Positions 1 through 64,000 of a stretch of 64,000 bases of DNA are shown here, in pieces. The stretch spans positions 1 to 64,000 of the forward strand of contig JAUWBF010000008.1 in the NCBI GenBank assembly GCA_030601755.1, read 5' to 3'. Both the position numbers and the translations under genes were made by a program. The notes below the pieces were generated by a model. It was not told the DNA's origin. It made no database searches and saw nothing but the letters and a program-made list of their open reading frames with translations. Each line of letters starts with the position of its first letter. Position 1 is the stretch's first letter. Origin of the DNA: Verrucomicrobiota bacterium (lineage in GTDB: Bacteria; Verrucomicrobiota; Verrucomicrobiia; Opitutales; Opitutaceae).

Positions 1-506
1 TCGGGCGCGGCGACTTGGGCAAAGGCGGCGGCATCGCGGGCGATCCAGGTCCATTCGCCGCGCTGCTCGAGCACGAGACCGGCCGCGACGAGGGCCTTGG
101 CGATCTTGCCATCGGGCCTGAGCTTGGCGAAGCCGACAAAGGTCGGTTGGCCCGAAATCAGGCTCGCCTGATCGTCGTCCAGCAGCGCCACGCCGATGTT
201 CGTGTCGGGCGCGAGGTCGGAAAACTCCGGGTAACCATAAGCGGCGAGCTGCCCCAGAAACATGCGGGCGAGGGCCGCCTCGGGGACCGCGGTGATCAGT
301 TTCTCGAGGTCGGCGTTGATGAGCTTGGGGTGGCGCAGGGTGTAGAGCGCCTGCACGCCCTTGATCTCGGTCAACTCACCGGTGAAGGGCGCGGGCTGAC
401 TGGCGGTTTTTTGTTTTTGACCGCAGCCAGCGAGAAACGGGAGCGGGGAGACCAAGGCCAGCGCGCCGGCGGTGACGCAGACAAAACGACGTGGAAACGA
501 AATCAT
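1..506 (-). CDS. Putative lipoprotein, C-terminus outside the window
   Basis: This minus-strand reading frame starts at an ATG at 504-506 and runs off the left edge, so about 168 residues are visible. The N-terminus looks like a bacterial lipoprotein signal: MISFPRR, a hydrophobic stretch, then the lipobox-like PFLAGC followed by a Lys/Gln-rich linker. The mature part contains no domain I recognise. It has a run resembling a substrate-threshold or inhibitor fold (KLITAVPEAALARMFLGQL, then DLAPDTNIGVALLDDDQ). I infer a periplasm-facing, membrane-anchored protein. It is convergent with nothing visible and lies downstream of recA on the same strand, beyond recA's terminator. The function is unknown. 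Confidence 0.75.
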   Translation of the reverse strand, partial: MISFPRRFVCVTAGALALVSPLPFLAGCGQKQKTASQPAPFTGELTEIKGVQALYTLRHPKLINADLEKLITAVPEAALARMFLGQLAAYGYPEFSDLAPDTNIGVALLDDDQASLISGQPTFVGFAKLRPDGKIAKALVAAGLVLEQRGEWTWIARDAAAFAQVAAP

Positions 507-662
507 GAGCGGTGGGATTCTTTGGGTTTCAACAAGCCCGCCGAGGATGAGCGGCGGCGGGCAAACACAGACCCCACGCTCGGAGCGAACCACCACAAAA
601 GCAACCCCCGATGCCGCATCGACTTGGAGAGCAGGCTGTAGATCGAAGCGCGGGCCGGGTGC

Positions 663-693
663 AAAAAAGCCGGGCTTCTTCACGAAGCCCGGC
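663..693 (-). terminator. Rho-independent terminator of recA
   Basis: Read on the minus strand, this is a perfect 10-bp GC-rich stem (669-678 with 684-693, arm GCCGGGCTTC) with a 5-nt loop, followed by a run of six T (668-663). It lies about 55 nt past the recA stop codon. Confidence 0.9.
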
Positions 694-748
694 CTGAGAG
701 CAGGGAAGGGGAGTCGCGCCGCCGGCGGGGCCGGCGCGCGGTGCGGGT

Positions 749-1816
749 TTACTCGCCGTCCTCGGCCTCGCCCGTGACGGCCGTGCCGCCGGTGACGTTG
801 ACCTTGGCGTTGATGGCCTCGCTGACCTTGGCGGCGAGCTCGGGTTTCTCGCGCAGGGCGGCCTTGGCGGCGTCGCGGCCCTGACCGACGAGGTCGCCCT
901 CGAAGGAGATCCAGGCGCCCTTCTTCTCGAGAATCTTGTGCTCGATGCCGAGGTCGATGAGCGAACCGACGGCCGAGATGCCCTCGTCATACATGATGTC
1001 GAACTCGACCTCGGTGAAGGGCGGGGCGACCTTGTTTTTGACGACCTTGATCTTGGTGCGGTTGCCGACGATCTTGCCGTCGGGAAGCTTGATCTGCTCC
1101 TTGCGGCGGATGTCGATGCGGATGGAGGCGAAGAACTTCAGCGCGCGGCCGCCGGGGGTGGTCTCGGGGCTGCCGAACATGACGCCGATCTTCTCGCGGA
1201 TCTGATTGGTGAAGATACAGATGCACTTGGTCTTGTTAACCACGGCGGTCAGGCGGCGCATGGCCTGCGACATCAGGCGGGCCTGCGAACCGACGGTCGC
1301 GTCGCCCATCTGGCCGTCGAGCTCGTTCTTGGAGACAAGAGCGGCGACCGAGTCGATGACGATGACGTCAATGGCGTTGGAGCGAATGAGGGTCTCGGCG
1401 ATATTGAGCGCGTCCTCGCCGCTGTCGGGCTGGGAGACGAGCAGGTCGTCAAGCTTCACGCCGACCACGCGGGCGTATTTCGGATCGAGGGCGTGTTCGA
1501 CGTCGATGAAAGCGGCCAGACCGCCCTTGCGCTGGGCTTCGGCGATGACGCTGAGACAGAAAGTGGTCTTACCCGAGGACTCGGGACCGTAGATCTCGAC
1601 GATGCGGCCGCGCGGCAGACCGCCGACGCCGAGAGCCAGGTCGATGGCGAGGGAACCGGTCGAGAGGGTCTCGACGTGCATCTTGTGGTTGTCGCCCAGA
1701 CGCATGATCGAGCCTTCGCCGAACTGCTTGGTGATGGCGCTGATGGCAAGTTCGACGTTCTTGCGATCAGGAACGGCGAGGGCGGTGGAGGACTTGGAGG
1801 CGGCGGCTTTGGACAT
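749..1816 (-). CDS. recA: RecA recombinase
   Basis: RecA is the ATP-dependent strand-exchange protein of homologous recombination and the co-protease that triggers LexA cleavage. At 355 residues it matches the family's usual length. The N-terminal helix region is followed by the Walker A motif GPESSGKTT at about residues 77-85. Conserved RecA segments follow: [22 protein letters not shown] (Walker B) and [14 protein letters not shown]. The C-terminus is acidic (GEAEDGE), as in many RecA proteins. It is transcribed alone on the minus strand from a 368-bp divergent spacer shared with the glutaredoxin gene, and ends in a strong terminator. I looked for the verrucomicrobial-type LexA palindrome (TGTTC-N4-GAACA) upstream and did not see one. 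Confidence 0.98.
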
Positions 1817-2184
1817 AAATGAAAAGGTCGTGCGAGGAGACGTTGTTGGTAAAACTCGAACCGTGGCGGGCCGGCGACGCGAGGCAAGCGCGGAGCCATT
1901 TTCGACGGCGACGACGTTTCGACGACAACATCGCGGGCAGAGTCGGGGGACAGCTTACGCGGCGGGTGGGACTTTTATTGTCCCATCCGAGAGACTTTCC
2001 GAAAAATTCGAAAAACATTCCCGCCGCCCGCCTCCCCGCGTCCGCCCCATGCACCAAAACCGCCACGCCCCCATGGTGCCGCGCTCGGCCCGCTTTCTGC
2101 TTGGCAGGGCAACCTTTCGCTTGATGCGGGCCAAATCGGCCCCTTAAAGTTTACTTTCCATAGGTTCACACCTCTGTTTTTCGC
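1817..2184. other. Divergent intergenic region between recA and glutaredoxin gene
   Basis: This 368-bp spacer must hold the promoters of recA (leftward) and the glutaredoxin-like gene (rightward). Short A/T-rich patches lie around 1970-2015 and 2140-2175, against a GC-rich background. I could not assign convincing -35/-10 pairs or an SOS box. Open frames crossing it have no family match that I recognise. Confidence 0.5.
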
Positions 2185-2520
2185 ATGAACATCAAAGCAT
2201 ATCTCAAACCTCAGTGCGGCTGGTCCAACGGTGTCCGCGCCATCATGCGCAAATACAGCCTCGCCTACGAGGACATCGACATCATCAACAACCGCGACAA
2301 CTACGCGGAGATGGTCCAGAAATCTGGCCAGCCCCTGTCCCCCTGCGTCGAGATCGACGGTGTCATGCTGGCCGACGTGTCGGGCGAGGAAGTTGAGAAC
2401 TACCTTCTCTCCAACGACTTGGTTAAAGCCACCGACCGTCAGGCTGATGCTCCCACCAACGCCGCCTGCACCGACGAAGAACACGCCAAGATGGCCACGA
2501 AAACCATCCGATTCTTCTAA
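2185..2520 (+). CDS. Glutaredoxin-like protein with a CxxS active site
   Basis: This is a 111-residue thioredoxin-fold protein. The N-terminal strand MNIKAYLKPQ leads into CGWSNGV, a glutaredoxin active site with a single cysteine (C-G-W-S), so monothiol chemistry or an Fe-S/thiol-handling role is likely. The cis-proline loop is visible as PLSPCVEIDG, and the helix after it is GEEVENYLLSN. After residue about 83 there is a non-canonical tail of about 28 residues with one further Cys (NAACTDEEH). The start is the only ATG before the active site. It lies upstream of glutamate synthase on the same strand but is separated from it by a terminator hairpin, so it is probably a single-gene unit. Confidence 0.85.
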   Translation: MNIKAYLKPQCGWSNGVRAIMRKYSLAYEDIDIINNRDNYAEMVQKSGQPLSPCVEIDGVMLADVSGEEVENYLLSNDLVKATDRQADAPTNAACTDEEHAKMATKTIRFF

Positions 2521-2552
2521 TTCATTCGAGGGCTCACCTGAAACTTCCCCCG

Positions 2553-2591
2553 GGGCCGGCTCTCGCCACAATGCGACCGGCCTCTTTTTTT
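2553..2591 (+). terminator. Terminator after the glutaredoxin gene
   Basis: A GC-rich arm GGGCCGG (about 2553-2559) pairs with CCGGCCT (2577-2583, one G-T pair). It is followed by a run of seven T at 2585-2591. It sits about 35 nt downstream of the stop codon and separates it from gltB. Confidence 0.75.
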
Positions 2592-2646
2592 GCCCAAGCG
2601 GCCGCAGCTCCGATTGACCGACCTTAAAACGACCTTTTTTATCAAC

Positions 2647-5600
2647 ATGGCCAAGATCATCCCGTCCCCGCTCTATCGCACCGACTTCGAGCACGACGCC
2701 TGTGGCGTCGGCTTGATCGCCAAGCTCTCCGGCGAACGCTCCTATGATGTCGTCAATCGCGCGATAACGGCCCTCAAGGCCTTGGCCCACCGCGGCGCCA
2801 TCGACGCCGACGCGGTCACCGGCGACGGCGCCGGCCTGCTCACCCAGCTCCCCGTCGAGCTCTTCAAGGACTATCTCGAGGCCCAGAAGAAGCCCCTCTT
2901 CAAGGACGAGGACCTCGGCGTCGGCATGCTCTTCCTCCCCAGCGAGGACGACTACGCACAGGCCCATTGCAAAAAGATCGTCGAGGAGGCCGTGAAGGCC
3001 GAGGGCATCGCCTGGCTCGGCTGGCGCGAAGTCCCCGTCGACTCCTCCTGCCTCGGTCGCAAAGCCCTAGATACACTTCCGCTGATCGTGCAGGCCCTCG
3101 TCGCGAAGAAGGACGACACCACGCCCGACGAGTTCGAGCGCAAGCTCTTCCTCGTGCAGAACACCGTGCAGCGCAAGGTCCTCGAGGCCAAGATCGACGG
3201 CTTCTACATCTGCTCCTTCAGCAGCCGCACCATCGTTTACAAGGGCCTGCTCACCCCCGCGCAGATCCGCAAGTTCTTCATCGACCTCAAGTCGCCGAAG
3301 TTCACCAGCGCCTTCGCGATCTTCCACCAGCGCTACTCTACCAACACCTTCCCGACCTGGCACCTCGCGCATCCCTTCCGGATGCTGGCCCACAACGGCG
3401 AGATCAACACCATCCGCGGCAACCGCAACCGCATGCGCGCCCGCGAAAACTCCACCGCCCACGGCGTCTGGGGTGATCGCTTCGACGACATCAAGCCCCT
3501 CGTGCAGCCCTCCGGCTCCGACTCGGCCTCGTTCGACAACGCCCTCCAGCTCCTCACCCTCGGCGGTCGCAATCCCCTCCACGCCTGCATGCTCATGATG
3601 CCGCCGGCCTGGGAAAAGGACAAGACCCTCTCCAAGGAGACCAAGGCCTTCTTCCGCTACCACGCCGCCATGATGGAGCCGTGGGACGGTCCCGCCGCCG
3701 TCGTCTTCACCGACGGACGCGTCATCGGCGCCACCCTCGACCGCAACGGCCTGCGCCCCGTCCGCTACAAGATCTTCGACGACGGCTACGTCATCCTCGG
3801 CTCGGAGGCCGGCCTCGTGCACGATTTCCCCGGCAAGGTCGTCGAGTCCGGCCGCCTCGGCCCCGGCCGCATGGTCGCCATGGACCTCGTCGCCGGCAAG
3901 TTCCTCCGCGACCACGAGGTCAAGGCCCAGTTCACCTCCGACCCGCACTACCTCGACTGGTGCAAGAAGCACCTCACCGCCATCGCCGACCTCACCGCCG
4001 GTGCCACCCCCGAGGCCCCCGCCGCGCCGGACGTGGCCAAGCAGATCGCCTTCGGCTACGAGACCGACGAGGTCGAGCTCGTCATGACCCCGCTCGCCGA
4101 GGGTCTCGAGCCCACCGGCTCCATGGGCGAGGACTGCCCGCTGGCCGTGCTCTCGCGCCGCCCGCGTCTCCTCTACACCTACTTCAAACAGCTCTTCGCG
4201 CAGGTCACCAACCCCCCGATCGACTCCATCCGCGAAAAGGCGGTCATGTCGCTCAACATGTTCCTCGGCGGCCGCCTCGGCCTCTTCGAGGAATTCCCCG
4301 AGTCCACCGGCCTCGTCGAACTCGAGTCGCCCGTCCTGCTCGACCACGAGCTTGCCGCCCTGCACGAGTCCGCCGCCCTGAAGGGCCGCGTCGTCACCCT
4401 CGACGCCACCTTCGACGCCAAGTCCGGCCCCGCCGCCCTCGAGACCGCCGTCAAGGCCCTCTGCGCCGACGCCCAGGCCGCCTCCGAAAAGGGCGCCAAG
4501 CTCATCGTCCTCTCCGACCTCGGAGTCACCGCCGACCGTGCCGGCATCCCCATGCTCCTCGCCATCGGAGCCGTCAACCAGCAGCTCGTCCGCGCCGGCC
4601 TGCGCATGCAGACCGACCTCGTCGCCCAGACCGGCGAGGCCCGCGAGGTCCACCAAATCGCCACCCTCCTCGGCTTCGGCTGCAACGCCGTCAACCCGAC
4701 CCTCGCCCTCGCCACCATCGCCGAGCTCGCCAACACCGGCAAGACCAAGGCCCCCGTCGAGGTTGCCAAGGCCCTTGAGAACTACCGCACCGCCATCGGG
4801 GCCGGCCTGCTCAAGATCATGGCCAAGATGGGCATCTCGACCCTCGCCTCCTATCGCGGCGCGCAGATTTTCGAGGCCCTCGGCGTCTCCCACAAGGTCA
4901 TCGAGGAGTGCTTCACCGGCACCCCGTCGCCCATCGGAGGCATCGACTACGAACAAATCGCCACCGCCACCCTCGACCGTCACGCCAAGGCCTACCCGGC
5001 CGAGGCCCCCGCCGAACCCGCCGCCCTCACGGCCGAAGGCTACTACAAGGTCAACAAGCGCGGCGACGGCGAGTTCCACGGCTGGAACCCCAAGGTCGTC
5101 GCCTCGATGAACAAGTTCGTCAAGAACAGCACCTTCGAAGGCTACCAAGAGTGGAAGACCCACTCCGACGACCACCAGCCCGTCGCCCTCAAGGACCTGC
5201 TCAAGATCCGCTTCGACGGCGCCAAGCCCGTCGACCTCGAGGAAGTCGAAGGCATCGAGGACATCCGCAAGCGCTTCACCACCGCCGGCATGTCCCTCGG
5301 CGCGCTCTCGCCCGAGATGCACGAGGCCCTCGCCATCGCCATGAACCGCATCGGCGGCAAGTCCAACTCCGGCGAAGGCGGCGAGGACGCCGACCGCTTC
5401 AACGTCCGCGAGAACGGCGACAACGCCAACTCCGCCATCAAGCAGGTCGCCTCCGGCCGCTTCGGCGTCACCGCCGCCTACCTCTCCTCCGCCAAGGAAA
5501 TCGAGATCAAGATGGCCCAGGGCGCCAAGCCCGGCGAAGGCGGCCAGCTCCCCGGCGCCAAGGTCACGCCCCTCATCGCGCGGCTCCGCTACTCCGTGCC

Positions 5601-7182
5601 CGGCGTCACCCTCATCTCGCCGCCCCCGCACCACGACATCTACTCGATCGAAGACCTCGCGCAGCTCATCTTCGACCTCAAGGAGGTCAACCCCCGCGCC
5701 AAGGTCTGCGTGAAGCTCGTCTCCTGCTCGGGCGTCGGCACCGTCGCCGCCGGCGTGGCCAAGGCCTACGCCGACGTCGTGCTCGTGTCCGGCCATGACG
5801 GCGGCACCGGCGCCTCGCCGCTCGCCTCCATCAAGAACGCCGGCTCAGCCTGGGAGATCGGCGTCGCCGAGGCCCACCAAGTCCTCATGATGAACGGCCT
5901 CCGCGGCCGCGTCGTCCTCCGCACCGACGGAGGCATGAAGACCGGCCGCGACATCGTCATCGCCGCCCTGCTCGGCGCCGAGGAGTTCAACTTCGGCACC
6001 GCGGCCCTCATCGCCGGCGGCTGCGCGATGTTCCGTGTTTGCCATCTGAATACGTGCCCGGTCGGCGTCGCCACCCAGCGCGAGGACCTCCGCGCCAAGT
6101 TCCGCGGCAAGCCCGAGAACATCATCAACTTCTTCAACGCCGTCGCCGAGGACGTCCGCCACTACCTCGCCAAGCTCGGCGCGCGCACCCTCAACGACAT
6201 CATCGGCCGCGTCGACCTCCTCGAGCAGATCGACGACCCGGTGAACCCGAAGACCAAGCTCATCAACCTCGCCGGCCTGCTCCACAACCCGGACCCGTCC
6301 GGCGAGCTCGACCGCTACCACACCCGCGAGCGCAACGAGCGCTTCGGCGGCGAAGGCTCGCTCGACGAGGCCATCCTGCAGGAGGCCCGCGACGTCATCC
6401 TCGGCGAGTCCTCGCGCCTGGTCGCCCGCTACAAGGTCACCAACGTCAACCGCGACGTCGGCACCCAGCTCTCCGGCCAGATCGCCTACGTTCGCGGCGA
6501 CGAGGGCCTGCCGCCCGCCACCATCGACCTGACCTTCACCGGTTCGGCCGGCCAGTCCTTCGGCACCTTCCTGGTCAACGGCGTTCGCCTCACCCTCAAC
6601 GGCGAGGCCAACGACTACGTCGGCAAGGGCATCAACGGCGGCGAGATCGTCATCCGTCCAAAGCCCTCCGAGACCTTCGTCTGGAAGGACCAGTCCATCG
6701 TGGGCAACACCTGCCTCTACGGCGCCACCGGCGGCTACATCTTCGCCGCGGGCCGCGCCGGCGAGCGCTTCGGCGTCCGCAACTCCGGCGCGACCGCGGT
6801 CGTCGAAGGCGTGGGCGACCACGGCTGCGAATACATGACCGGCGGCACCATCGTCATCCTCGGCTCCACCGGCGGCAACTTCGGCGCCGGCATGTCGGGC
6901 GGCATCGCCTTCGTCTACGACGAGGCCGACGAGTTCCCCGCGCGCATCAACCCGGCGATGATCGGCCTCGAACGTCTCTCCGACGCCACCGAGATCGAGA
7001 ACCTCCGCAAGCTGATCGCCACGCACGCCCAGCTCACCGGCTCGCCGCACGCGCAGGACCTGCTCAACGACTGGACCGCCGCCGTGAAGAAGTTCCACAA
7101 GGTCGTGCCCTTCCCGCCGACCCCGGACTTCCCGAAGAGCCTCTGCTCCTTCGACCCGGCCAAGCTCGCCATCACCGTCTGA
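2647..7182 (+). CDS. gltB: Glutamate synthase large (alpha) subunit
   Basis: The large subunit of glutamate synthase transfers the amide of glutamine to 2-oxoglutarate, in ammonia assimilation with glutamine synthetase. From the ATG at 2647 the protein has 1,511 residues, normal for GltB. An 18-residue propeptide precedes the expected N-terminal nucleophile Cys19 (DACGVGLIA). The class II amidotransferase domain fills roughly residues 19-430 (NGEINTIRGNRN is visible), followed by the central domain, then the FMN-binding synthase domain (about 830-1200). The Fe-S cluster cysteines are visible in CRVCHLNTCPVG-like sequence, and the GXGXG beta-helix domain is at the C-terminus. An in-frame upstream ATG exists but would bury the catalytic Cys deeper. 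No gltD small subunit is in the window, so electrons must come from a distant GltD or from ferredoxin. Confidence 0.97.
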   Translation: MAKIIPSPLYRTDFEHDACGVGLIAKLSGERSYDVVNRAITALKALAHRGAIDADAVTGDGAGLLTQLPVELFKDYLEAQKKPLFKDEDLGVGMLFLPSEDDYAQAHCKKIVEEAVKAEGIAWLGWREVPVDSSCLGRKALDTLPLIVQALVAKKDDTTPDEFERKLFLVQNTVQRKVLEAKIDGFYICSFSSRTIVYKGLLTPAQIRKFFIDLKSPKFTSAFAIFHQRYSTNTFPTWHLAHPFRMLAHNGEINTIRGNRNRMRARENSTAHGVWGDRFDDIKPLVQPSGSDSASFDNALQLLTLGGRNPLHACMLMMPPAWEKDKTLSKETKAFFRYHAAMMEPWDGPAAVVFTDGRVIGATLDRNGLRPVRYKIFDDGYVILGSEAGLVHDFPGKVVESGRLGPGRMVAMDLVAGKFLRDHEVKAQFTSDPHYLDWCKKHLTAIADLTAGATPEAPAAPDVAKQIAFGYETDEVELVMTPLAEGLEPTGSMGEDCPLAVLSRRPRLLYTYFKQLFAQVTNPPIDSIREKAVMSLNMFLGGRLGLFEEFPESTGLVELESPVLLDHELAALHESAALKGRVVTLDATFDAKSGPAALETAVKALCADAQAASEKGAKLIVLSDLGVTADRAGIPMLLAIGAVNQQLVRAGLRMQTDLVAQTGEAREVHQIATLLGFGCNAVNPTLALATIAELANTGKTKAPVEVAKALENYRTAIGAGLLKIMAKMGISTLASYRGAQIFEALGVSHKVIEECFTGTPSPIGGIDYEQIATATLDRHAKAYPAEAPAEPAALTAEGYYKVNKRGDGEFHGWNPKVVASMNKFVKNSTFEGYQEWKTHSDDHQPVALKDLLKIRFDGAKPVDLEEVEGIEDIRKRFTTAGMSLGALSPEMHEALAIAMNRIGGKSNSGEGGEDADRFNVRENGDNANSAIKQVASGRFGVTAAYLSSAKEIEIKMAQGAKPGEGGQLPGAKVTPLIARLRYSVPGVTLISPPPHHDIYSIEDLAQLIFDLKEVNPRAKVCVKLVSCSGVGTVAAGVAKAYADVVLVSGHDGGTGASPLASIKNAGSAWEIGVAEAHQVLMMNGLRGRVVLRTDGGMKTGRDIVIAALLGAEEFNFGTAALIAGGCAMFRVCHLNTCPVGVATQREDLRAKFRGKPENIINFFNAVAEDVRHYLAKLGARTLNDIIGRVDLLEQIDDPVNPKTKLINLAGLLHNPDPSGELDRYHTRERNERFGGEGSLDEAILQEARDVILGESSRLVARYKVTNVNRDVGTQLSGQIAYVRGDEGLPPATIDLTFTGSAGQSFGTFLVNGVRLTLNGEANDYVGKGINGGEIVIRPKPSETFVWKDQSIVGNTCLYGATGGYIFAAGRAGERFGVRNSGATAVVEGVGDHGCEYMTGGTIVILGSTGGNFGAGMSGGIAFVYDEADEFPARINPAMIGLERLSDATEIENLRKLIATHAQLTGSPHAQDLLNDWTAAVKKFHKVVPFPPTPDFPKSLCSFDPAKLAITV

Positions 7183-7227
7183 CCCGAAGGGCGGACACTA
7201 CTGCCCGCCCCGTCAGCCGCACCCCTC

Positions 7228-7263
7228 AAAAAGCCGCGCCTTCGCAAGAGGCGCGGCTTTTTT
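7228..7263 (+). terminator. Terminator after gltB
   Basis: The perfect arms AAGCCGCGCC (7231-7240) and GGCGCGGCTT (7250-7259) have a short loop. A-rich sequence lies before and six T after, so it would work in either direction. It lies 50 nt past gltB. Confidence 0.9.
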
Positions 7264-7339
7264 GCGTCCGCCTTCGACGGCTCCGCTCAAGCGTGTATTC
7301 AAAACATCACGACATCGTCTCCCGCGCTTGCCCCGGTTG

Positions 7340-7352
7340 GTCGTGACACGAC
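7340..7352. promoter_or_regulatory. 13-bp perfect palindrome upstream of the membrane-protein gene
   Basis: GTCGTGACACGAC reads the same on both strands (central A/T) and lies 54-66 bp before the ATG at 7407, where an operator could sit. No regulator is assigned; this is only a candidate site. Confidence 0.25.
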
Positions 7353-7406
7353 AACGCCGCGACTCTGGCACGTTTCCAGCGGCAGGCGCGGGCAAGCCTC
7401 TCCTCC

Positions 7407-7799
7407 ATGCTTCGTTATCTCGCCGCGCTGCGCTGGCAGCGCATCGTGCTCTGGTGCTACCTTTGCTGGTATTTCGCGATCATCGCGCTCTACCTCGACA
7501 CCAGCCCGTTGCTTTGGCTCTCGTCCGTCGGCATCAGCGCCATCATCGGCGCGGCCCTGTTGCTCTCGATCACCAAACCCGGCGGCGTCCGCCCCGACCG
7601 CTGGACCGTCTTTCGGCTCTTCCTGATGCCGTTCTGCGTCTCCAGCTACTCCGCGATCATCAAGGGCCGCGGCTTCGTGCTCATCTTCCCGCCGGAGCTG
7701 CGCCCCAACCTGATCGCCCTCGCCTCGTGTCCGGTTTTCATCACGCTGTGCCTCGTCTGCCGCCGCCTCGTCGGTCGCGGTCAGACCCGCACCCCGTGA
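7407..7799 (+). CDS. Small integral membrane protein of unknown function
   Basis: This 130-residue, strongly hydrophobic protein appears to have four membrane segments: about residues 10-30 (IVLWCYLCWYFAIIALYL), 35-55, 65-85 and 98-120. The C-terminus is short and basic. I do not recognise the family. The stop codon TGA (7797-7799) overlaps the GTG start of the next gene by three bases, which implies translational coupling with that secreted protein. A pair acting together at the envelope is a reasonable inference. Confidence 0.75.
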   Translation: MLRYLAALRWQRIVLWCYLCWYFAIIALYLDTSPLLWLSSVGISAIIGAALLLSITKPGGVRPDRWTVFRLFLMPFCVSSYSAIIKGRGFVLIFPPELRPNLIALASCPVFITLCLVCRRLVGRGQTRTP

Positions 7800-9112
7800 A
7801 GCCCCCATCCCGACTGTTCGCCGCCCTGTTGTTACTCGCCGCCCCTGCCATGACGGGCGAGGCAAACTCTGTCCCGGAACAATGGCGGCCCCTCTTCGGC
7901 GAATTGCAGGAGATCCCGGCACCGGCCGAACCACCGTCGCCCATCCGTAATGAAAACCTCGATACGGAAACGCTCGACGCCCTGCGAACCGGCGCGCCGT
8001 TGATCGACAGATTCGTGCTGCTGACGGAAGACATCTTCCGGCTGCAGCCGATCCACGGTCCGGAAACGCCCTTTCCCGATCACGCCCCCCTCGCGCAAAT
8101 CGCCCGCCTGCGCATGGCGTTGATCAAGCTCGCCTGGAACGACGGCGACCCCGACAAAGCCCTGCGCCTCGCGCGGCAAAACCTCGATCTCGCCCGCGCC
8201 ATGCTCAAGGCCCAGGAGGGCATCATCCCCGTGATCGCCTCCGTCGGCGTCTGGCAAACCGCGCTCGACGGCGCCTATTGGCTTTCACGCCAACCCACGC
8301 TCACCCCTGAGCAGGCCGCCGCACTGCAAACCCGCCTCGCCGAGGACAACCACCTCGCCGCCCGCGCGCTAACCCGCGCGTTCGAGGGTGAATACACCTT
8401 TGTTCAAAAGGTCGTCGTCGATCGCCTGCCGATCACCAACGATCCCGAACTCGTGCTCGATTCCATCGGCTCGCTCGGCATGGCCCCGCCGTCAGCTCCT
8501 CCCGAAGGCCATCCACGCCTGCCCGTCGGCGAACGGCCGCCCCTCGATCCGGAGGCCACGCTCGCGCTGAGCAAGGCGCGCGCGTTCGACTACACCGAGG
8601 CGTTGACCGCCGAGCCCCTGCGCCACCCGCGTCACATTTGGAGCGAACAACACCACCCCGCGCAGCGCCAACTCGCCGACGAACTCGGCGCATTCCTCGT
8701 CTACGCCACCGCGGATCTGCCGCCAACTCCCGAGCAAATTGCGGCTGCCTCCGATGTCCTGGCCTCGGTGGAGAATCCCGCCGGCAAACTTTACGTGCTC
8801 ATCGCCACCCCACATTGGGACGCCGTCAGCGAAACGGTCTTCCGCCGACAGGCCCAGAGCAACGCCCTGCAAGTGCTGCTCGCCTGGCGCCGCCTGGGGC
8901 GCACGGCTGACATCGCCACGCTGCTTGAGACGGGGCTGCTCGCGGCCGCGCCCGCCGATCCGTTTGGCGACGGCGCGCTGCGCGTCGACCCGGAGCGCGC
9001 CCGCGTGTGGAGCGTCGGTCCCGACGGCGTCGACCAGGGCGGGCAAGGCGACGGCGAAAATCTCGGGCGTCCGGACGACCTCGCCTGGCCGGCCGTGCCA
9101 GCTGTATTTTAA
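7796..9112 (+). CDS. Secreted or periplasmic protein of unknown function
   Basis: From a GTG start at 7796 the product has 438 residues and a clear Sec signal peptide (MKPPSRLFAALLLLAAPAMTGEA). An alternative start further upstream would have to read through the preceding membrane-protein gene, so the coupled GTG is preferred. The body is helical, rich in Ala and Leu, and resembles helical-repeat scaffolds (ARLRMALIKLAWNDGDPDKA, then LARQNLDLARAMLKAQEG). The C-terminal end, VWSVGPDGVDQGG then a short gap and DDLAWP, resembles a tail I associate with exported proteins of Planctomycetes and Verrucomicrobia. I cannot assign a function. It is co-transcribed with the upstream membrane protein. Confidence 0.75.
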   Translation: MKPPSRLFAALLLLAAPAMTGEANSVPEQWRPLFGELQEIPAPAEPPSPIRNENLDTETLDALRTGAPLIDRFVLLTEDIFRLQPIHGPETPFPDHAPLAQIARLRMALIKLAWNDGDPDKALRLARQNLDLARAMLKAQEGIIPVIASVGVWQTALDGAYWLSRQPTLTPEQAAALQTRLAEDNHLAARALTRAFEGEYTFVQKVVVDRLPITNDPELVLDSIGSLGMAPPSAPPEGHPRLPVGERPPLDPEATLALSKARAFDYTEALTAEPLRHPRHIWSEQHHPAQRQLADELGAFLVYATADLPPTPEQIAAASDVLASVENPAGKLYVLIATPHWDAVSETVFRRQAQSNALQVLLAWRRLGRTADIATLLETGLLAAAPADPFGDGALRVDPERARVWSVGPDGVDQGGQGDGENLGRPDDLAWPAVPAVF

Positions 9113-9207
9113 TTTCAACTACAGCCGTGACGCGCCCGCGCCGGCCAGCGTTCACGACACAGGCAAACGCGGCTTGCCCGTCGCGCCGCGGACGTCACCC
9201 TGACGGC

Positions 9208-9993
9208 ATGCCCGACCCGAACGACCGCCGCCCGCGCGACATGGACCGCGCCTACTGGGACGACGTCGCCGACACCTATGAGGACGAGATCTTCAGCGTG
9301 CGCGACCACGACACCGCCGGCCTCATCGAGGAGCGCGTCACGCGCCTGGCCGACGTCAATCACACCGCCGCCGACCTTGGCTGTGGCATCGGCAAGTTCA
9401 CGCCGCTGCTCGCGCGCAATTTCGGTGCGGTGCACGCCTGCGACCTCTCCGAAAAGCTGCTCGCGCGCGCGCGTCGTGTCTGCCGCGGGTTTGCCAACGT
9501 CGACTTTCGCCAGACCGACCTCGGCGCGGAGCCGCATCCCTTCGAGCCCGTGGACTTCGTGTTGTGCGTCAACGTGCTCATCATGGCCTCGCTCGACATT
9601 CGCCTCCGCGCGCTGCGCGCCGTGACCGCGCAGGTGAAGCACGGCGGCCATCTGTTGCTCGTCGTGCCCTCGACGGAGTCGATGCTCTACACGCGCTTTC
9701 GCATGGTCGATTGGTCATTGCGCGACGGATACGACTGTGAGACGGCGGTGCGCGAGAACCTGCCGCGCGCCGGCTCGCTGCGCTCGCTCTACCAAGGCGT
9801 GCGTGCCATCGAGGGCGTGCCGACCAAGCACTACCTGCGCGAAGAGCTGCAGGTGTTGTTGGGCGACCACCAGATGGAGGTCCTCGAGACGCGCAAACTC
9901 ACCTATCCCTGGACCACCGAGTTCGACGACCCGCCCGACTGGCTCGGCTCCCCACTCCCCTGGGACTGGCTCGTCCTCGCCCGCCGCACCTGA
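9208..9993 (+). CDS. Class I SAM-dependent methyltransferase
   Basis: From the ATG at 9208 this is a 261-residue Rossmann-fold methyltransferase. Motif I is ADLGCGIGKFTPLLA (about residues 54-68). An acidic residue follows at the next strand (HACDLSEKLL), with the VDFVLCVNVL post-motif and a typical HGGHLLLVVPS strand. The N-terminal segment MDRAYWDDVADTYEDEI is the usual lead-in of methyltransferase families 11/25. The substrate cannot be told from sequence. A longer in-frame extension upstream is Arg-rich and looks non-coding. It precedes the first copy of a 32-bp hairpin repeat, which may act as its terminator. Confidence 0.88.
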   Translation: MPDPNDRRPRDMDRAYWDDVADTYEDEIFSVRDHDTAGLIEERVTRLADVNHTAADLGCGIGKFTPLLARNFGAVHACDLSEKLLARARRVCRGFANVDFRQTDLGAEPHPFEPVDFVLCVNVLIMASLDIRLRALRAVTAQVKHGGHLLLVVPSTESMLYTRFRMVDWSLRDGYDCETAVRENLPRAGSLRSLYQGVRAIEGVPTKHYLREELQVLLGDHQMEVLETRKLTYPWTTEFDDPPDWLGSPLPWDWLVLARRT

Positions 9994-10049
9994 GCCCGCA
10001 GGCTAATCCGCAGCCCTCGACGCGCCCGATCGCGCCCGCCGCGGCCCTT

Positions 10050-10081
10050 GAAAAAGACTAACGTAGCTGGTTAGTTTTTTT
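10050..10081 (+). repeat. First copy of a 32-bp direct repeat that forms a hairpin
   Basis: This 32-bp sequence is identical to 10501-10532. It folds as ACTAAC (10056-10061) pairing with GTTAGT (10070-10075), with flanking A-run and T-run (seven T), so it also looks like an intrinsic terminator. It ends two bases before the ATG of the small gene at 10084 and lies 56 nt after the methyltransferase stop. Confidence 0.9.
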
Positions 10082-10083
10082 CC

Positions 10084-10512
10084 ATGGAACGAACCCATTT
10101 GTCCACGAACTCCGCGGTCCGGCTGATGGAGGCCCTCGGACAGGCCGCGTTCGTCGCGGCCGAGGCCGGCGCGCTGCACGCCTACGAACAACTGCGGCCC
10201 AAACGCAAAGGCGGCTTCCGTCAACGGCGGCAACCCGGACAGGCCACCCCGCTGTGGAACGTGCTGGCCGCGGAACTGCGCGGCGAATTACGCGAACATG
10301 GAGCCAAGAAGCGGTTGGCCGATCATTTGGGCGTGCCGGCGCAACGCCTGAGCGAGTTCCTTAACGCTCGTCAGCCGCGACTGCCCGACGGCGAGGTGAC
10401 CCTGCGGTTGCTGCACTGGCTCAGCGAGCGCCAAGCCGGCCGCGACCCGACCCTCACCCTGCCGCGCAAACCCCTCGGCCGCCCCGGCAAACCGACCGCC
10501 GAAAAAGACTAA
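10084..10512 (+). CDS. Small HTH-like putative DNA-binding protein framed by identical hairpins
   Basis: This 142-residue basic protein has a helical N-terminal half (RLMEALGQAAFVAAEAGAL). Its central segment reads like a lambda-repressor/XRE helix-turn-helix: KKRLADHLGVPAQRLSEFLN, about residues 77-96, followed by LRLLHWLSERQ. The C-terminal tail PRKPLGRPGKP is proline/arginine-rich and resembles an AT-hook core (GRP). I infer DNA binding. No Shine-Dalgarno sequence is visible; the ATG directly follows the T-run of the first 32-bp repeat. The gene ends in GAA-AAA-GAC-TAA, and this stop codon lies inside the second repeat copy (10501-10532). The gene therefore sits exactly between two copies of one palindrome, suggesting autoregulation or a cassette-like unit. 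Confidence 0.75.
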   Translation: MERTHLSTNSAVRLMEALGQAAFVAAEAGALHAYEQLRPKRKGGFRQRRQPGQATPLWNVLAAELRGELREHGAKKRLADHLGVPAQRLSEFLNARQPRLPDGEVTLRLLHWLSERQAGRDPTLTLPRKPLGRPGKPTAEKD

Positions 10513-10533
10513 CGTAGCTGGTTAGTTTTTTTT
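10501..10533 (+). repeat. Second copy of the 32-bp hairpin repeat, containing the gene's stop codon
   Basis: It is identical to 10050-10081 over 32 bp, plus one extra T. The TAA stop of the preceding gene (10510-10512) forms part of the left arm ACTAAC, and the right arm GTTAGT runs into eight T. It would act as a terminator for the small HTH-like gene. Confidence 0.9.
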
Positions 10534-10587
10534 CGGGAAAACGGGCGGTGGGGCGCGAGATTCGGGGTTTCGGCTTTCGGGATTGTG

Positions 10588-10660
10588 AGTGGCACAGACA
10601 TTCTTGTCTGTGCTCCGAGCGCGACGTCGCACCTGCACAGACAGGAATGTCTGTGCCACG
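10588..10660. repeat. Two head-to-head hairpin repeats (BIME-like)
   Basis: Hairpin 1 is GCACAGACA-ttct-TGTCTGTGC (10592-10613) and hairpin 2 is GCACAGACA-ggaa-TGTCTGTGC (10635-10656). The outer parts (GTGGCACAGACATTC and its complement) make the whole unit one large inverted repeat. It lies between two convergent genes. A short Cys/Ser-coding-looking tandem (CGGCTGTCCG-type, about 10690-10725) follows it. Nothing else is seen in this 247-bp gap. Confidence 0.85.
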
Positions 10661-10780
10661 CGTGGCGGGTGCGTGCGTCCGATGGCGATTCGGCTGTCCG
10701 GCTGTCCGACTCTCCGGCTGTCTGTCCCTCGGCTCACGCCTCGGGCCACGACCGAGCGGGGTTTGGGCGGACTTTCGGCG

Positions 10781-11659
10781 TTACTCGTAGCGGGCGCTGC
10801 GGCCGAGGTAGCCGAGGGTGAAGATTTCCTTCCAGACCCGGTAGCGGCCTTCGTGGGTGATCTTGCCGTGTTCCTCGCGGAGGGCGCGGGGCTGGAGGAA
10901 ACCAAGCTCGGTGTTGATGCGCTCGAGGTCCTGCTGCTGTTCGTTGAGGTCGGAGAGGGGCTCGGTGGTCCAAGGGAGCACGAGCTCACCGGAGCGCGCC
11001 AGACGGTCACGGTGCCGGCGTAGCAGGCTGGCGAGGGAGCGGCACCAGGGGTTGCGCAGGACGTGCCAGCTTTCGGGGTAAAAACCGCCGAAGGGCAGGT
11101 AGAGGTTGTCGGTCACGTAACGGCGACCAGCCGCGGTGTGGCTGCTGAGGCTGGCGCAGAGTGAGACGGCGCCGTTGGCCTGAGGCAGGAAGGTGACCTG
11201 CAGCCGGATGCGGGCGTCGGCGTCCTGATAAACGCTGACGCGCAGCTGGTGCGCCGGGCTGATCTCGGCCTTGAGGGACTGCACGAGCTTGAAACCCTCG
11301 GCGCGGAGCCAGTCGCGTGTCTTGAGCAGGCGGGGGTTGGTGGGCCACTCGTCGCCGCCACGGTTTACGGTGAACTTGGGGAAGAGGGGCAGGGGGCTTA
11401 GGCTGAGGGCGTTGATGGCGAGCCAGTTGTAGATCGTCTCGGCGAGCATCCACAGCAGCGCGAAGACGAGCACGAGCACGGGGTAGGGACGGTCGCTCCA
11501 CTCGAGGTCCTGGAAGAGCGCGGCGAGACCGAGCGAGATCACGCCGGCGCGCAGCCAGCGATTGAGGATGGCGAGCACGGGGCTGGCGAGGCGCAGGTTG
11601 AGCTGCACCACGACGAGCGAGGCGATGATGAAGGCGAAGAGGACGTAGCGGGGATCCAT
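10781..11659 (-). CDS. Membrane-anchored protein of unknown function
   Basis: From the ATG at 11657-11659 this is a 292-residue protein. Three N-terminal membrane segments are visible: about residues 5-25 (YVLFAFIIASLVVVQL), 35-50 and 58-80 (VLVLVFALLWMLAETIYNWL). A soluble C-terminal region of about 200 residues follows, with RVSVYQDADARIRLQVTFLP and SDLNEQQQDLERINTELGFL. I do not recognise the family. The frame stays open much further upstream, across the dnaN terminator and into dnaN, but the terminator and the hydrophobic N-terminus support the internal start. It lies downstream of dnaN on the same strand. Confidence 0.8.
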   Translation of the reverse strand: MDPRYVLFAFIIASLVVVQLNLRLASPVLAILNRWLRAGVISLGLAALFQDLEWSDRPYPVLVLVFALLWMLAETIYNWLAINALSLSPLPLFPKFTVNRGGDEWPTNPRLLKTRDWLRAEGFKLVQSLKAEISPAHQLRVSVYQDADARIRLQVTFLPQANGAVSLCASLSSHTAAGRRYVTDNLYLPFGGFYPESWHVLRNPWCRSLASLLRRHRDRLARSGELVLPWTTEPLSDLNEQQQDLERINTELGFLQPRALREEHGKITHEGRYRVWKEIFTLGYLGRSARYE

Positions 11660-11663
11660 CGAC

Positions 11664-11694
11664 AAAAAGGCCGGGGCGACGGTGGCCCCGGCCG
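11664..11694 (-). terminator. Terminator of dnaN
   Basis: On the minus strand the arm GGCCGGGGC (from about 11693) pairs with GCCCCGGCC (to 11669), followed by five T (11668-11664). It lies 45 nt past the dnaN stop and just before the start of the next minus-strand gene. Confidence 0.88.
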
Positions 11695-11738
11695 GGAAAC
11701 AAGCGGATTTGGCGGGCTTTGGCGACGCTAGGCGGGCC

Positions 11739-12863
11739 TTAGCTGAGGCGGACCGGCATGATGACGCAGATGAAGCTCTCCAAGGTCTTGAAGACGCCCG
11801 GGCTGACCTCGTCCTTGAGCTCAAAGAAGACCTCGTCCTTGGTGAGGGCCTTGAGCGGGTCCATGACGAAGGTCGGGTTGAAGGCGACCTGCAGGTCGGG
11901 GCCGCTGTAGGCGATGGCCATGGATTCGTGGGCCTCGCCGAAGTCGGGGCTCTGCGCGGTGATCTCGAGCAGGTTGCTGGTGAGCTTGATCTTAACGGAG
12001 TTGGACTTCTCGGAGCAGACCAGCGCGGCGCGGTGCACACACTGGAGGAAGAGTTCGCGCTCGAGTTTGATGCGCTGGTGGGTCTCCTTGGGAATAACCT
12101 GTTGGTAATTCGGGTAATTTCCCTCAACCACCTTGGAGTAGAGGTAGATGGAGTCGACGAGACCGCTGTCGGCCTTATCGGCGGAGATCTGGAAGGAGGC
12201 GCGGCGGTCGTTGAACGAGACCTTCAGTTTCTCGCCCTTGTCGAGCATGCGCATGAGTTCGCCCACGGTCTTGGCCGGGAGGATGATGCTGCCAGCGGCG
12301 TCCTCGGGGACCTCAAGTTCCTTGGAGACGAGGGCGAGGCGACGGCCGTCGGTGGCGACGAGGGAGAGCTTGCCGTCGCGGAAGTTGAAATAGACGCCGT
12401 TGAGGATGTAGCGGGTCTCGTCGGAGGACTGGGCGTAGGCGACGCTCTTGAGCATCGCGGTGAGCTCGGCCTGCTCGAGGGTGAAGGTGCGGTCGTCGCC
12501 GAACTCGGGGAGCGGCGGGAACTCTTCCTTGCCGATGCCCATGATGCGGAAGGTGGAGCCGCCGGAGGTGAGCTTGACCTGGTGGTTGGGCGAGGCATCG
12601 ACCGAGACGTCGACGTTGGGCAGCTCGCGAACGATGGTGGAGAGGCGCTTGACGGGCAGGGTGACGGAACCGGGCTCCTTGACGTCGGCCTTGATGCGGG
12701 CGCGGATGCCGAGGTCGAGATTGGTGGTGGTGAGGGTGATGCTGTCCTTCTCCGCCTCGATCAGCACGTTGCTGAGGATGGGCATCGTGGCCTTGGAGCC
12801 GACGACGTTGAGCACCTGGGCGAGTCCGTTGCTGAAGTGATCGCGGTTGATCTTGAATTTCAT
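11739..12863 (-). CDS. dnaN: DNA polymerase III beta subunit (sliding clamp)
   Basis: The beta clamp is a ring that tethers DNA polymerase III to DNA. The 374-residue length is standard and covers three clamp domains. Family-typical sequence includes the start [58 protein letters not shown] and the C-terminal end IMPVRLS, where the clamp's conserved MPMR-like tail lies. The ATG is the only sensible start. No dnaA, recF or gyrB is adjacent, so the classical dnaA-dnaN order is not kept here. Its upstream gap is AT-rich. Confidence 0.98.
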
Positions 12864-13136
12864 GTGTGGGGAAGGGTGCGAATGTAGGTGTCCGCTGGAA
12901 GCTAAATTGAGGAAATCAACAAACGTTAAAAGAAAGCTGATTCAATAAGATATGTTATCCCTCTTCTTATGGTCTGCGAAAAACCCCAATAACCGGCCCG
13001 TTGTCAGAGGTAAAACGGGGGGCCGGAGCGTTGCGGAAAACGTCGCGGCGGGGGTGGGACAACCCAAGGGTTTTTCACAGGGTCAAAGTTGTTGGTCGGT
13101 TGTGCCGAGGTTGTTCCCAAAACGATTCACACCGGA
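12864..13136. other. AT-rich spacer upstream of dnaN
   Basis: In this 273-bp gap, 12900-12970 is clearly AT-richer than its surroundings. It contains TTATCC (12955-12960), and a TTTTTCACA lies at 13071-13079, one base from the DnaA-box consensus. An imperfect GC hairpin (arms around 12993-13003 and 13015-13025) lies in between. It must hold the dnaN promoter; no gene is seen. Confidence 0.45.
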
Positions 13137-14000
13137 TCAGGCCGTGACGCCGCGGCGGCGGAAGTGGCGGCCGAGTCCGTAGAAGATGTAGCCGAGGCAG
13201 ACGCCGAGCATGCCGTATTCCTTGAAGACGACGACGGTGGCGGCGACGCCGAGGATGAGCAGGAAGGTGACGAGGTTGGTGCGGGTCTGCAGGTCGATCT
13301 GTTTGCCGCTGGGGTAGCGCACGGTGCTGACCATGAGCACGGCGATGAGCACGAGCAGGACGGGCAGGCCGAGCGCCCAGCTTTGCAGGGAGCGGTCGTG
13401 GCGGGCGAGTTCGAGGAGGAAGAGCACGAGGGCGGCCACGGTGCCGGCGGCGGCCGGCACGGGCAGGCCGACGAAGTCCTTGTTGCCGGCGTTCTTCTCG
13501 TCGCGCTCGAGGAGCGGGTGGGTGATGACGTTGAAACGGGCGAGACGGATGGCGGCGCAGAGCAGGTAGATGAAGGCGAGCAGCCAGCCGATCTCGCGGA
13601 ACATCGGGTAGCCCTGGGTCGGTGAGAGGATGAGGAAGAACACCATCAACGCGGGGGCTAGGCCGAAGGAGACGACGTCGGCGAGCGAGTCGAACTCGGC
13701 ACCGAAGAGGGATTCGCGCCCGCCCATGCGGGCGAGGCGGCCGTCGAGGGCATCGAAGGCCATGGCGCCGAAGATGAGCCAGACGGCCTGCTTGAAGTAG
13801 GCGGTGGCGTCGGGCGGAATGCCGCCGGTGTCGGTGTAGCGGACGATGAAGTTGGCCTGGACGCAGCGGATGACGGCGGCGAACCCGCAGAACAGGTTGC
13901 CGGCGGTCATCAGGTTCGGGAGGAAGTAGATGCGGCTGGCCTGGCTGACGTGGTAGGGGTTGTCGCGTTCGTCGTCGCGGGGGACGTGAGGGTTCGCCAT
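13137..14000 (-). CDS. pssA: CDP-diacylglycerol--serine O-phosphatidyltransferase
   Basis: Phosphatidylserine synthase makes phosphatidylserine from CDP-diacylglycerol and L-serine at the inner membrane, the first committed step to phosphatidylethanolamine. The start at 13998-14000 gives 287 residues. The CDP-alcohol phosphotransferase signature DG-x2-AR-x8-G-x3-D-x3-D is intact: DGRLAR, then a GAEFDSLAD block at about residues 80-100. Around eight hydrophobic membrane segments follow. NLMTAGNLFCGF near the N-terminus is typical of PssA, as is the short basic end. A longer in-frame upstream extension is Ser/Pro-rich and is rejected. It is distinguished from PgsA by the PssA-type N-terminus. 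Confidence 0.93.
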   Translation of the reverse strand: MANPHVPRDDERDNPYHVSQASRIYFLPNLMTAGNLFCGFAAVIRCVQANFIVRYTDTGGIPPDATAYFKQAVWLIFGAMAFDALDGRLARMGGRESLFGAEFDSLADVVSFGLAPALMVFFLILSPTQGYPMFREIGWLLAFIYLLCAAIRLARFNVITHPLLERDEKNAGNKDFVGLPVPAAAGTVAALVLFLLELARHDRSLQSWALGLPVLLVLIAVLMVSTVRYPSGKQIDLQTRTNLVTFLLILGVAATVVVFKEYGMLGVCLGYIFYGLGRHFRRRGVTA

Positions 14001-14124
14001 GGCGGGAAGGTGTGGTAGGGCGGGGCGCGCGGTGTCGGCGGCGCGGGGAGGGAAGGGGGCGGAGGGAGTGGAGCTGGGCGCGGCGGCTGCGGTGGCGATG
14101 TTGGCGGCGTTGGCGGTGGATGGG

Positions 14125-14478
14125 TTACTTGGTGAGGGTTTCGAGATATTTCCAGAACTTGGAATGTTGCTCGACGAGCTGTTCCTCGGAGACGGGGAGC
14201 TTGTTGCGCAGGAGGAAGTCCTCGAGGGAGTTCTTGTGGAGAATATAGACGACGTGGAGCTGGGCGTCACCCAGCAGTTCGAAGTAGAAACGATGGGGGC
14301 CGGACCGGAGGCGGTAGAGGGGCTTGCCGGCGCGCACGAAGCGGCCGAGGGGTTCGCGCGGCGCGGAGATTTGCTCGGGCTTCAGGTTGCTGAGCGGGTC
14401 GATGGCCTCGAGTTGTTCGAGCGGGTCGAGTTTCTTGAGTTCGCCGAGGCTTTGTTCGGAAAAGGTGACCTGATACAT
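14125..14478 (-). CDS. RelE/ParE-fold protein without a visible antitoxin partner
   Basis: This 117-residue protein opens MYQVTFSEQSLGELKKLDP, the typical first strand and helix of RelE-superfamily toxins. It continues with GKPLYRLRSGPHRFYFELL (the central RelE strands with an R-x-R-x-G pattern) and LHVVYILHKNSLEDFLLR. A C-terminal extension (EEQLVEQHSKFWKYLE) is longer than in classical toxins. No small antitoxin gene is adjacent on either side. The neighbours are pssA and a DUF2959 lipoprotein, which look like core genes. It may be a domesticated RelE-fold protein rather than an active toxin. It is the upstream neighbour of pssA, with a 124-bp gap. Confidence 0.78.
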   Translation of the reverse strand: MYQVTFSEQSLGELKKLDPLEQLEAIDPLSNLKPEQISAPREPLGRFVRAGKPLYRLRSGPHRFYFELLGDAQLHVVYILHKNSLEDFLLRNKLPVSEEQLVEQHSKFWKYLETLTK

Positions 14479-14614
14479 GCGAAAAAAGGATGCCGGTTGA
14501 GTAAGGCGGGCGGGCCCTCGCGGGGCGCGGGTCGCGAGGGACGTAAAATTCCCGTCACGCTAGGTGGGTCGCGGGGTGCGGCAATGCTATTTGCCGCGGC
14601 GGCGGGGGCGCGGC

Positions 14615-15277
14615 TCAGGCGCCGTTTTGGATGGTGCGGATGAAGGCGTCGGCCTCCTTGATGGAGCGCTCCATGTCGGCGATCAGGCGCGAGACGTCGC
14701 GCTGGAGTTCGCGGCTGGTGGAGCCGAGGCCGGCGACGGCGCGGGCGTTGAGGTTGTGTTTGAGAAAGAGCACCTGGTCGCGCAGCAACGTCAGCACCGG
14801 GTCCATGCGGTCGGCGGCCGCGCTCATGGTCTTGGCCAGCGATTCGTAGCGGGCGCGGGTCTCGCGCAACTGGCGGGCGCTCTGGTCGCGCAGGGCGGGG
14901 CTGGCGTATTGGGCGAGCTCGGCGTCCCATTCGTCGAACAACGCGAGCGCCACGCTGTCGACCGACTTGATGCGATCGCGCACCTCCTTGGCGCGGTCCT
15001 CGCTGAGCTTCAGCTCGCGCGCGAGGCGATCGTAGCCCGCGGCGAGATCACCGGTGTCGACCTTGGTGACGGCGAGGAATTGCTCGAGCGCGCTGGAAAA
15101 CTGCACCTTGGCCTCCTGCTGCGATTCACGCGCGCTCTCGACGCGATCAGCGAGGATCTCGCGCTTCGGCGTGCCCAGCTTTTCCCGCACCGAATAGTAG
15201 GCGGAGGACTGGCAACCGGTGAAAACCGAAACGCCGGCTAATCCGGCGACCAACAACAGCAGTGCGCGTGAGATCAT
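14615..15277 (-). CDS. DUF2959-family lipoprotein
   Basis: This 220-residue protein has a lipoprotein signal, ending in FTGCQSSAYYSVREKLG. The mature part is almost wholly helical and matches the DUF2959 pattern I know: S-x-YY-x-x-x-E-x-x-G, then KREILADRVESARESQQEA, ALEQFLAVTKVD and KSVDSVALALFDEWDAEL. I infer a membrane-anchored coiled-coil protein in the periplasm. The function of the family is not established. It is transcribed alone on the minus strand and is divergent from the PAS-phosphatase gene, with 37 bp between their starts. Confidence 0.88.
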   Translation of the reverse strand: MISRALLLLVAGLAGVSVFTGCQSSAYYSVREKLGTPKREILADRVESARESQQEAKVQFSSALEQFLAVTKVDTGDLAAGYDRLARELKLSEDRAKEVRDRIKSVDSVALALFDEWDAELAQYASPALRDQSARQLRETRARYESLAKTMSAAADRMDPVLTLLRDQVLFLKHNLNARAVAGLGSTSRELQRDVSRLIADMERSIKEADAFIRTIQNGA

Positions 15278-15314
15278 GGGTGGAAAAACGAAGGGACCTG
15301 ATTAGCCTACTCGC

Positions 15315-17792
15315 ATGTCACTTCGGGGCAAGTCCGGCCACCCGATGACATTAGACTGGCGGAGCCTCCGTTCCGCACCTACGACATTACCTTCAGTCAT
15401 GATCCAACCCGATCATACGCACAACGTGCTGCCACCGCTTCCCGGACTCACCGGCGCCATTGAGCAATGGACCGCCCGCGCGCTCGACGAACACGCTATC
15501 GTGGCGATTACCGACGTGCGTGGCGACATCGTCTACGCCAACGACCAGTTCTGCCACATCTCCGGTTATCACCGCGAGGAGCTGCTCGGGCAAAACCACC
15601 GCATCCTCAAGTCCGGCCACCACCCCAACGCCTTCTACGCCGACATGTGGCGCACCATCGCCACCGGCGGCACCTGGCGTGGCGTGGTCTGCAACCGCAG
15701 CAAGTCCGGCCAGCTCTACTGGGTTCAGTCCACCATCATGCCCCTGCTGGGCACGGACGACAAACCCGCTTACTATCTCGCCCTCCGCACCGACATCACC
15801 GAGCTGAAGCTCGCCGAGCAGGCCAACGCCCGCCTCGTCTCCCAGCTCAGCTCCGGCACCGAGGAACTCCACAGCGCGCAAAACCAGCTCGCCGCCTTCT
15901 TCGTCAACTCCCCCATCGGCATCAGCTGGCGCGAAGTCACCCGGGACGGCCGCCCCGGCGCCAACCACGTCAACGAACGCTTCTGCGAACTCATCGGCCT
16001 CACCATGGACGAGGCCCTCGACATCGAGAACGTCCGCCGCGCCACCCACCCCGACGACTGGGCTGCCCAGGAAACGCTCACCACCGAGGTCTACCTCGGC
16101 AAGCGCGACCGCTTCTCCATCGACAAGCGCTACATCCACAAGGACGGCCGCGTCGTCTGGGGAAACCTCACCGTTGCCGTCCTCCGCGCGCCGGACGGCC
16201 ACGTCACGCATCATTTCGCGATGCTCGAGGACATCACCGGCCGCCGTCTGGCCGAGGAAGAACTCCGCCGCAGCGAGTCGCGGTGGCGCACCTACCTCTC
16301 CACGGCCAGCGAGATCCTCTACGCCCTCACCCCCGAGCACACCTACAAGTTCGTCTCCCCCGCCTGGACCAACAAGCTCGGCCACCCCGTCGAGGACGTG
16401 CTCGGCCGCTCGATCTACGATTTCGTCCACCCAGAGGACGCACCCCGCTGTCGTGAGTTCGTCGGTCGCATCCTCGGCGGCCAGCCTGACGCCGGCATGG
16501 TCGAGTATCGCATGCACCACCGCGACGGCCGCTGGATCTGGCACGCCTCCACCGGCTCCGCCTACTCGGACCGCGACGGACGCCGCGCCTACTTCGGCGT
16601 CGGCCGCGACATCAGCCTCCGCCGTCAGGCCCAGGAAGAACTGCGCGCCGCCCTCGCCCGCCGCGAGGAACTCGAGCGCATCATCGACCGCTCGCCCTCC
16701 GTCGTCGTGCTCTGGCGGGCCGAGGCCAACAGCTGGCCCGTCGAATACGTCTCCGCCAGCATCCGCCAGTTCGGCTACTACCCCGAGCAATTCACCAGCC
16801 GCCAGCTCACCTTCGCCGACATCACCCATCCCGAGGATCGCGAGCGCGTCGCCGCCGAGCTGCAGGCGCACGCCGCCACCGGCCACGACGAATACAATCA
16901 GGAATACCGCATCCAGTGCGCCGACGGCCGCGTGCGCTGGGTCGACGACCACACCATCGTGCGCCACGCGCCCGACGGCCACGTCACCCACCACGAGGGC
17001 GTCATCACCGACATCACCGCCCGCAAGGAGGCCGAGGAAAACGAACGCGCCGCCCGCGAGCGCGAGCTCAACCTCGCCCGCGAGGTCCAGCAGCACCTCC
17101 TGCCCAGCGTCTTTCCCGACCTGCGCCGCGTCGAGGCCCGCGCCCTCTCGCAACCCTCGCTCCATCTCGGCGGCGACTACTTCGACGTGCTCGAGATCGA
17201 CGCCAACCACCGCGGCTTCGTCATGGCCGACGTCTCGGGCAAGGGCGCGCCCGCCGCGCTCATGATGGCCGCCTGCCGCGCCAACCTCCGCGCCTTCGCC
17301 CCCGGCGAACTCTCGCCGGCCGAGGTCCTGCGCCGCGTCAACCGCGCCCTCCAGCCCGACATGCCCCCGCGCATGTTCATCACCCTCTTCTACGGTATCC
17401 TCAACATGGATACGCTGGAGCTGCGCTACGCCCGCGCCGGCCACGAGGCCGGCCTGCTCATCCGCGCCGGCGGCGACGGCTCCGTGGAGCTGCTCAGCAA
17501 GGGCGGCCTCGCGCTCGGCCTGGCGCCTGCCGCGTTGTTCGACACCATCGGCGAGGACACCGTCGCGCTGTCCTCCGGCGACCTGCTCGCGCTCTACACC
17601 GACGGCATCAACGAGGCTTGCAACATCACCGGCGAGGAATTCGGCCGCGAGCGCCTCACCGGCGTCCTGCAGCGCCACGCCGGCGAGCCCCTCGAGTCGC
17701 TCCTGCGCACGATCGACCGCTACCTGCGGCAGTTCTGCACGCTGGCCCAGCGCGACGACGACCGCGCGCTCCTGCTGGTGCGCCCGCGCTGA
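15315..17792 (+). CDS. Multi-PAS sensor with C-terminal SpoIIE-type PP2C phosphatase
   Basis: This 825-residue cytoplasmic signalling protein carries four PAS/PAC modules in a row: about residues 45-165 (ITDVRGDIVYANDQFC), 185-310, 320-440 and 450-575. Each ends in a PAC-like sequence such as HHFAMLEDITGRRLAEEEL. A coiled linker (LNLAREVQQHLLPSVFP) leads into a SpoIIE-type Ser/Thr phosphatase domain (about 600-820). Its metal-binding motifs are GGDYFDV, FVMADVSGKGAPAALMMA and LYTDGINEACN. Such enzymes usually dephosphorylate an STAS anti-anti-sigma protein to control a sigma factor. No RsbW or STAS gene is in the window. Alternative ATGs at 15345 and 15399 would remove only the N-terminal linker. 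Confidence 0.93.
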   Translation: MSLRGKSGHPMTLDWRSLRSAPTTLPSVMIQPDHTHNVLPPLPGLTGAIEQWTARALDEHAIVAITDVRGDIVYANDQFCHISGYHREELLGQNHRILKSGHHPNAFYADMWRTIATGGTWRGVVCNRSKSGQLYWVQSTIMPLLGTDDKPAYYLALRTDITELKLAEQANARLVSQLSSGTEELHSAQNQLAAFFVNSPIGISWREVTRDGRPGANHVNERFCELIGLTMDEALDIENVRRATHPDDWAAQETLTTEVYLGKRDRFSIDKRYIHKDGRVVWGNLTVAVLRAPDGHVTHHFAMLEDITGRRLAEEELRRSESRWRTYLSTASEILYALTPEHTYKFVSPAWTNKLGHPVEDVLGRSIYDFVHPEDAPRCREFVGRILGGQPDAGMVEYRMHHRDGRWIWHASTGSAYSDRDGRRAYFGVGRDISLRRQAQEELRAALARREELERIIDRSPSVVVLWRAEANSWPVEYVSASIRQFGYYPEQFTSRQLTFADITHPEDRERVAAELQAHAATGHDEYNQEYRIQCADGRVRWVDDHTIVRHAPDGHVTHHEGVITDITARKEAEENERAARERELNLAREVQQHLLPSVFPDLRRVEARALSQPSLHLGGDYFDVLEIDANHRGFVMADVSGKGAPAALMMAACRANLRAFAPGELSPAEVLRRVNRALQPDMPPRMFITLFYGILNMDTLELRYARAGHEAGLLIRAGGDGSVELLSKGGLALGLAPAALFDTIGEDTVALSSGDLLALYTDGINEACNITGEEFGRERLTGVLQRHAGEPLESLLRTIDRYLRQFCTLAQRDDDRALLLVRPR

Positions 17793-17836
17793 GCGTCCGG
17801 CGCTGCGTCATCCGCCCCGGACGCTTTGTCGTTATT

Positions 17837-18415
17837 TTACGGATACAGCGCGGCCTTTTGCCAGCCGCCCGCGTCCTTGGCCTCGTAGCGCGTGCGCTCG
17901 TGCATGCGGAAGGGCTTTTCCTGCCACAGCTCGATCGAGTCCGGCACCACGCGGAAGCCCGACCAGTGCGCCGGACGCGGCACCCGCCCGCGCGGGAAAC
18001 GCACCATGTTGGCCGCCACCGCACGCTCAAGCTCGGCGGGCGTCTTGAGCGGCTTGGACTGCTTGGACGACCACGCGCCGATGCGGCTCAGGTAGGGCCG
18101 CGTGGCGAAGTAGGCGTCGGCCTCCTCGTCGGCCACCGGCTCCACCCGGCCTTCGATGCGGACCTGGCGGCCCGGCGGATTCCAATAAAAGCACAGCGCG
18201 GCCCGCGGATGCGCGGTGAGCGCGTCGGCCTTGGGGCTCTCCAGGTTCGTGTAGAACACAAAGCCGTCTTGGTCGGCGTGCTTGAGCAGCACCATGCGCA
18301 CGGCCGGGTTGCCCTCGGCGTCGACGGTGGCGAGCGCCATGGCGTTGGGCTCCAACACGCCCCGCCTCGAGGCGTCGTCGAGCCATTCGTGGAAGGTTTC
18401 CAGTGGATCGGTCAT
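17837..18415 (-). CDS. pdxH: Pyridoxamine 5'-phosphate oxidase
   Basis: PdxH is an FMN-dependent oxidase that makes pyridoxal 5'-phosphate from pyridoxamine- or pyridoxine-5'-phosphate. The product has 192 residues, slightly short for the family. Typical segments are AMALATVDAEGNPAVRMVLLKH (with the FMN-phosphate-contacting RMVLLK), GFVFYTNLESPKA, ALCFYWNPPGRQVRIEGRVE, PRPAHWSGFRVVPDSIELWQ, and the C-terminal substrate-site region RMHERTRYE, ending GWQKAALYP. The last motif is usually R-L-x-P, so the end is slightly divergent. It is convergent with the PAS-phosphatase gene, 44 bp apart. Confidence 0.94.
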   Translation of the reverse strand: MTDPLETFHEWLDDASRRGVLEPNAMALATVDAEGNPAVRMVLLKHADQDGFVFYTNLESPKADALTAHPRAALCFYWNPPGRQVRIEGRVEPVADEEADAYFATRPYLSRIGAWSSKQSKPLKTPAELERAVAANMVRFPRGRVPRPAHWSGFRVVPDSIELWQEKPFRMHERTRYEAKDAGGWQKAALYP

Positions 18416-18592
18416 AATGCCAAATCATAGCCCCGATTGCTTTTTTCGACTCCGCACCGCTTGGCCAACAGTGCGCATTCACCACCCTATCAGCGCAGCC
18501 CATAAGTTTCACTGCGACCCGATCCCTTCTCGCTTCTGGCCAGCCCAACGCGCGCGAAAGGGTTCGCGCAGCGCAACTGATTCGCCCTATTC

Positions 18593-22162
<3,570 letters not shown>

Positions 22163-22171
22163 GCCAAAGGA

Positions 22172-22193
22172 GAGCGGACATTCCTGTCCGCTC
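22172..22193. repeat. 9-4-9 hairpin GAGCGGACA-ttcc-TGTCCGCTC
   Basis: It has the same size and the same ACATTCYTGT core as the hairpins at 10592-10613 and 10635-10656, but outer stem bases differ and still pair. It lies 10 nt after the pyc stop. Confidence 0.8.
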
Positions 22194-22308
22194 GCAACGA
22201 ACGTGACCAAACAGGAAAACCGGGTCCTTGTTGTTCCCTACGTCGGCATATTTTCCGAGCACCCGTCATCTGTAGCGAAACGGCGCACTCAGATGGCGAG
22301 CCGCAGAG

Positions 22309-22355
22309 TTTTTTCGCCACAGAGGGCACAGAACTCGGACACAGAGATCACAGAG
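22309..22355. repeat. CACAGAG-type short-period repeat tract
   Basis: TTTTTTCGCCACAGAGGG is followed by CACAGA, GACACAGAG and TCACAGAG at roughly 8-14-bp intervals. The sequence type recurs in degenerate form at 46241-46280, and a relative (CACGAAA type) is at 63914-63950. Confidence 0.65.
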
Positions 22356-22713
22356 CCAACCCCCGGGCCCCGAAAGGCGCCCTGACTTTCCCTCTTTGGA
22401 ATTCAGTGTCGCAGCTCTGGTCCGGCTGGCAACGCCGGCGTCCCCGCCGGCCACGCCCGATCCTCCGTTTTCCGCCCCGCCGATTTCCCCGCGCTTACAA
22501 AAGCCTCGCAGCAAGGGATTCAGCAGGTAAAACCCGATGCACCATGCACTCCCGAGCGGTCCAACCGATACTCTGCGGGATCAGGATCTGCGGTGGCGTC
22601 GCCACCGTCCGGTCCGTGATAAATCGTCGTTGCGGAGGGAGGTTGGCTGGGCTTTGGAAAACGAACAAAACACGGCTAGGCCCCTTGGACCGCGGCGCCT
22701 GATATGATCGGCC

Positions 22714-23271
22714 ATGAAAAGAACATACATCGCGATCACCGGCCTGTTGATGATCGCCTCGTGCCTGACACTGGCGCCGGTTTTCTGTGAGTGGAAGTGG
22801 GGCTCTCAGCCGCAGGCCAACCTCGGCCAGGAGCAAGCCTATGCCTATTTGTGGCTGCATCGGGACGATACATTTTCCTACTACGGACTTTGCGCATTCA
22901 ATACGTTCCAGATGCGAGCAAGCGCCAACCTGATGTTGCGTGATGAGCAAAACCGCGTGCAACGCGTGTTTATTGAGAACGTGGTTGCGGTTGTCGACGG
23001 GGTCGAATTCCCGGTGCCCGAATTGGCAAGTGTGGAGCTGTTGATGAACCGCAGCATCCATAACATGTATGGTGGGGATGGGGGGAGCGCGCGTCTGGGT
23101 TTCCAATTGGGGGCGATTCCGCATGGTTTAGTCGAGCTCAGGGTCCGCGGCACGATTACGGCCGAGACCGGCGAGGTGCTGCCCCTGCGGATTGTAGTGA
23201 ATTCGATCATACAGACCGACTCGGCCAGAATGATGTTCTGGCAATACTTGCTGATGCATCTCCATGCCTGA
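22714..23271 (+). CDS. Exported or membrane-anchored protein of unknown function
   Basis: This 185-residue protein has one N-terminal hydrophobic segment (YIAITGLLMIASCLTLAPVF), preceded by MKRT, so it is a signal peptide or anchor. The rest is probably beta-rich, for example RVQRVFIENVVAVVDGVEFP and GLVELRVRGTITAETGEVLP. I recognise no family. Base composition is visibly less GC-rich than its neighbours, and the flanking gap is full of repeats, so recent acquisition is possible. The ATG at 22714 is followed directly by MKRTYIA. Confidence 0.72.
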   Translation: MKRTYIAITGLLMIASCLTLAPVFCEWKWGSQPQANLGQEQAYAYLWLHRDDTFSYYGLCAFNTFQMRASANLMLRDEQNRVQRVFIENVVAVVDGVEFPVPELASVELLMNRSIHNMYGGDGGSARLGFQLGAIPHGLVELRVRGTITAETGEVLPLRIVVNSIIQTDSARMMFWQYLLMHLHA

Positions 23272-23293
23272 GGAAACTGCAGCTTGGTGAACG

Positions 23294-23506
23294 TCATCGA
23301 TGAGCGAGGCGGCACATGTGGCGCACGGAGAGCGTTGGTTGCCGCGCGATCACTCCAGATCGGATACGGCCGGTTAGCCCGGGGATCATTTGATAATGTT
23401 TGCCGAAGGTCAGCACGGCCGGGCCGTGCTCCAGGGTGGTGGCACCGATGAGGATGTCGGCCTGCGGAATCACATCGCCGCGATGAGCGTTCGACAGGGC
23501 AATCGT
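23294..23506 (-). pseudogene. Truncated VapC-type PIN-domain remnant
   Basis: The minus-strand frame ending at 23294 encodes about 70 residues that match the C-terminal third of VapC-like PIN ribonucleases. The sequence HRGDVIPQADILIGATTLEH corresponds to the conserved D-x-x-I/L-A-A-T-A region. It is followed by PAVLTFGKHYQMIPGL, where VapC proteins normally read T-x-N-x-x-D-F-x-x-I-P-G-L. The expected N-terminal PIN core with its first acidic residues is missing; upstream sequence in this frame is antisense to the SGNH hydrolase gene. No VapB antitoxin is visible. I infer a decayed toxin-antitoxin locus cut by the neighbouring gene. Confidence 0.65.
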
Positions 23507-23528
23507 GGTTGCGCAGTTTGCATTCACC

Positions 23529-24410
23529 ATGCCTCCGCTCATCCTCTGGTTTCTCGATGGCCGGGCTTTTGTGATCTGCGCCGTCGTCTGCCTGCTGGGT
23601 TTTGTCTGGATGGCCGCGGGTGTTCGTTTGCTCGGATTGCGCCGCGCGCTGGTGTGGGTGGCGTTGGCGGGGCTGGTCGTGCCGGTGACGTCGACGCCGA
23701 TCATGTGGCCGCTGCAAATCGCTCCGTTCGCCGTGGCGCTGGCGGGTTTGATCGTCGTGTGGCGCAAAGCCGCCGCCCGGCGGACGGTGCGGGTATGGGG
23801 ACTGGTCGGCGTGCTGGCGGTGGGCGTCGCGTTGTTTGCCGAGCTGCGGTGGTGGCCGCGTGCGACGATCACCGGAGCGGAGAATGGCGTGGTGGTGATC
23901 GGCGATTCGCTCAGCGCTGGCATCGGCGGCGCGGAAACCGTCTGGCCGCGTCAACTCGCCGAGCGCGCGCGGCTCGACGTGGTGTCGGTGGCGTTTCCCG
24001 GTGCGCGCATCGCCGACTGGCGACGACAACTCGCGCGGGCGGACGTCGGCGGGCGCGTGGTCGTGGTGCTGCTCGGCGGAAACGACATGCTGGGCCGCGG
24101 CTCGGCCGAGGCGTTTCATGATGAGCTGGAGGCGCTGGTGCTCGCGGTGCGCGAACGCGGAGGCCGGCCGTTGCTGATCGAGTTCCCGGTGTTGCCGGCA
24201 CGAGGAGGTTTCGGCCACGCGATGCGCGCGGTGGCGGCGAAGCACGACGTGCCGCTCCTGCATCGGCGTTTTCTGGCCGCGGTGCTGCAGGCGCCGGGCG
24301 CGACGGTCGATGGACTGCACCTCTCGGAATCCGGCCACCGCGCCATGGCGAGGACGATCATGCTCAGCCTCACGTCCCTTTCCGAGTCCCCGGCTCCCGG
24401 CGAAGAGTAA
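23529..24410 (+). CDS. Membrane-anchored SGNH/GDSL hydrolase
   Basis: I start this gene at the ATG at 23529 (MPPLILWF), because the eight upstream residues overlap the VapC remnant; the product has 293 residues. Three or four N-terminal membrane segments fill about residues 1-105. A periplasmic SGNH-hydrolase domain follows: block I VVVIGDSLSAG with the catalytic Ser (about residue 126), block III VVVLLGGNDM, and block V DGLHLSESGHRAMA with the catalytic Asp and His. It is probably an esterase or lysophospholipase acting at the envelope. The last codons GAA-GAG-TAA lie inside a perfect terminator hairpin. Confidence 0.88.
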   Translation: MPPLILWFLDGRAFVICAVVCLLGFVWMAAGVRLLGLRRALVWVALAGLVVPVTSTPIMWPLQIAPFAVALAGLIVVWRKAAARRTVRVWGLVGVLAVGVALFAELRWWPRATITGAENGVVVIGDSLSAGIGGAETVWPRQLAERARLDVVSVAFPGARIADWRRQLARADVGGRVVVVLLGGNDMLGRGSAEAFHDELEALVLAVRERGGRPLLIEFPVLPARGGFGHAMRAVAAKHDVPLLHRRFLAAVLQAPGATVDGLHLSESGHRAMARTIMLSLTSLSESPAPGEE

Positions 24411-24428
24411 CCCATTGGGTTACTCTTT
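24403..24428 (+). terminator. Hairpin terminator containing the SGNH gene's stop codon
   Basis: Perfect 11-bp arms AAGAGTAACCC (24403-24413) and GGGTTACTCTT (24417-24427) enclose a 3-nt loop and are followed by T. The TAA stop (24408-24410) is within the left arm. A near-identical element ends the minus-strand gene at 26403. Confidence 0.88.
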
Positions 24429-24525
24429 GGTAAACGTAGATGGCGTCGGTTGGCGGGAGCCGGCGGAGGGGGCATGGCGTGCTCGAGGTGATGCGGATGA
24501 GAATGTCGACGGCACGAAACGTGGG

Positions 24526-25950
24526 TCAGCGCGCGGCCAATCGGGCGATGGTGGCGAGGGCGCCGGCCATGCGGTCTTCCCACGGAAAGCCGCAGCTGAG
24601 GCGCAGGCAGTTCTTGAAGCGGCCGTCGGGCGAGAACATCGGGCCGGGCGCGATGCTGATGCCGGCGGCGCGGGCCTCCGCGCACAGCGCCAGCGAATCG
24701 ACCCCGCGCGCGAGCTCCAGCCAGAGCAGGAAGCCGCCGGCGGGGTTGCTGACCTTGGTGTCGGCCGGGAAAACGTCGGCGACGGTGTCGCGCATGCGGG
24801 CGACCTGCCGCCGGTAGGTGTGGCGGAGCTTGCGCAGGTGGCGCTCGTAGCCGCCGTCACGCAGGAACTCGGCGACGACGAGCGAGGGCAGGGTGGGGCT
24901 CCCCACGGTGAACGCCGTTTTCTGCGCGAGCACGGCGGCGTGGTGCCGGCCGGCGGCGACGTAGCCGATGCGCAGGCCGGGGCAAAGGGTCTTGGAAAAC
25001 GAGCCGCAGAGGATGACGTCGGCGTTTGTATCCATTCCTTTGAGACAACGAGGGCGGTCGCCCTCGTGCGGCAGGTCGCCGTAGACGTCGTCCTCGATGA
25101 CGGGCACGCCGTGGCGCGCGGCGAGCGAGAGCAGCGCGCGGCGGTTTTCCGCGGGCATGAGCGCGCCGAGCGGGTTGGAGAAGTTGGGAGTGACGACCAT
25201 CGCCGCGACGCGTCCGCGACCGAGCGCGAGAGCGGTGGCGTCGAGGTCGAGTCCGGCGGGGCCGGCGGGCACGGCGACGACCTTGAGGCGCAGCTGCGCG
25301 ATGATGTTGAGCAGGCCGTAGAAGGCGGGTGACTCGATCAGCACCGTGTCGCCGGGCGAGGCGACGGCGCGCAGGGCGAGTTGCAGGGCCTCGCTGGCGC
25401 CGGTGGTGACGACAAAGTCGTCGGCGGAGAGGCCGCAGCCCCAGTCGAGCGAGCGGCGGCTGAGTTCGCGGCGCAGCGCGAGGCTGCCGGGCGCGGGATC
25501 GTAGGCGTTGCAGGCGGCGGGCTGGCGGCGCAGCAGTGACGCGCCGATGCGGGCGAGGCGTCGGGCGGGCAGCAGGTCGTGGCCGGGCACGGCGCCGCCC
25601 ATGGGCACGAGCGCGGGGTTGGCGAGGTCGCGCATGAGCGAGACCATCGGCGTGTAGCGGCTGAGCGTGGAGACGGAGGGCGCGTGGCGCGCGGGCGCGG
25701 GTTCGTCGAGCGTGGCGGCGGCCGGGCGCGGGCGGACGTAGAAACCCGACTTGGGACGGGCCTCGATGAGGCGGCGCGTCTCAAGCAGCATGTAGGCCTG
25801 GAGCGCGGTGGGCACGCTGACGTCGTGCTGGCGGCTGAACTGGCGGACGGACGGGATGCGCTCGCCCGCGCGGAGCGAGCCGTCGGCGATCATCGACTCG
25901 ACGCGGTCGGCGAGCCGACGGTAGAGCGGGGGCGGCTTGGGCGAGACCAT
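24526..25950 (-). CDS. MocR-type GntR regulator with aminotransferase domain
   Basis: This is a MocR/PdxR-like transcription factor that joins a GntR-type winged helix to a PLP-binding fold-type-I aminotransferase domain. I place the start at 25950 (MVSPKPPPLYRRLADRV), where MocR proteins normally begin; ATGs at 25986 and 26007 would add up to 19 residues. The winged HTH spans about residues 8-75 (GERIPSVRQFSRQHDVSVPT). The aminotransferase domain is about 115-470, with the PLP lysine in CGSFSKTLCPGLRIGY. Such regulators often respond to PLP or amino-acid-like ligands. A perfect ACAGATG-N12-CATCTGT palindrome lies just upstream and may be its own operator. The target genes are unknown. Confidence 0.9.
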   Translation of the reverse strand: MVSPKPPPLYRRLADRVESMIADGSLRAGERIPSVRQFSRQHDVSVPTALQAYMLLETRRLIEARPKSGFYVRPRPAAATLDEPAPARHAPSVSTLSRYTPMVSLMRDLANPALVPMGGAVPGHDLLPARRLARIGASLLRRQPAACNAYDPAPGSLALRRELSRRSLDWGCGLSADDFVVTTGASEALQLALRAVASPGDTVLIESPAFYGLLNIIAQLRLKVVAVPAGPAGLDLDATALALGRGRVAAMVVTPNFSNPLGALMPAENRRALLSLAARHGVPVIEDDVYGDLPHEGDRPRCLKGMDTNADVILCGSFSKTLCPGLRIGYVAAGRHHAAVLAQKTAFTVGSPTLPSLVVAEFLRDGGYERHLRKLRHTYRRQVARMRDTVADVFPADTKVSNPAGGFLLWLELARGVDSLALCAEARAAGISIAPGPMFSPDGRFKNCLRLSCGFPWEDRMAGALATIARLAAR

Positions 25951-26013
25951 GGCGACCAGCTTAGCGGACCGGCCGGCGCGGGCCATGGACAGCTGGCGAC
26001 GTTGCATGCCTAT

Positions 26014-26039
26014 ACAGATGACGCGAATGGCACATCTGT
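26014..26039 (-). promoter_or_regulatory. Candidate MocR autoregulatory operator
   Basis: ACAGATG (26014-26020) and CATCTGT (26033-26039) are a perfect 7-bp inverted repeat separated by 12 bp, about two helical turns centre to centre. It lies 64-89 bp before the preferred MocR start at 25950. A TATAGG hexamer overlaps its promoter-proximal edge on the minus strand. Confidence 0.5.
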
Positions 26040-26040
26040 T

Positions 26041-26402
26041 AAAGCCATAAAGCCGACCGGCTGAGGCTACGCGGCGGGGAGGGGGTGCGGTAGGCTGTCG
26101 GCATGAAGACGATCACCACGCTGAGCTCACTGGTCTTGGGTCAATTGCGGGCGCTCCACGCGGCGGAGAATAAGGATCGCTCGCCGACAGCGGTGGCGGT
26201 TGGGCGTGCGGCTGGTCGACGGGAACAGGCCGATCTGGCTGGAAGAGGAAATGCTCCGGGAAAACCCTTCGCGTCCGCACGACCATCGGATGCGCCCCGC
26301 AGTTGGTTGTAACGGGCTGAGGGCTGATGAAATCACCGTCGCCGGCTTCATGGCACTGGCGTGGGAGCAGGGGCGATCGCCGCAAAAGAGTAACCTAATG
26401 GG
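26041..26402. other. Intergenic region upstream of MocR gene and after a convergent terminator
   Basis: This 362-bp stretch holds only a doubtful small frame (26103-26312) and ends at the hairpin 26383-26412. The remainder shows no family-like coding sequence that I can support. Confidence 0.4.
26103..26312 (+). CDS. Doubtful 69-residue frame, possibly a gene fragment
   Basis: It starts MKTITTLSSLVLGQLRALHA and then becomes Arg/Ala-rich. The first 25 residues look like a genuine helical N-terminus. The sequence that continues naturally (IWLEEEMLRENP) lies in another frame from about 26200, which would fit a frameshifted remnant of a small protein. No family is recognised. It may equally be chance. 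Confidence 0.2.
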   Translation: MKTITTLSSLVLGQLRALHAAENKDRSPTAVAVGRAAGRREQADLAGRGNAPGKPFASARPSDAPRSWL

Positions 26403-26412
26403 TTACTCTTCG
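26383..26412 (-). terminator. Hairpin terminator containing the stop codon of the gene ending at 26403
   Basis: On the minus strand, AAGAGTAACC pairs with GGTTACTCTT around a 5-nt loop and is followed by four T. The stop TAA (26405-26403) is part of the left arm, and the coding sequence ends GAA-GAG-TAA exactly as in the SGNH gene. It is almost the same sequence as 24403-24428. Confidence 0.85.
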
Positions 26413-27233
26413 GAGGTAGGGGGCCTGGCTGGCGTGGGGGGGGACCAGGAGGGCGTGGCGATGATTGGCGGGGTTTGTTCGAGGCGGACTTCGAGGTCCA
26501 TGTCGTCGTCGGTTCCGGTGGGAACGGGGGTGATCTTGAGTGTGAGCAGAGGATCCTCGAGCTGAAGCGTGGCGGTGCCGCCGGGGCGGACGGTGATCTC
26601 GGAGATCGTGATGCCTGACACGCCGGGCGTGCGGGCGAGGTCGTTGAGCACGGCGTCGACTTCGTCGCGGATCCAGACCTCGCCGTGTTGGAGTGTATTG
26701 GCGGCGTTGGTGGCGATGGAGTCGAGGCCGACGCGGGTGCCGGTCTCGTCGTCCAGCAGGTTGAAGCGGCCCTGCAGGCGGACCTGCGGAGTGCCGTCGA
26801 CGTCGATCAGCTCGGGTTGCACGAAGGCGTAGAGGCGGTTGCCGTCGGGCAGCAGGTAACCGCCGGTGACGACGGCCTCGCCGGACTTGAGGCGGGCGTT
26901 GACGGTGGAGCTGAGCAGGTCGTGGCCAAGGGGCCGGCGGAGTTCTTCCAAGTGTTCGCGGGCGGTGGTGAGCTGGGTGTCGCGCTCTGCAAGGCGGGTG
27001 CGCGCGTCGGCCAGCTCGGCGGCGAGGGCGGCGTTTTGGCGGGTGAGACGGTCGAGTTCGTCGGCCTCGGTGGTCACGGAGGTGGACGCGGGAGTCGGCG
27101 CGGGCAACACGGCCGGAGCGGCGGTGGACGGAGCCGAGGTGAGGGCCGACGTGGGCGTCTGACGGGTGATCACGAGGGTAGCAAGCACGCCCAGCAAGGT
27201 GGCCAAAAGCAGCGGCAGGATGGGTTGGCGCAT
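26403..27233 (-). CDS. Membrane-anchored coiled-coil protein of unknown function
   Basis: This 276-residue protein has an N-terminal membrane anchor (LPLLLATLLGVLATLVITRQ). A Pro/Ala/Ser/Thr-rich linker follows (about residues 25-55), then a short coiled coil (TRQNAALAAELADARTRLAE, about 63-100). The C-terminal globular region has VVTGGYLLPDGNRLYAFVQP and GVSGITISEITVRPGGTATL. The tail is acidic/Pro-rich. The layout suggests a periplasmic protein spaced away from the inner membrane. I do not recognise a family. It ends with Glu-Glu-stop inside a hairpin. Confidence 0.78.
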   Translation of the reverse strand: MRQPILPLLLATLLGVLATLVITRQTPTSALTSAPSTAAPAVLPAPTPASTSVTTEADELDRLTRQNAALAAELADARTRLAERDTQLTTAREHLEELRRPLGHDLLSSTVNARLKSGEAVVTGGYLLPDGNRLYAFVQPELIDVDGTPQVRLQGRFNLLDDETGTRVGLDSIATNAANTLQHGEVWIRDEVDAVLNDLARTPGVSGITISEITVRPGGTATLQLEDPLLTLKITPVPTGTDDDMDLEVRLEQTPPIIATPSWSPPTPARPPTSEE

Positions 27234-27413
27234 AATATGCAGTAAACGATGGTAAAAGAGAACGCCAACCCTACAGTTTGGCGTAGTTATCCTATTGCCT
27301 CGAAGTAGGTAACATCGATGGAGAGGTGATGAATTCCTGAGAAAACAAGGGATATCCCCTATAGGTTTTATGAGTGTTTGACGCTAGGATTTAACCACTT
27401 TTTTGCATCAAAA

Positions 27414-27447
27414 CCATCGGGCTGTCGCGCAAGCGATGGTCCCTACC
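27414..27447. repeat. REP-like hairpin with CTAC foot
   Basis: The arms CCATCG (27414-27419) and CGATGG (27434-27439) are followed by TCCCTAC. Read on the other strand it gives GTAGGGA, then a hairpin with the CGCTTGCG centre seen in the GTAG repeats at 54089 and 55700. Confidence 0.55.
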
Positions 27448-27486
27448 ACGGCTCCGAAGTCGCCCCACTTCGGAGTCAGGAGAAAA

Positions 27487-27651
27487 ATGAAATTCGACAT
27501 CATCAGCACGGGGGCAATGACACCGGACCAGCGGGTCCGGGAGAGATTTGGTGGATGCGTGACATCGCGAAGCCATGGCGTGCCTGCCGTTGACCATCAA
27601 TCAAGCGCAGTGTGTCGCCGCGCGCCGGTGCGCTCCGGCTTAGGAGCTTAA
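27487..27651 (+). CDS. Doubtful 54-residue open frame with a good ribosome-binding site
   Basis: It has a well-placed AGGAGAAAA before the ATG and encodes MKFDIISTGAMTPDQRVRER, then a low-complexity end with several Cys and Arg. No family is recognised. It lies between hairpins in an intergenic region and could be a short leader peptide or chance. Confidence 0.2.
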   Translation: MKFDIISTGAMTPDQRVRERFGGCVTSRSHGVPAVDHQSSAVCRRAPVRSGLGA

Positions 27652-27681
27652 AGCCATTAACCATCCAACCGTTCGATCATC

Positions 27682-28314
27682 ATGTATTACGCATTCTTTT
27701 TTCTGGGGCTCATTCTGATCTGCCTGCCCGGCGCCTTTGTTCTTCAGCGCAAGTGTCGTTTCAAGTCCTTGGATCAGATCATGGAAAAGCGCCACCTGTG
27801 GTGGTCGTGGATCCATGGGTTAAACATCTTGGATCTGGTGCGCGGGTTCAGCGGCGTGATGCTGATGAAGCTGGCCTTCGAGGAACTCGTGCCGGAAGCC
27901 GGGGCGATGATCGAGTATGCCATGCTGGGCGTGGTGCTGGCGTGCGGCTGCGTGTTGCAGAAATTTTTCTTCAACGCGGAAAGGGACGAAGCGGTCACGC
28001 CGTTGTTCTTTTTGGCGGGCATTGCCTTCGCCCTCGTCTCGGCGCCGCTGGCCGCGATGGTGCTGGTCTTCGGCGTCACGACCGGGATCGCGCTGCGCAA
28101 CATCGGCGGCGGTCTGGCCGCAATGGCGGTGGCTTCGGTGGGGCTGGCCTTGGTTTTCCGCGGCGAACTGATGGGATTGGTCGCCTTGGGCGGACTCGCC
28201 GGCGAGGTCGCCATGCTGTCGCTGCTCATGCACCGCACGATGGTGCTGACGCTGTCCACGCACCGGCTCTATCGCCGGGCGGAGGTGCAGGAATCGCTCG
28301 GCGCGCTGCGCTGA
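27682..28314 (+). CDS. Integral membrane protein of unknown function
   Basis: This 210-residue protein has about five hydrophobic segments, starting with MYYAFFFLGLILICLPGAFV. Others lie at about 82-100 (MLGVVLACGCVLQKFF), 112-135, 140-160 and 165-185. A conserved-looking loop (KRHLWWSWIHGLNILDLVRG) sits between the first segments. No family is recognised. It stands alone and converges with the dienelactone hydrolase gene, 44 bp apart. Confidence 0.8.
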   Translation: MYYAFFFLGLILICLPGAFVLQRKCRFKSLDQIMEKRHLWWSWIHGLNILDLVRGFSGVMLMKLAFEELVPEAGAMIEYAMLGVVLACGCVLQKFFFNAERDEAVTPLFFLAGIAFALVSAPLAAMVLVFGVTTGIALRNIGGGLAAMAVASVGLALVFRGELMGLVALGGLAGEVAMLSLLMHRTMVLTLSTHRLYRRAEVQESLGALR

Positions 28315-28358
28315 GCGGCGCTGGCGCCGGTGGTGTGCCGGCGTGCGCGAAGACCGTC

Positions 28359-29102
28359 TCAGCGGTTTAGCCGAAGCCGCAGAAAGTCGACCGTCATGCC
28401 GAGGCAGCGGTAGGCGAGTTCGGCGTCGTAGCGGTGGCCCTCGTCGCGCAGGAAGGCGTGGGCTCCGTTGAACTCGTGCCAGGTGAACGTCGTGCCGGCG
28501 GCGGTGAGCGCGGCGTAAATTTTTGCCCGGCCCTCGCCGGGCACGTGCGGGTCCTGACGCCCCCAGACCATCATCAGCTCGCCCTTGATGTCGGGGATGC
28601 GGGCGAGGGAGTCGTCGCACTTGTCCTTGCCGAGGCTGCCTTGGTGGATGTCGGTCGCGTAGAAGCACACGGTCGCGGCGACGTCGGCCAGCATGGCGGT
28701 GCGGAAGGCGAGGTGGCCGCCGAGGCAGATGCCGACCGAGCCGACGGCGCCGTTACCAGCGTCATGGTTTTTTAAATACGCCACGACGGCCGCGGCGTCG
28801 TCATCGTAGGAAGCGAGTTCCTTGGCGTATTTGAGTTCGTTGCCCTTGTCCGCGCCGGCCTGGTCGTAGGCGAGCACGGTGCCGGCGGGGAGGAACTCGT
28901 GGTAGACCTCGGGCACGGCGACGACGAAGCCGTGGCCGGCGAGAAACGCCGCGGTGCGCGCGATGGGTGCGGTGATCTGAAAAATCTCCGACCAGAGCAC
29001 GATGCCGGGAAACCGCCCTTCGCCGGCCGGACGAAAGACGAGCGTGCGCATCGGGCCGCGCGGCGTGGAGAGGGTGACGGATTCGGGCTCGCGGATGGTC
29101 AT
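28359..29102 (-). CDS. Dienelactone hydrolase family protein
   Basis: This is an alpha/beta-hydrolase of about 247 residues with the dienelactone hydrolase triad: the nucleophile Cys in SVGICLGGH, Asp in WGRQDPHVP and His in NGAHAFLRDEG. I start at 29102 (MTIREPESVTL), because the twelve residues upstream look like non-coding sequence. Substrates of the family range from dienelactones to various esters, so the specific reaction cannot be given. It has no pathway neighbours; the next gene upstream is the end of the Type III restriction operon. Confidence 0.92.
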   Translation of the reverse strand: MTIREPESVTLSTPRGPMRTLVFRPAGEGRFPGIVLWSEIFQITAPIARTAAFLAGHGFVVAVPEVYHEFLPAGTVLAYDQAGADKGNELKYAKELASYDDDAAAVVAYLKNHDAGNGAVGSVGICLGGHLAFRTAMLADVAATVCFYATDIHQGSLGKDKCDDSLARIPDIKGELMMVWGRQDPHVPGEGRAKIYAALTAAGTTFTWHEFNGAHAFLRDEGHRYDAELAYRCLGMTVDFLRLRLNR

Positions 29103-29214
29103 GGCGTGGAAAAAGACAGAAACGGATTGGCGTGGCAAAGGCGCAACGACACGCCGTTTTCCCGCTTAGCCGAAGGCATGGTCGTCAACAAAGACTCCTG
29201 CCGTAGATCGGGCG

Positions 29215-32001
29215 CTAACGGTTATGGCGGTCCAAGACACCGGGAATATCATTGGGTGAAAACGATACATCCGCGGCCCATTTGCCGAAGCCGCCCTTCT
29301 GGTTGACTGCTTGGACCCATTCGGCGAGCGCCTGCCGTTTGGCTTGGTTTTGCTGAGAATCCTCGCCTTTCACTTCAAGAATGAGGTGATTCCCGTTCTT
29401 CAATCGAATGAGAAAGTCGGGCACGTATTTACGCTTCGAACCGCCCCATAGGTAGAACACGTGAAACCCGAGGTGGTCGTTTTTCGCATAGGCGGCGACG
29501 TGCGGGCTGTGCTCGATTTCGTAAGCTTCGCAGGCCTCCCAGGTGGAATCGAAAACGCAGTGACTGATGTGCGATTTGACCGTCGGGTGCGCGGCCTTGG
29601 TGGTATACCATGTCGGCATATCGCCGGTGGCGGCGATGGGGCGGTCGGTGTTAAAAATCGGTTCCAGCTCGCTCAGGTTTTGCTCCCGCAGGTGCTGGAA
29701 GAGGTGCTGGACGGTCTTGTCGATGTTGAGCGCGAAGAGCACACGGCGGCGCAGATCGTCTTGGTGGAACAAGTCTGGGATAAGCACCTTGTTCGTTTTC
29801 CAGAAGGCCTCGACGAGTTTCACCAACTGGAGAAACAGGAACTCGGGGTTGCCCTTGAACCGGCCTCTCCCGAATTGCTCGAAGGCCTTGCGCGCGCCGA
29901 GGAACAGGAGGCGTTGCAACCGGAACTGGCTCTCGAAACGCAGCAGGTCGATCTCCGTCACCTTGCCGAGGTCGGTCTGGCCGCCGAGCGCCGCCGCCAT
30001 TTCGGCCGAGATGGGGCTGTTGGCGGGATCGAGCTCGATGGCCGGCACCTTGGACCAGTCGATGGTGAGCTTTGATTTGAGCACGCTGTCGATGCGCTCG
30101 ATGTTCGGCCAAGTGATTTCGAAGGCTTTCCGCTCCGTGAGCACCTCGATCTGTGTCGAGGGCTTCGGCGGCGGAGGGGGCGCGCCGCCGTCTTCCACGT
30201 CCTGGAAGATCGAGAGCGGCACGCCGAACACGTTCACGTATTCCGGCAGAAACAGGCCGTTCTCGTCCGTCTCGTAGGAGACGCGGCGCAGACCGCGGCC
30301 GATTACCTGCTCGCACAACAACTGCGAGGTGAACGCGCGCAGGCCCATGATGTGGGTGACGTTCTTCGCGTCCCAGCCTTCGGAGAGCATCGCCACCGAG
30401 ATGACGTTTTGCAGGCCCTGCCCGGCGCGACCGACCTTGCCCACCGTATCCACGATTTCGCGGAGCAGCTGCTCCTTCTTAAGGCCGTCGAGCTCCTCGC
30501 GTTTGGCATTGGGCAGGCCCGACGCGCGCACGATATCGGCCAGCCGCTCCTCGTAGTCTTTATCGGTCGAGGCCTTTTCGCCTACCTCGGCCTTTTCGAG
30601 CACCTTGGAATCCACCCTGAGGGTCCGGCCTGGGGCGCGGGTGCCTTCGATCAAGCAATCGCCCTGGTTGAAAAACCGCTCCACGCGCGCGGCGGTCTCT
30701 GTGCGGTTGCAGACCGTGAGCATGACCGGAGGGCAGGGATGACCGGCATTTTGCCAGTTTTGCGCGGCTTCCAGCCAGTCGGCCGCGAGGAGCGTGTAGC
30801 CTTTCTGCACGAGGTCGGGCAGGGGCTCCTCGGGCTCGGCCTTGCGGTTTAGATCCTCGCTCACCTCGGGGTTGTTGTAGATGTGGTAGAGTTTGGATCG
30901 GTAGCTCTTGGCGTCGGGCAATGCGCTGTCGCGCACCACGACGCGCGGCGTCTTTACGAGGCCACCTTCGATGGCGTCGTTGAGGCCGAAGTCGGAAATG
31001 ATCCAGTCGAACAATCCCTGCTCGGTGTTGCGTTTGCCGGTGGGGGCGAAGGGAGTGGCAGACAGGTCGAAGCAACGCAGTATGCGACGCGTCTTATGGA
31101 TTCGGTCGAGGCCTTCGATCCAACGCGTGGCCTCTTCCAGATTCACGCCGTCCTCCTCCGCCTGCTTGCGGCTGATTTTGATGTCGGCCGGCACGCGGTA
31201 GGCGTGGTGCGCCTCGTCGTTGATTACGACCAGGTCTTTCCGCGTGGCCAGCGCGCCGAGCACGCGGCGCGTGAACGCCTCATCAGTCTCAGCGCCCTTC
31301 TTCACCACCGAGCGCTGCGGTTCCTCTTGGGGCATGAGCGTGTGCCAGTTCTCGATCAGGATTTCGGCCTGGTTCAGCCGCTGGCGCAGGCTCTCGTTGG
31401 GACAGATGGAAAAAGCGTCGTAGTAGTTCTCCGCGTGGCCAGGCAACAGCACTTGCAGTCGCTCCTTCACCGTAAGACCGGGGGCGACGAGGAACAGGGC
31501 CGACGAGAAATCCTTCCGCTTCGGGTAGGTCAGCGCGTTGAGCGCCTGCCACGCGATGATCATGGCCATGACCGTCGTCTTGCCGGTGCCGGTGGCCATT
31601 TTGTTGCAGAGTCGTTCCCACGCGCCGCCGTCGCCGGGGATGGCGATGCCCTGCTTGTAGTCCAGCGGAGCCTCGACCCACCAAATAAGCGATTCGATGG
31701 CCTCCAGCTGGCAAAAGTAGAAGGGCAACTGCCGCGCGGCCTTATCGTGCCAATGCTCGATCAGCGAACGGCTGATGCTGGTGAGACCGGGCCGACCCGC
31801 CGCCTGCCAAGCCTCCAGACGGCTGCGGATTTCGTTCACGCGATCGAGCGTGACGGTGCGTTTGGTGTGGCTGCGCGGATCGAAGATTTCGTAGCCGGCC
31901 GGGCGGCGCTGCTCCTTAAGCGCCAGCGGTGTGTTGGGACGCGTCTCCACCCAGTGCCGGGTCGGGCGCGCGTAGGGCGAGTTGATGATGAGGGACTTCA
32001 T
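29215..32001 (-). CDS. res: Type III restriction enzyme, Res subunit
   Basis: The 928-residue Res subunit is a DNA-translocating/switching helicase with endonuclease. It has Walker A MATGTGKTTVMA (about residue 137), the DEAH-type motif II NDEAHHAYR (about 262), motif III LSATPF, and motif VI VIGRGLRR. The C-terminal PD-(D/E)XK nuclease has YVPDFLIRL, then LILEVKGED (about 860-885). The start at 31999-32001 overlaps the stop of the preceding gene (ATGA); a longer upstream frame is Arg-rich and overlaps that gene, so it is rejected. It should act with Mod, cutting when two unmethylated sites are met. It is the last gene of the four-gene operon. Confidence 0.93.
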   Translation of the reverse strand: MKSLIINSPYARPTRHWVETRPNTPLALKEQRRPAGYEIFDPRSHTKRTVTLDRVNEIRSRLEAWQAAGRPGLTSISRSLIEHWHDKAARQLPFYFCQLEAIESLIWWVEAPLDYKQGIAIPGDGGAWERLCNKMATGTGKTTVMAMIIAWQALNALTYPKRKDFSSALFLVAPGLTVKERLQVLLPGHAENYYDAFSICPNESLRQRLNQAEILIENWHTLMPQEEPQRSVVKKGAETDEAFTRRVLGALATRKDLVVINDEAHHAYRVPADIKISRKQAEEDGVNLEEATRWIEGLDRIHKTRRILRCFDLSATPFAPTGKRNTEQGLFDWIISDFGLNDAIEGGLVKTPRVVVRDSALPDAKSYRSKLYHIYNNPEVSEDLNRKAEPEEPLPDLVQKGYTLLAADWLEAAQNWQNAGHPCPPVMLTVCNRTETAARVERFFNQGDCLIEGTRAPGRTLRVDSKVLEKAEVGEKASTDKDYEERLADIVRASGLPNAKREELDGLKKEQLLREIVDTVGKVGRAGQGLQNVISVAMLSEGWDAKNVTHIMGLRAFTSQLLCEQVIGRGLRRVSYETDENGLFLPEYVNVFGVPLSIFQDVEDGGAPPPPPKPSTQIEVLTERKAFEITWPNIERIDSVLKSKLTIDWSKVPAIELDPANSPISAEMAAALGGQTDLGKVTEIDLLRFESQFRLQRLLFLGARKAFEQFGRGRFKGNPEFLFLQLVKLVEAFWKTNKVLIPDLFHQDDLRRRVLFALNIDKTVQHLFQHLREQNLSELEPIFNTDRPIAATGDMPTWYTTKAAHPTVKSHISHCVFDSTWEACEAYEIEHSPHVAAYAKNDHLGFHVFYLWGGSKRKYVPDFLIRLKNGNHLILEVKGEDSQQNQAKRQALAEWVQAVNQKGGFGKWAADVSFSPNDIPGVLDRHNR

Positions 32002-32603
32002 GCGGCTACGGCGGTGGCAAGGTCGGCGACGCGGCGTCTTGCGCGGGCGAGGCTCGGAGCGCGCGCGGCGGCGCGCGCGACTGACCAATGCTCGGAGATG
32101 TAACCCGACAGCAGATCGTTGTAGTAAGGGCCGATTGGAGCGCTCCCGACCGGCATCAGGCCGACGCGGATTTTCCGGTCCTTGGATTTTTGCGCCAGTT
32201 TGATGAGTTCGGCTTTCGGATCGCGTAGTCCCTCGGGCGCGGTCGGCAGCCGGTCTTCTTTGATTTTCAAAAACGCGGCCATCGCCTCGTGGTCCGCGAG
32301 CAGCCAGGCCTCTACCTCGCGAACGCAGATGCGGAACAGAAAACCCGCGCTCGGAGCGCGACCGAGCCACGCCACGATTTTACCCGAGGGGCAGGGAGCC
32401 GTGTCGAGGTCGGTAAGCATCAGGACCGGCAGGCCATGAGCGCCCATCTGGTCGTAGCTGGACACCTTGTTCTTCAAATTTCCGAAACCATACCCGTTTT
32501 TGTCGCGATAGACGCTCAGGGCCGGTTGCTCCGCGACCAGCTTGCGGCCCACGGCGAGCCCTGGCACGTCCTCGGCGGCGAGATATACCGTGGGCAACAT
32601 CAC
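31998..32603 (-). CDS. Toprim/DUF4276-like protein embedded in the Type III RM operon
   Basis: This 201-residue protein looks like the small partner of OLD/AAA ATPases. An N-terminal strand with an acidic residue (TVYLAAEDVPGLAVGRKLV) fits the Toprim Glu motif. GLPVLMLTDLDTAPCPSGKI gives the D-x-D motif, and the REVEAWLLAD segment is typical of DUF4276/RloB-like proteins. The start overlaps the ATPase stop by four bases (ATGA) and its stop overlaps the start of res in the same way, so all three are translationally coupled. By family logic it may be a metal-dependent nuclease or nuclease-like effector controlled by the ATPase. The exact family assignment is inference. Confidence 0.78.
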   Translation of the reverse strand: MMLPTVYLAAEDVPGLAVGRKLVAEQPALSVYRDKNGYGFGNLKNKVSSYDQMGAHGLPVLMLTDLDTAPCPSGKIVAWLGRAPSAGFLFRICVREVEAWLLADHEAMAAFLKIKEDRLPTAPEGLRDPKAELIKLAQKSKDRKIRVGLMPVGSAPIGPYYNDLLSGYISEHWSVARAAARAPSLARARRRVADLATAVAA

Positions 32604-33775
32604 GAGGACAGTGCGAGTGAGAGTTGGTCGGCCTTCTCCGGTTTAACCGAGGCGAGCAACACCTCCGCGATGCTCAGGCCGCTTTTGAGCATGATTTTCT
32701 CCTGCTTGTCCAATGGCTTGATCTCCGTGCCGCTGTCCGTCGCCGAGAGGCGCAGCACTTCCTCGGGCGGGATGCTGGGATCCGACAGCAACGCTTCGCT
32801 GTGCGTGGTGACGATGATCTGCCGACTGCTTTTGTTATGAGTCTGGATGCGATGGATGACCTTGGCCAACTGACGCACCACCTCCTCGTTGAGCGAGAGT
32901 TCGGGCTCCTCCAGCAGGAGCAGGGAATTGCCCTCCATCAGCGACCAGAGCAGGCCGATGAGGCGTAGCGTGCCGTCGGAAAGCTGGTTTTCCCGCTGCC
33001 AGGCGCCGGTCGGCCGCCAGTGGTTGAAGTTGGCTTCGAGGTGAAACAGCCCTGTCACTTTGTCCTGTCGGAAATCGAGCTGCTTGAACTGTGGCACCAC
33101 CGTATCGAGCGCCTTTTGGATGCGGTTGAGCCGCGCCTTGCGGGTCTTTTCGTTGGTGGCCGCGATGCGTTGCAAGAAACCCTGTCCAAACGGGTCGCTC
33201 TCGATCACGTTGCCGCCGATCTTGGGGCCGTATTTTAGCAGCTGCGGCACGAGATGCAGGTAGGTCGTCTCGCTGAAAAAGTGGGACAACTCGCGAAACT
33301 CCGCGTTGGCGTTGGTGAGTTCGAGGCGGGTCTGCGTGAGCTGTTCGGGGTCGGCCTTGTCCTTGGAGTCGGGACGATCGCAGAGCACGGCGCCGTTTTT
33401 GGTGATGCGCTCGCGACTGAGCTTGATGCGGTTGTTCGCCTGGCCTTCGCCTTTGAAGCCGAGGTCGTAGGTCCACTGCGTGCCGTCGTCGGCCAGGAGC
33501 TCGATTTGCAGGCGCACCTCGGTGTCCTTTTTGGCGTTGAGGCAACGGAGCTTCGAGAGCCCTCCGCGCATCTCGGTGACGGCGTTTTGCAGGCCGCCGC
33601 CTTGCGGCTTTTTGCCGGCGGGCAAGGCCACATCGCGGAGGAAGCGCAGGGAATCGAGCAGGTTGGACTTTCCCGCCGCGTTGGGACCGATGATGAACAC
33701 GCGGTCGCCGAGTTCGCCGGTGTCGAGTTTTTGGAAGTTCAGCCAGTTCTTGAGTTGGATACGGGTGATGCGCAT
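32600..33775 (-). CDS. AAA15/OLD-like ATPase embedded in the Type III RM operon
   Basis: This 391-residue ABC/SMC-like ATPase has N-terminal FIIGPNAAGKSNLLDSLRFL (Walker A, about 27-46). The signature-like QLSDGTLRLIGLLWSL and Walker B LLLLEEPELSLNEE follow, then the H-loop IIVTTHSEALLSD. The inserted middle region has FRELSHFFSETTYLHLVPQL. The order fits AAA_15/AAA_21 proteins, which often pair with Toprim or DUF4276 partners, as in RloA/RloB and PARIS-like systems. It lies 15 bp after mod and overlaps the Toprim-like gene by four bases. I infer a defence ATPase that senses phage or restriction failure. Confidence 0.88.
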   Translation of the reverse strand: MRITRIQLKNWLNFQKLDTGELGDRVFIIGPNAAGKSNLLDSLRFLRDVALPAGKKPQGGGLQNAVTEMRGGLSKLRCLNAKKDTEVRLQIELLADDGTQWTYDLGFKGEGQANNRIKLSRERITKNGAVLCDRPDSKDKADPEQLTQTRLELTNANAEFRELSHFFSETTYLHLVPQLLKYGPKIGGNVIESDPFGQGFLQRIAATNEKTRKARLNRIQKALDTVVPQFKQLDFRQDKVTGLFHLEANFNHWRPTGAWQRENQLSDGTLRLIGLLWSLMEGNSLLLLEEPELSLNEEVVRQLAKVIHRIQTHNKSSRQIIVTTHSEALLSDPSIPPEEVLRLSATDSGTEIKPLDKQEKIMLKSGLSIAEVLLASVKPEKADQLSLALSS

Positions 33776-33790
33776 GGCGAGTGACTCCGG

Positions 33791-36715
33791 TTATTCGAGA
33801 TTGATGACCTTGAGCGATTCGATGCCGCGGTCGTCGATGACCTTCACCGCCACCCGACGATGCTTTCCGGGTTCGAAGGGGAGCGACACCGTGCCGCGAA
33901 ACGCTTCCAGCTTTTCCTCGTCGAGCTGGGCTTTGAGGTCCTTTGAGAGGCGCGCCCAGCCTTCCTTGTCGCCAGCCATGGGGAAGAATATTTGCGTGGG
34001 GATGAGCGCGCGGCCGTCGTAGTCGGCATCGAGCAGCCACATGGCGATGTTGCCCGCGCCGCCGCTCTCCAGATCGCCTGTCTTGGTATTAAAATAGTCG
34101 AAGCCGTTGACCTCGACCTCCCACTTGCCCTTGTCGTCGCCGGAGCGGATGGGGCGCACCACCACGTCGGGCTGGCCCATGAGCCAGAAGGATTCGTTGC
34201 TGGCGCGGCCCTTTTTGAGGTCCTCGGTCAAGAGGTCGGGGTTCATCTGCGCCTTGAGCAGGGTGACTCCGGGCCAGTTGGTTTCGTCGATGTCCTTGGC
34301 CGCCTCGGAGTCGAAGGCGAAGGAGGCGAAGACGACGAACTTGGGCTTGGGCATGAGCTTCATCGCCTCTTCCAGGGCGAGCGCGACCTGGCGTTGCTCC
34401 AGCGGGGCGTGCTCGGGGCCGAAGGAGATGGCGGCGGGCTGGCCGTCCACCGTGCTGCCAATGGCGTGCAGATGGCGCGTGCCGGGGATGGGTTCCAAGT
34501 CGGAGAACTGGATTTTTTGACCGCCCTTGCCGCGGATGCCGGTCTTGACGAGTTCATCGCGCCATTGGTGCTGGCGTGAGGTTTCGCCGCTGCGGGCGAC
34601 GGCCGTGGTGGCGTCGGGCGGCTGGTGGGCGTCGTCGAGCGACTGCACCGCCGGGAAGGGCGTGGCCTCGACGGTGAAAGGACCGGTGACGCGCACCTTG
34701 GCTTTGTCCGGCTGCGGGCGGTCGTAGAGGATCTCGCGGTCGGCATGGGCGGCGATGCTGTCGTCCATCTGTTTTTGCATGGCCTGGCGGGCCTGGTGAA
34801 AAGCCTCGAAGGGCGCGCGGGCGGCGGCGGGCCAGTCTTCGGGTAGAGTAAAGGGCACGTCCCACTCCTGGAGCTTGGGCTGCTTGGTGGCGGCGCGGAT
34901 TTTTTCGAGGGCGGCGACAATGGCCGGGTGCAGGCGGGCGTGGATTTCGTCGATCTCGGGGTTGTTGGCGATGGCCTTGAGCGTGATGTGCGGGACAGTC
35001 TCGTAGATGAAGCCGGAGCGCACGCCCTCGTTGGGGTATTTGAGGGCGTAGTAATCGAAGCTCGCGGTCATGAGCCGCTGCTTGGCGAGGGTGAGCGCGA
35101 CGCGCGAGGTGTCGCAGGTGATCCAGCGGCGGCCCCACTTTTCGGCAACAACGGCTGTGGTGCCAGAGCCGCACGTTATATCGAGAACCAGATCGCTAGG
35201 ATTGGTGGTCATCAGCAGGCAGCGCTCGACGACTTTTGAATTCGTCTGCACTACATAAAACTTTTCCGAAGCGAAGGTGCTACGTGTGGTGTCGTCCCAA
35301 ACGTTGTTAAACTCTGTGACAGGAAAGTCGTCCTCAAATCTGGCGTATGTAAGGGTGTTCCCCACAGCAATGAGCCGATTATTTTTGGCTAATTCCGTAA
35401 GCCCGGCTTGCGAAGTTTTCCAATGAGTTCCATGCGCTGGATAAAACGTTTTCCCCTGGAACTCGAAAGGCAAAGACCCCTTCTCAGAAGCACCGGCAGA
35501 GACCAAAATGCTGGTCTGTAAGCGGCGTCCTTTGGGTGGAGCTATTTCCCCCGACAACTCCTTTGCCGAAAGTCTGCGCCTCTCACCGCCATCAAGCTGA
35601 ATCCATGTATAACCAGACTCTATCATGCCGCTATCACGCGGACGGAAGAGTTTATTGAATTTGATCTTGTTTCGGCTCTTTCCGAACCAAAGCAGATAGT
35701 CATACGAAGACGAAAGCAGCGTGGGTGAAAACCCCCCGGTTTTCTGGAAGGCAATCATTCCGCAGTAATTGTCCGAACCGAATACTTCTTCGAGAAGCTC
35801 CCGAACGTGATGTTCGTTTTCATCGGAAATCTGAACGAAGACGGAGCCGGATTCGCTCAACAACTCCCGCGCCAAGAGCAGGCGGTCGCGGAGGTAGGCG
35901 AGGTAGGAGTGGATGCCGAGTTCCCAGGTGTCGCGGAAGGCCTTGATCATCTCGGGCTCCTGGGTGAGGTCGGAGTCGGTGCGGTCTTTCACGTCGCGCT
36001 TGTTGACGAAGGGCTGGAAGTTGGAGCCGTATTTGATGCCGTAGGGCGGATCGAAATAGACCATCTGCACCTGGCCGGCCATGCCCTCCTTGCGGAGGAG
36101 GGAGTTCATGACGAGGAGAGAGTCGCCGGCGACGAGGCGGTTGGCCCAGCCGCGCTCGTGTTTGTAGAAATCGACGGCGTCGCGCAGGGACTCCTGCTTA
36201 AACGCGTGCTCGAACAAATCGCCCTGCACGGGCCCGGCCTTGGCCTCGTCGGAGCGGAGGGACTGCACGACGCGGGCGGGGTCGATCTTCTCGTGGACGT
36301 GGAGCGAAACGGTATCGACCTCGAAGGACGTGCGCTCGGCCTTGCCGGTCCACGCGAGATATGGGCTTTGCAGTTTCTTGAGCTTTGCCGTGGCGGTGGC
36401 GACGCGGGCCTGGGCGGCCTTCAGTTCCTCGGTCGCGCCCTCGGCGGCGAGCTTGGCGAGGTGGGCGGTGCCGGCCTCAATCTCGGCGAGGAGAGTCTCG
36501 ACCTGCTGGCGGATGCCCTGGGCATCGAAGCGAAGCTCGGGCGCGAGGTGGGGATCGTAGGCCCAGGTGGTCTTGCCGGCGTCGGGGTCGGTGTCGGGCG
36601 TGACGAGGCCGACCTCGGGGTTGTTGCGGCGTTTGGCGGAGTATTCGTAGGCGGCGACCTCTTTGAGGGTGGGGGTGGAGGTCGCGGGAGCGGGATACTT
36701 GGACTTCTTCGCCAT
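33791..36715 (-). CDS. mod: Type III restriction system DNA methyltransferase, Mod subunit
   Basis: The 974-residue Mod subunit recognises the target site and methylates adenine N6 (or cytosine N4). It has the permuted beta-class order: motif IV DPPYGIKYGSN (about residue 221) precedes motif I LDITCGSGTTAVVAEKWG (about 515). A target-recognition segment lies between them, roughly residues 320-490, and there is a long C-terminal region for Res contact. The N-terminus is Lys/Pro-rich and coiled (about 65-125). The DNA for the target-recognition segment (about 35,240-35,760) is clearly less GC-rich than the rest of the gene. It is the first gene of the four-gene minus-strand operon. Confidence 0.94.
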   Translation of the reverse strand: MAKKSKYPAPATSTPTLKEVAAYEYSAKRRNNPEVGLVTPDTDPDAGKTTWAYDPHLAPELRFDAQGIRQQVETLLAEIEAGTAHLAKLAAEGATEELKAAQARVATATAKLKKLQSPYLAWTGKAERTSFEVDTVSLHVHEKIDPARVVQSLRSDEAKAGPVQGDLFEHAFKQESLRDAVDFYKHERGWANRLVAGDSLLVMNSLLRKEGMAGQVQMVYFDPPYGIKYGSNFQPFVNKRDVKDRTDSDLTQEPEMIKAFRDTWELGIHSYLAYLRDRLLLARELLSESGSVFVQISDENEHHVRELLEEVFGSDNYCGMIAFQKTGGFSPTLLSSSYDYLLWFGKSRNKIKFNKLFRPRDSGMIESGYTWIQLDGGERRRLSAKELSGEIAPPKGRRLQTSILVSAGASEKGSLPFEFQGKTFYPAHGTHWKTSQAGLTELAKNNRLIAVGNTLTYARFEDDFPVTEFNNVWDDTTRSTFASEKFYVVQTNSKVVERCLLMTTNPSDLVLDITCGSGTTAVVAEKWGRRWITCDTSRVALTLAKQRLMTASFDYYALKYPNEGVRSGFIYETVPHITLKAIANNPEIDEIHARLHPAIVAALEKIRAATKQPKLQEWDVPFTLPEDWPAAARAPFEAFHQARQAMQKQMDDSIAAHADREILYDRPQPDKAKVRVTGPFTVEATPFPAVQSLDDAHQPPDATTAVARSGETSRQHQWRDELVKTGIRGKGGQKIQFSDLEPIPGTRHLHAIGSTVDGQPAAISFGPEHAPLEQRQVALALEEAMKLMPKPKFVVFASFAFDSEAAKDIDETNWPGVTLLKAQMNPDLLTEDLKKGRASNESFWLMGQPDVVVRPIRSGDDKGKWEVEVNGFDYFNTKTGDLESGGAGNIAMWLLDADYDGRALIPTQIFFPMAGDKEGWARLSKDLKAQLDEEKLEAFRGTVSLPFEPGKHRRVAVKVIDDRGIESLKVINLE

Positions 36716-36845
36716 GATTGACCGGGGAGATTTGGTGCAAGTCTCTCTGACTGCAACCGTTCGTTGGCCGCCGTAGTCACGGTTGGCGACTCAGGGCCGC
36801 GGGTCTTTTTCGTGCAATAGTTGCCAGTTGGCTTCATGCCGCCGG

Positions 36846-37553
36846 CTACCGGCCGCTTTCCTTGCGGATGTAGGCTTGGTCCGCGGCGGAGTAGAGGCCG
36901 ATGGGGTTGTTGAAACGGGTGCCGTCCGCGCGCTCGATGATGACCTGCGCGCCGTCGAAGTAGATCAGTCGCGCCTGCATGGTGGCGCCGTTGGTATTGG
37001 TGAAGGTGCGGATGGGGCGGGGGGCGTTGGGGTCGATCTTGGGCGGCGCCGTCTCGCCACGCTTGGCAATATCCCAGGACGCGTAGCCGCCATAGCCGAT
37101 CGCGGCGAACGCAAGCAGCAGCACAAATTGCCGGACGGTGTCGTAGTGGTTGAAGGGGACCGGGTCTTTGCGCGGGCGAAAGAAGAGATTGGCGGCCGGG
37201 CTGTAGAGCAGGCACAGGAGGAAGAGCATGATGCCGCTGCTGAGCAGCGCGATCGCCTGCACATAGGCCGCCGAATAGACGGCCAGCAGCTGCCCGGGAA
37301 AAACCCAGAGCGACACCGCCGAGACCAGCATGCTGACGGTGAGGTAGATTCTGGCCCAGCGCTGGCCACACAGCAGCGAGAAGCTGGCGACTACGCCAAG
37401 AAGGCTGAAGGCGATTCGCGCCATGCCGAGGTTGTCGGGCATGACAGGGCCCTGCTTGTCGGAGAACATCAGGTATCCGAGGGTGCCGAGCTGCAGCAGG
37501 CCGGCGATGATGCCGAGCCAGCCGATCAGGGTGATGACAAGGGGGCGATTCAT
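36846..37553 (-). CDS. Membrane protein with C-terminal SHD1-like domain
   Basis: From the ATG at 37553 (MNRPLVITLIGWLGII) the product has 235 residues; an ATG seven codons upstream is also possible. Four membrane segments lie at about 7-27, 42-62, 65-85 and 95-120, with a fifth at about 142-160. The C-terminal soluble part, with TMQARLIYFDGAQVIIERAD, then GLYSAADQAYIRK, matches the SHD1 (SLA1 homology) pattern that is common in Planctomycetes and Verrucomicrobia. The function is unknown. It lies upstream of the RM operon on the same strand but is not clearly part of it. Confidence 0.8.
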   Translation of the reverse strand: MNRPLVITLIGWLGIIAGLLQLGTLGYLMFSDKQGPVMPDNLGMARIAFSLLGVVASFSLLCGQRWARIYLTVSMLVSAVSLWVFPGQLLAVYSAAYVQAIALLSSGIMLFLLCLLYSPAANLFFRPRKDPVPFNHYDTVRQFVLLLAFAAIGYGGYASWDIAKRGETAPPKIDPNAPRPIRTFTNTNGATMQARLIYFDGAQVIIERADGTRFNNPIGLYSAADQAYIRKESGR

Positions 37554-37631
37554 GGCATTGAGTGACTTGCGCAAGTTTATGCGGGCAAACCCATCGTGTG
37601 GGCGAGTCCGGATTTGGCTGAAGATGCCGAC

Positions 37632-37659
37632 AAAAAACCCGCCGGAGTTCCGGCGGGTT
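37632..37659 (-). terminator. Terminator downstream of the sodium:solute symporter gene
   Basis: Perfect arms AACCCGCCGG (37636-37645) and CCGGCGGGTT (37650-37659) with a 4-nt loop are followed, on the minus strand, by six T. It lies about 80 nt past the symporter stop. Confidence 0.9.
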
Positions 37660-37737
37660 GGGCTGCGATGATCGCGGGCGCTCGTCGCCCGACTGCAACG
37701 CGATTCGTGGAGGGCCCGAGTGTGGGCGCTCCCGGAC

Positions 37738-39468
37738 TCACCCCTCGCGCACGGCGCGGGGGATGCGGATGTCTTCGACCATCTTTTGCACGTCGGCGGG
37801 CGGCTCCGGCGTGAAGCGGCTGACGAGCTGAGCGACGATGATGTTGAGCAGCATGCCGACCGAGCCGATGCCCTCGGGCGAGATGCCGAAGAGCCAGTTC
37901 GCGGGCACGTTGCGGTCGGGGTGGATGAACTTGAACCAGACGATGTAGGCGGCGGTGAAGACGATGCCGACGACCATGCCGGCGATGGCGCCCTCGCGGT
38001 TCATGCGCTTCTGGAAGATGCCCATGATGATCGCGGGGAAGAACGACGCCGCGGCCAGTCCGAAGGCGAACGCGACCACCTGCGCCACGAAGCCGGGCGG
38101 GTTGATGCCGAAGTAGGCTGCGATGACCACGGCGGCGGCCGAGGCGATGCGCGCGCACATGAGCTCGCCCTTCTCGCTGATGTTTTTGTTCACGGCGCAT
38201 TTCACGAAGTCGTGCGCGAAGGCGGTTGAGATGACCAGCAGCAGGCCGGCCGCGGTGGAGAGCGCGGCGGCGAGCGCGCCGGCGGCGACGAGGCCGATGA
38301 CCCAGTTGGGCAGGCGGGCGATCTCGGGGTTGGCGAGCACCATGATGTCGCGGTCGATCTCGAGCTCGTTGCCCCGCCAGCCGGCGGCGGCGACCTTGGC
38401 CTGAAATTCGGGGGAGGAGTTCTTGTCGTTGTAGTATTGGACGCGGCCGTCGGCGTTCTTGTCCTCGTATTTGAGGAGGCCGGTCTTTTCCCAGTTGGCG
38501 AACCAGGCGGGGAGCTCGGCGTAGACGGCGTTGTCGACGGTCTTGAGCAGGTTGGTGCGGGCGAAGGCGGCCACGGCCGGCGCGGTGGTGTAGAGCAGCG
38601 CGATGCAGAGCAGCGCCCAGCCGGCGGAGGAGCGGGCGGCGCGCACGGTGGGCACGGTGAAGAAGCGCACGATCACGTGGGGCAGGCCGGCGGTGCCGAC
38701 CATGAGCGCCAGGGTGATGGCGGCGACGTCGATGATGGGCCGCACGCCCGAGGTGTAGGCGGGGAAGCCGAGGTCGGTGCTGAGACCGTCGAGCTTGTCG
38801 AGCAGGTGCACGCCGGAGCCGTCGGAGAGCTGGCCGCCGAAGCCGAGCTGCGGGATCGCGTTGCCCGTCATCATCAGCGCGATGAAGATCGCCGGCACGA
38901 GGTAGGCGAACATGAGCACGCAATACTGCGCGACCTGCGTGTAGGTGATGCCCTTCATGCCGCCGAGCACGGCGTAGAAGAACACGATGACCGTGCCGAT
39001 GACGACGCCGGTGTTGATCGGCACCTCGAGGAAGCGGGAGAACACGATGCCGACGCCGCGCATCTGGCCGGCGACGTAGGTGAAGGAGATCATCAGCGCG
39101 CAGAGCACGGCGATGAGGCGCGCGGTCTGCGAGTAGTAGCGGTCGCCGACGAAGTTGGGCACGGTGAACTTGCCGAACTTGCGCAGGTAGGGCGCCAGCA
39201 GCAGCGCCAGCAGCACGTAGCCGCCGGTCCAGCCCATGAGGTAGACGCCGCCGTCGCGGCCCATGAACGAGATGATGCCGGCCATCGAGATGAACGACGC
39301 GGCGCTCATCCAGTCGGCGGCGGTGGCCATGCCGTTGTGGACGGGGTGCACGGCCGAGCCCGAGACGTAGAACTCGCTGGTCGACCCGGCGCGCGCGCGA
39401 AACGCGATGTAGAGGTAGAGGGCGAACGAGAGCCCGACGATGAGAAAGGTCCAGGTTTGAACGGACAT
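37738..39468 (-). CDS. Sodium:solute symporter (SSS family), large subunit
   Basis: I place the start at 39468 (MSVQTWTFLIVGLSFALYLY); a 44-residue upstream extension is Pro/Arg-rich. The 576-residue protein has about 13 membrane segments typical of the SSS/ActP-like family. Visible signatures include EFYVSGSAVHPVHNGMATAADWMSA-like sequence near the N-terminus (cut here to EFYVSGSAVHPV), FTYVAGQMRGVG, GTAGLPHVIVRFFTV and ALSTAAGLLLVIS. It is probably a monocarboxylate (acetate-like) symporter; the substrate is inferred from the family. It works with the DUF4212 small subunit encoded just upstream. Between the two genes lies a 17-bp perfect inverted repeat. Confidence 0.9.
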   Translation of the reverse strand: MSVQTWTFLIVGLSFALYLYIAFRARAGSTSEFYVSGSAVHPVHNGMATAADWMSAASFISMAGIISFMGRDGGVYLMGWTGGYVLLALLLAPYLRKFGKFTVPNFVGDRYYSQTARLIAVLCALMISFTYVAGQMRGVGIVFSRFLEVPINTGVVIGTVIVFFYAVLGGMKGITYTQVAQYCVLMFAYLVPAIFIALMMTGNAIPQLGFGGQLSDGSGVHLLDKLDGLSTDLGFPAYTSGVRPIIDVAAITLALMVGTAGLPHVIVRFFTVPTVRAARSSAGWALLCIALLYTTAPAVAAFARTNLLKTVDNAVYAELPAWFANWEKTGLLKYEDKNADGRVQYYNDKNSSPEFQAKVAAAGWRGNELEIDRDIMVLANPEIARLPNWVIGLVAAGALAAALSTAAGLLLVISTAFAHDFVKCAVNKNISEKGELMCARIASAAAVVIAAYFGINPPGFVAQVVAFAFGLAAASFFPAIIMGIFQKRMNREGAIAGMVVGIVFTAAYIVWFKFIHPDRNVPANWLFGISPEGIGSVGMLLNIIVAQLVSRFTPEPPADVQKMVEDIRIPRAVREG

Positions 39469-39482
39469 GGGGGAGGGAGGCG

Positions 39483-39615
39483 GAAGTAAGAAGGGGGAAG
39501 TTTGAAGTAAGAAGTTTTTGAATACGGAGCTGGCGGTCCGTTGGTAAGACGCTCGAGGTAAGGGAGGGGCCATGACTCCCGCGCGGGGGGGCCTTCGCAC
39601 TTCTTACTTCAAACT
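39483..39615. repeat. GAAGTAAGAAG repeats with a 17-bp inverted repeat
   Basis: GAAGTAAGAAG occurs twice directly (39483-39493, 39504-39514). The 17-bp AGTTTGAAGTAAGAAGT (39499-39515) is perfectly complementary to 39599-39615, leaving an 83-nt loop. It lies between the symporter subunit genes. Confidence 0.85.
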
Positions 39616-39641
39616 GCTTACGTGCCCGGCCGCGGCCGGAC

Positions 39642-39902
39642 TCAGTCCTCGTGCACGTCGTATTTGCGGTCGATGCGGTTCATATACCACACGTAGAACA
39701 CGATGATGCCGACGAAGGCGTAGATGGAGCCTTGCTGGGCCATCCAGAAACCGAGCTTGAAGCCGCCGATGCGCACGCGGTCGAGCCAGTCGGCGAGGAA
39801 GATCGAGCAACCGAACGAAACGAAGGCCCAGAGGGTCAGCAGGATCGTGAGGATGCGCAGGTTGGCGCGCCAGTGCGCGCGACGTTTTTCGGGAGTAGCC
39901 AT
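39642..39902 (-). CDS. DUF4212 small subunit of the sodium:solute symporter
   Basis: This 86-residue protein has two membrane segments (about 15-38 ILTILLTLWAFVSFGCSIFL, 55-75 AFVGIIVFYVWYMNRID) and the charged spacer ADWLDRVRIGGFKLGFWMAQ. This is the form of the DUF4212 or putative solute:sodium symporter small subunit family, which is almost always encoded next to an SSS large subunit, as here. The start is the ATG at 39900-39902 after which MATPEKRRAHW follows. The gene leads the minus-strand transcript; a 173-bp gap separates it from the large subunit. Confidence 0.9.
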   Translation of the reverse strand: MATPEKRRAHWRANLRILTILLTLWAFVSFGCSIFLADWLDRVRIGGFKLGFWMAQQGSIYAFVGIIVFYVWYMNRIDRKYDVHED

Positions 39903-40035
39903 TGTGAACGGGAAAAGCAGTTGGCCTGATAGGGGGGCCCCAGTCGTGGGGGCGAGGGTGCGTAGCGTCAACGGCGGACACGCAGGATACACAATTGGGT
40001 TGGTCACACGCGCCGCGGTCCGCAGGCTGGCTCGC

Positions 40036-41064
40036 ATGGAGTTTACCCAAGCCGAATTGGCGCGCGCTCGCCGCTTGTTGTGCGCGTTGCAGGACCACAT
40101 CCAGACGGCGATGATCGCGGCCCGTCGCCGCGCGGAGCGCGCCGGGGTCCGCGCGAAGGAGGGGCTCGCGTCCGTCGCCGCGGTGACCGCCGCCGACACG
40201 ATCTACGCGATCGACCGCGTGTCGGAGGCGGCGATCTTGGCGTGGTTCGCCGAGCACTGGCCGAAGAGCTGGCCGGTCGAGCTGGTCATGGAGGGACTGG
40301 AGGACGCGGCGGTGACGTTTCCCGCGGGCACGCCGGTCGCGGCGACGCGTTGGAAATGCATCCTCGACCCGATCGACGGCACGCGCGGCATCATGTATGA
40401 CAAGCGCTCCGCTTGGAGTCTGGCGGGGCTGGCGCCGCAGCGCGGGGCGCGCACCGGCCTGCGCGACATCGTGGTGGCGGCGATGACCGAGCTGCCGACC
40501 TCGAAGCAGGCGCTGGTCGACCAGTTCAGCGCGGTGCGCGGCGGCGGCCTGATCTCCACGCGCCGCGATCTCGGCACGGGCAAGGTCCGCCGCTGGACAC
40601 CGCGGCCGTCGCAGGCGCGGGACTTCGACCATGGGTTCGCGTCGATCGTGAAGTTTTTCCCCGAGGGCAAGGTCTGGCTCGCCGACCTCGAGGAGGCGCT
40701 CTGGCGCGAGCTCGGTCTGTGGGGGCGCGGCGGTGGCCAGCGGGTTTTTGAGGAGCAATACATCTCGACCGGCGGGCAGTTGAACGAACTGCTCTGCGGG
40801 CACGACCGCATGGTGCTCGACCTGCGTCCGTTGGCCTTTGTGAGCCTGGGCCTCGGGACGGCGTTGTGTGCGCATCCCTACGACCTGTGCACTGAGCTGC
40901 TGCTGACGGAGGCCGGCGGCGTGGTGGTCGATCCGCTGGGCGGGGCCATCAAAGCGCCGCTCGACACGACGACCTCGGTGGCGTGGGCGGGTTACGCCAA
41001 TCCCGCGCTGGCGCGCAGGGTCGGTCCGGTGCTGCGGCGGTTGCTGCGCGAGCGCCTGCGGTAG
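40036..41064 (+). CDS. Inositol monophosphatase family protein
   Basis: From the ATG at 40036 the product has 342 residues. The signature metal motif LDPIDGTRG of the FIG (fructose-bisphosphatase/IMPase/GlpX-like) superfamily lies near residue 114, and the second metal site is visible in the C-terminal half (PYDLCTELLLTEAGGVVVDP). A long insert (about 180-240, GGGLISTRRDLGTGKVRRW) is unlike classical IMPases, so the substrate may differ; a phosphatase for inositol- or sugar-phosphate esters is a cautious guess. The gene is divergent from the DUF4212 gene and converges with ktrA. Confidence 0.83.
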   Translation: MEFTQAELARARRLLCALQDHIQTAMIAARRRAERAGVRAKEGLASVAAVTAADTIYAIDRVSEAAILAWFAEHWPKSWPVELVMEGLEDAAVTFPAGTPVAATRWKCILDPIDGTRGIMYDKRSAWSLAGLAPQRGARTGLRDIVVAAMTELPTSKQALVDQFSAVRGGGLISTRRDLGTGKVRRWTPRPSQARDFDHGFASIVKFFPEGKVWLADLEEALWRELGLWGRGGGQRVFEEQYISTGGQLNELLCGHDRMVLDLRPLAFVSLGLGTALCAHPYDLCTELLLTEAGGVVVDPLGGAIKAPLDTTTSVAWAGYANPALARRVGPVLRRLLRERLR

Positions 41065-41090
41065 GCGAGGACGTTGACGTCATGCCGGTC

Positions 41091-41118
41091 GTAGGCCGCC
41101 TGCTTGCAGGCGGCCTAC
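41091..41118. repeat. GTAG-footed hairpin between convergent genes
   Basis: GTAGGCCGCCTGC-tt-GCAGGCGGCCTAC is a perfect 13-bp stem with a 2-nt loop. GTAG at one end and CTAC at the other match the REP family at 54089. It may also act as a factor-independent transcription barrier. Confidence 0.8.
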
Positions 41119-41154
41119 CCAGGACTCGCCGCATGCGCGGGCTCCGCCGGCCGC

Positions 41155-41868
41155 TCAGGACTCGGCGGCGTTTTCCTCAAGGAAGGCGCGCAGACCCTTT
41201 TCGCCGCCGAAGAGCACGAAGATGTCGTCCTTGGCGAAGACCTCGTCGAGGCCGACGACGCCGAGGGTGCGGCGACGGACCTCGCCGGCGGCGGTGTTGA
41301 TCAGCTTGTCGAGCGGACGGTGCTCGCGACGCTTGATGGTCACGAGGCGCACGGCGTGTTTCTTGAAGAGCTCGGCGGTCTGCGTGAGGTTTTTGCCGAC
41401 CAGCGCGTCGGGCACCGCCGCCTCGATGATCGCGTGACCGCTGCCCATGTCGAAGCCGTCGACCACGCCGCGCATGAGCAGCGAGTGCGCGAGGCCGCGC
41501 GCGGCGACCTCCTCGGGCACGACGAGGCGGTCGACCTTCAACAAACGCAGCAACCGCTCGTGCATCGAGGAGAGCACGCGGCAGACGATGCGTTTGGCGC
41601 CGAGCTCCTGGGCCTTCACGGTCATGGCCATGGAGGCTTCGAAGTCGTCGCCGATGGCGATGATGACGGCGTCCATCTCGTTGATCGCGAGCCGGGAGAG
41701 CGGCGTGGTGTCCTCGAAGTCCATGACGACGGCCGCGCCGACCTCGTCCTTGATGACCGAGACGTTTTCCTCGCGCCGGTCGATGGCCAGCACTTCCGCG
41801 CCGAGCTGGGCGAGGTTGATCGCGAGGTTTTTGCCGAAGACGCCGAGGCCGATGATGCAGCATTTCAT
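41155..41868 (-). CDS. TrkA/KtrA-type potassium uptake regulatory subunit
   Basis: From the ATG at 41868 this is a 237-residue RCK protein, the cytoplasmic gating ring for a Trk/Ktr K+ channel. The N-terminal Rossmann domain has the nucleotide-binding glycine pattern CCIIGLGVFGKNLA and a conserved acidic residue at the end of strand 2 (VLAIDRREENV). The C-terminal TrkA-C domain is at about 140-235 (DALVGKNLTQTAELF). A long in-frame extension upstream lies in the channel gene and is rejected. It follows the TrkH-type gene by 23 bp on the same strand, so the two are one operon. Confidence 0.93.
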   Translation of the reverse strand: MKCCIIGLGVFGKNLAINLAQLGAEVLAIDRREENVSVIKDEVGAAVVMDFEDTTPLSRLAINEMDAVIIAIGDDFEASMAMTVKAQELGAKRIVCRVLSSMHERLLRLLKVDRLVVPEEVAARGLAHSLLMRGVVDGFDMGSGHAIIEAAVPDALVGKNLTQTAELFKKHAVRLVTIKRREHRPLDKLINTAAGEVRRRTLGVVGLDEVFAKDDIFVLFGGEKGLRAFLEENAAES

Positions 41869-41891
41869 GACGATGAAAGGGGAGGGTGGTT

Positions 41892-43676
41892 TTAGGTGAG
41901 GACGACGGAGGTCTCCGGCAGGCGGTAGCCGGCGGGAGCGCGTCTGCGGATGAACGAAAGCAAAAACAACAGCACGCCGATGCGCCCGATGAACATGCCC
42001 GCGACCAACACGAGCTTGGCCGCGTCGCCGAGCTGTCCGGTGACGCCGCGCGAGAGGCCCACCGTGCCCACCGCGCTCACGGCCTCGAAGGTCAGGTCCG
42101 CCGGCGACAGCTCCGGGTGCAGCGCGCACAGCGCGATGGTGATGATCGTGATGAAGCCCACCGCGAGCAGGATGATGGCGAGCGCGCGGTTGGCGACGTC
42201 CTCGGCGAGGCGGCGGCCGTAGGCCTCGATGTCGACGCGGCCCAGCAGCACGCGGCGCAGCGCCAGCGCGGCCACCGCGAGCGTGGTGGTCTTGATGCCG
42301 CCCGCGGTGCTCGACGGGCTGCCGCCCACGAACATCAGGAACATCATGAACGCCGCCGTCGCCGGCAGCAGGCCCTCGACGGGCGTGATGTTGAAGCCCG
42401 CCGTGCGCGCCGTCACCGAGTGAAACAGCGCCGTGAACAGCGACGGGCCGTTGGCCGCGCCCTCGCCGAACACGAATTCCGTCAGCCAGATCACCGCGGT
42501 GCCGCCCGCGAGCAGGATGCCCGTCGTCGCCAGCACGATGCGGCTGTTGGCCGTCAGCCGCGGCGGCATCGCGGCGCGCAGGCCCAGCGCCCGCCGCAGC
42601 CGCGCGCCGAGCACGATCCAGACGTTCTTCATCACCGGAAAGCCGATGCCGCCCAGCACGATCAGCAGCATGATCACCGAGAAAAACCCGACCCGCCCCT
42701 CCAGCGAAGGATCCGCCAGCCCCGCGCCCAACGTTGAGAAGCCCGCGTTGCAGAACGCCGACACCGAGTGAAAGATCGAGAAGAACACCAGCCCGTCCGC
42801 CGGCATGCCGCCCGCCACCAGCGCCGTGTGCAGCGCGATCGCCCCCGCCAGCTCGATGAGCAGCGTGAAGCCCACGATCACGCCCAGCACCGTGCCGATG
42901 TGGCCGAGGTTCTCCTCGCTCAACAAGTCCTGCAGCGCGATCCGGCTGCGCAGCGTCACGCCGCCGGCGAAGAAATACGCGAAGAAATACGTGATCGTCA
43001 TCACGCCCAGCCCGCCCACCTGGATCAACCCCAGGATGATCCACTGCCCTTGCCGCGTGAACGCCGTCGCCGTGTCCACCGTGATCAGGCCCGTCACGCA
43101 CACCGCGCTCGTCGAGGTGAACACCGCGTCGATCCAGCCGATGCCCCCCGTGGTCGCCTGCGGCGTCTTGAGCAGCAACGCCCCCAGGCCGATCAACAGC
43201 GCGAAGCTCAGGATGAACACCATGCCCGGGCTCAGCCGCCGCCCCGACAGCAGGCTGCTCCGCCGCAACATCCGCAACCCCACCAGCAGCACCAGCGTCA
43301 ACTGCGTGCCCGCCAGGTAGAGCACCGTCACCGTCGAGGCCGGCCAGTCCTGCGAACGCTCGCCCAGCCACCGCAGGATCGGCTCGCCGAACAACAGCTC
43401 GACGCCCGCGGCCAGCGCCAGCGTCATCTCCAAAAAACGGCTCTTTGCGTAGCGCCACATGTGCGCCTGCACCAGCAGCCGCATCACCTCTTGGGCAACG
43501 AACACCGCCAGCAACGCCGTGCCCGCCGGTCTCACCAACAATCGCAGCTCGCCCTCCAACGGCCACCCCACCACCACGACCAGCAACGCCAACGCGGCCA
43601 GCCCGCACAACGCGGTGACGCAGTTCAGGGTGCGCGTGATCAGCTCACGGCGTTCGTCGGAGATCGGCAGACGCAT
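41892..43676 (-). CDS. TrkH/KtrB-type potassium channel subunit
   Basis: This 594-residue membrane protein of the SKT superfamily is made of four M1-P-M2 units. Selectivity-filter segments are visible as TSTSAVCVTGLITVDTAT, HSVSAFCNAGFSTLG, HSVTARTAGFNITPV and a fourth AVSAVGTVGLSRGVTG. The RIALQDLLSEEN and SSTAGGIKTTT segments are typical of KtrB/TrkH. It is longer at the N-terminus than KtrB, with an extra helical region of about 140 residues. It works with the KtrA-type protein encoded just downstream. The start MRLPISDERRELITR is divergent from the TonB-dependent receptor gene. Confidence 0.93.
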   Translation of the reverse strand: MRLPISDERRELITRTLNCVTALCGLAALALLVVVVGWPLEGELRLLVRPAGTALLAVFVAQEVMRLLVQAHMWRYAKSRFLEMTLALAAGVELLFGEPILRWLGERSQDWPASTVTVLYLAGTQLTLVLLVGLRMLRRSSLLSGRRLSPGMVFILSFALLIGLGALLLKTPQATTGGIGWIDAVFTSTSAVCVTGLITVDTATAFTRQGQWIILGLIQVGGLGVMTITYFFAYFFAGGVTLRSRIALQDLLSEENLGHIGTVLGVIVGFTLLIELAGAIALHTALVAGGMPADGLVFFSIFHSVSAFCNAGFSTLGAGLADPSLEGRVGFFSVIMLLIVLGGIGFPVMKNVWIVLGARLRRALGLRAAMPPRLTANSRIVLATTGILLAGGTAVIWLTEFVFGEGAANGPSLFTALFHSVTARTAGFNITPVEGLLPATAAFMMFLMFVGGSPSSTAGGIKTTTLAVAALALRRVLLGRVDIEAYGRRLAEDVANRALAIILLAVGFITIITIALCALHPELSPADLTFEAVSAVGTVGLSRGVTGQLGDAAKLVLVAGMFIGRIGVLLFLLSFIRRRAPAGYRLPETSVVLT

Positions 43677-43845
43677 GAATCCGCAGGACTAAAGCGACCC
43701 GACGCCCCGCCGTCTAGCGGCGATATTGCTGCGCGACGCCACCCCGCGCCACGACCCTGTGACGGCGGTCCCGCACGCCGTGCCTGCGACGCGCCATGTG
43801 CCGCCTTGAACCGCGCAGCTCCTGTGCTATTCCCCATGCCTGCGC

Positions 43846-46131
43846 ATGAAAGCGAAGCGGCCCCATCAACCCCCTGCACGTCGCGGTCCGGCCCCTTCGT
43901 GCACCCTGCTCCCGTGGCTCGCGCCCGCCTGCCTGTTCACGACCCTCTGCGCCGCGCAGACCGACGAGGCGACCGAGCCGCCCGTGACGCTCGACCCCGT
44001 CGAGGTCTTCGCGCGCGGCGGCGACGCGGCGGCGTTCGGCCCCACGGCCGTCACCGCCCGCGACGGCGCTTTTCTGAAGACCAACGGCATCGCCGACTAC
44101 GAGGACCTCGCGGCGATCACGCCCGGCTTCTTCGTCGCCAACCAGTCCGTCGACAACGTCTCCCTCAACATCCGCGGCATCACCTCCGACTCCAGTTCCC
44201 CCCGGGAGCGGCCGCGTGTGTCGGTGCTTCAGGACGGCGTCCTGTTGGCCAATCCTCACGGCAGCGGCGTTGCCCTCTTCGACATCGACCAAGTCGCCGT
44301 CTTCAAGGGGCCGCAACCCACCCGCTTCGCCGACGGCGTGCAGAGCGGCGCGCTCGCCGTCTCCTCGAACCGTGCGCGCGACGAATCCACTGGTGCGCTG
44401 TCCGTTGGCGCCGGCGAGTTCGACACCGTCGAGGCCGAGGCCTTCGTCAATCGCCCCGTCATCGAGGATACACTCTTCGCCCGCGTCGCCGTGTATTCAA
44501 AGAGTCGTGACGGCTATGTCGAAAATCGCGCCGGCGGCCCCGCGCTCCAGGACGAGGGCACCCGCGCCCTGCGCGCCAGCCTGCGCTGGCAGCCCGCTCC
44601 CGGCACCACCGCCGACCTCATCTTCAACCTCCAGGACGACGACACCGCCGGCACCGCCTTCAAGACTTTGCGCGGTGTTTCCGGCTTTCCCGCCGTCACC
44701 GACATCGACCCCTACTCCGCGGCCAACCTCAACCGCGGCGGTGCCCTCGGGGTTGAGCGCAGTCTCGTCAATCTCACCGGCATCCTGCGGCACGAACTCG
44801 GCGAGGATTGGACGCTGGCCTCGACCAGCGCATGGCGTCGGGTGGAGGTTCGCAACGAGTTCGACGCCGACGGTTCGCCGGTTTACCTGCTCGAGCCCGG
44901 TGATCACTATGGGGATTGGCGCGTGAGTCAGGAGGTTCGGTTCGACTACGACGCCGATGGCCCGCTCACCGCCTCGCTCGGGGCCTCGGCGTCGTTGTTG
45001 AAGGGGAGACAGGACACCATCATTCGCACCGACGAGAATGCGCTCTTCACCTACTTCTCCGGCGGCGGCATTCCTCCCTTCGCGTTTAACCCCCGTTACG
45101 AGGAACTCGGCCGGAACGAGACCGAGACCACGACCGGCGATGTCTTTGGTCGCGCCGACTACGCACTCACCGAGCGCCTCACGGTCGGTGCCGGACTGCG
45201 GCTCACGCACGAGCGTCTCGCCTCGCGCTACCAATCCTTTGCCGCGCTGGTGCCGGGTAGTTTTTCGGGGGTGATGGCGCCCTCCGGTGGCGGCAACAAC
45301 TTCTTCCAAGTCACCCCCGGCGAACTCGAGAATCGCGACGAAGTCGACGCCTGGACGGGCCAGCTCGACGCGCGCTACGCCGTCATGCCCCGCCACACCG
45401 CCTACGCCTCCGTCACCCGCGGTCGGCGTTCGCCGGTGCTTGGTTTCGACCGGATCACGCTCGCCCCCACCAAGCTCGCCGAGGAAACCGTGCTCGCCTT
45501 CGAGGTGGGCCTGCGCGGCGCCGTTGCCAACGACCGCGTTCGCTACGACGCGGCCGTGTTTCAATACGAGTTCGATCACTTCCAGACCCAGCGCATCGTG
45601 CCGCCCGGCGTCGTGCAGTCCTTCGACGGCGGCCGTGCGCGCGGACGCGGATTCGAGCTCGGCGTCGAGGCCGACGTCTCGGCGGCGCTCACCCTCTTTG
45701 CCACCTACGGCTACACCGACGCCCGCTTCGCCAACCTCGACGAGGACGGCCTGCCGCAAGCCTACGCCGGCGACACCTTCCGGCTCACCTCGAAGCACAC
45801 CGCCTCCCTCGGCGGCACATGGACCGTGCCCCTCGACGGCGCCGGCGCGGTGTTCTTCACGCCGCTGCTCACGTATCGCTCGGAGTATTACTTCGAGGAC
45901 AACAACGCCCAGAACGGCGGCATCCTCCGCCAGGGCGGCTTCGTCCTGCTCAACCTCCGCCTCGGTTACCGCGCCGCGAGCGGCCAGTGGGAAGTGGTCG
46001 CGCACGTCGACAACGCGCTCGACAAGGACTACCTGCTCGACGCCGGCAACACCGGCGGCACCTACGGCTTTCCCACCGCCGTGCGCGGCTCCCCCCGCAT
46101 GGCCGGCCTCACCGCGACGGTGCGGTTCTGA
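43846..46131 (+). CDS. TonB-dependent outer-membrane receptor
   Basis: This 761-residue outer-membrane beta-barrel protein has a signal peptide (hydrophobic PWLAPACLFTTLCAAQ) and a plug domain (about 50-170). Plug motifs are SLNIRGITSDSSSP, SVLQDGVLLA, DIDQVAVFKGPQPTRFA and a degenerate GAL-AVSSNRA segment where G-A-I-N-I-x-T is usual. The barrel (about 190-761) ends in the terminal aromatic LTATVRF expected for BamA recognition. The receptor probably imports a siderophore or carbohydrate; sequence alone does not tell. It stands alone, divergent from ktrB, with no TonB or ABC genes beside it. Confidence 0.92.
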   Translation: MKAKRPHQPPARRGPAPSCTLLPWLAPACLFTTLCAAQTDEATEPPVTLDPVEVFARGGDAAAFGPTAVTARDGAFLKTNGIADYEDLAAITPGFFVANQSVDNVSLNIRGITSDSSSPRERPRVSVLQDGVLLANPHGSGVALFDIDQVAVFKGPQPTRFADGVQSGALAVSSNRARDESTGALSVGAGEFDTVEAEAFVNRPVIEDTLFARVAVYSKSRDGYVENRAGGPALQDEGTRALRASLRWQPAPGTTADLIFNLQDDDTAGTAFKTLRGVSGFPAVTDIDPYSAANLNRGGALGVERSLVNLTGILRHELGEDWTLASTSAWRRVEVRNEFDADGSPVYLLEPGDHYGDWRVSQEVRFDYDADGPLTASLGASASLLKGRQDTIIRTDENALFTYFSGGGIPPFAFNPRYEELGRNETETTTGDVFGRADYALTERLTVGAGLRLTHERLASRYQSFAALVPGSFSGVMAPSGGGNNFFQVTPGELENRDEVDAWTGQLDARYAVMPRHTAYASVTRGRRSPVLGFDRITLAPTKLAEETVLAFEVGLRGAVANDRVRYDAAVFQYEFDHFQTQRIVPPGVVQSFDGGRARGRGFELGVEADVSAALTLFATYGYTDARFANLDEDGLPQAYAGDTFRLTSKHTASLGGTWTVPLDGAGAVFFTPLLTYRSEYYFEDNNAQNGGILRQGGFVLLNLRLGYRAASGQWEVVAHVDNALDKDYLLDAGNTGGTYGFPTAVRGSPRMAGLTATVRF

Positions 46132-46240
46132 GTCCCTTGACGGCATCGCGCGCAACGTTCGCATACGTCAGCCTGGCATGCCTCCTGATTGCAGGCGCTG
46201 CCCGTCCGGTGTTTAAGGCCGGCACCTCTTGGGAGACTGG

Positions 46241-46280
46241 CTCTCCACACGAGGAGGCCACGACGCGGAGAAACGCAAAG
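46241..46280. repeat. Degenerate CACAGAG/CACGAG-type repeat tract
   Basis: CTCCACACGAGGAGGCCACG, then ACGCGGAGAAACGCAAAG, is a degenerate form of the short-period tract at 22309-22355. It lies in the 231-bp gap between the TonB-dependent receptor and the histidine kinase; nothing else is seen there. Confidence 0.45.
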
Positions 46281-46362
46281 CGAGTGTCACACCGGCTGCT
46301 GAATCAGCATGAACCGTCGGGCATGCTGACGGCCGTTGTCCGTCCATCCCGAAACTTCTCCG

Positions 46363-49185
46363 TTAAGGCTTCAGGAAACCATCGGTGTTTCCGCGGTCAC
46401 CCTCGGCGAAACGATCGATCAGGCGGCTGATCTTTTCCGCCGCCTCCCGGGACCTTGCCGCGTCCCCCGACCTCGCGGCGTCCTCGCACTCGATGCAGGC
46501 CGTGCGCAACGCGCCATCGCCCAGCACATCCGCCGTGCTGCACAAGTGATGCGCCGTCCGCGCCAGACCCGGCCAGTCCGCCTCCCCGGCCGCCGACAGG
46601 AGCGCGTCCACCTGCCCGGGAAGCCCTCTCTGCGCGGCCTCGCGTGCCGCCTTGACCTGCTCGCCCGTCAGCAGCCCGCCCGCCAGCAGGCCGGACTCGA
46701 GTCGCAGGCCCGTTCGGCCCCGTCGCAGGGTCGCCGCCAGCGTGGCGAACTCGATGGGTTTGGTGAGAAACTCGTCCATGCCCGCCGCCAGCGCCGCCGC
46801 GCGCTCCGCCTCGCCGGCGTGGGCCGACAGCCCCACGATGAACCATCCCGCGCCGATGCCCGAGCGCAGTCGTCTGGCCACTTCGTCCCCATCCATTCCC
46901 GGCAACGACAAGTCCAGCAGCGCCGCGTCGAAGTCCTCCGCCCTTGCCAGCGTCAACGCCCTCTCGCCGTCCTCCGCCAAGACCGCCGGGCAGCCAAGTT
47001 CCGTCAACCACGCTCCCAGCAAGGTTCGCAGGGCGGGATTGTCCTCCACCACCAGCACCCGCAGACCGGGACACGTCGCGACGCCGGACACGGCGGGGAA
47101 ACCCGCCGTGTCCGGCACGGCCAAGGGCAATGATACGGTCGCCGTGAACACCGCCCCCCGGCCCGGAGTGCTCTCGACTTCCAGCCCGCCGGCCATCGCC
47201 TTGCACAGGCTGCGCGCCAAGGCCAGACCCAGGCCGGTGCCCGCGCCCGGACGCGACCGTTGCAGCCGGGGCAACGGGTCGAAGACGGTCCGGATCTCAT
47301 CTTCCGTCAAACCTGGGCCCGTGTCCGCCACGGCAAAGCTTAACGTGCAGCTCTCGCCATGCGCGCTCGCCCCCGCCCGCAGCTCGACCCCGCCCGTCCG
47401 CGTGAACTTCACCGCGTTGCCCAGCAGATTCACCAGGATCTGCTGCAGGCGCACCGCATCGCCCGAGACTCCGCCCGGCACCCCGGGCTCGACGACGAGC
47501 GAGCAGTCGAGACCTTTGGCCTCGGCCTGCGGTTTGATCGCGGCCATCGCCGAACTCGCCACTTCCGCCGGGGCGAACGGCCGCATCTCGAACCGCAGCC
47601 GCCCCGTCTGCAACGCGCCCAGGTCGAGCAGATCGTTGACCAGACGCAGCAGCTGACGCCCCTGCCGGTCGAGCGTGTCCAGCCATTCCCGCTGGGCCGG
47701 TTCCAGCTTCGCGCGACGCAGCAGGTCCGCATAGCCGAGCACGCCTTGGATCGGGGTGCGCAGTTCATGGCTGACCCGCGCGATCAACTCGGTCTTCGCA
47801 CGGTCGGCCGCCTCTGCCCGGGCCGACTTCAACCGCGCCTCCGCACCGAGTTCCCGTTGTAGCAACAGCACCAGCAGCGAAATCCCGAGCACCCCGCCGA
47901 GGACCATGATGATTGTCGACTGCGCGAGGACCGGGCCCTTGGCCGCCGCCCACGTGTCATAGGTGTAGCGAAACACGATCCATCCCGCCCCCGGCTCGGG
48001 CCAGGGTTGGCAGAAAAGGACATACGACCCCAACTCGTCCTGCATGGCCGAGGAGTCGAACGCCACACGCGACTCGGCGAACTTGGGATCGACCGCCCCG
48101 CCTCTCCGCCACTCGCGCAGCTCCTCGGTAAAGGGCACGTCCGGATGCGTCGCCGCCACCGGCAAGGCCCGCCCCTCCTGCATGCGTGCGAACCAAATCG
48201 CCTCCACCTCGGGATCGGCCAAGACCAGCCTGCGCAACACCGCCTGCAACTCCTCCGGCCGGGCGTCCGCCCTCGCTCCCGACAAAGACACCGCCTCCGC
48301 GGCCAGCCGCGTGCGGATGAAAAACAGACGATCGGCCCGGGCGTTGCCCGCCGTGCTGATGCGCGTGAGCAGGCTGAAGCCGCCCCCGATCGATATGAAG
48401 AAGACCACCGGCACCATCCAGAGCGTATGGGTCAGCCACGGGCGGACGCCCGCTCCCCCCACGTGGCGCCGCATCCAAGCCCACCAGCCAAGCGCCAGCA
48501 CCCACGCGAAGACCGCTCCCGCCAGCATCAAGCCAAACTCGGCCCGCACGTAGAGCGGCAACGTGTTCATCGTCCACCCCTGGAACCGCGCGTGATATTC
48601 CCCGCCCAGCATCTCCAGCGCCACCAGGCCGGCCAACCCGGCCGCCATCAGCCCCAGACTGGCGAACCCACGCCAATCCCCGAGCCTGCGCCGCGAACGC
48701 GCCAGCGCCACCAAGGCGCCGAGCATCGCCAGGCCCGCCGCGCCGGCCAGTGCCGTGTGCGTCCGGACCGCTCCCGGCAGGCCCGCGAGCAGCGTGGCCG
48801 TCACTCCGGCCAAGGCGCAGACCGCGACGACCGCGAGCGCGCCCTTGCGACGCCCCGGCCGCCCATGGACAACCCATGCGAATCGCGCCCCCGCCAACCA
48901 GGCCGGCGTCGACAGCATCAGGTAGGCGATTTGAAACGAGTCGTTGCTCCAACCTCGAAACGCCGTGCCCAGCGACACCAGTCCGATCACCGCCAGTCCC
49001 TTGAGGATCGCGAACCAGCCGAACCACCGCCACCGCCCGTCCACCGGCCCGGTCGAGGCCGACGGCGTCGCCGCCAGCACCAACGCCAGCGTCCCCGCGA
49101 TCAGCAACGCCAGCCCGTGCAGCGTGATCGCGTAGGCGACGCGATTGCCCACGTTGAGGATGACAAGCGACAGGACGGCGGGCAT
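46363..49185 (-). CDS. Hybrid sensor histidine kinase with receiver and Hpt domains
   Basis: This 940-residue protein has about eight N-terminal membrane segments (1-270), then an extracytoplasmic sensor region (about 285-420, LLTRISTAGNARADRLFFIR) and another membrane segment (about 425-445). The HisKA domain follows with the phospho-His in VSHELRTPIQG (about residue 472). The HATPase carries N-box NLLGNAVKFTRTG and G-boxes DTGPGLTE and GTGLGLALARSL. The REC domain is at about 705-820 (Asp in LLDLSLPGMDGDEV, about 758), and the Hpt has phospho-His in ARTAHHLCSTADVLG (about 880). This allows an internal phosphorelay. The nearest candidate output partner is the NarL-type regulator at 52116. 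Confidence 0.94.
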   Translation of the reverse strand: MPAVLSLVILNVGNRVAYAITLHGLALLIAGTLALVLAATPSASTGPVDGRWRWFGWFAILKGLAVIGLVSLGTAFRGWSNDSFQIAYLMLSTPAWLAGARFAWVVHGRPGRRKGALAVVAVCALAGVTATLLAGLPGAVRTHTALAGAAGLAMLGALVALARSRRRLGDWRGFASLGLMAAGLAGLVALEMLGGEYHARFQGWTMNTLPLYVRAEFGLMLAGAVFAWVLALGWWAWMRRHVGGAGVRPWLTHTLWMVPVVFFISIGGGFSLLTRISTAGNARADRLFFIRTRLAAEAVSLSGARADARPEELQAVLRRLVLADPEVEAIWFARMQEGRALPVAATHPDVPFTEELREWRRGGAVDPKFAESRVAFDSSAMQDELGSYVLFCQPWPEPGAGWIVFRYTYDTWAAAKGPVLAQSTIIMVLGGVLGISLLVLLLQRELGAEARLKSARAEAADRAKTELIARVSHELRTPIQGVLGYADLLRRAKLEPAQREWLDTLDRQGRQLLRLVNDLLDLGALQTGRLRFEMRPFAPAEVASSAMAAIKPQAEAKGLDCSLVVEPGVPGGVSGDAVRLQQILVNLLGNAVKFTRTGGVELRAGASAHGESCTLSFAVADTGPGLTEDEIRTVFDPLPRLQRSRPGAGTGLGLALARSLCKAMAGGLEVESTPGRGAVFTATVSLPLAVPDTAGFPAVSGVATCPGLRVLVVEDNPALRTLLGAWLTELGCPAVLAEDGERALTLARAEDFDAALLDLSLPGMDGDEVARRLRSGIGAGWFIVGLSAHAGEAERAAALAAGMDEFLTKPIEFATLAATLRRGRTGLRLESGLLAGGLLTGEQVKAAREAAQRGLPGQVDALLSAAGEADWPGLARTAHHLCSTADVLGDGALRTACIECEDAARSGDAARSREAAEKISRLIDRFAEGDRGNTDGFLKP

Positions 49186-49274
49186 GGCGGCTTCGTCCCT
49201 TCAGTGAGGCACAATCGCGCGGCTGGCGACGCTCATTTCCTGTCGCGCGCCGCGGCCTGTCCGGAGGCCGGTGC

Positions 49275-50006
49275 TCAGGCCGTCGCCCGCCCCCGCCGCC
49301 GCAGCGCGGCCAAGCCCAGCGCCAAGCCGCCGGCCCACGCGCCCGCCGCCGCCGGCTCGGGCACGGCCGAGACGGTCAGGCTTACGTTGTCGATCAACAG
49401 TGGCACCGCGTTGTTGCCCTCGAAGATGACATAGACGGCCTCCTCCGAAGGCAGCGCGGCGGTGGTGAATGAAAACTCCACGGACCCCACCAGTCCGACC
49501 AATGGGTTCGGGTTGTAATGGACCGTGGTGTGGCTGGTGCCCTCGCTCAGGTCGCCTCCCTCGACGTCCGGCCGATACATCACGTCGGTCGAGGGGAAAC
49601 CCTGCTCGTTGCCGAACACGACGCCGGCAAAGAACGAGCCCGGCCCCTCGTAACCCTGGTAGTCAAAACTCAGGGTATAGGTGGTGTTGCTCCACAACTC
49701 CCCCACGAACTGGTAGATCGCGGTATAGCCGACCATGCGGCCCACCGTGCCGTCCAGCGGCGCCTCCAGAACCACGTCGACCCCGTCCGGCTGGAAAAGG
49801 CCGGCGCTGGTGTTCCCGAATTGCCAAGGCGTCGAGAACGCCGGCGAGAGATATTGTCCGCCGGAGTCGACGCCGAACTGGGCGACCGCGAAGGCGTCGA
49901 ACTCGAAATCGCCGTCGGCCAGCAGTTCGATTTCCTCGGCGCGCCCCGACGTGATCGACGCGACGCTGACGCCGATGAGGATGGAGAGATAACGGTAGGA
50001 TTTCAT
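49275..50006 (-). CDS. PEP-CTERM sorting domain protein
   Basis: From the ATG at 50006 the product has 243 residues. It has an N-terminal signal (YLSILIGVSVASITSGRA), a beta-rich middle resembling a carbohydrate-binding or concanavalin-like sandwich (VGELWSNTTYTLSFDYQG), and a classical PEP-CTERM tail: VPEPAAAGAWAGGLALGLAA, then an Arg cluster. Such tails are processed by exosortase in organisms that make exopolysaccharide. It shares its start context (ACATCATGAAATC) with the next PEP-CTERM gene, which is transcribed first. Confidence 0.85.
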   Translation of the reverse strand: MKSYRYLSILIGVSVASITSGRAEEIELLADGDFEFDAFAVAQFGVDSGGQYLSPAFSTPWQFGNTSAGLFQPDGVDVVLEAPLDGTVGRMVGYTAIYQFVGELWSNTTYTLSFDYQGYEGPGSFFAGVVFGNEQGFPSTDVMYRPDVEGGDLSEGTSHTTVHYNPNPLVGLVGSVEFSFTTAALPSEEAVYVIFEGNNAVPLLIDNVSLTVSAVPEPAAAGAWAGGLALGLAALRRRGRATA

Positions 50007-50043
50007 GATGTGTTGGGTTGGATTTGGCGAATGTCCTGAGCCC

Positions 50044-51906
50044 TCAGGCACGTCGTTTGCGGCGCAGCGTGACCACGCCGAGAGCCACGCCCGCGAGCCA
50101 CACGCCCGCCGAAGCCGGTTCCGGGATGGCTTGGGCGAAGAGGGCCGTGTAGCCGCCCTGCACGGCCAAGCCGAACAGACCTCCGTGGTCCAAGGCGGTG
50201 ACCATTTCCCAATTCTCGCCGTCGCGCACGAAGAGGTCGGCCCCGGAAAGGCGGCCGAAAAGACCGGCGACATTGTCGGTGTAGTCGCCGGCGATCAACA
50301 GGGCGTTGTCATCGGCCAGAAAAATCGAGTCCACCGACAACGCGCCGGATGACTCCAACACGAGTGCATTGCCGGAATTCCCGTCCACCGACCCAATGAA
50401 CACCTCGGTCGCGAGCAGGTGCCCGCGGATGACGAGCCTGTTGTCGTCGCCGCCGGCGCCGCGTCCGACGAACACCGCCTTGTCGGCGGCGGTGACGTTC
50501 GCGGTGTCCCCGGCGGAGAGCAGGACGCTGTTGTTGTCGGTGGCGTCGCCGACGATCCAGTTGACGCGCGAAACGAAGCTAAGGCCCGAGATCACGCGAT
50601 CGGCGTCGCCGGCGTCGAGGGTGGTGAGGGAGCTGACGCTGCCGGTGCGCACCGGACCGGAGCCATTGTGCCCGATCATAAACAAGTCTCCATCGAGGCT
50701 CACCGACGCGCCAAACCGCTGGTTGGCCACGCCGCCCGACGCGACGATCTTGACATCCTCGGTGGCGCTGCCGCTGGCCGTGCCGATTTCGCGGAAAAGA
50801 TAGACCGCGCCGGCGTTGCTCCCCTTGTCATCGTCGCCGTCGGCTCCCACCAACCCGACATTGCCGGACAAGCTCACGGATCGGCCGAACCAATCCCCGT
50901 TGGCGCCGTCGGAAGCCGTGAGTTTGGCCGCCTGCGTGACGGTGCCCGAAGCGGTGTCGAGATTACGGAAAACATAGGCCGCGCCCTTGCGGGTGCTGTC
51001 CGTTCCCGGAGCCCCAACCAAGGCCGTGTTTCCGGAAAGGCTCACCGACATCCCGAAGTGGTCGTAGTTGACACTGTCGGTGGCGATCAGCTTCGCGTTC
51101 TGGGTGACCGTGCCGGTGGCCGTGTGGAGATTGCGGAACAAATAGGCCGCGCCGACACCCCAGCCCCTCGAACTGTCCCCTTCGAAGTAGGCACCGACAA
51201 GGCCGGTGGTGCCCGATTGGCTCAGGGACTTGCCGAAGTGATCGCCGGAGACGCCGTCCGAGGCAGAAAGGATGGCGTTCTGCGTCGCCGAGCCGGTCAC
51301 GCTGTCGAGATTGCGAAAAAGATAAACATACCCCCGGCCGGAGGTTTTCCACTCGGCGGCGACCAATCCGATGTTACCCGCGATGCTCACGGCCGAGCCG
51401 AACTCATCGTCGACTGCGCCGTTCGACGCGGTGAGCTTCGCGTTCTGCGTGACCGTGCCGATAGCCGTGTCGAGATTACGAAAAACGTAGGCGGCGCCGC
51501 GCGCGCTGTTGTCCCCGTTTGCTCCGACAAGGCCGATGCCTCCCGAAATGGAGGTTGACCAACCGAACTGGTCGTTGTCGGCGGCATCGGATGCGGTCAG
51601 CTTTGCCTGTTGGGTGACCGTGCCGGCGGCGGTATCGAGCGAACGGTAGACAAATGCCGCACCTTGGTTGCCGATTCCCACGTAGTTGCCGATCAAACCG
51701 ACGTCAGCCGAGATTCCCACGACGGGAATGGAGTAGGCACCTCCGAAAAGCTCCTCGCTCGACAGCAGCGTTGCCGCGCACGCACACGTGGGCGCAATCA
51801 TCGTCATCAGCGCCAGCGCGGTGAGCGAGTGCCGTCGCAACACGAAAACGGCGGCGGGCGTTTGGGAGTCAGTCGAGAACATTTCGGGGAGTGGCGATGA
51901 TTTCAT
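50044..51906 (-). CDS. PEP-CTERM protein with seven FG-GAP-like propeller repeats
   Basis: From the ATG at 51906 the product has 620 residues: a long signal region (LTALALMTMIAPTCACAATL), then seven tandem units of 54-60 residues. Each unit ends in a variant of GAAYVFRNLDTATGTVTQ and begins LTASDGA..D.FG-SVSLSG-N. Seven such units fit a seven-bladed beta-propeller of the FG-GAP/integrin type. After the propeller comes a beta-helix-like section (about 400-580) and the PEP-CTERM tail IPEPASAGVWLAGVALGVV, then RRKRRA. The upstream frame is rejected as non-coding. It lies 37 bp upstream of the second PEP-CTERM gene and is probably co-transcribed with it. Confidence 0.88.
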   Translation of the reverse strand: MKSSPLPEMFSTDSQTPAAVFVLRRHSLTALALMTMIAPTCACAATLLSSEELFGGAYSIPVVGISADVGLIGNYVGIGNQGAAFVYRSLDTAAGTVTQQAKLTASDAADNDQFGWSTSISGGIGLVGANGDNSARGAAYVFRNLDTAIGTVTQNAKLTASNGAVDDEFGSAVSIAGNIGLVAAEWKTSGRGYVYLFRNLDSVTGSATQNAILSASDGVSGDHFGKSLSQSGTTGLVGAYFEGDSSRGWGVGAAYLFRNLHTATGTVTQNAKLIATDSVNYDHFGMSVSLSGNTALVGAPGTDSTRKGAAYVFRNLDTASGTVTQAAKLTASDGANGDWFGRSVSLSGNVGLVGADGDDDKGSNAGAVYLFREIGTASGSATEDVKIVASGGVANQRFGASVSLDGDLFMIGHNGSGPVRTGSVSSLTTLDAGDADRVISGLSFVSRVNWIVGDATDNNSVLLSAGDTANVTAADKAVFVGRGAGGDDNRLVIRGHLLATEVFIGSVDGNSGNALVLESSGALSVDSIFLADDNALLIAGDYTDNVAGLFGRLSGADLFVRDGENWEMVTALDHGGLFGLAVQGGYTALFAQAIPEPASAGVWLAGVALGVVTLRRKRRA

Positions 51907-52115
51907 GATGTTGAACTCCGGATTCAGGAAGCGCACCGGTCGGCCGCATAGGGGGAGGCTGGTGAAAAATGCGACGCATCTACCCCAACATGATAACAAA
52001 CCCCTCCTCCCGATTGCGCGGGAGGATGCGAAATCCGTCGGGAAAAAATCCCGCATCCGGCGAGCTGTTTGTTTCAGCTCGCCCCGCGCGCACGGCCCGC
52101 GCAAGGTTCGCGTCC

Positions 52116-52766
52116 ATGCCGGACTCCGCCCAGCCCAGCATCGTTCTCGTCGAGGATCACGCTCTCGTGCGCCAGTTGCTCGCCCTGCTGGTGCGCGAAC
52201 ACCTCGACGCCACCCTGGCTGGGGAAGCCGCGACCGTGGCGGAGGGGCTGGCGCTCGCCCGCCGCGAACGACCCGATCTGATGGTGGTCGACTGGGCGCT
52301 TTCCGACGGCAGCGCCGCCGATCTTGTGCGGCCGCTGGCCGCCGAACTTCCCGGCACCCGCTGGCTCATCGTCTCGTCACGCGAGGACGAGTCGGTCCTG
52401 CGCGCCGCGCTGGCCTTGGGCGTGCATGGCTTCGTGTTGAAACAGTCGCCGCTGGAAACCTTTCGCGACGCCATGCGAAAAATCCTCTCCGGCGATTCGT
52501 TTTATTGTCCGCGCAGCTCGCGGCTGCTGATGGAGTCGCTGCGTTCAGAGGCACCCGTGCTCGGCACGAGCCTGACCTTCCGCGAGCGCGAGGTGCTGCG
52601 GGGCATCGCCTCCGGACTCAACCCCAAGGAAATCGCCGCCGCCCACGGCACCAGCCCCAAGACCGTGCAAAACCAGATCAGCCAGCTCAAGGACAAGCTC
52701 GGCATCCGCGAACCCGCCGGATTGGTGAACTACGCGCTCAACCACGGCCTGCTTCGGTCGGAGTAG
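52116..52766 (+). CDS. NarL/LuxR-type response regulator
   Basis: From the ATG at 52116 this is a 216-residue regulator. The receiver domain (about 8-125) has acidic residues in VLVEDHALV and the phospho-acceptor Asp near residue 59 in LMVVDWALSDG; the conserved Lys is in FVLKQSP. The LuxR-type HTH (about 148-210) is LTFREREVLRGIASGLNPKE, then KTVQNQISQLKDKLGI. It is divergent from the PEP-CTERM gene pair, 209 bp apart, and near the hybrid kinase with an Hpt domain. I infer that it may be the kinase's output and may control the PEP-CTERM genes. That link is not shown by sequence. Confidence 0.92.
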   Translation: MPDSAQPSIVLVEDHALVRQLLALLVREHLDATLAGEAATVAEGLALARRERPDLMVVDWALSDGSAADLVRPLAAELPGTRWLIVSSREDESVLRAALALGVHGFVLKQSPLETFRDAMRKILSGDSFYCPRSSRLLMESLRSEAPVLGTSLTFREREVLRGIASGLNPKEIAAAHGTSPKTVQNQISQLKDKLGIREPAGLVNYALNHGLLRSE

Positions 52767-52792
52767 GCCCTCCCGCATCATTCGCCCCGAGC

Positions 52793-53245
52793 TCAGTCCT
52801 TCACCTGCTCCACCACGGTCACCTTGCCGTCGCGCATCGTCACGCGGATGCGCTCCTCCACGCGCGGCTGGTAGATGTCGCGCTCGATCGGTTCGAAATA
52901 CACCTGATAGTTGCCCGAGCCCGGCGTGCCCACCACGTGACGCCGGTAGCCGACGATGCGCGTGCCCTGGTATTCGCGCCAGTAGGCGTTGTAGACCCAC
53001 AACGTGTCGCGGCCGCCCTCGGTCAGCGACTCGCGCTTCTCGTCCGGAGCGCCCAGCGCGATGTAGACCATGTCCTCGGTGTCGCCCACCTGCAGCCGCT
53101 TCTCCTCCAGGCGCGCGCGCGTCGCCTCGTCGAGCCCCGCGAAGACCGCCGAACGCTCCTTCGCCCGCGACTCAAACGTGCTGCAGCCCGTCGCCAAAAC
53201 CAGCGCGGCCAACGCCACCAAGCCCAGTCGGATGAAACATGCCAT
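52793..53245 (-). CDS. Small lipoprotein of SmpA/OmlA-like type
   Basis: This 150-residue protein has a lipoprotein signal (LGLVALAALVLATGCSTFES). A short helix follows (RARLEEKRLQVGDTEDMVYI), then a beta-rich part (LGAPDEKRESLTEGGRDTLW, then VGTPGSGNYQVYFEPIERD). The G-D-T-x-x-x-V-x-x-x-L-G-x-P-D segment is typical of SmpA/OmlA (BamE-like) folds. I infer a periplasm-facing lipoprotein. The exact role is unknown. It converges with the response-regulator gene and is divergent from the C39-like gene. Confidence 0.78.
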   Translation of the reverse strand: MACFIRLGLVALAALVLATGCSTFESRAKERSAVFAGLDEATRARLEEKRLQVGDTEDMVYIALGAPDEKRESLTEGGRDTLWVYNAYWREYQGTRIVGYRRHVVGTPGSGNYQVYFEPIERDIYQPRVEERIRVTMRDGKVTVVEQVKD

Positions 53246-53351
53246 GCCCTCACGTTAACCAACCAACTCGCCCGCACAAGCGGCCCGCGCAACTCCCCGC
53301 TTGGCTTGTCTCCGCCCCCTGCTCTATGGTCCGCCCCCAATCGCGAATCCC

Positions 53352-54092
53352 ATGGAACGCCCCAAGAAGGTCCGGCGCCACCAGCTCAAGTTCGACATCC
53401 TCGCCCAGCCCGACGACTCGACCTGCGGTCCCACCTGCCTGCACGCCCTCTACCGCTACCACGGCCGCGAGATCCCGCTCGAGACCGTCATCCGCGACGT
53501 GCCCAAGCTCGAGAACGGCGGCACCCTCGGCGTCCACCTCGCCAACGACGCCCTCCGCCGCGGTTTCCGCGCCACCCTCTACACCTACAACCTCCAGGTC
53601 TTCGACCCCACCTGGTTCGCCGGCGACGGACTCTCGCCCGACCAACTCTCCGAAAAACTCGCCGCGCAGGCCCGCGTAAAAACCTCCCACCGCCTCCGCA
53701 GCGCCTGCGCCGCCTACGCCGACTTCCTGCGTCTTGGCGGCGAGGTCCGCTCCGAGGTCCTCTCCGGCCGCCTCATCCGCAAATACCTCAACCGCGACCT
53801 CCCCATCCTCACCGGCCTCAGCTCCACCTACCTCTATCAGGCCATGCGCGAGTTCGGCCCCGACGACGAGGACGACGACATCCGCGGCACCCCCTCCGGT
53901 CACTTCGTCGTGCTCTCCGGCTACGACCGCGAGGATCGCGAGGTCCTCGTCTCCGACCCGCTCGAGTCCAACCCCCACTCGCCCACCCGCCGCTACTCCG
54001 TCGACATCGACCGCGTCATCGCCTCCATCCTCCTCGGCGTGCTCACCTACGACGCCAACCTACTCGTCATCGAACCGGCCGCCATCACGTAG
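53352..54092 (+). CDS. C39-like papain-fold protein, first gene of an amidoligase cassette
   Basis: From the ATG at 53352 this is a 246-residue protein. The N-terminal LAQPDDSTCGPTCLHALYRY carries a peptidase-C39-type catalytic Cys. The expected His and Asp lie in GTPSGHFVVLSGYDRE and VLVSDPLESN. It is probably cytoplasmic, since no signal peptide or transporter domains are present. Proteins of this kind are known near RimK-like ATP-grasp and GCS2 genes, and the next two genes are exactly that pair. It may cleave or transfer the product of the ligases; whether it is a peptidase or an acyl/peptidyl transferase cannot be said. Confidence 0.83.
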   Translation: MERPKKVRRHQLKFDILAQPDDSTCGPTCLHALYRYHGREIPLETVIRDVPKLENGGTLGVHLANDALRRGFRATLYTYNLQVFDPTWFAGDGLSPDQLSEKLAAQARVKTSHRLRSACAAYADFLRLGGEVRSEVLSGRLIRKYLNRDLPILTGLSSTYLYQAMREFGPDDEDDDIRGTPSGHFVVLSGYDREDREVLVSDPLESNPHSPTRRYSVDIDRVIASILLGVLTYDANLLVIEPAAIT

Positions 54093-54175
54093 GGGCCTCG
54101 CTTGCGAGGCCCGTTAAACGTCCGCGCACCCCGCCGCATTCCCACGCTCCGCGGGCGTCGCAAGCGACGCCCCTA
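54089..54175. repeat. GTAG-footed inverted hairpin pair (REP/BIME-like)
   Basis: The hairpin GGGCCTCGC-tt-GCGAGGCCC follows GTAG (54089-54112). The hairpin GGGCGTCGC-aa-GCGACGCCC then precedes CTAC (54153-54175). The two hairpins point in opposite directions with GTAG at both outer edges. It overlaps the stop of the C39-like gene by four bases. Confidence 0.88.
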
Positions 54176-54205
54176 CTTTCCTCTCTCTCCCATCATCCCT
54201 TTCCC

Positions 54206-55687
54206 ATGCTCTCCCTCATCGTCGTCAACAACCCCGACCGCTGGCCGTTCGACATCGACATGCCCGGCGTCGAGGTCGTCTCCGCCCGCAGCTACCTCGT
54301 CGACGCGCGCTACACCGACCTGCGCCACGTCCGCGTCTACAACCTCTGCCGCGACTACCGCTACCAGTCGCTCGGCTACTACGTCTCCCTCCTCGCCGAG
54401 GCCCGCGGCCACCGCCCCCAGCCCAGCATCTCCACCATCCAGGACCTCAAGTCCCCCGTCGTCTCGCGCATCCTCTCCGAGGACATCGACGACCTCATCC
54501 AAAAATCCCTCGCCCCCATCAAGGGCGACCACTTCACCCTCAGCATCTACTTCTCGCGCAACCTCGCCAAGTCCCACGACCGCCTCAGCCAGCAACTCTA
54601 CAACCAGTTCCAGGCCCCCCTCCTGCGCGCCCACTTCGTCAAGCGCGAGGAAGACCGTTGGGAACTCCAGGACATCTCGCCCATCTCCGCCTCCGAGATC
54701 CCGGAAAACCACCGCCCCTTCGTCACCCAGGTCGCCCGCGAGTTTCTCTCCGGCCGCCGCCCTGCCGCCGCGAGGAAAACCCCGCCCCGCTACCACCTCG
54801 CCATCCTCTACGACTCCGACGAGGGCCACAAACCCTCCAACGAAAAGGCCATCCAGAAATTCATCCGCGCCGCCGAGGAATTCGACGTAGAGGCCGAGAT
54901 CATCACCCGCGACGACTACGCGCGCATCGCCGAGTTCGACGCCCTCTTCATCCGCCAGACCACCTCCGTCAACCACTTCACCTACCGCTTCGCCAGCCGC
55001 GCCGAGGCCGAGGGACTCGTCGTCATGGACGACCCCAAGTCCATCCTCCGCTGCACCAACAAAGTCTACCTCGCCGAACTCCTCGACCGGCACGACATCC
55101 TCGCCCCGAAAACCGTCATCGTCCACCGCGACAACCTCGACGAGGTCTGCGGCCAGCTCGGCTTCCCCGTCATCCTCAAGCAGCCCGACTCCTCCTTCTC
55201 GCAGGGCGTCACCAAGGCCTCCACCCCTGAGGAATTCGCCGCCCAGGCCGAGGCCCTCCTGGAGAAGTCCGAACTCTTCCTCGCGCAGGCCTTCCTCCAG
55301 ACCGACTTCGACTGGCGCATCGGCGTGCTCGATAAAAAACCGTTGTATGCGTGCAAATACTACATGGCGCGCAAGCACTGGCAGATCATCGCCAAGCAGG
55401 ACGACGGCGACACCGACTACGGCCGCGTCGAGGCCGTGCCCGTCGAGCTCGTGCCGCAGCACGTCATGCGCACCGCGGTCAAGGCCGCCTCGCTCATCGG
55501 CGACGGACTCTACGGCGTCGACCTCAAGCAGGACGGCCGCCACTGCTACGTCATCGAGGTCAACGACAACCCGAGCATCGATGCCGGCTTCGAGGACTCC
55601 CTGCTCAAGGACAGCCTTTACGAACGCATAATAGAGTCCTTCGTCCGCCGCCTCGAACGCATCAAGGAACGCCGCGACGACGACTGA
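54206..55687 (+). CDS. RimK-like ATP-grasp ligase with N-terminal RLAN domain
   Basis: From the ATG at 54206 the product has 493 residues; the frame is open far upstream but that sequence overlaps other genes. The N-terminal RLAN-like domain (about 1-190, MLSLIVVNNPDRWPFDIDMP) precedes a RimK-type ATP-grasp domain (about 205-480). Its ATP-binding Lys and loop are FPVILKQPDSSFSQGV, and the metal site is YGVDLKQDGRHCYVIEVNDN. ATP-grasp enzymes form amide or ester bonds from an acyl-phosphate intermediate. Combined with the adjacent C39-like and GCS2 genes, this suggests ligation of amino acids to a peptide, protein or small molecule. GTAG palindromes lie on both sides. Confidence 0.88.
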   Translation: MLSLIVVNNPDRWPFDIDMPGVEVVSARSYLVDARYTDLRHVRVYNLCRDYRYQSLGYYVSLLAEARGHRPQPSISTIQDLKSPVVSRILSEDIDDLIQKSLAPIKGDHFTLSIYFSRNLAKSHDRLSQQLYNQFQAPLLRAHFVKREEDRWELQDISPISASEIPENHRPFVTQVAREFLSGRRPAAARKTPPRYHLAILYDSDEGHKPSNEKAIQKFIRAAEEFDVEAEIITRDDYARIAEFDALFIRQTTSVNHFTYRFASRAEAEGLVVMDDPKSILRCTNKVYLAELLDRHDILAPKTVIVHRDNLDEVCGQLGFPVILKQPDSSFSQGVTKASTPEEFAAQAEALLEKSELFLAQAFLQTDFDWRIGVLDKKPLYACKYYMARKHWQIIAKQDDGDTDYGRVEAVPVELVPQHVMRTAVKAASLIGDGLYGVDLKQDGRHCYVIEVNDNPSIDAGFEDSLLKDSLYERIIESFVRRLERIKERRDDD

Positions 55688-55699
55688 GCGCGTTTACCC

Positions 55700-55789
55700 G
55701 TAGGGGCCGCGCTTGCGCGGCCCGTTCAACGCGAACCTCACCCGCACCGTTCCATCTTGTCCAACAGGCCTCGCAAGCGAGGCCCCTAC
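55700..55789. repeat. GTAG-footed inverted hairpin pair (REP/BIME-like)
   Basis: The hairpin GGGCCGCGC-tt-GCGCGGCCC follows GTAG (55700-55723). GGCCTCGC-aa-GCGAGGCC then precedes the foot CCTAC (55767-55789). It has the same layout as 54089-54175 with changed but still paired stem bases. Confidence 0.88.
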
Positions 55790-55799
55790 ACAAAACCGC

Positions 55800-57032
55800 A
55801 TGCCCTTCCCCCTCTTCTCCTGTCACGGCGTCGAACTCGAATACATGATCGTCGACCGCGCCACGCTCGCCGTGCGCCCCTGGAGCGACCGCGTGCTCGT
55901 CGACGCCGTCAGCGGCGCGCCCGTCTCCGACATCGAGCGCGGCGACATCACCTGGTCCAACGAGCTCACCGCGCACGTCATCGAGCTCAAGACCACCGAG
56001 CCCATCGCCGAACTCGGCGACATCTCCGCGTCCTTCGCCCGCGAGGTCCGCGAGCTCAACGCCCGCCTCGCCCCGCACGGCTGCCGCCTGCTGCCCACCG
56101 CCATGCACCCCCTCATGCGCCCCGACGAGGCCCGCCTCTGGACGCACGACAACAACGACATTTACGAGGCCTTCGACCGCATCTTCGACTGTCGCGGCCA
56201 CGGCTGGTCCAACCTCCAGAGCGTGCACATCAACCTCCCCTTCGACGGCGACGCCGAGTTCGCCCGCCTGCACGCCGCCATCCGTCTCGTCCTCCCCATC
56301 CTGCCCGCGCTCGCCGCCTCCTCGCCCATCCAGGAAGGCCGCATCACCGGCTGGCCCGACAACCGCCTCGCCCACTACCGCGTCAACTCCGCCAAACTCC
56401 CCGCGCTCTGCGGCCGCGTCATCCCCGAGCCCGTGTATTCGCACGCCGACTACAAGCGCGTGATCTTCGATCCCATCCGCGTGCAACTCGCCCCGCACGA
56501 CCCCGACGGCCTTCTCCTCGCCGAGTTCAGCAACTCCCGCGGCGCCATCGCCCGCTTCGACCGCGGCAGCATCGAGATCCGCCTGCTCGACATCCAGGAA
56601 TGCCCCGCCGCCGACCTCGCCGTCGTCAAGACAATCGTCGCCCTCCTCAAAGAGCTCGCCGCCGAGACGCACCTCGACCTCGCGTCCCAGCAAGCTGTCA
56701 CCGTCGACCCGCTCGCGCGCCTCTTCAACGCCTGCGTCGAGCAAGCCGACGCCGCCATCGTCGACGACCCCGTGCTTCTGCGCGCCCTCGGCTGCGCCGA
56801 CCTCGTGTCCCCCGCCGCGCACAACGTCTGGCGCCGGATCATCGCCCGCCTCAACCCCCTCCGCGACGCCGCCGAGTCCGAGCGCGCCGCGCAAAAAGCC
56901 TACCTCGACCACGGCACGCTCGCCCGCCGCATCGTGTCGGCCCTCCCCGCCGAGCCGACGCCTGCCGACCTCCAGTCCCTCTACACCCGCCTCGCCGACG
57001 GCCTGGAGGCGAACACGCCCTTCGTTCGTTAA
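55800..57032 (+). CDS. Glutamate-cysteine ligase family (GCS2-like) enzyme
   Basis: From the ATG at 55800 the product has 410 residues. The start, FPLFSCHGVELEYMIVDRAT, is the typical GCS2 N-terminus (G-x-E-x-E, metal and glutamate binding). ELTAHVIELKTTEPIAELGD and GWSNLQSVHINLPF also fit GCS2/YbdK-type glutamate-amine ligases. It probably forms a gamma-glutamyl-type or similar amide with ATP. In this setting it may supply or initiate the chain that the neighbouring RimK-like ligase extends. It is the third gene of the cassette, and the palindrome at 55700-55789 lies just before it. Confidence 0.88.
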   Translation: MPFPLFSCHGVELEYMIVDRATLAVRPWSDRVLVDAVSGAPVSDIERGDITWSNELTAHVIELKTTEPIAELGDISASFAREVRELNARLAPHGCRLLPTAMHPLMRPDEARLWTHDNNDIYEAFDRIFDCRGHGWSNLQSVHINLPFDGDAEFARLHAAIRLVLPILPALAASSPIQEGRITGWPDNRLAHYRVNSAKLPALCGRVIPEPVYSHADYKRVIFDPIRVQLAPHDPDGLLLAEFSNSRGAIARFDRGSIEIRLLDIQECPAADLAVVKTIVALLKELAAETHLDLASQQAVTVDPLARLFNACVEQADAAIVDDPVLLRALGCADLVSPAAHNVWRRIIARLNPLRDAAESERAAQKAYLDHGTLARRIVSALPAEPTPADLQSLYTRLADGLEANTPFVR

Positions 57033-57177
57033 AGACAAAGCGCCCTCACGTCCGACGTGGCGGCGACGGTAACGTCGCTCGCCATGTCCGCGATGATCAA
57101 CCGAAGGGCGTCTCTGCGGGTGGTCGCAGGCCAATGGCGTGCGGCCTTGGGGATGCCCGCGTTTGCCGCTTGGAATC

Positions 57178-57269
57178 GTAGGGCCTTACCTTGGTGAGGC
57201 CGTGCGCCGCGAGTCCGTGAACAGGGTCTGCTTGCGCCCAACGCGGCCGGACACGAGGTCCGGCCCTAC
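57178..57269. repeat. GTAG-footed inverted hairpin pair (REP/BIME-like)
   Basis: GTAGGGCCTTACC-tt-GGTGAGGCC (one non-Watson-Crick pair) opens the unit. GGCCGGAC-acgag-GTCCGGCC followed by CTAC closes it. The outer feet are GTAG and CTAC, as in 54089 and 55700. Confidence 0.75.
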
Positions 57270-57430
57270 ACTACGGACCCAACTCTGCTTGAGATGCTTG
57301 AGCAGCCCGCGGCCGACACTCCCGGCGCCCATGAAATGAAGCCGGAGCGCCCTTCGGTCCGTCGCTTCCATTTTGGCGTATTCACAGCCGCTCAGCCGTT
57401 CCCGGGCAATGCCCTGCGGACTGCGAAAAC

Positions 57431-57466
57431 ATAGCAATCGGCCTGCTTTTGCCGTCTTATTGCTAT
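57431..57466 (+). promoter_or_regulatory. Inverted repeat in the AT-rich promoter region
   Basis: ATAGCAAT (57431-57438) and ATTGCTAT (57459-57466) are a perfect 8-bp inverted repeat with 20 bp between, centre-to-centre 28 bp. It sits about 150-185 bp before the preferred start of the giant secreted protein, where an operator or activator site would lie. No regulator is assigned. Confidence 0.5.
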
Positions 57467-57614
57467 AGTGTATTTTGCTCATTACCAGCAGGTAATACTT
57501 AAAATTAACTGTTTTTTCCATTTGACGGAGGAGGGTTGCCGGTTCCTGAAGGTCGACGTAATTCGCGCCATGTCCGTTTGGGCATGGTCCCTTTATTCCA
57601 GCCCCCTTTTTCCC

Positions 57615-60600
57615 ATGATTACGACCATCCGTCGGGTGTGTATGTCGGCCTGGCAAGCGGCTGCGTGCGCTGTTGTTCTTTTCGCCGGTGAGCGCCTGTC
57701 GGCGGCCCTGCCCGCGGGCTGGAGCTCGACCGACATCGGCACGGTGGCCACGGCCGGAAGCGCCGATCACGACTCCGGCACCGACGTCTACACGGTCGAG
57801 GGTTCCGGCTCCGGCGACATCGGCGGTTCGTCGGATAATTTCCACTACGCCCACCGCGCGCTGTCCGGCGACGGCTACATCGTGGCGCGCGTCGATTCGC
57901 TCACCAACACCAACGGCTGGGCCAAGGCCGGCGTGATGATCCGCGAGAGCCTCGACGCCAATTCCCGGCACGCGCTCATGATGGTCACGCCGTCCTCCGG
58001 CACCGGCATCAAGTGGCGCAGTTCCACCGGCGGGTCCAGTTCGCAAATCATGGTTTCCGGCGCGGCTCCGCGTTGGTTGAAGCTCGAGCGCCGCGGCAAG
58101 ATGGTGACCGGTTTCGAGTCCTCCGACGGCGTCAACTGGAACGTCGTCCAGCGCGTGGCGGTCGCCATGGGCACGGACGTCTACGCCGGCTTGGTCGCCT
58201 GCAGCCGCAGCTCGGGCCTGACCACGGTTTCGGCCGACGGAGTCGAGGTCGGCGCGCTCTCCACCGAGCTGGCGCTGCCCTGGCCCTGGGACGAATCCAC
58301 CGTCGGCACGCCCACCGACGCGGGCGTCGCGCTCCACGACGGCAGCTACGTGCTCTCCAACCTCGGCGCCGACATCGCCGGCACCGCCGATCGCTTCAAG
58401 TTTGTTTCCCAGACCCTCACCGGCAACGGCACGCTCACCATGCGGGTCTCCTCGGTCGTCTCCTCGGACAACTCCAGCCGCTTCGGCCTCATGTTCCGCG
58501 AGAGCCAGGACGCCGACGCCCGCCACGTGATGCTCGGCGTCACCACCTCCAAGGCCCTCTTCTTCTCCAGCCGCCGCACGACCGGCGGCAACACCACCTC
58601 GGTGCAGTCCTCCGTCACGGTCACCGTGCCCGCGTGGATTCGCCTCCAGCGCGACGGCAACGTCTTCAAGGCCTACACCTCCGCCGACGGCGCGACCTGG
58701 TCGCTCCACGGCACCGAGACCCTCGCGCTCGGCGTGACCCTCCACGTCGGCGTGGCCTACTCCAACCGCCATTCCTCCACCTGGGCCATCGGCGTCGGCG
58801 ACGACCTCGGCCTCGTCACCCCGCTCGACACCGACGGCAACGGCCTCTCCGACGACTGGGAAACCAACTTCTTCTCCACCACCGGCGTCGATCCCATGGC
58901 CGATCCCGACGGCGACGGCCTCACCAACGCGCAGGAGTGGGAACTGGGCAACGACCCCCTCGTCTTCAACCTCGAGGGCCAGCGCCCGCTGCTCGAGCTT
59001 GTCGGCGGCGACAACCAGACCGGCGTCGCCGGCACCCAGCTCCCGCTGCCCCTCGCCGTGCGCGTGAAGGACTCCCTCAGCGACGACCCCGTGGCCAACA
59101 TCCCCGTGCAGTTCCGCGTGCTGCAAGGCGAGGGCACCCTCGGCGCGACCCTGCCCGGCGACCCCGTGCTCAACCTCTCCTCGGACACCGAGGGCCTCGT
59201 GCAAAGCGCCTTCCAGCTGCCCGCCACCGGCGGCGACCAGATCGTCGGCGTGGGCGTCGGCGGCCGCCAGCAGGCCAGCGTCGTCGTCTTCACGCTCAAG
59301 TCCCTCGTCGGCGCCGCCCCCGGCCTGTTCGACGTGACCAACCTCGGCCAGCCCGCGCTGCCCGGCCGCGTGACGTATTCCGAAGGTGAATACACGCTCG
59401 AGGGCGCGACCACCTCGGCCTTCACCGGCGGCTCCGACACCGGCACCTACGCCTGGCGCGACTTCACCGGCGACGGCTTCATCCTCGCCCGTGTCGACCA
59501 CGTCGACGCCACCGACAACGCCGCGCAGGCCGGCGTGATGATCCGCGAGAGCCTCGACGCCGATTCACGCTACGTCTCCATGCTGCTGACCGAGGCCAAC
59601 GGCGTCGTCTTCCAATGGCGCGAGACCGTCGGCGGCTCCACCAAGACCAGCTATCAATCCGGCGTCACCGGCCCCGTCTGGCTGCTCCTGCGCCGCAGCG
59701 GCGACACCTACACCGGTTTTTATTCCACCGACGGGCAGACTTGGACGCTCCGGTCCACCCGCACCCAGGCCATGGGCTCGACCATCAAGATCGGCCTCGC
59801 GCACGGCACCCGCACTTCCACCTACACCTCGGCCACCGTCGACGGTCTGCGCCTCGGCGAGTTTGCCGAGACTCCGTGGCAGGGCTCCGACATCGGCCTG
59901 CCCCGCGCCACCGCCGTCAACGACTTCACCGAGGACGGCGTGCTCATGCGCGCCGGCGGCACCAACATCGGTGGCACGGCCGACACGTTCCATTTCCTGC
60001 ACCAGCCGCTCGCCGGCGACGGCCGCCTCATCGTGCGCCTCGCCGACCTGCAGTCCACCCACACCGGCGCCGACAGCGGCGTGATGATCCGCGAAAGCCT
60101 CGATCAAAACGCCCGCCACGTCTCCCTGCTGCTCTCGCCGGCGACGGGCCTGACGCTCGTCAATCGCGTTTATACCGGCGGCTCCACCAGCACCTTCGGC
60201 ACGACCAACCCGGCCGCCGAGGCCCCGCAATGGCTGCGCCTCGACCGCATCGGCGGCAACGTCCACGGCTACACCTCCGCCGACGGCGTGAGCTGGACGC
60301 TCCTCGGCTCGAAGTCCTTCGCGTTCGCCGGACCCGCGTCCATCGGTCTCGCCGGCGGCAACTACGACTACACCGCCCACTCGCTGGCCAGCTTTGACAA
60401 CCTTGCCCTCGACCTCGGCGACGGCCCGCTCGGCTGGAACGGCGCCTACTACGACGGCGGCAACTTCGATCAACTCAAGCTCGACCGTCGCGACACCGAG
60501 CTCGACTTCACCTGGCCCGTCGGCGTCGCCCCGACCTCCGGCGTGTCCGCCGATAGCTACTCGATCCGCTGGCAGGGCGACGTGATTCCCGCGACCACGG

Positions 60601-63600
60601 GCTCGCACACGTTCACGTTGCTCTCGCAAGGCTCGGCCCGAGTCACCGTCAACGGACAGGTGCTGATCAACCGCTGGTCCGCGCACACGCTCGGTGAAGC
60701 CTCGGGCGCCATCACGCTGCCGGCCGGCGAACCCGCCCGTGTCGTGGTCGAATACGCCAACACCCCGGGAGTTGACGCCCGCGTTCAGCTGCGCTGGTCG
60801 GCCGCCGGTCTGAGCGACGAGGTCGTGCCCTTCGGCTCCGTGAGGCCGATCGACCGCGACGACGACGGTTTGCCCGATGCCTGGGAAATCACCCACGGCC
60901 TCAACCCCGATGACGCCGCCGACGGCGCGCTCGACCCCGATGGCGACGGCCTCGGCAACCGCATGGAATACGAGTTCGGCGGCAACCCCTTCCTCGTCGA
61001 TAATCGTCTGTCCGGCGTGGTGACCGTCGAGACCTGGACGGTGGCCGGCGAAGTCGTGCGCAACCTGACGAGCTTGGATCGTTTTGTGGCCTCCAACCCG
61101 AACTCCAAAATCTTCGCCACCGAGCTGCGCTTCCCGACCAACGGGCAGAATGGCTACGGACGCCGCGTGCGCGGCTACATCGTGCCGCCCGTCACCGGTG
61201 ACTATCGTTTCCACGTCGCCGCCAATGACACCGCCGAGTTCTGGCTCAGCCCCGACGACAATCCCTTCGCCCGCGTCAAGCGCGCCCGCGTCGGCAAGTT
61301 GTCCACGGACGATCAGGACTATGGGGATCGCGTCGAGCAGCGCTCGGTCGTCCTCACCCTGCAGGCTGGCGAGCCCTATTACTTCGAATTGCTGCACAAG
61401 CAGAACTCCGGCGTCTCGCACGCGACCGTCGCCTGGACCGGCCCCGGCATGAGCGAACCGCAGGTGATCGCCGGTGCCGCGCTGGAGAGCTACGCCCCCG
61501 TGGCCGGCGACCAGGACGACGACGGTCTGCCCGACGCCTGGCAGGCGACCCACGGTCTCGACGACCTGAACTTCACCTCGGCCAGCCGCGGTGCCTACGG
61601 CGATGCCGACGGCGACCGGTTGCCCAATCTCCTCGAATATCAGCACGACCTCGATCCGATCGTCGCGGACACCGATGGCGATACCTACCAGGATGTGCTC
61701 GAGGTGCTCGTTTCCGCGAACCCGCTCGACATCAATACCGACTTGGATCTCACGCCGTGGCAACTCGGTGACGTCGGCGCCACCATCACGCCCGCTCTCG
61801 CCAATCGGGTCGACACGGACGCCTTCCGTCTTGCCGGCACCGGCTCCGGTTTGGCCATCCACAAGTCCGACTCCTTCCGCTACCTTTATCACGAGGTGAC
61901 CGGCGATTTCGAGCTGACCGCCCGCATGGTGCGACCCGCCGACAACGTCGTCGGCCTCGGCGGTGTTTCCATCCGCTCCAGCCTCGACGACCACGCCGTC
62001 TCGTTGTCCCTCCTGCAGGACACCGAGGGCTACAATCGCGGCTACTACCGTGTGGTCGAGGACGGTCCGATCATGGAACTCCCGGCCTTTACCCCAGCCT
62101 TCGCCAGCGAGGCGGCCGGCCTGGCCGGTTATTGGTTCCGGATTCGCCGCACCGGCGATCTGGTGCGCCTCTACTGCTCCGCCGACGGCGACCAATGGCT
62201 GCTCGCCTACGCCAAGGTGCTGCCGCTCGGCGAGGACTGCCTCGTCGGCTTCGCGACCGCGTCCAACATGGGGCCGTATACCTCCTACAGCGACATCGAC
62301 CTGCCCGCCCGCGAGTTCGCCGACGTCACGCTGGACCTCGATTACGCCGATCCCGAGGCGCTCGACACCGTGCCCGAGGACGCCACGGTCACGCCCGTCG
62401 CCACCATCGGCGGCGGCGACGGCGTCACCGTCAAGGGCCAGTGGACCGTCGACGCCGACGGCATCGTCTCGCAGACCTTCACCGGCACGCTCGACTACGC
62501 CTTCACGGTGCCCGCCGACGGACTCTACCGGTTGACCTTCCTGGCCAACTCGCCCTCCAACCCGACCGGCAACACCCTCTTCCCGCTGCAAATCTCCATC
62601 GACGGCCAGGTCATCGGCCGCGTCGACCTCTTCATGGAGGTCGGTCAGGACGGCCTCGCCCGCGTCGTCACCCCGTGGCTGCTGGCCGGCGCGCACACCG
62701 TGCGGGTCTTCTACGACAACACCCTCAGCTACCACCCGCTGCGCATCCGCTCGCTCACCGTCGAGGCGCTCGGCGGCGTGGACGCCGACAGCGACGGCGT
62801 GGCCGATTGGATCGAGGGACGCCTGGCGGCGCTCAACACCATCGACACCGACAACGGCCTCTACGTTTCGCCGGCCAGCCTCCACGGCCGGTCGCGCTAC
62901 CGCTCGATGTTCACGCTTACCGCCGACACGCAGCCGGTGCAGACGCAGCCCGCCCCGGGCTACGGCTGGTATGCCGACGTGGCGCTCAGTGAGACCGCCC
63001 CCGTCGAAATCGTCGGCGACTTCGAGAACGGCGGCTCCGTGCAGGGCGTATTTTTAAATTGGATACCGCTTAACCTGCTCGACCTGCCCGTGGAATATGG
63101 ACTCACCGCCTCCATGCGCGTGCGCCTCGGCGACAGCCTGCGTCTCACCGCGCATCCGTCCGGTGCCAGCGGCGGCACCGCCGACATCACGGTCACGCTG
63201 CCCGGCGAGACGCCGGTCACGCTCGCGCTCACCGACCCCGTCGGCCAGCCCGTTGTCCACGCCTTCGAGGAGCCCGGCGTCTACACCGTCACCGCCACCT
63301 ACACCGACGCCGCGAGCAACCAGACTGTCGCCGACGCCTTCACCGTCGAGGTGATCGAGGCCGCCTTTGCCGCCGATCCCACCGTCGGCCTCAACAACTA
63401 TCCGGTGACCTGGGACAACCCGCTGATCCCGAGTTCGGTCCTCCTTGAGGTCGACCAAGGCGTGCTGCTCGTGGCTCAGGGCGGGCTGCCCGCCGGCGGC
63501 ACCAGCTACTCGGTCACCAGCGGCAACGTGGATGACAGCTATGTCGTCGCCCGCCTCGGCGAGGACGGCCCGATTTTCGGGCACGCCACCATCCACACCG

Positions 63601-63902
63601 TGCGCACGGCCACGTTGCCCGACACCGCCATGGACACGTTGCAGGTCTATCCCGACGGTAGCCGCCTGATCGGTGTGCCCATCGTCATCAATCGCCTGAC
63701 CGACGACACCCGCGTCGAGGTCGAGATCTTTGTGCAGGGCGTCACCTTCGAGGACGGCACCACGGTGAAGATTCTCACCAGGGCCGACTTCGACGAATAC
63801 GGCCGCGTCTACCTGAAGTTCATCTACCCGGAGGGCGTCGACGGCTCCATCTGCCACCGCGTGCACGTCTACGAAGGCGAGAGCTACCTCGGCACCTTCT
63901 GA
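57615..63902 (+). CDS. Giant secreted multidomain protein (lectin-like, PA14, calcium-binding repeats)
   Basis: From the ATG at 57615 (MITTIRRVCMSAW, then a hydrophobic signal AACAVVLFAGERLSAA) the product has 2,095 residues; upstream ATGs would precede the signal peptide. Domains in rough order:
- lectin-like modules 1 and 2 (about 35-215, 220-400), with motifs such as AGVMIRESLDANSRHA;
- TSP3-like calcium repeat (404-455, DPDGDGLTNAQEWELGND);
- Big_1-type Ig fold (460-565);
- lectin-like modules 3 and 4 (570-750, 752-935);
- PA14 (938-1080, GWNGAYYDGGNFDQLKLD);
- TSP3-like, PA14-like (1140-1295) and TSP3-like again (to about 1380);
- lectin-like module 5 (to about 1572);
- carbohydrate-binding-like domain (1590-1720);
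- Ig-like/C-terminal part.
There is no PEP-CTERM tail. I infer an exported polysaccharide- or surface-binding protein. Confidence 0.88.
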   Translation: MITTIRRVCMSAWQAAACAVVLFAGERLSAALPAGWSSTDIGTVATAGSADHDSGTDVYTVEGSGSGDIGGSSDNFHYAHRALSGDGYIVARVDSLTNTNGWAKAGVMIRESLDANSRHALMMVTPSSGTGIKWRSSTGGSSSQIMVSGAAPRWLKLERRGKMVTGFESSDGVNWNVVQRVAVAMGTDVYAGLVACSRSSGLTTVSADGVEVGALSTELALPWPWDESTVGTPTDAGVALHDGSYVLSNLGADIAGTADRFKFVSQTLTGNGTLTMRVSSVVSSDNSSRFGLMFRESQDADARHVMLGVTTSKALFFSSRRTTGGNTTSVQSSVTVTVPAWIRLQRDGNVFKAYTSADGATWSLHGTETLALGVTLHVGVAYSNRHSSTWAIGVGDDLGLVTPLDTDGNGLSDDWETNFFSTTGVDPMADPDGDGLTNAQEWELGNDPLVFNLEGQRPLLELVGGDNQTGVAGTQLPLPLAVRVKDSLSDDPVANIPVQFRVLQGEGTLGATLPGDPVLNLSSDTEGLVQSAFQLPATGGDQIVGVGVGGRQQASVVVFTLKSLVGAAPGLFDVTNLGQPALPGRVTYSEGEYTLEGATTSAFTGGSDTGTYAWRDFTGDGFILARVDHVDATDNAAQAGVMIRESLDADSRYVSMLLTEANGVVFQWRETVGGSTKTSYQSGVTGPVWLLLRRSGDTYTGFYSTDGQTWTLRSTRTQAMGSTIKIGLAHGTRTSTYTSATVDGLRLGEFAETPWQGSDIGLPRATAVNDFTEDGVLMRAGGTNIGGTADTFHFLHQPLAGDGRLIVRLADLQSTHTGADSGVMIRESLDQNARHVSLLLSPATGLTLVNRVYTGGSTSTFGTTNPAAEAPQWLRLDRIGGNVHGYTSADGVSWTLLGSKSFAFAGPASIGLAGGNYDYTAHSLASFDNLALDLGDGPLGWNGAYYDGGNFDQLKLDRRDTELDFTWPVGVAPTSGVSADSYSIRWQGDVIPATTGSHTFTLLSQGSARVTVNGQVLINRWSAHTLGEASGAITLPAGEPARVVVEYANTPGVDARVQLRWSAAGLSDEVVPFGSVRPIDRDDDGLPDAWEITHGLNPDDAADGALDPDGDGLGNRMEYEFGGNPFLVDNRLSGVVTVETWTVAGEVVRNLTSLDRFVASNPNSKIFATELRFPTNGQNGYGRRVRGYIVPPVTGDYRFHVAANDTAEFWLSPDDNPFARVKRARVGKLSTDDQDYGDRVEQRSVVLTLQAGEPYYFELLHKQNSGVSHATVAWTGPGMSEPQVIAGAALESYAPVAGDQDDDGLPDAWQATHGLDDLNFTSASRGAYGDADGDRLPNLLEYQHDLDPIVADTDGDTYQDVLEVLVSANPLDINTDLDLTPWQLGDVGATITPALANRVDTDAFRLAGTGSGLAIHKSDSFRYLYHEVTGDFELTARMVRPADNVVGLGGVSIRSSLDDHAVSLSLLQDTEGYNRGYYRVVEDGPIMELPAFTPAFASEAAGLAGYWFRIRRTGDLVRLYCSADGDQWLLAYAKVLPLGEDCLVGFATASNMGPYTSYSDIDLPAREFADVTLDLDYADPEALDTVPEDATVTPVATIGGGDGVTVKGQWTVDADGIVSQTFTGTLDYAFTVPADGLYRLTFLANSPSNPTGNTLFPLQISIDGQVIGRVDLFMEVGQDGLARVVTPWLLAGAHTVRVFYDNTLSYHPLRIRSLTVEALGGVDADSDGVADWIEGRLAALNTIDTDNGLYVSPASLHGRSRYRSMFTLTADTQPVQTQPAPGYGWYADVALSETAPVEIVGDFENGGSVQGVFLNWIPLNLLDLPVEYGLTASMRVRLGDSLRLTAHPSGASGGTADITVTLPGETPVTLALTDPVGQPVVHAFEEPGVYTVTATYTDAASNQTVADAFTVEVIEAAFAADPTVGLNNYPVTWDNPLIPSSVLLEVDQGVLLVAQGGLPAGGTSYSVTSGNVDDSYVVARLGEDGPIFGHATIHTVRTATLPDTAMDTLQVYPDGSRLIGVPIVINRLTDDTRVEVEIFVQGVTFEDGTTVKILTRADFDEYGRVYLKFIYPEGVDGSICHRVHVYEGESYLGTF

Positions 63903-63913
63903 GGAAGCCAGGG

Positions 63914-63950
63914 TTCACCACGAAACACACGAAAGACACGAAAATGAAAA
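63914..63950. repeat. CACGAAA short-period repeat tract
   Basis: TTCACCACGAAACACACGAA is followed by AGACACGAAAATGAAAA, with the CACGAAA unit at 8-10-bp intervals, just after the stop of the giant gene. Confidence 0.65.
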
Positions 63951-63970
63951 CCCTCGCATACGGCTCCGGG

Positions 63971-64000
63971 GTAGGGCGGGACCGCCGGGCCCGCCGCTCC
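63971..64000. repeat. GTAG-footed hairpin cut by the window edge
   Basis: GTAG (63971-63974) is followed by GGCGGG (63975-63980), pairing with CCCGCC (63990-63995). It is another likely REP-type unit, whose partner, if any, is outside the window. Confidence 0.5.

Follow-up and report, generated by a model that had tools for sequence, protein, structure and literature searches.

The locus considered here poses a simple question, namely why a small gene coding for a putative DNA-binding protein should be enclosed between two identical hairpin-forming repeats. The window, as we term the whole 64,000-nucleotide stretch analyzed, carries on its forward strand a 32-bp repeat (GAAAAAGACTAACGTAGCTGGTTAGTTTTTTT) at positions 10050-10081 and 10501-10532, the two copies being 100% identical, 451 bp apart from start to start and alike only as far as the repeat edges, at both of which identity stops. 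The left copy ends 2 bp ahead of the ATG of a 142-aa open reading frame (10084-10512, forward strand), and the right copy holds its stop codon TAA (10510-10512). Both copies fold into a hairpin with a 12-bp stem and a 7-nt loop (-10.5 kcal/mol, z = -4.6). Coordinates and folding thereby confirm the arrangement described in the first-pass annotation of this sequence, which proposed three explanations for it: a protein binding its own palindrome at both ends, an excisable cassette, or duplicated terminators. The 17-bp core of the repeat, CTAAC-GTAGCTG-GTTAG, lies at 10058-10074 in the left copy and at 10509-10525 in the right one, both on the forward strand. Just downstream, at 10589-10659, an inverted pair (GCACAGACATTCTTGTCTGTGC / GCACAGACAGGAATGTCTGTGC) represents another palindromic repeat type, for which Rfam returned only sub-threshold, chance microRNA-like models.

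The repeat is not specific to the window gene, nor is it terminator-like in its placement. With up to three mismatches, the core occurs in about 47 copies spread over many contigs of the 3.55-Mb genome, an abundance far beyond chance, since the reversed control pattern yields 0 copies. Gene calls from a simple in-house program place 46 of the 47 copies in intergenic DNA and one inside a gene; among the former, 28 have co-directional neighbours, 8 lie between convergent and 7 between divergent genes, and 3 are at contig ends. An intergenic palindrome of 20-40 bp in many copies is what characterizes REP-like elements, and the counts observed in relatives are similar. The core of this family (CTAAC-GTAKCTG-GTTAG) is nearly invariant over the 47 copies, loop included, and its A-rich left arm pairs with a T-rich right arm; one outer arm pair clearly covaries (A-T/T-A, a result equalled in 0 of 2000 shuffles), and another does so more weakly. 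The exact core was found in none of 53 related genera, and an exact 19-mer search of named genomes was likewise negative. Four copies (C91:17846, C120:15983, C120:16198 and C121:2694) share a variant right arm, GTGATT (ACTAACGTATCTGGTGATT), that breaks the hairpin, suggesting either a sub-family or a decayed lineage. It was also observed that the palindrome often provides the stop codon of the abutting gene through the TAA in CTAAC (for example at C36:15831, C54:4348, C69:13697 and window position 10501), and on contig C69 a single palindrome copy contains the ends of two convergent genes.

Thirty of the approximately 47 copies make up 15 close pairs. Pairs belonging to one family favour spacings close to 45, 55 and 66 bp, which differ by roughly a helical turn, and 0 of 2000 random sets were equally periodic; such spacing favours a protein acting on double-stranded DNA. 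A short TTTCAGAGG-like motif (TTTCAGAGG / CCTCTGAAA) recurs, far above expectation, in the spacers of paired palindromes of two different families in this genome (e.g. L027, 1911-1936); it is also found beside palindromes in L063. The notion that pair and spacer constitute a single copied element was rejected, because the spacers of family-A pairs are alike only in a short motif.

The protein encoded between the two repeats presents only sub-threshold matches, to the YdaS, HigA and HTH families; its YdaS match scores 14.8 bits against a curated cut-off of 30, and 8 of 29 family members match YdaS at E<0.01. In its AlphaFold2 model (pLDDT 82) an arginine-rich linker joins an N-terminal helix to an HTH bundle, and its best PDB matches, weak as they are (E>0.5), are mostly HTH proteins (CapH, the phage 186 regulator, YdaS and SinR). 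We designate it here a YdaS/Cro-like HTH protein and predicted palindrome binder, in which codons 84-96 (VPAQRLSEFLNAR; 10333-10371, forward strand) would form recognition helix 3, as suggested by the modelled helix at residues 86-94 and by the residue tracking reported below. Domain searches of the protein revealed no recombinase, catalytic or Y1 domain, PADLOC gave no match and a scan of viral contigs returned no relative. Homologues are present in 17 of the 57 genomes searched, its own included, and a sample of 388 genomes from the phylum places them essentially in one family, the named relatives being mostly Opitutaceae/Opitutia assemblies.

In other Opitutaceae genera the homologues are bracketed in the same way, each by a different palindrome. 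These palindromes have a common 17-bp layout consisting of a 5-bp arm, a 7-bp centre (usually nnAWTnn) and a second 5-bp arm, and the core of the window repeat shows the same 5+7+5 arrangement. A 17-bp palindrome lies within 250 bp of the gene at 45 of the 58 loci in the combined set and on both sides at 31 of them, as compared with 47/550 and 1/550, respectively, for other genes used as a control; the second set, which comes from another collection with partly the same genomes, gives 29/32 and 22/32. Among the 13 of 58 loci lacking a palindrome under this filter is the window locus, which is missed because the centre of its palindrome differs, and L073 and L081 are positive under a looser filter. 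The flanking copies are direct or inverted, indifferently. The genome under study harbors three paralogues and three palindrome families: CTAACGTAKCTGGTTAG (about 47 copies), cognate to the window gene; GTAACCYAWTRGGTTAC, of the GTAACC type (32-33 copies), cognate to the paralogue on contig C131; and GTCACTTAATAAGTGAC, cognate to the paralogue on contig C119. Two dispersed copies of the second family fall within the window, GTAACCCATTGGGTTAC at 24407-24423 and GTAACCTAATGGGTTAC at 26390-26406.

The sequence of the palindrome varies in step with that of the predicted recognition helix. Palindrome distances correlate with helix-3 distances (Mantel r = 0.47, P = 0.0002) but not significantly with distances over the remaining protein sequence (r = 0.09), both values being without phylogenetic correction. 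In particular, three helix residues go with individual palindrome positions throughout the family: residue 86 with position 1, residue 88 with position 5 and residue 89 with position 3. When residue 86 is R or K, G1 is favoured by 36:3, as against 0:6 for other residues (Fisher 1e-5, without phylogenetic correction), and the exceptions are three R86 loci of a single class with the palindrome TGTTCG. Similarly, R88 accompanies C5 by 34:6, as against 0:5 for other residues, which have A or T in 5/5 cases (Fisher 4e-4, again uncorrected for phylogeny), while L89 pairs with A3 and V or I at this residue mostly with C3. In the second set P86 goes with T1 in 3/3 cases and R86 with G1 in 25/25, and the window protein (A86, R88 and L89, with palindrome letters C1, C5 and A3) fits the same code. 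With bracketing retained as the palindromes change, and helix residues tracking their letters, the comparison strongly supports the proposal that the gene product would bind its own palindrome at both ends.

Several of the gene loci are syntenic across genera. Between the congeners G213 and G225 the neighbouring genes are 91-95% identical versus 63-69% for the HTH protein, and the palindromes switch as well, with GTAACC in one case facing a GTCACC/GTAACC mixture and TTGCC in another facing TTTGC. Collinear stretches measuring 340 and 380 kb have part of their dispersed sites in common, these showing compensated changes in the arms, and also contain sites confined to one species; we interpret the changes at shared sites as concerted evolution. 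In the L269/L268 neighbourhood, G213 has a palindrome at C1:2512484 and G225, in the corresponding intergenic position, a different repeat-like insert (TGTCATTGCGAGGAGCCGCAGGCGACGCGGCAATCC) on C12, near position 426900 (approximate). The number of copies also follows the presence of the gene. The GTAACC-type palindrome (GTAACCYAWTRGGTTAC) reaches 8-52 copies in 8/8 genomes with the matching gene and 0 copies in 16/16 gene-less genomes, including congeners in three genera. Against this pattern, G003 (16 copies) and G036 (12 copies) carry GTAACC palindromes with no detected matching gene; both possess other gene types, and these copies are possibly orphan families left after gene loss or a change in specificity. 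For GTCACGTAWTACGTGAC the count rises to as many as 71, the genomes that carry it being mostly gene-bearing. Also at odds with the pattern, G020 has 20 GTCACG copies and the only gene detected there sits at GTCACC palindromes.

We put at roughly 70% the probability that the window gene encodes a YdaS/Cro-like, autoregulating DNA-binding protein accompanied by a dispersed and co-evolving family of REP-like sites, with no linked transposase. The features behind this reading can be traced directly in the sequences: the arrangement of the locus, the dispersal of the palindromes, their association with the gene, the helix-3 correlation, the gain and loss of sites and the compensatory changes. From them we infer binding of the palindrome by the protein, its dimerisation, repression of its own gene and the part played by the dispersed copies. 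The protein is predicted to bind, probably as a dimer, both the palindrome bracketing its own gene and the dispersed copies; binding at the start-adjacent copy would probably repress its own transcription, and occupation of the single and paired sites elsewhere might coat or bridge intergenic DNA, as expected of a factor that binds REPs, shapes chromosome architecture or regulates genes. The gene and its palindrome would then constitute one heritable unit, each paralogue having its own palindrome family, in which protein specificity and palindrome sequence would change jointly and fast and relatives without the gene would be devoid of palindromes. A point against this reading is that the palindromy often continues into the arms beyond the core, a feature for which a plain double-stranded DNA operator would have no need; the extended hairpin arms hint that a hairpin or cruciform step may be involved in addition.

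Several other explanations have to be weighed against this one. That the gene is flanked by chance by duplicated intrinsic terminators finds some support in the window copies, which are stable hairpins with a T-run on one side, but in most copies the T-rich arm pairs within the stem, the loop and core are nearly invariant, a terminator scan did not pick the sites and seven copies lie between divergent genes, almost as many as the eight between convergent ones; we regard this as the least credible of the alternatives. A genome-wide occurrence of the repeat as an ordinary terminator had been named in the first-pass annotation as part of the outcome that would refute its reading, and of this the copy number was borne out and the terminator-like placement was not. 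The idea of an excisable or mobile cassette, with the two identical direct repeats as recombination sites, fares hardly better and is highly improbable, given that the protein has no recombinase or catalytic domain, that homologues are flanked by direct or inverted copies alike, that at several loci syntenic copies of the gene stay put across genera and that no allele lacking the gene and holding a single palindrome was observed. Nor was an integron-type attC array seen. A more serious candidate, albeit still an unlikely one, is an ordinary global transcription factor, with the palindromes as selected operators of its regulon and nothing mobile or selfish about them. The predicted HTH fold, the pairs at near-helical spacing, the intergenic placement and the retention of orthologous sites, with compensated changes, from one congener to another are all congruent with it. 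Against it speak a placement without promoter preference, the gain and loss of palindromes from one congener to another, their extension into long hairpins and a specificity that differs between congeners with 91-95% identical neighbours, a shift that a regulon of dozens of target genes should prevent. Regulators of the YdaS, Cro and C.protein type (XRE) would share with the window protein the predicted fold, palindromic sites by the start codon and likely autoregulation; in the present system, sites are found also downstream of the gene and in dozens of unrelated intergenic places, no family match reaches its curated cut-off, and specificity changes between congeners.

It may also be asked whether the palindromes are REPs of a non-autonomous kind that owe their spread to a Y1 (RAYT-type) transposase from another locus, the HTH protein being no more than a passenger or repressor. 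Their REP-like size, intergenic dispersal and pairing, the three Y1_Tnp genes of this genome and the abundance of GTAG-type REPs reported in Opitutus terrae (PMC3733652) speak for this possibility, and the resemblance to REP/REPIN sequences and their RAYT (TnpA-REP) is extensive: both systems involve short, lineage-specific palindromes that lie between genes, number in the tens and often come in pairs, and a single-copy, apparently palindrome-specific gene that is flanked by them and diversifies together with them. Yet the flanked gene here codes for an HTH protein and not for a Y1 HUH transposase, the palindromes are near none of the three Y1 genes (0/3 loci) and follow instead the specificity of the HTH gene, and no conserved tag was found outside the stem in 47 copies, neither GTAG nor CGTC standing at the stem foot and the GTAG of the window family lying in the loop. 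Lacking a Y1 domain, a tag and Y1 linkage, the system does not qualify as a RAYT one, and we consider Y1-driven spread improbable. CGTC-type REPs are, similarly, dispersed palindromes without a dedicated transposase (PMC3733652); unlike the palindromes reported here, they have no partner gene described, whereas here a DNA-binding gene is bracketed and the CGTC tag is absent.

The HTH gene and its matching palindrome have the appearance of an undescribed gene-repeat system whose two partners, protein and repeat, co-evolve. A limited search of the open-access literature located work on REP/RAYT and nothing on the pairing of an HTH gene with palindromes, so that the earlier statement that no named system has this form stands within that search. 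Beyond the reading of an autoregulating protein with dispersed sites, it can be conjectured, with rather more doubt than confidence, that this is a transposase-free class of gene-repeat unit, in which a fast-evolving HTH protein and its palindromes might proliferate together by homing, palindrome copying or a drive-like process, with an arms race in specificity at a tempo resembling that of PRDM9 and its hotspots. If the system is what it appears to be, REP-like repeat families need not rely on a Y1 transposase, and dozens of natural protein-site pairs would spell out a recognition code for the HTH. Moreover, the function of dispersed palindromes in bacteria, an old question, would become open to testing, given the existence of a partner protein that can be purified and of congeners with and without the gene.

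Follow-up and report, generated by a model that had tools for sequence, protein, structure and literature searches.

Genes of the locus and their products

Within the window, i.e. the whole 64,000-nucleotide stretch of Verrucomicrobiota DNA that has been analysed, the plus strand carries three consecutive genes between positions 53352 (ATG) and 57032 (stop codon 57030-57032), encoding a C39-like protein, an ATP-grasp ligase with an N-terminal RLAN domain and a GCS2-family ligase (Table 1). The sequence-only reading had assigned these families; its coordinates are exact, and all three products score above the Pfam gathering scores. Both intergenic gaps of the cassette are occupied by REP elements, and the C39 gene ends with a TAG codon (54090-54092) that is embedded in the REP start motif GTAGGGG; both REP pairs are outside the enzyme system.

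Table 1. Features of the C39-RLAN-GCS2 locus and the evidence for each assignment.
Feature	Positions	Strand	Product length	Evidence
C39-like papain-fold cysteine hydrolase/transferase	53352..54092	+	246 aa	Pfam, invariant residues, AF2 model, fold matches
BIME-like REP palindrome pair, C39/RLAN gap	54089..54176	.		
RLAN + RimK-like ATP-grasp ligase	54206..55687	+	493 aa	Pfam, invariant residues, AF2 model, fold matches
BIME-like REP palindrome pair, RLAN/GCS2 gap	55700..55789	.		
GCS2-family carboxylate-amine ligase	55800..57032	+	410 aa	Pfam, invariant residues, distant relatives

The first protein belongs to the C39 family, as it matches Peptidase_C39_2 (PF13529; E=1.2e-11, 45.8 bits against a cut-off of 24) and Peptidase_C39 (PF03412; 3.8e-7) and contains the oxyanion residue Q19 and the triad C25-H184-D202, which are invariant across 12 sequences. 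Inspection by eye has revealed no hydrophobic stretch at its N-terminus, and the protein is therefore probably cytosolic. The best fold matches of its AF2 model (pLDDT 86) are nearly tied: the phytochelatin synthase Alr0975 (Z 16.7 over 163 residues) and the C39 peptidase of PCAT1 (Z 16.6), with sequence identities to the best matches of 11-24%; by sequence, the closest relatives are the C39 proteases ComA/PCAT1, and no phytochelatin synthase Pfam match was obtained. The papain fold and the C-H-D triad are common to all these enzymes, whereas the cassette protein is a stand-alone polypeptide of ~246 aa, with a helical insert and no transporter fusion.

The second protein is an RLAN-type RimK-like ligase, with an RLAN domain (residues 27-174; PF14401, 5.7e-46, 156 bits against 25) located before a RimK-type ATP-grasp domain (approximately residues 196-485; PF08443, 2.5e-9, 37.4 bits against 21). 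The ATP-grasp residues K286, K325, R371, D439, E451 and N453 are intact and invariant among relatives, those that bind the nucleotide and the metal (K286, K325, D439, E451, N453) being unchanged in 20 sequences. The AF2 model is closest in fold to the amino-acid ligases LysX, ArgX and RimK (Z 27-28) and scores lower against glutathione synthetase (Z 22.6), the matches covering residues 193-490. The ATP-grasp fold and the catalytic residues are shared with RimK, LysX and ArgX, but the cassette ligase has ~190 additional N-terminal residues, including the RLAN domain, and, unlike in the LysX/ArgX systems, no LysW-like carrier has been seen at the cassette locus. The protein does not fall into the RimK subfamily (TIGR00768; 72.8 bits against a cut-off of 143.4), the MptN and CofF models match it below their cut-offs, and the NAGGN synthetase model (TIGR03103) gives no NCBIfam match to it.

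The third protein is a GCS2 carboxylate-amine ligase by its Pfam match (PF04107; 2e-36, 126 bits against 21) and its invariant catalytic residues (E12/E14, N54-E55, H59, E62, R189, R247, R252, E259 and R261). Its distant relatives include YbdK (1r8g) and the plant glutamate-cysteine ligase (2gwc), and it stays under every NCBIfam cut-off, e.g. that of YbdK (57.8 against 176.4 bits). Assignment as a glutamate-cysteine ligase proper has been rejected, both GshA (TIGR02048; 32.8 against 249 bits) and EgtA (25.7 against 370.8) being below cut-off. The superfamily and the catalytic residues are those of glutamate-cysteine ligase 2, YbdK and EgtA, but the cassette enzyme forms a separate clade that is tied to RLAN. 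Loss of the catalytic residues of the ligases had been named by the sequence-only reading as an outcome that would speak against it; in both ligases these residues are intact and invariant.

Conservation of the cassette and exchange of its members

A blind search by GCS2 alone has returned 526 confirmed relatives, and the locus counts given out of 80 refer to the best 80 of these 526. RLAN adjoins GCS2 in 77/80 loci, and C39, RLAN and GCS2 follow each other in the same order and on the same strand in 63/80, a recurrence which indicates that the arrangement is not due to chance. The cassette occurs in Bacteroidota, Planctomycetota, Verrucomicrobiota, Proteobacteria and Acidobacteriota, and named strains of Pontibacter and Salegentibacter that are in culture are among its hosts. 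At the level of genomes, sampled in two phyla, RLAN is present in 37 of 288 Verrucomicrobiota, and all genomes with GCS2 (10/10) or C39 (12/12) lie inside this set (hypergeometric 4e-10 and 3e-12, respectively, ignoring phylogeny); in Bacteroidota, where RLAN is found in 23/198 genomes, the same holds for 16/16 genomes with GCS2 (hypergeometric 2e-18). GCS2 of the cassette clade thus depends on RLAN. The sequence-only reading had proposed mapping the three-gene order, and had regarded failure of the genes to co-occur in other genomes as evidence against itself: order and strand are kept, and co-occurrence holds both in loci and in genomes.

A fourth gene is usually present: N-formylglutamate amidohydrolase (FGase) is located directly after GCS2 in 53/80 loci (best 80 of 526), with a median gap of ~6 bp. 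It is absent from the window and from the host's own genome, and in several other hosts that have no linked FGase it is missing genome-wide; FGase is a facultative cassette member, usual but not universal. C39 is also dispensable: a whole flavobacterial lineage keeps RLAN-GCS2-FGase without it, and no cassette-type C39 was found in trans in seven flavobacterial genomes, the L101 genome giving one weak, short match in a 741-codon frame. At loci L098 and L115, RLAN and GCS2 have neither a C39 neighbour nor FGase. Since each hydrolase is missing in some genomes with RLAN and GCS2, neither is obligatory, and since the flavobacteria drop C39 while FGase is a usual member, the trio falls short of the full set and is not strictly minimal either.

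RLAN also has a second set of partners, which we refer to as type B (the GCS2 loci being type A): a GNAT most similar to RimI, which in many cases carries a fused C39-like domain (DUF3335) and is sometimes fused to RLAN itself. RimI is a protein N-acetyltransferase. GNAT adjoins RLAN in 38/40 Pseudomonadota loci and in 20/27 non-cassette Verrucomicrobiota loci; type A loci have only two GNAT-like ORFs, one of which (L094) is located less than 1 kb from RLAN, on the opposite strand. Six Bacteroidota loci, as well as L066, L067 and L231, encode GNAT and the RLAN ATP-grasp ligase as a single polypeptide, and the exchange of GCS2 and GNAT requires at least two changes on the RLAN tree. As mutually exclusive partners of RLAN, GCS2 and GNAT look like exchangeable amine-capping modules. 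The NAGGN synthetase model (TIGR03103) reaches 25 bits against a cut-off of 569 in the L067 fusion, through the GNAT part only, among the matches listed.

The surroundings of the cassette have yielded no further members. Clustering of short ORFs (20-110 aa, up to 2 kb away) from the cassette loci, in search of a precursor or carrier, showed sharing only between two closely related gammaproteobacterial contigs; no transporter adjoins the cassette, which agrees with the sequence-only observation that neither a transporter nor a precursor-peptide gene stands beside it. Amino-acid biosynthesis genes do not cluster among the neighbours, and no linked target or carrier gene is conserved in any lineage examined. 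A DUF155/RMND1 gene, a neighbour in 8 loci, has been rejected as a member, as have other families in the flanks, since all of them look like lineage synteny.

A candidate pathway and its rivals

Tentatively, and with a confidence that falls short of even, we propose that the cassette serves the cytosolic building and turnover of a short, non-ribosomal, N-capped peptide that contains glutamate or a similar acidic residue. The proposal builds on what is observed: the families, the intact active sites, the gene linkage, the exchange of partners, the GNAT-RLAN fusions and the folds. We infer a small peptide as product, glutamate as substrate and the following chemistry: GCS2 would use ATP to activate the gamma-carboxylate of glutamate and join it to an amine, giving a gamma-glutamyl cap; the RLAN ATP-grasp ligase would form an acyl-phosphate at the C-terminal carboxylate of the peptide and then add an amino acid, as RimK and LysX do; the C39-like enzyme may form a thioester with the peptide and trim or transfer it, in the manner of phytochelatin synthase or of C39 peptidases; FGase, where present, would hydrolyse an R-CO-NH-Glu bond and allow the product to be recycled. 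In type B, GNAT would take over from GCS2 and cap with an acyl group drawn from acyl-CoA, following the logic of NAGGN synthetase (GNAT plus ATP-grasp).

This small-peptide proposal is favoured by the complete active sites of all three enzymes, two of them ATP-dependent ligases and one of papain fold, by the dependence of the GCS2 clade on RLAN, by the position of FGase after GCS2 (53/80 of the best 80 of 526), the chemistry of that family being N-acyl-Glu hydrolysis, by the mutual exclusion of GCS2 and GNAT together with GNAT-RLAN fusions that match the two activities of Ngg, by the lack of a carrier or precursor ORF and of a transporter at the cassette, and by the closeness of the ATP-grasp fold to amino-acid ligases. 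It is weakened by the dispensability of C39 and FGase (L098, L115) and by three observations that equally suit a close rival, which is possible and on balance rather unlikely: that the RLAN ligase extends the C-terminus of a cellular protein, GCS2 or the RimI-like GNAT modifies an amine of that protein, and C39 and FGase remove the additions. RimK modifies ribosomal S6, and LysX and ArgX modify the carrier LysW, so that the ligases with the highest fold scores (Z 27-28), ahead of the small-peptide ligase glutathione synthetase (Z 22.6), all work on protein C-termini; the type B GNAT is closest to RimI; and small-molecule pathway genes, such as those of amino-acid biosynthesis, are not clustered nearby. 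The additional RLAN domain could, moreover, bind a protein partner. Against protein-terminus modification, no lineage has a conserved linked target or carrier gene, members of the RimK family also glutamylate small cofactors (cf. the sub-threshold MptN and CofF matches), and the known GNAT plus ATP-grasp fusion, Ngg, yields a small dipeptide (PMC8070244).

A wider version, which we regard as doubtful, is a reversible peptide-tagging or protein-capping system spread over many bacterial phyla and independent of Pup and ubiquitin-like systems, in which two unrelated ligases attach and two unrelated hydrolases remove, and the gamma-glutamyl-adding GCS2 and the acyl-adding GNAT are exchangeable. 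Improbable, in our view, is a thiol pathway akin to those of glutathione and phytochelatin, where GCS2 makes gamma-Glu-Cys, the ATP-grasp ligase adds a third residue and C39 acts as phytochelatin synthase: GCS2 is distantly related to the plant glutamate-cysteine ligase, and the glutathione-cleaving Alr0975 is among the best folds for the C39 model, but C39 proteases are its equal in fold and closest by sequence, the ATP-grasp part resembles RimK/LysX (Z 28) more closely than glutathione synthetase (Z 22.6), no GCS2 model reaches the GshA or EgtA cut-off, and replacement of GCS2 by GNAT in type B would remove the gamma-Glu-Cys step. A RiPP-type system, in which C39 cleaves the leader off a ribosomal precursor modified by the ligases, is disfavoured and very improbable, for although C39 is the double-glycine leader peptidase family, with ComA/PCAT1 closest by sequence, no short ORF within 2 kb is conserved in diverse loci, a transporter or C39-ABC transporter fusion is absent, flavobacteria do without C39 and the closest ATP-grasp folds are RimK/LysX.

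Relation to known systems and biological meaning

The association of RLAN/RimK, GCS2 and papain-like proteins was probably noted in the 2009 amidoligase survey of Iyer et al. (Mol Biosyst 5:1636), whose neighbourhoods reportedly resemble the cassette in their domain families and in the predicted type of operon, i.e. peptide ligation. A later paper cites that survey for GNAT-DUF3335 fusions as possible peptide ligases (PMC10318531). The open literature searched, which lay apart from the 2009 survey, contained no paper on RLAN, on the C39-RLAN-GCS2 cassette or on its product.

The closest parallel to the type B fusions is the osmolyte pathway of NAGGN (asnO-ngg-peptidase; PA3459-PA3461), in which Ngg unites GNAT and ATP-grasp activities for N-acetylglutaminylglutamine, a peptidase is encoded alongside and the product is a short, capped, cytosolic peptide (PMC8070244). 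The type A cassette differs in having GCS2 in the place of GNAT, and no asparagine-synthase-like amidotransferase, as in the NAGGN pathway, is found among its conserved neighbours. The earlier suggestion of a probable amide-bond pathway with an undefined product stands; it was incomplete in that FGase is usually a member, flavobacteria lack C39 and GNAT replaces GCS2 elsewhere.

The conservation of the cassette across phyla (526 GCS2 relatives, RLAN-linked in 77 of the best 80) suggests that its product, whether a molecule or a modification, should be of physiological importance. The exchange of GNAT and GCS2, together with FGase, leads to concrete chemical predictions, namely one step that caps an amine and another that hydrolyses an N-acyl-glutamate, which make an old question directly testable.

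Genes of the cassette and their surroundings

The sequence-only reading had proposed a three-gene amide-bond pathway of undefined product, and the consecutive plus-strand C39-like, RLAN/ATP-grasp and GCS2 ORFs are present where it had placed them, in agreement with Pfam. The matches of the cassette proteins to named NCBIfam models are all below the cut-off (ATP-grasp protein: RimK, 72.8 bits, cut-off 143.4; GCS2 protein: YbdK, 57.8 bits, cut-off 176.4), so that none of the cassette proteins can be assigned to a characterised enzyme. Among the matches listed, the closest GCS2 relatives are found in Opitutaceae UBA3033 and Cephaloticoccus (67%), and the RLAN protein shares 79% identity with its Cephaloticoccus counterpart (locus L076); judging by these relatives, the host resembles Opitutaceae.

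Cassette, inverted pairs, flanking genes and host Y1-transposase genes
Feature	Position	Strand	Description
C39-like	53352-54092	+	Pfam Peptidase_C39_2/C39, above gathering score
RLAN/ATP-grasp	54206-55687	+	Pfam RLAN + RimK, above gathering score
GCS2	55800-57032	+	Pfam GCS2, above gathering score
REP pair	54089-54176		C39/RLAN gap
REP pair	55700-55789		RLAN/GCS2 gap
Diverged inverted pair	57176-57278		GTAGGGCC...GGCCCTAC, shortly 3' of GCS2
Hybrid histidine kinase	46363-49185	-	HPt domain; close upstream
Predicted secreted protein	49275-50273	-	PEP-CTERM-like tail, VPEPAAAGAWAGG...
Predicted secreted protein	50044-52104	-	Adjacent to the preceding; PEP-CTERM-like tail, IPEPASAGVWLAG...; repeated FG-GAP-like units
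NarL-type response regulator	51969-52766	+	Close upstream
Open frame, 2144 aa	57468-63902	+	Directly after cassette; apparently a giant repetitive secreted protein
Y1_Tnp	C125, 75175-75504		Window's contig, 11 kb beyond window
Y1_Tnp	C72, 42-365
Y1_Tnp	C22, 5706-5891

Both gaps of the cassette are occupied by inverted pairs of REP palindromes (BIME-like, GTAGGGGC..CGCTTGCG..GCCC) that fold strongly (z -7.4 and -7.0), with the TAG stop codon of the C39 gene being located within the first palindrome. The single palindrome has 62 matches in the host genome, against 0 for the reversed control pattern, and the elements are possibly mobilised by the three Y1-transposase genes of the host (PF01797, REP-associated transposase-type). 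Most of the other genomes checked have only short gaps at these places, or none, and the insertions are therefore local, with no bearing on function. The third, diverged pair folds better than 199 of 200 shuffles.

Conservation of the gene set and the FGase neighbour

The search with the GCS2 alignment alone, in one genome per species, has returned 526 confirmed relatives. Among the best 80, which were the ones examined, RLAN adjoins GCS2 in 77 loci, while the C39 gene is also located upstream, in unchanged order and strand, in 63, and in many loci the neighbours overlap or are a few bases apart. RLAN is missing from three of the 80, one of them on a short contig. In a check meant as unbiased, each part was searched separately in 288 Verrucomicrobiota genomes: RLAN occurs in 37, and all 12 genomes with C39 and all 10 with GCS2 are among these. 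The same nesting is seen in 198 Bacteroidota genomes (RLAN 23, GCS2 16, genes adjacent); the hypergeometric values, which ignore shared ancestry, are 4e-10 and 3e-12 (Verrucomicrobiota GCS2 and C39) and 2e-18 (Bacteroidota GCS2). The three genes thus do co-occur elsewhere, the point on which the earlier proposal had been made to depend.

Clustering of all flanking ORFs has brought out one more conserved neighbour: directly 3' of GCS2, in 53 of these best 80 loci, lies a gene for a ~230-aa protein that Pfam identifies as N-formylglutamate amidohydrolase (FGase). In Flavobacteria, RLAN-GCS2-FGase is retained but C39 is absent, and where tested this absence extends to the whole genome. The window and its Opitutaceae relatives show the reverse pattern, with C39 and no FGase, and the rest of the host genome has no FGase homologue. 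Either hydrolase can thus be dispensed with. At least one of the two is present in most loci; given the exceptions L092, L098 and L115, strict complementarity is not claimed.

In Bacteroidota and Gammaproteobacteria, a DUF155 (RMND1-like) gene is located near the cassette, upstream in L103, L116, L122, L131, L135 and L153 and 4.7 kb downstream in L108 and L117. In the Bacteroidota locus L251, GCS2 and RLAN are each broken into two overlapping frames, i.e. frameshifts or sequencing errors.

Exchange of GCS2 for GNAT

Outside the cassette, RLAN genes have a second partner set: a GNAT is located near RLAN in 38 of 40 Pseudomonadota loci, 27 of these 38 with a DUF3335 C39-like domain, and in 20 of 27 non-cassette Verrucomicrobiota loci. 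Where RLAN is partnered with GCS2, just two GNAT-like ORFs were detected, whose distances to RLAN are 678 and 4925 bases. In a tree built from 93 RLAN proteins (quick method, SH-aLRT support only), two changes suffice to explain the GCS2 or GNAT state, and eight Verrucomicrobiota GNAT loci form one group that starred branches place within the GCS2 clade.

Fusion of GNAT to RLAN ATP-grasp within one ORF, 649-689 codons long, is seen in six Bacteroidota loci as well as in L066, L067 and L231; these fusions (L066, L067, L231, L245-L250) span three phyla. Their GNAT half is nearest RimI and their ligase half nearest RimK; the domain order resembles that of NAGGN synthetase, but they are not members of that family.

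Active sites, folds and the proposed pathway

The expected catalytic residues, whose loss from the ligases the sequence-only reading had seen as a danger to its proposal, are kept without exception in alignments of 20 RLAN enzymes, 11 GCS2 and 12 C39 proteins. The C39 and RLAN proteins were modelled with AlphaFold2 (mean pLDDT 86). In fold, the ATP-grasp half is closest to LysX, ArgX and RimK, with Z 27-28 across ~270 residues, and glutathione synthetase scores lower (Z 22.6). For the C39 model there is a tie between Alr0975, a bacterial phytochelatin synthase (Z 16.7 over 163 residues), and the C39 peptidases PCAT1/ComA (Z ~16.5 over 136 residues). A shared fold does not by itself determine the reaction.

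Since GCS2 is swapped for GNAT beside a constant RLAN ligase and papain-fold enzyme, the exchange suggests that both put an acyl group on an amine. The gene families, their linkage, the fusions, the partner exchange and the folds are observed, and every reaction step of the pathway is one that we infer: GCS2 would use ATP-activated gamma-glutamate as acyl donor, GNAT would transfer the acyl group of an acyl-CoA, the RLAN ligase would then lengthen a carboxylate by an amino acid, as RimK/LysX relatives do, and C39 and FGase would serve in trimming, transfer or recycling.

GNAT and ATP-grasp activities also occur in one protein in Ngg, as in the GNAT-RLAN fusions, the ligase half of Ngg being an ATP-grasp domain. 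Ngg produces N-acetylglutaminylglutamine, from which the osmolyte NAGGN is formed, and its operon includes a peptidase (PMC8070244). On these grounds, we tentatively favour a small capped peptide as the cassette product; modification of a protein terminus is only slightly less probable, a thiol pathway is improbable, and a RiPP very improbable.

RLAN, GCS2, GNAT and papain-like domains were reportedly described as associated in the 2009 amidoligase survey of Iyer and colleagues, and no paper describing a cassette product was found in the open literature searched, so that the locus appears to belong to a known, uncharacterised kind. In a later paper (PMC10318531), that survey is cited on GNAT-DUF3335 fusions, which are viewed as possible peptide ligases. 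With no priority claimed, the FGase member, the exclusive exchange of GCS2 and GNAT and the GNAT-RLAN fusions are possible additions to current knowledge of these loci.
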